The notes under the pieces were generated by a model. The model was not told the DNA's origin and made no database searches. It worked only from the letters and a program-made list of their open reading frames with translations. From positions 1 to 7,550 of the forward strand of contig JAJXYI010000102.1 in assembly GCA_021780625.1 (NCBI GenBank): 7,550 nt of DNA, in the 5' to 3' direction. This document shows positions 1-7,550 of this stretch, piece by piece (the stretch's first letter is position 1; the number at the start of each line of letters is the position of its first letter). The DNA is from a bacterium (GTDB lineage: Bacteria > Verrucomicrobiota > Verrucomicrobiae > Opitutales > Opitutaceae). The position numbers were made by a program, and so were the translations under genes.

Positions 1-280
1 CCTGTGCCGCGAGGCGGGCCTGATGGAATTCGAACAGGTCGATGTCTACGATATCACCAACGGCAACCGCTTTACCACCTACGTGATCTACGGAGGACCG
101 GGACAGATTCAGATCAACGGAGCCGCGGCCCACTTAGCCAAACCCGGCGATCTGGTCATCATCGCCGCCTACGCACACTTGAGCGCGGAAGAGATTCCAG
201 GTCATCGCGCACTCGTGGTCCAGGTTGACGGCATGAACCGGCCAGCGTCGCGCAAGGAACAGGCCGTCCGAAAGCCCTGA
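1..280 (+). CDS. panD: Aspartate 1-decarboxylase, C-terminal part (5' end outside window)
   Basis: PanD is a cytoplasmic pyruvoyl enzyme that converts L-aspartate to beta-alanine and CO2 for pantothenate and coenzyme A synthesis. The reading frame enters at base 2 and gives about 92 residues. They match the family closely: the stretch NGNRFTTYVIYG corresponds to the E. coli region holding the active-site tyrosine (Tyr58), and INGAAAH holds the conserved Asn72-Gly-Ala-Ala segment. PGDLVIIAAYAHL then matches the last core strands. The family is about 126 residues long, so roughly the first 33 residues are missing here, including the Gly-Ser self-cleavage site that makes the pyruvoyl group. Autoprocessing therefore cannot be checked. 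The C-terminal tail (MNRPASRKEQAVRKP) is basic and poorly conserved, as is usual. The gene converges on the type IV secretion-like operon, with only 14 nt between the two stop codons. The identification is firm. Confidence 0.95.
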   Translation, partial: LCREAGLMEFEQVDVYDITNGNRFTTYVIYGGPGQIQINGAAAHLAKPGDLVIIAAYAHLSAEEIPGHRALVVQVDGMNRPASRKEQAVRKP

Positions 281-298
281 GGAGACCGATCTTCTCAG
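277..298. terminator. Hairpin across the two convergent stop codons, possible bidirectional terminator
   Basis: Bases 277-285 pair with 290-298 to form a 9-bp stem with one G-U pair and the 4-nt loop CCGA. The panD TGA (278-280) and the complement of the facing gene's TGA (295-297) form part of opposite arms. The stem is perfect apart from the wobble and sits exactly where both transcription units end. No strong T-tract follows on either strand, so it is not a canonical intrinsic terminator. It could still slow polymerase or protect the 3' ends of both messages. No other terminator candidate was seen in the junction. Confidence 0.4.
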
Positions 299-1401
299 CC
301 CGCCTTGCCCGCCGAGCCAACCCAGCGCGCCCCCGCCGACGTGAGCCCGTGGGCCACCACCGGCACAAGCACCAGGGTCAGCAACATCCAGCCGCATAAG
401 ACGACCGTGATCGCCGTCATCTCGACGATGAGCGCCCACGACAGATGCGGCGCAGCCTGAGCCAGCGTCCTGACCGTACCAGCCGGCATTTCCGGATAGA
501 GCGCTGCGTGCGCCGTCTTTCCCATGATGTCGACAGCCGCCCGCATCATGGCAAGCGACGCCGTATTCAGAGCCGACCAGCCTGTCGGCCATAGAGACAC
601 CCCTAGGAGCCCGATCATGCACCGGAGGCCGATGCCGCGCAGCGACTCCGAACCGAGCCCCGCCAACACCAATGGCATCAGGGCAAAACCGGCATGAAAC
701 AGCACCCAACGGACCGCTTCAGCCAGATAGAACCCCGACTGCGTGACCTGTGCGACGAACTCGACGCTGAGGATGATACGCTGAACCAGCCCCGCTCGCT
801 CGACCGAAGTGGCGACCGACCACGTTTGCTCGGCAGGTGTGGATGCCGCAAACACAGGCGGCTTGGCCCAATTCCAGCCCTTCCCCAGCCATTGTTCCTC
901 GCGGCCATCCCCGGGTTTCCACATCCCGTCCAAACCGTCGGCTGAAGGGCTGGAGGCCAAGGTCCAGTGTTCGAGCACCTGGCCAAACGTCAGCATGAAC
1001 GGGGTCAGCGAAACGGGTCCGTCCGCAGGCACGGTTTCCAGCGGCGGAACCGAGACGGCGCGATTTCCCATGGCGTCCGCAATTGCATCGCCGGTCTCGG
1101 CAACCAAGGTGCGCCAGAGCGGGACAGTTGAGATGAAACCCACGATCAGAATCATCGATGCGATGTGCTCCAAATTCGCCCCTCCGCGGCGCATGCGTGC
1201 CAAAAGCCCACCGATCACGAGCATCACGGAGGCCGCCTGGGAGAACAGCAGGATGCGCTCACCGATGTCACCCAACTCGAGCGCGACACGCACGGGGTGA
1301 AACACGTAACCGACGTCCCGCATCCGGGCTTCGTCAGGCGCCCCCAGCGCCAGACACTGGAACGCGATCGCCGCCAGAATCCAACGCATGCCCGATCTCA
1401 T
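295..1401 (-). CDS. Polytopic inner-membrane protein, VirB6/TrbL-like
   Basis: This 368-residue membrane protein is the last gene of the operon. It has a hydrophobic, signal-like N-terminus (residues 6-20) and membrane segments near 50-69, 80-98, 228-248, 258-285 and 320-349. A long polar loop runs from about 101 to 205 and is rich in tryptophan (W146, W161, W171, W176, W178, W194). The C-terminal half, with LMPLVLAGLG (241-250), the arginine pair before CMIGLLGVSLWPTGW (261-275) and a following small-residue helix, resembles the helical core of VirB6/TrbL proteins. Those proteins form part of the inner-membrane channel of type IV secretion systems. Its position as the gene after a VirB5/TrbJ-like gene fits TrbL. 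The ATG at 1401 has a GGAG (complement of 1410-1413) 8 nt upstream; Met5 is an alternative start. The family call rests on topology, short motifs and context, since VirB6 proteins diverge quickly. A generic membrane protein cannot be excluded. Confidence 0.65.
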   Translation of the reverse strand: MRSGMRWILAAIAFQCLALGAPDEARMRDVGYVFHPVRVALELGDIGERILLFSQAASVMLVIGGLLARMRRGGANLEHIASMILIVGFISTVPLWRTLVAETGDAIADAMGNRAVSVPPLETVPADGPVSLTPFMLTFGQVLEHWTLASSPSADGLDGMWKPGDGREEQWLGKGWNWAKPPVFAASTPAEQTWSVATSVERAGLVQRIILSVEFVAQVTQSGFYLAEAVRWVLFHAGFALMPLVLAGLGSESLRGIGLRCMIGLLGVSLWPTGWSALNTASLAMMRAAVDIMGKTAHAALYPEMPAGTVRTLAQAAPHLSWALIVEMTAITVVLCGWMLLTLVLVPVVAHGLTSAGARWVGSAGKAG

Positions 1402-1418
1402 CGCTGGGGCTCCGGCGG

Positions 1419-2234
1419 CTAATGGTTTTCACCCTGCTGGGCATGCAGGGAGGTGAGGGCCCTGGCCCGCAATTTCTCCACGAACGTATCCGCCCACTCC
1501 AAATCCGCCTCCCGCTTCCGTTCCGTCTCAATGCGAAGTCGGGCTCCCAAGGATTCGCTATCGCCCCGTGCCTGCTCGGACATCTGACGGGTGACCTCGA
1601 GGCGCTGCTGGGAGGCTGCGATAGCCGCGTCGACCGCGTCGATTTCAGTTTGGGTCGTGGCGCGCTTCAGTCGTTCGAGCAACCTTTTCTGAGTCTCCAT
1701 TTCCTTCTTCGCAACGAGGCCCTGGTTTTCCAACGCCTGCATTCGCCGCTCAAGGAGACCTTCCTCGCGGGCCAGGGAGGCGAATCGAGCCGAGTTTCGC
1801 GAGTATTGGTCACCCAGGACCTGATAGGATGAATCGACGGTGTTGACCTTCGAAAATGGCGCCGTCTTGTCGGCCCCGACCGCATAGTCTTTCAGCCCCT
1901 GCCTCATCGACTCCTGCCTGGACTGCAGCGCTACCGCCGCCTCAGCGGGCTCAGTCACCCGCGCAACATCACCCGCCACAACCGAAGCCGGCGCCCCCGG
2001 GTTACCCATCCGTTCGACGAGAAGCTTAGTCTGTTCAAGTTCCTGCCTCAGCAGCGTCTGGACCTCCTCCCACTCGGTCTTCTCACGTGTCCATTTGACG
2101 CCGTCCATCTGATCCGCGGCGATAATCACCACATCTCCGACTCCACCTATCGCATGACACGGCGCGATGGCAGCCACGGCGAGCGTCGCCAGGCTGACCG
2201 CGCGAATCCGACGTAAGACAATCGATGTTTTCAT
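1419..2234 (-). CDS. Exported coiled-coil protein, VirB5/TrbJ-like
   Basis: This 271-residue protein has a clear Sec signal peptide: basic MKTSIVLRRIR, a hydrophobic stretch at 12-24 and a likely cleavage after APCHA (residue 28). The mature N-terminus carries GGVGDVVIIAADQMDG, followed by a charged helical region (48-77). The region from about 145 to 260 is almost wholly helical with coiled-coil character, dense in Glu, Arg, Lys and Leu. It includes an Ala-rich helix near 199-210 and a run EQARGDSESLGARL. This layout of signal peptide, short beginning and long helical bundle, together with its place directly before the VirB6/TrbL-like gene, fits VirB5/TrbJ. Those are minor pilus-tip or periplasmic components of type IV secretion systems. 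The gaps to its neighbours are 15 and 17 nt. No good Shine-Dalgarno precedes the ATG, so translation may depend on the upstream gene. The sequence match is weak and the assignment rests on architecture and synteny. Confidence 0.6.
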   Translation of the reverse strand: MKTSIVLRRIRAVSLATLAVAAIAPCHAIGGVGDVVIIAADQMDGVKWTREKTEWEEVQTLLRQELEQTKLLVERMGNPGAPASVVAGDVARVTEPAEAAVALQSRQESMRQGLKDYAVGADKTAPFSKVNTVDSSYQVLGDQYSRNSARFASLAREEGLLERRMQALENQGLVAKKEMETQKRLLERLKRATTQTEIDAVDAAIAASQQRLEVTRQMSEQARGDSESLGARLRIETERKREADLEWADTFVEKLRARALTSLHAQQGENH

Positions 2235-2249
2235 GGGAAATGCGCCGCA

Positions 2250-2735
2250 TCACTCGACGACGCGAATCGCGAGCTGACCGGGTTCTGTGTTGCCACCCTC
2301 CGTTGGAATTACCGGGGCTGGAAGAAGGTAGGTCCGGAAACGCCCCTCCGACCGCTCTTCCAATGGACGCTTTTCCAAGGCGTGTCGCAGAAAATACTGG
2401 CGCTTGATCGCATCGCTCTGGCCTTGGACATAACCTTGGTCAAATCCCTCCTGCCGCACAGCCTTGTCCGGGCCGAGCGCGAGATGCGTGAGGGTGGCCC
2501 CTGCAATCGCGCCGGCCGCGGTAGCGCGGGCATCGCCGTCGCCCAGCTCATGCCCGCCCAACGCACCCGCCGCGGTGCCTGCGCCCACCCAGGCGGCGCG
2601 CTTCGCCGTACTGTCGACCTGCGTGCAACCTCCACTCGCAATGGCGACGGTGACGATTGCCATCGCGACCACCAGGTGCTCCACGGCCGCGCCCAGCCAC
2701 TCCCTACACTCGAATTTTAACTGGTCCGCATTCAT
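2250..2735 (-). CDS. Small membrane-anchored or lipoprotein-like glycine-zipper protein
   Basis: This is a 161-residue protein. One hydrophobic segment (about 14-35, rich in Ala, Val and Ile) ends in ASGGC with Cys37, which suggests a lipoprotein signal. However, the residue at -3 is Ser rather than Leu, Val or Ile, and the N-terminal stretch MNADQLKFECREW is acidic, so lipidation is doubtful. A second start at Met25 would give a shorter, still imperfect signal. Residues 47-88 form a glycine-zipper-like region (AAWVGAGTAAGALGGHELG, then DGDARATAAGAIAG) of the type found in small envelope proteins that insert in or oligomerise at membranes. The remainder is polar and charged, with a possible helix near 100-120. 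The ATG overlaps the ATPase stop as ATGA (2735-2732), implying translational coupling. By position it could play the part of the small TrbK or VirB7 lipoproteins, but I see no specific match to either. Confidence 0.6.
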   Translation of the reverse strand: MNADQLKFECREWLGAAVEHLVVAMAIVTVAIASGGCTQVDSTAKRAAWVGAGTAAGALGGHELGDGDARATAAGAIAGATLTHLALGPDKAVRQEGFDQGYVQGQSDAIKRQYFLRHALEKRPLEERSEGRFRTYLLPAPVIPTEGGNTEPGQLAIRVVE

Positions 2736-5533
2736 AAGCTCGCCCCCGCGGCGACCGCAGTTTCATTGCGCGTTTTCGGCTTGGCCGCCTCGCGGCACAC
2801 TCCCTCCACCGGATCCGCGTAGCCCGCGAGAGCCTTTGTCCGCTCGTCAAAACAGGCTCCACTGGAATCGGCGACGTAAAGCATCTCCGGGGTGACCCGA
2901 TTGCGCACCACACCACACGAACACCCTTCGCCCTCGACCGAAAAGACGGCCATCTGGGAGAAACGGTCATCGCCGTTTTGATATTCAGGCGCCGTGAATG
3001 TGCGGACCGCATTCCTCGCCGCCGCAGGCAGTCCGATCGCATCGCCAATCTCGTCGAGATCCTTTCGGTCATTTTGGCGAAAGAGAAAATACTGCTTCGA
3101 ATTTCCAAAGATCACGGGCCGCAGCGCACTTCGCGCGAGCTGGCCGTACTGCTGCGTCACGGGAAGAATGTGACATCCGAACTTCCCCATCTGCGCATAG
3201 AACTCCGCGAGCAGCTCCTCCATCCCTCCCACCTGAAGGTAGCGGGAGGGCTCTTCGAAGATGAACTGCTTTCGCAGAGCCCGGGGCAGCGTGATGATCC
3301 GCTGCCGGAGGCGGTTCGCCACCAGGAACACCGCCGCCTCCTTCATCTCCACATTGGCCGAAGGCAGAAGACCGAATTCAAAGTGAATCAGGCGGCTGTC
3401 CAGGCGGCGATTCGTGTGACCGTCGAACAGGCGTCCATGCGGTCCGCCCCGTTGCCAGACGCTCAACTGCGACGCCAGACGGTCGACCGCTTCCTTGGAA
3501 TGGTGCGGCAGGCGGTTGTATTTGAGAGACTCCACGAGGGACAGGTGCGTCGGGAAGTCCGCGGCGCCAAGCAGCGAGAATCCAACGTCGCGCACCGCCG
3601 CCGCCGACTCCGGCCTCCTCGCGTGGGCGATCGCTTCCGACTCCCCTATCGACGATATCGTCTCGCGGATTCTTCCCTCGTTCGATCCCAGCTGCTCGCG
3701 AAGATCGGCAAAGAGTTCGAGCGGAGCGACCACCGCCGTGCCGGACTGGGCTTCGCGCCGCATTCGCTCGAGAACGATGGCCAGGCGGGCCGCCTCGACT
3801 TCCCGCTCGGGATGGCGAAGACGGACGTCGCTCCACGTGTCGATGTACAGCTGCTCCAGATACTCGCCCAGCATCGCCTTTCGCTGCTGGTTGGCCGCCG
3901 GGTCCGCCCCTCTGCCGGCCATCACGAGCAAGAGGCCCGCGGCCGAGCCCACCTGGAGCCGCGTGAGCGGAAGGCCCTGTGTATCCATATAGTTGATAAC
4001 CAAGTCTCCATCCGGATGCAGGATGATCGACTCGCCCCCAAGCAGCCGCACCAGCGTGCCATAGGACAATCCCTCCTCGATGATGCCGCGAAACGCGAAG
4101 AAACAGTCGGTCTGGGAAAGGTAATCGATGGTCTGACTCGACTTACCGACTCTGGTTGTACCGATCATCACCGCGTGCTGGGGAGTGCCGCCGGCATAGG
4201 TGCGGATGCCGACGAGGTTTCCCGCCTCTCCATCGTACAATGCCTCACCCGCCTCGGGATGTCCGAGATAGGAACTCGAAAGTGGAATGAGATCCTGGAG
4301 AAAACAGACCGAAGGATCCCGCCCAGCCAGGGCGAAAAGATCCCAGTCACGGTACCTCCCGCCGGTCCACCCGGGCAGCGTCTCGAAGAAGAGGCATTTT
4401 GCCTGTGTCTCATCCTCTACTTGATAGCACTGCGCGCCGCCCATGGCTCCGACGGATTCCTTGAGAGCCTGCACCTTGGCCATGAGGCCGGTAAGAGTCA
4501 GATCCCACGCGCGGATCACCGGCAGGACGCCAAACGGCCGCGCAAACCCGCCCTGCAACGCCGAGATCCTGGCCTTCTTCCGCGCCATCACGTCGTCCAA
4601 CGAGGCCTTGTCCTCATTCCTTCGACTGCCCTGCAGTCTGCGCAGCTCATCCTCCGTCTTCCTCACTTCAGCCGTCGCGTCGAGCGGGTAACAGTTCAGC
4701 GTGAGACAATAGTCACCCGCAAGAGCCGAGGTGAGCGCCCAGATGATCCCGAAATGAGTCTCCATCGGCCAACGACGAAGGACCAGGAGCGTGTGATAGT
4801 GGCCGTCGAGGCGAAAGAAGACATTGCCCTCCGCATCCCGGGTGGAGACTCCACCGCCCGGCCAGCAATTTTCCAGGATCGTCCCCCGCGGGTTGAATCC
4901 CGATGAGGCACCTGCACCGGCAGCCCTACGACTCGGCTGACAAAACGCCCTCCACGCCGAAAAATGACTTCGATCGGTCATCATCTCCATCCGGGCGCCG
5001 GGCAGGCGGCCGGCCAGTTGAAGACAGCGGTCCGAGAAATTCTTTGCGTTCTGCTCCAGGTACCGGTCGATCTGATCGCGCGACCGAAAGCCCGCCCCGG
5101 GAACCGATGTGCATCGACGCGCCAGATACATGTCCAAGCGCTCCCGCCGCAGGCGCCCCTCGTGCTGAAGGCGACGATAACGCTCGTGCCGTTCCTCCCG
5201 AACCCTGGCGCACCACCCACGCGCACCAGCCTCCGTCGTCCTCCTGCCATACTGCTCCAGTTCCGCATGATAGTCGGAATCGACCCGCCACTGAAACTGC
5301 ACTGCCTCATCCGGCGCGAGCTGGCAGAAGAAGGTGCCAAAGGCGTCGTAATAGTCGTCGCGCGTGCCTTCGTCGGCAGCCTTCAGGTCCGGAAGGTCGA
5401 GATGCGCGCCGCGCGCGAGCACGGTCGACGGTTTCAGCGCGTCGTCGAACCAGAGCAGGTCCCCCTCGAACCAGCCATCGGGGGGTCTCGTCTCGATCAA
5501 CGCGCGCAGCGCGCAAAGCCAGTGTGCACTCAC
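2732..5533 (-). CDS. virB4: Type IV secretion ATPase, VirB4/TrbE family
   Basis: This 933-residue protein is the predicted motor of the system: a cytoplasmic, membrane-associated ATPase that powers pilus assembly and substrate transfer. The N-terminal half (about 60-390) corresponds to the CagE/TrbE/VirB domain. It is followed by Walker A GTTRVGKS (458-465) and the VirB4-typical block IIEEGLSYGTLVRLLGG (484-500). Next come VINYMDT (512-518), where the family usually has iNPfd, then GRLFDG (700-705), a Walker B region QFIFEEPSRYL (756-766) and VTQQ (792-795). The last is followed by a segment around FGNSKQYFLF (809-818). The Walker B aspartate is replaced by Glu760. At 933 residues it is longer than VirB4 of Agrobacterium (789) or TrbE of RP4 (852). 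The start codon is GTG at 5533, supported by GGAGG 6 nt upstream. It overlaps the upstream gene's stop (GTGA) and its own stop overlaps the next ATG (ATGA). The family assignment is firm; the substrate is unknown. Confidence 0.9.
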   Translation of the reverse strand: MSAHWLCALRALIETRPPDGWFEGDLLWFDDALKPSTVLARGAHLDLPDLKAADEGTRDDYYDAFGTFFCQLAPDEAVQFQWRVDSDYHAELEQYGRRTTEAGARGWCARVREERHERYRRLQHEGRLRRERLDMYLARRCTSVPGAGFRSRDQIDRYLEQNAKNFSDRCLQLAGRLPGARMEMMTDRSHFSAWRAFCQPSRRAAGAGASSGFNPRGTILENCWPGGGVSTRDAEGNVFFRLDGHYHTLLVLRRWPMETHFGIIWALTSALAGDYCLTLNCYPLDATAEVRKTEDELRRLQGSRRNEDKASLDDVMARKKARISALQGGFARPFGVLPVIRAWDLTLTGLMAKVQALKESVGAMGGAQCYQVEDETQAKCLFFETLPGWTGGRYRDWDLFALAGRDPSVCFLQDLIPLSSSYLGHPEAGEALYDGEAGNLVGIRTYAGGTPQHAVMIGTTRVGKSSQTIDYLSQTDCFFAFRGIIEEGLSYGTLVRLLGGESIILHPDGDLVINYMDTQGLPLTRLQVGSAAGLLLVMAGRGADPAANQQRKAMLGEYLEQLYIDTWSDVRLRHPEREVEAARLAIVLERMRREAQSGTAVVAPLELFADLREQLGSNEGRIRETISSIGESEAIAHARRPESAAAVRDVGFSLLGAADFPTHLSLVESLKYNRLPHHSKEAVDRLASQLSVWQRGGPHGRLFDGHTNRRLDSRLIHFEFGLLPSANVEMKEAAVFLVANRLRQRIITLPRALRKQFIFEEPSRYLQVGGMEELLAEFYAQMGKFGCHILPVTQQYGQLARSALRPVIFGNSKQYFLFRQNDRKDLDEIGDAIGLPAAARNAVRTFTAPEYQNGDDRFSQMAVFSVEGEGCSCGVVRNRVTPEMLYVADSSGACFDERTKALAGYADPVEGVCREAAKPKTRNETAVAAGASL

Positions 5534-5901
5534 GGCCTGCCTCCAAAGACACCCCGCGGATTCGCCCGCCAGGGCCTGGGATGTGACGACCGGGAACGCA
5601 GCGTTCTACCAAGATCAAAATGGCGGCCAACGATCAGGCCCTCAAAGAAGTCGCCGACGTAATGAGGTGGCCGGCCTATGACGAAAATCTTAACCCACGC
5701 GGTTGATACGACCAGGGGCAACGATGTGACGCAAACTCTGGTCGGGAAGGCCAGGGCCGCAGCGAGAATGAAAACCAGGATCGCGATCACCGCCCCGGCC
5801 ACAACGAACAGATAAGCTTCGCCTTCGAGCTCCCAGCGACCAAATCGCACCACGCCCTTTGAGTCGGGGCCGCTATGGGTGCGCGTGGTTCTTGCAGCCA
5901 T
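5530..5901 (-). CDS. Small bitopic or hairpin membrane protein, VirB3/TrbD-like
   Basis: This 123-residue protein has a polar, basic N-terminus, then two membrane segments (about 29-52 and 57-75). The motif GRPPHYVGDFFEGLIVGR (76-93) and a basic tail follow. Short proteins with a hydrophobic pair followed by a proline-containing amphipathic stretch, encoded directly before virB4, are typical of VirB3/TrbD. That protein binds VirB4 at the inner membrane and is sometimes fused to it. Here the two genes are coupled by a GTGA overlap (5533-5530), and the ATPase Shine-Dalgarno lies inside this gene. The ATG at 5901 lacks a Shine-Dalgarno on its strand. A GTG at 5853 (Val17), preceded by AAAGGGC, is a plausible alternative start that would remove the weakly conserved N-terminus. 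Gene order supports the call more strongly than sequence does. Confidence 0.65.
   Translation of the reverse strand: MAARTTRTHSGPDSKGVVRFGRWELEGEAYLFVVAGAVIAILVFILAAALAFPTRVCVTSLPLVVSTAWVKIFVIGRPPHYVGDFFEGLIVGRHFDLGRTLRSRSSHPRPWRANPRGVFGGRP
5540..5544 (-). promoter_or_regulatory. Shine-Dalgarno deciding the GTG start of the VirB4-type ATPase
   Basis: On the - strand this reads GGAGG and stands 6 nt before the GTG at 5533, which is ideal spacing. It lies within the 3' end of the VirB3-like coding region. Together with the GTGA stop/start overlap, it supports the GTG over any downstream ATG as the ATPase start. Confidence 0.75.
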
Positions 5902-5919
5902 GGGAGGAGAAACTGACCG

Positions 5920-6441
5920 TCAAAGCAGCTTGAGCCCCAGGGCATCCCAGAACCCCGACAGGTTGAGGGCAAAAATCGCAAGCCACGGTGCCGCCGCGAT
6001 GGCCACACCGGAAAATATCTTCCGCTTGCCGTCCTCCCCGTGCTCGAGCATCGCGGCACCGTTGACGCACTTCGCTACGCACCACAGCGCGGCGATCCCG
6101 ATCACCGCCCAGGTGGCGAGCTGGACAACATCGATGAGCTGGTCGGGCAGTTTCACAACGCCCGACGGGACCAGCGACAGATCCAAAGTTTTCCATAGTC
6201 CGGTTGCCTCGAAGGCTGCGACCGCCAGCCAGGGTGCCATTCCAACCGCGATGCCGGCATAGATCTTCTTTTTTCCCTGTTCGCCGCGATCCAACATATC
6301 GGCGCCCTGGATGCACTTGATGACACAGAACACCGCCGAGGCGGCGATGATCACCAGCAATCCATAGGAGAAGTTGTCCTTTACCTTCGGAGGCAGCGAA
6401 AAGGCTGCGAGGGGGAGAGATAGCAGGAATTCGGGGTTCAT
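5920..6441 (-). CDS. Tandemly duplicated VirB2/TrbC-like pilin-type membrane protein
   Basis: This 173-residue protein is the first gene of the operon and consists of two homologous units. Residues 37-91 align without gaps to 119-173 at an offset of 82 residues, with 27 of 55 positions identical by my count. Each unit has a membrane helix ending in CVxKCxxG, a charged turn (MLDRGEQGKKKI and MLEHGEDGKRKI) and a second helix around GxAxxxAPWLA. The unit closes with GxW and a leucine-rich end. Two hydrophobic helices joined by a short basic turn is the VirB2/TrbC pilin topology. Position directly before virB3-like and virB4 genes is where virB2/trbC belongs. Normal pilins have one such unit after a long cleaved leader. 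Here two are fused and the leader is short (about 25 residues, not a clear signal peptide). A non-pilin four-helix channel component is the main alternative. No strong Shine-Dalgarno precedes the ATG. Confidence 0.65.
   Translation of the reverse strand: MNPEFLLSLPLAAFSLPPKVKDNFSYGLLVIIAASAVFCVIKCIQGADMLDRGEQGKKKIYAGIAVGMAPWLAVAAFEATGLWKTLDLSLVPSGVVKLPDQLIDVVQLATWAVIGIAALWCVAKCVNGAAMLEHGEDGKRKIFSGVAIAAAPWLAIFALNLSGFWDALGLKLL
5980..6333 (-). repeat. Internal gene duplication within the pilin-like gene
   Basis: Two copies encode residues 37-91 (about bases 6333-6169) and 119-173 (about 6087-5923), separated by a linker of 27 residues (92-118). The offset is 246 bases. Conservation is at protein level, about half the residues. 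This indicates an old duplication kept under selection rather than a recent copying event. The second copy extends a little beyond the lower coordinate given, to the stop codon. Confidence 0.8.
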
Positions 6442-6453
6442 GGCTTCGACATT

Positions 6454-6481
6454 AAAAAGGTAAAATCTATTTTACTTTTTT
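6454..6481. promoter_or_regulatory. AT-rich near-perfect palindrome, candidate operator
   Basis: The core GTAAAATCTATTTTAC (6460-6475) is a perfect 7-bp inverted repeat around CT. Beyond one G/T position, a run of five A bases and a run of T bases continue the symmetry, giving 28 nt in all. It sits 18 nt upstream of the start codon of the pilin-like gene, in the only strongly AT-rich stretch of the region. It may also lie upstream of the nadA promoter. A dimeric repressor site covering the operon promoter is the simplest reading. It could also form an RNA hairpin, but the lack of GC argues against a terminator. I could not place convincing -35/-10 hexamers for either direction. Confidence 0.45.
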
Positions 6482-6505
6482 CAAGATTATTTGTTTCGCA
6501 TTTAT

Positions 6506-6528
6506 CCCGGCCTGCCGCACAGGTCGGG
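6506..6528 (+). other. GC-rich hairpin in the nadA leader
   Basis: Bases 6506-6514 (CCCGGCCTG) pair with 6520-6528 (CAGGTCGGG), one pair being G-U, around the loop CCGCA. Directly after it, 6527-6538 (GGCGACGTCGCC) is a perfect 12-bp palindrome sharing two bases with the stem, so the two folds compete slightly. No T-tract follows, so it is not an intrinsic terminator. If nadA transcription starts in the AT-rich stretch upstream, both lie in its 5' leader, 15 nt before the strong Shine-Dalgarno. High GC raises the chance of coincidence. Confidence 0.35.
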
Positions 6529-6542
6529 CGACGTCGCCGCGC

Positions 6543-6551
6543 AGGAGGAGG
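6543..6551 (+). promoter_or_regulatory. Strong Shine-Dalgarno in the nadA leader, far from the annotated start
   Basis: AGGAGGAGG is the best ribosome-binding sequence in the window, but it lies 50 nt before the nadA ATG (6602), too far to serve it directly. The frame of nadA has a TGA at 6557-6559. The only in-frame alternative after it is a TTG at 6569, 17 nt from the site, which is also too far. The site is well spaced for a TTG at 6561 (9 nt), which opens a short leader ORF, and less well for a TTG at 6556. Confidence 0.6.
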
Positions 6552-6560
6552 CATTTTGAG

Positions 6561-6605
6561 TTGCAGCGTTGGCGAGTCGGGCAACGTTTCTCTGCTCTGG
6601 TATGA
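6561..6605 (+). CDS. Possible 14-codon leader ORF coupled to nadA
   Basis: Starting with TTG 9 nt after the strong Shine-Dalgarno, the frame reads MQRWRVGQRFSALV and stops at TGA 6603-6605. That stop overlaps the nadA start as ATGA (6602-6605). The arrangement would let ribosomes finishing the leader restart on nadA, which has no Shine-Dalgarno of its own. The peptide is not recognised and contains no run of one amino acid that would suggest attenuation. The TTG start and short length make this a speculative gene. Confidence 0.25.
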   Translation: MQRWRVGQRFSALV

Positions 6606-7550
6606 ACTTTACCGCCCACGAAATTGAAGCGGAGGCCGATCGGCTGCTCCGCGCGCTCATGCACGTGGAATGCGACGCACGCCGCACCTGGAACCTGGAT
6701 ACCTGCCGGGAGCTGGCTCCGCTGACCCTCGAAATCCAGCGTTTGAAACGCGAAAAGGGCGCCATCATCCTCGCCCACTCCTACGTCGAGCCGGAAATCA
6801 TTTATGGTGTGGCCGACTTCAAGGGTGACTCCTACTTCCTCAGCCTTCAGGCGAAGAAGGCACAGGCTCCGATGATCGTCTTTTCGGGCGTGGTCTTCAT
6901 GGCCGAGACGGCCAAGATCCTCTGCCCTGACGCCACGGTGGTCGTGCCGGACCGGGGCTCGGGTTGCTCACTGGCTGATTCGATCACGGCCGAGCACCTC
7001 CGCCGGCTCAAGGCCCTGTACCCTGACGCAGCTGTGGTGTGCTACATCAACAGCACGGCGGCCGTTAAGGCCGAATGCGACGTCTGCGTCACCTCCGGGA
7101 ATGTCTACGACATCATCTGCAGGCTCCCGCAGAAGCGCATCCTTTTTGTCCCGGACCGCCTGATGGCGGAAAACATCCGTGCCGAACTGAAGCGACGGGG
7201 CGTCGACAAGGAAATCCTTTCCTCGGATGGCACCTGCATGGTGCACGAGGAGTTTACTCCGGCGCAGATCACCGAGGCCCGCGAGCGTTTTCCCGGGCTG
7301 AAGGTGGTCGTGCATCCCGAGTGCACGGCGGAAGTCGCCGCCGCGGCGGATTTCGTCGGCAGCACGGGCGCGATGATGAAATACGTTCGCTCGACCCAGG
7401 CGCCGTATTTCCTCATGCTTACCGAATGCGGCCTGGTTGGGCGTCTCGAGGTCGAGAATCCCGAAAAGGCCTTCGTCGGCGGATGCCGTCTGTGCCCATA
7501 CATGAAACTCAACTCGCTCGAGAAGATCCGCGATGTCCTGGCTTCACCGC
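6602..7550 (+). CDS. nadA: Quinolinate synthase, N-terminal and central part (3' end outside window)
   Basis: NadA is a cytoplasmic [4Fe-4S] enzyme that condenses iminoaspartate with dihydroxyacetone phosphate to quinolinate in de novo NAD synthesis. About 316 residues are visible. Family signatures in order are AHSYVEPEI (58-66), DFKGDS (72-77), MAETAKIL (100-107), the first cluster cysteine in GSGCSLADS (Cys122), CYINSTAAVKAECD (147-160) and GTCMVHEEF (210-218). They continue with HPEC (Cys241), VGSTGAMMKY (252-261) and CRLCPYMKLNSLEKI (295-309). Cys298 corresponds to the third cluster ligand. All three ligands are therefore present and the enzyme should be functional. The ORF is open at the window edge with only the C-terminal end missing. 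The ATG at 6602 lacks a nearby Shine-Dalgarno. The 49 or so residues before the catalytic core form a plausible helical extension, and an internal start such as Met20 cannot be ruled out. Confidence 0.95.
   Translation, partial: MNFTAHEIEAEADRLLRALMHVECDARRTWNLDTCRELAPLTLEIQRLKREKGAIILAHSYVEPEIIYGVADFKGDSYFLSLQAKKAQAPMIVFSGVVFMAETAKILCPDATVVVPDRGSGCSLADSITAEHLRRLKALYPDAAVVCYINSTAAVKAECDVCVTSGNVYDIICRLPQKRILFVPDRLMAENIRAELKRRGVDKEILSSDGTCMVHEEFTPAQITEARERFPGLKVVVHPECTAEVAAAADFVGSTGAMMKYVRSTQAPYFLMLTECGLVGRLEVENPEKAFVGGCRLCPYMKLNSLEKIRDVLASP

Follow-up and report, generated by a model that had tools for sequence, protein, structure and literature searches.

A tandem protein of two pilin-like units at the head of a VirB-like operon in Opitutaceae

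The window considered here, a stretch of 7,550 nucleotides from an Opitutaceae contig, contains a gene whose product consists of two similar halves. A preliminary description, made from the sequence, had read it as a fusion of two VirB2/TrbC-like pilin units. Conjugative pili are described, in the available text of PMC12624023, as helical fibers with five-fold symmetry that are built from a single kind of small subunit, VirB2 with a lipid, and the locus raises the question of what a chain with two such units is and what it could build. We consider it probable (roughly 0.65) that the protein joins two VirB2-type pilins covalently and belongs to a type IV secretion system that appears to be chromosomal and split.

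The internal repeat and its operon

The double pilin gene (5920..6441, stop included) is located on the minus strand, runs from an ATG at 6441 to 5920 and encodes 173 residues; the plus strand of the same coordinates has an internal stop. Residues 37-91 and 119-173 align without gaps and are identical at 27 of 55 positions, exactly as the preliminary description states. The local alignment of the halves extends beyond these 55 residues, from an LP at residue 16 and an LP at residue 98, and attains a score of 183. In 2000 plain shuffles the mean score is 27.5 (sd 5.1) and the highest 54; in 2000 shuffles with the hydrophobic/polar pattern preserved, the mean is 31.4 (sd 7.5) and the highest 72. 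The repeat period, counted from the conserved LP, is 82 residues. On the level of DNA the units are identical at 96 of 165 positions over 55 codons, with 43 of 55 second positions alike; the third positions agree in just 21 of 55, hence the duplication is old.

The AlphaFold2 model of the double protein, based on 87 sequences (mean pLDDT 81, pTM 0.68), consists of four helices arranged in two hairpins, in agreement with the four-helix protein that had been predicted. The N-terminal unit (residues 17-91, 6169..6393, minus strand) comprises helices 18-51 and 57-80, the C-terminal unit (residues 98-173, 5923..6150, minus strand) comprises helices 100-133 and 139-161, and the linker corresponds to residues 81-97 (6151..6201, minus strand). 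Each half therefore has a helix-loop-helix structure in the model, and the lysines of both loops are conserved. Each unit also contains a CxxxC motif, formed by C39 and C43 in the N-terminal unit (6313..6327, minus strand) and by C121 and C125 in the C-terminal unit (6067..6081, minus strand).

The gene is the first of six minus-strand genes with intact reading frames between panD and nadA. It is followed by a VirB3-like gene (123 aa, 5530..5901, minus strand), which overlaps the start of the VirB4 gene by 4 bases and whose product matches, by BLASTP (best 5.6e-11), the small protein encoded before VirB4 in 15 of 17 loci with single-unit pilins. The VirB4-like ATPase (933 aa, 2732..5533, minus strand) matches the TraC-F-type (1.3e-16) and VirB4_CagE (1.6e-8) models, both below their curated cut-offs. 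A small lipoprotein-like gene in the VirB7 position (161 aa, 2250..2735, minus strand), likewise overlapping VirB4 by four bases, has weak BLASTP matches (7e-8, 4e-6) to the genes in this position in two loci with single-unit pilins, as well as glycine-zipper matches below cut-off. The next gene (271 aa, 1419..2234, minus strand) is assigned to the VirB5 position by its place alone; its N-terminus resembles a signal peptide by eye, and BLASTP against the VirB5 proteins of single-unit loci gives no match. The last gene encodes a VirB6-like membrane protein (368 aa, 295..1401, minus strand) that matches the VirB6-position gene of locus L031 (8.7e-4), and its counterpart in the double-pilin locus L028 matches the VirB6-position gene of L044 (1.7e-6).

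The flanking genes are on the plus strand, namely panD (1..280, cut by the window start; PF02261, 3.7e-26) and nadA (6569..7550, cut by the window end; PF02445, 1.2e-97), the latter divergent from the double pilin gene. The operon is also found between nadA and panD in genome G002 (L002/L029). In G001 (L001) it adjoins nadA, with the contig end cutting inside VirB4, and in G060 it is located elsewhere, not at nadA-panD. We note that no match of at least three bases to AGGAGG precedes the start of the double in the window (6442-6466), L001, L002 or L028; three of these four loci share a TTTTACC stretch before the ATG.

A protein search with the double gives 93 matches, nearly all of them full-length doubles, whose source names include Opitutus sp. 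ER46 (P0058, identical to the G060 double) and Opitutaceae bacterium. The alignment used here consists of the window and 86 of the 93 matches (87 sequences); P0001, P0027, P0028, P0032, P0085, P0091 and P0093 were left out as near-identical, redundant, short or, in the case of P0093, chimeric-looking. The latter (182 aa) joins a LacI-type helix-turn-helix region to the last part of a pilin C-terminal unit, and its longest contig, possibly chimeric, has 1159 bases. All 87 aligned doubles show the internal repeat, with 44-69% identity (median 55%) over the same 55 residues, so that none lacks the self-alignment whose absence the preliminary description had named as evidence against a double pilin. 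No triple-unit form was seen, as no match exceeds 182 aa despite a permitted length of up to 1.75 times the query, a range that allows three units.

Both units are under purifying selection, the C-terminal unit less tightly. In four pairs drawn from the window and three relatives with DNA, dN is 0.02-0.13 for the N-terminal and 0.05-0.23 for the C-terminal unit (0.07-0.13 and 0.12-0.23, respectively, in the pairs other than that with L001), with dS at about 1 or more, that is, near saturation. For the window and L001 the dN/dS ratio is about 0.015-0.03.

The distribution of close doubles is narrow: among 252 Opitutaceae genomes they occur in three (G001, G002 and G060), with a distant double in G085 and shorter relatives in 13 further genomes. 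Samples of the order (372 genomes) and of the phylum (387 genomes) add no matching genome to those of the family search, and no double pilin was found in viral contigs or in plasmids. The scan of genome contigs for the double gives at least two loci. A restriction of doubles to one clade was considered and rejected: P0135-P0137 form a second, deeper clade, 32-34% identical, with a significant internal repeat and without CxxxC. The fusion may therefore predate the cysteines, or have arisen twice.

Single-unit relatives at the same operon place

Compared to the models of Pfam, NCBIfam and PHROGs, the double protein reaches the curated cut-off of no pilin model. The sub-threshold Pfam matches of the doubles are mixed (PF25044 in 35 of 87, DUF4134 in 20 of 87, T4SS_pilin in 3 of 87), and a sequence search against the PDB gives no useful match. 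Foldseek and VIA-align, applied to the models of the double and of a single unit (the latter with a pLDDT of 70), return only generic helix bundles among the matches listed, with no pilin, a result that speaks neither for nor against a VirB2-like fold. The VirB2/TrbC naming is supported by homology to single-unit pilins, by the place in the operon and by the predicted hairpin shape.

The single-unit pilins of Opitutaceae (L031-L047 and most of L096-L127) are 96-127 residues long, one being called at 168 residues with an early start. They occupy the same operon place as the double: the first 17 of these loci have a VirB3-like neighbour in 15 cases and VirB4 in 16, and the gene order pilin-VirB3-VirB4 is common to doubles and singles. 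L044, the sole single-unit locus checked with Pfam, also encodes a TrwC relaxase, a coupling protein and TrbI/VirB10. A profile comparison of doubles and single-unit pilins (hhalign), with a single-unit alignment that holds no double, gives a probability of 96 and an E-value of 3.4e-9. The match involves both halves: by BLASTP the pilin of L038 matches residues 8-82 (1.2e-4) and 89-151 (6.0e-4) of the window protein, and the pilin of L044 matches the G060 double twice (1.1e-5, 1.4e-4). The commonest Pfam match of the single units is PF04956 (TrbC/VirB2), found for 22 of 45 with a best E-value of 3.4e-4, below the gathering score. When the single units are compared by profile to the TrbC-like pilins of a different VirB4 group, the probability is 1%.

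The earlier reading of the halves as VirB2/TrbC-like units thus stands in so far as both match single-unit pilins encoded at the same place, whereas no curated cut-off is reached. It is highly improbable that the doubles are a membrane family unrelated to VirB2 that adjoins VirB3 and VirB4 by chance. The weak and mixed Pfam matches of the doubles would fit such a family, but the doubles share a profile match with singles at the same place, and these match TrbC most often, albeit below cut-off. The outcome that the preliminary description had named as contrary, both halves falling into an unrelated membrane family, did not occur.

VirB4 is detected at E ≤ 1e-20 in 60 of the 252 family genomes. 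Of 90 VirB4 places, the majority of the short pieces at contig ends and a few second copies were left out; the units were counted at 73 VirB4 loci (window included): 66 carry a single-unit pilin, 4 a double and 3 are unassigned (L119, L144 and L148), while L032 gave no VirB4 match. The unit-counting profile was built from the two halves of the window protein and 13 single-unit pilins, all of which match by construction, as do the source sequences of the two other profiles used in this count. The comparison of relatives that had been proposed therefore yields singles and doubles, with no triple, and none of the 73 loci has two separate pilin ORFs. On the VirB4 tree, which carries a long-branch warning, the four double loci form one clade (support 100) beside a group of eight loci (99), seven of which carry a single-unit pilin of another kind (90-94 aa in the four inspected); the eighth, L144, is cut by a contig end. 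A very conserved two-helix protein of 90-94 aa is found at the pilin place upstream of VirB4 in L137, L139, L140 and L147, some of which adjoin acyltransferase- or glycosyltransferase-like genes (by eye).

Cysteines, linker and divergence of the units

The doubles differ from their single-unit relatives in more than length. CxxxC is present in both units in 80 of 87 doubles, whereas a cysteine anywhere in the last 80 residues is found in just 1 of 47 single units. Bacterial VirB2 usually has a classical signal peptide; a crude rule predicts one for none of the 87 doubles and for 16 of the 47 singles, the latter a rough figure as the cut point is wrong for several (e.g. L102, L104, L115, L125 and L126). 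The 47 singles in both counts are those found with the unit-counting profile only.

The linker of the doubles is nearly constant in length (16-18 residues). This constancy, together with the non-equivalence of the units, would be in line with a precursor that is cut in the linker into two single-unit pilins, giving a heteropolymer from one gene. We regard such a precursor as doubtful: cleavage by a peptidase, which the preliminary description had raised, finds no conserved AxA site, the motif being present in the linker of 1 of 87 doubles, and separate translation of the second unit has no conserved internal start to draw on, with a methionine within aligned residues 86-104 in 17 of 87. The four loci with DNA share no internal ribosome-binding site, although their real starts are without one too; one internal GTG in L028 has a 4-base ribosome-binding match.

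On a tree of the individual units, based on few columns, the C-terminal units lie on one side of a branch (support 100), the singles on one side of another (100), and the N-terminal units form no clade of their own. That the two units undergo concerted evolution, as P0079 and P0068 suggested by eye, was rejected: the identity is 0.466 within proteins and 0.466 between proteins, and 2759 of 5000 permutations are as high as the within-protein value. The lack of excess similarity within proteins indicates two positions that are fixed and evolve apart.

A split apparatus and the assembly of linked pairs

Further components of a secretion system are found apart from the operon in G060 and G001. G060, G001 and G002 each have one VirB4 match of this family, with three candidates scored per genome, and TrbI/VirB10 is found once each in G060 and G001; in the fragmented assembly of G002 neither TrbI nor TrwC gives a match. 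A group of genes for VirB8, VirB9, VirB10 and a lipoprotein is located about 10 kb beyond the operon on the same contig in G060, and on another contig in G001. A relaxase linked to the operon was considered and rejected, as the sole TrwC gene of G060 and of G001 lies elsewhere, near different VirD4-like genes, in G060 adjoining two phage-type integrases. Given these neighbors and the missing linkage, the TrwC genes may belong to separate mobile elements. The system looks like a chromosomal apparatus encoded in modules, without a linked relaxase of its own, in a set of genomes of which G001 and G002 are fragmented assemblies.

The scattered modules of G060 and G001, as well as the distant copy of G085, which is truncated and adjoins a secretin gene, might suggest a decaying, functionless remnant of a conjugative element. 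We consider decay very unlikely in view of the six intact reading frames of the operon, the strong purifying selection on the pilin and the 93 protein matches that are nearly all full-length. The truncated double of G085 belongs to the second clade and directly precedes a 364-aa Secretin (PF00263, E 4.6e-28), the pair being located at 8511-10105 of L030 (G085:C4), minus strand; no VirB3 or VirB4 match was found in the 20 kb examined around it.

Another possibility, to which we give a minor share of probability, is that the double forms no extracellular pilus and instead serves a system for secretion or DNA uptake, in which it builds a fixed inner-membrane ring or channel or a short stub. A precedent for the architecture exists in V-type ATPases, whose proteolipids with four helices derive from ancestors with two. 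The apparent lack of a classical signal peptide, the four nearly invariant cysteines that are absent from nearly all singles, the divergence of the units into fixed non-equivalent positions and the unlinked relaxase in G060 and G001 are all compatible with a ring or channel. Against it, the operon retains VirB3-like, VirB4-like, VirB5-position and VirB6-like genes, the usual set for building a pilus, in which, as the accessible parts of PMC12624023 and PMC12857230 describe, VirB5 makes up the tip and VirB2 subunits are inserted beneath it.

The reading we prefer, a linked pair of VirB2-type pilins, draws on the established duplication, conservation and operon position, on the single-unit homologues at the same place and on the selection acting on both units. 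According to the same two sources, as far as accessible, VirB2 resides in the inner membrane until VirB3 and VirB6 recruit it; VirB4, together with VirB11, then extracts it for addition below the VirB5 tip (PMC12624023, PMC12857230). A linked pair could use this path, since its even number of helices leaves the two hairpins oriented alike. We propose that a mature two-helix unit of the VirB2 family underwent a head-to-tail tandem duplication with fusion, and that the product takes the place of the single-unit pilin in a type IV secretion apparatus. The double would insert into the membrane without a classical signal peptide, with both hairpins in the same orientation, the short linker predicted to be periplasmic and the two lysine-rich loops predicted to be cytoplasmic. 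VirB3 and VirB6 would then recruit it, VirB4 would extract it, and assembly under the VirB5-position protein would give a pilus of linked pairs with two non-equivalent positions. The topology, the formation of a pilus, the pairing within the fiber, any role of the cysteines and the purpose of the system are inferred.

Such a fiber would require an arrangement of its own. As five is odd, a linked pair cannot close a layer of five hairpins; either the pairs connect one layer to another, or each layer contains ten hairpins, or the structure is not a pilus. A more specific version of the proposal, which we put forward tentatively and believe less likely to hold than to fail, is a conjugation apparatus that an Opitutaceae lineage has domesticated as a chromosomal multi-locus machine, a bacterial counterpart of Ced or ComB, with a new kind of conjugative-type pilus of cysteine-stapled hairpin pairs and an order that is not five-fold. 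Its cysteines would have been acquired once the unit had been duplicated, and the fiber would, just as tentatively, be expected to have either linked layers or ten hairpins in each layer.

Comparison with known systems places the double close to VirB2/TrbC/TraA pilins (PF04956), which share the two-helix hairpin with a short basic loop, the gene position directly before VirB3-VirB4, and the VirB5-position and VirB6-like partners. Unlike them, it has two units per chain, a CxxxC per unit, no classical signal peptide by a crude rule and no match to a curated profile. The single-unit pilins of Opitutaceae, homologous by profile and located at the same operon place, differ by their one unit, by a signal peptide in some, and by the near absence of cysteines. 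Several diverged pilin units per system are also known from the VirB2 arrays of Bartonella, Anaplasma and Patescibacteria. In these arrays the units are encoded by separate genes, 2-11 per array in Patescibacteria in the portion of PMC12102498 available, whereas the double fuses its units in a fixed order. The archaeal Ced/Ted DNA import systems and Helicobacter ComB are chromosomal derivatives of type IV secretion systems, as the Opitutaceae apparatus may be; ComB is encoded by two separate operons, and fused pilins do not figure in the available text of PMC9905601 and PMC13395361. The Opitutaceae operon keeps a VirB5-position gene, ComB is without one. The apparent lack of a signal peptide in the double recalls the Ced pilins, which, in the excerpted text of PMC9905601, are apparently secreted unprocessed. 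We found no report of a fused VirB2-type pilin in the open-licence part of PubMed Central, searched mostly by titles and the beginnings of abstracts. A natural fusion offers a direct way to test the packing of pilins, their recruitment and their extraction, and the system is a candidate for a repurposed apparatus in view of its four cysteines, its apparent lack of a classical signal peptide and its genes at separate loci.

We add two minor observations on gene neighborhoods. A ClpB-like AAA ATPase recurs near single- and double-pilin type IV secretion genes, recognized by AAA_2 in L054 (3159-4268) and L029 (1228-2322) and by BLASTP in L044 (7403-8287). The VirB8-VirB10 neighborhoods of G060 (L054) and G001 (L056) hold a weak Secretin_N match beside these genes (L054, 8360-9757, E 0.017; L056, 8711-10030, E 0.073), as well as a 192-aa protein of unknown kind.
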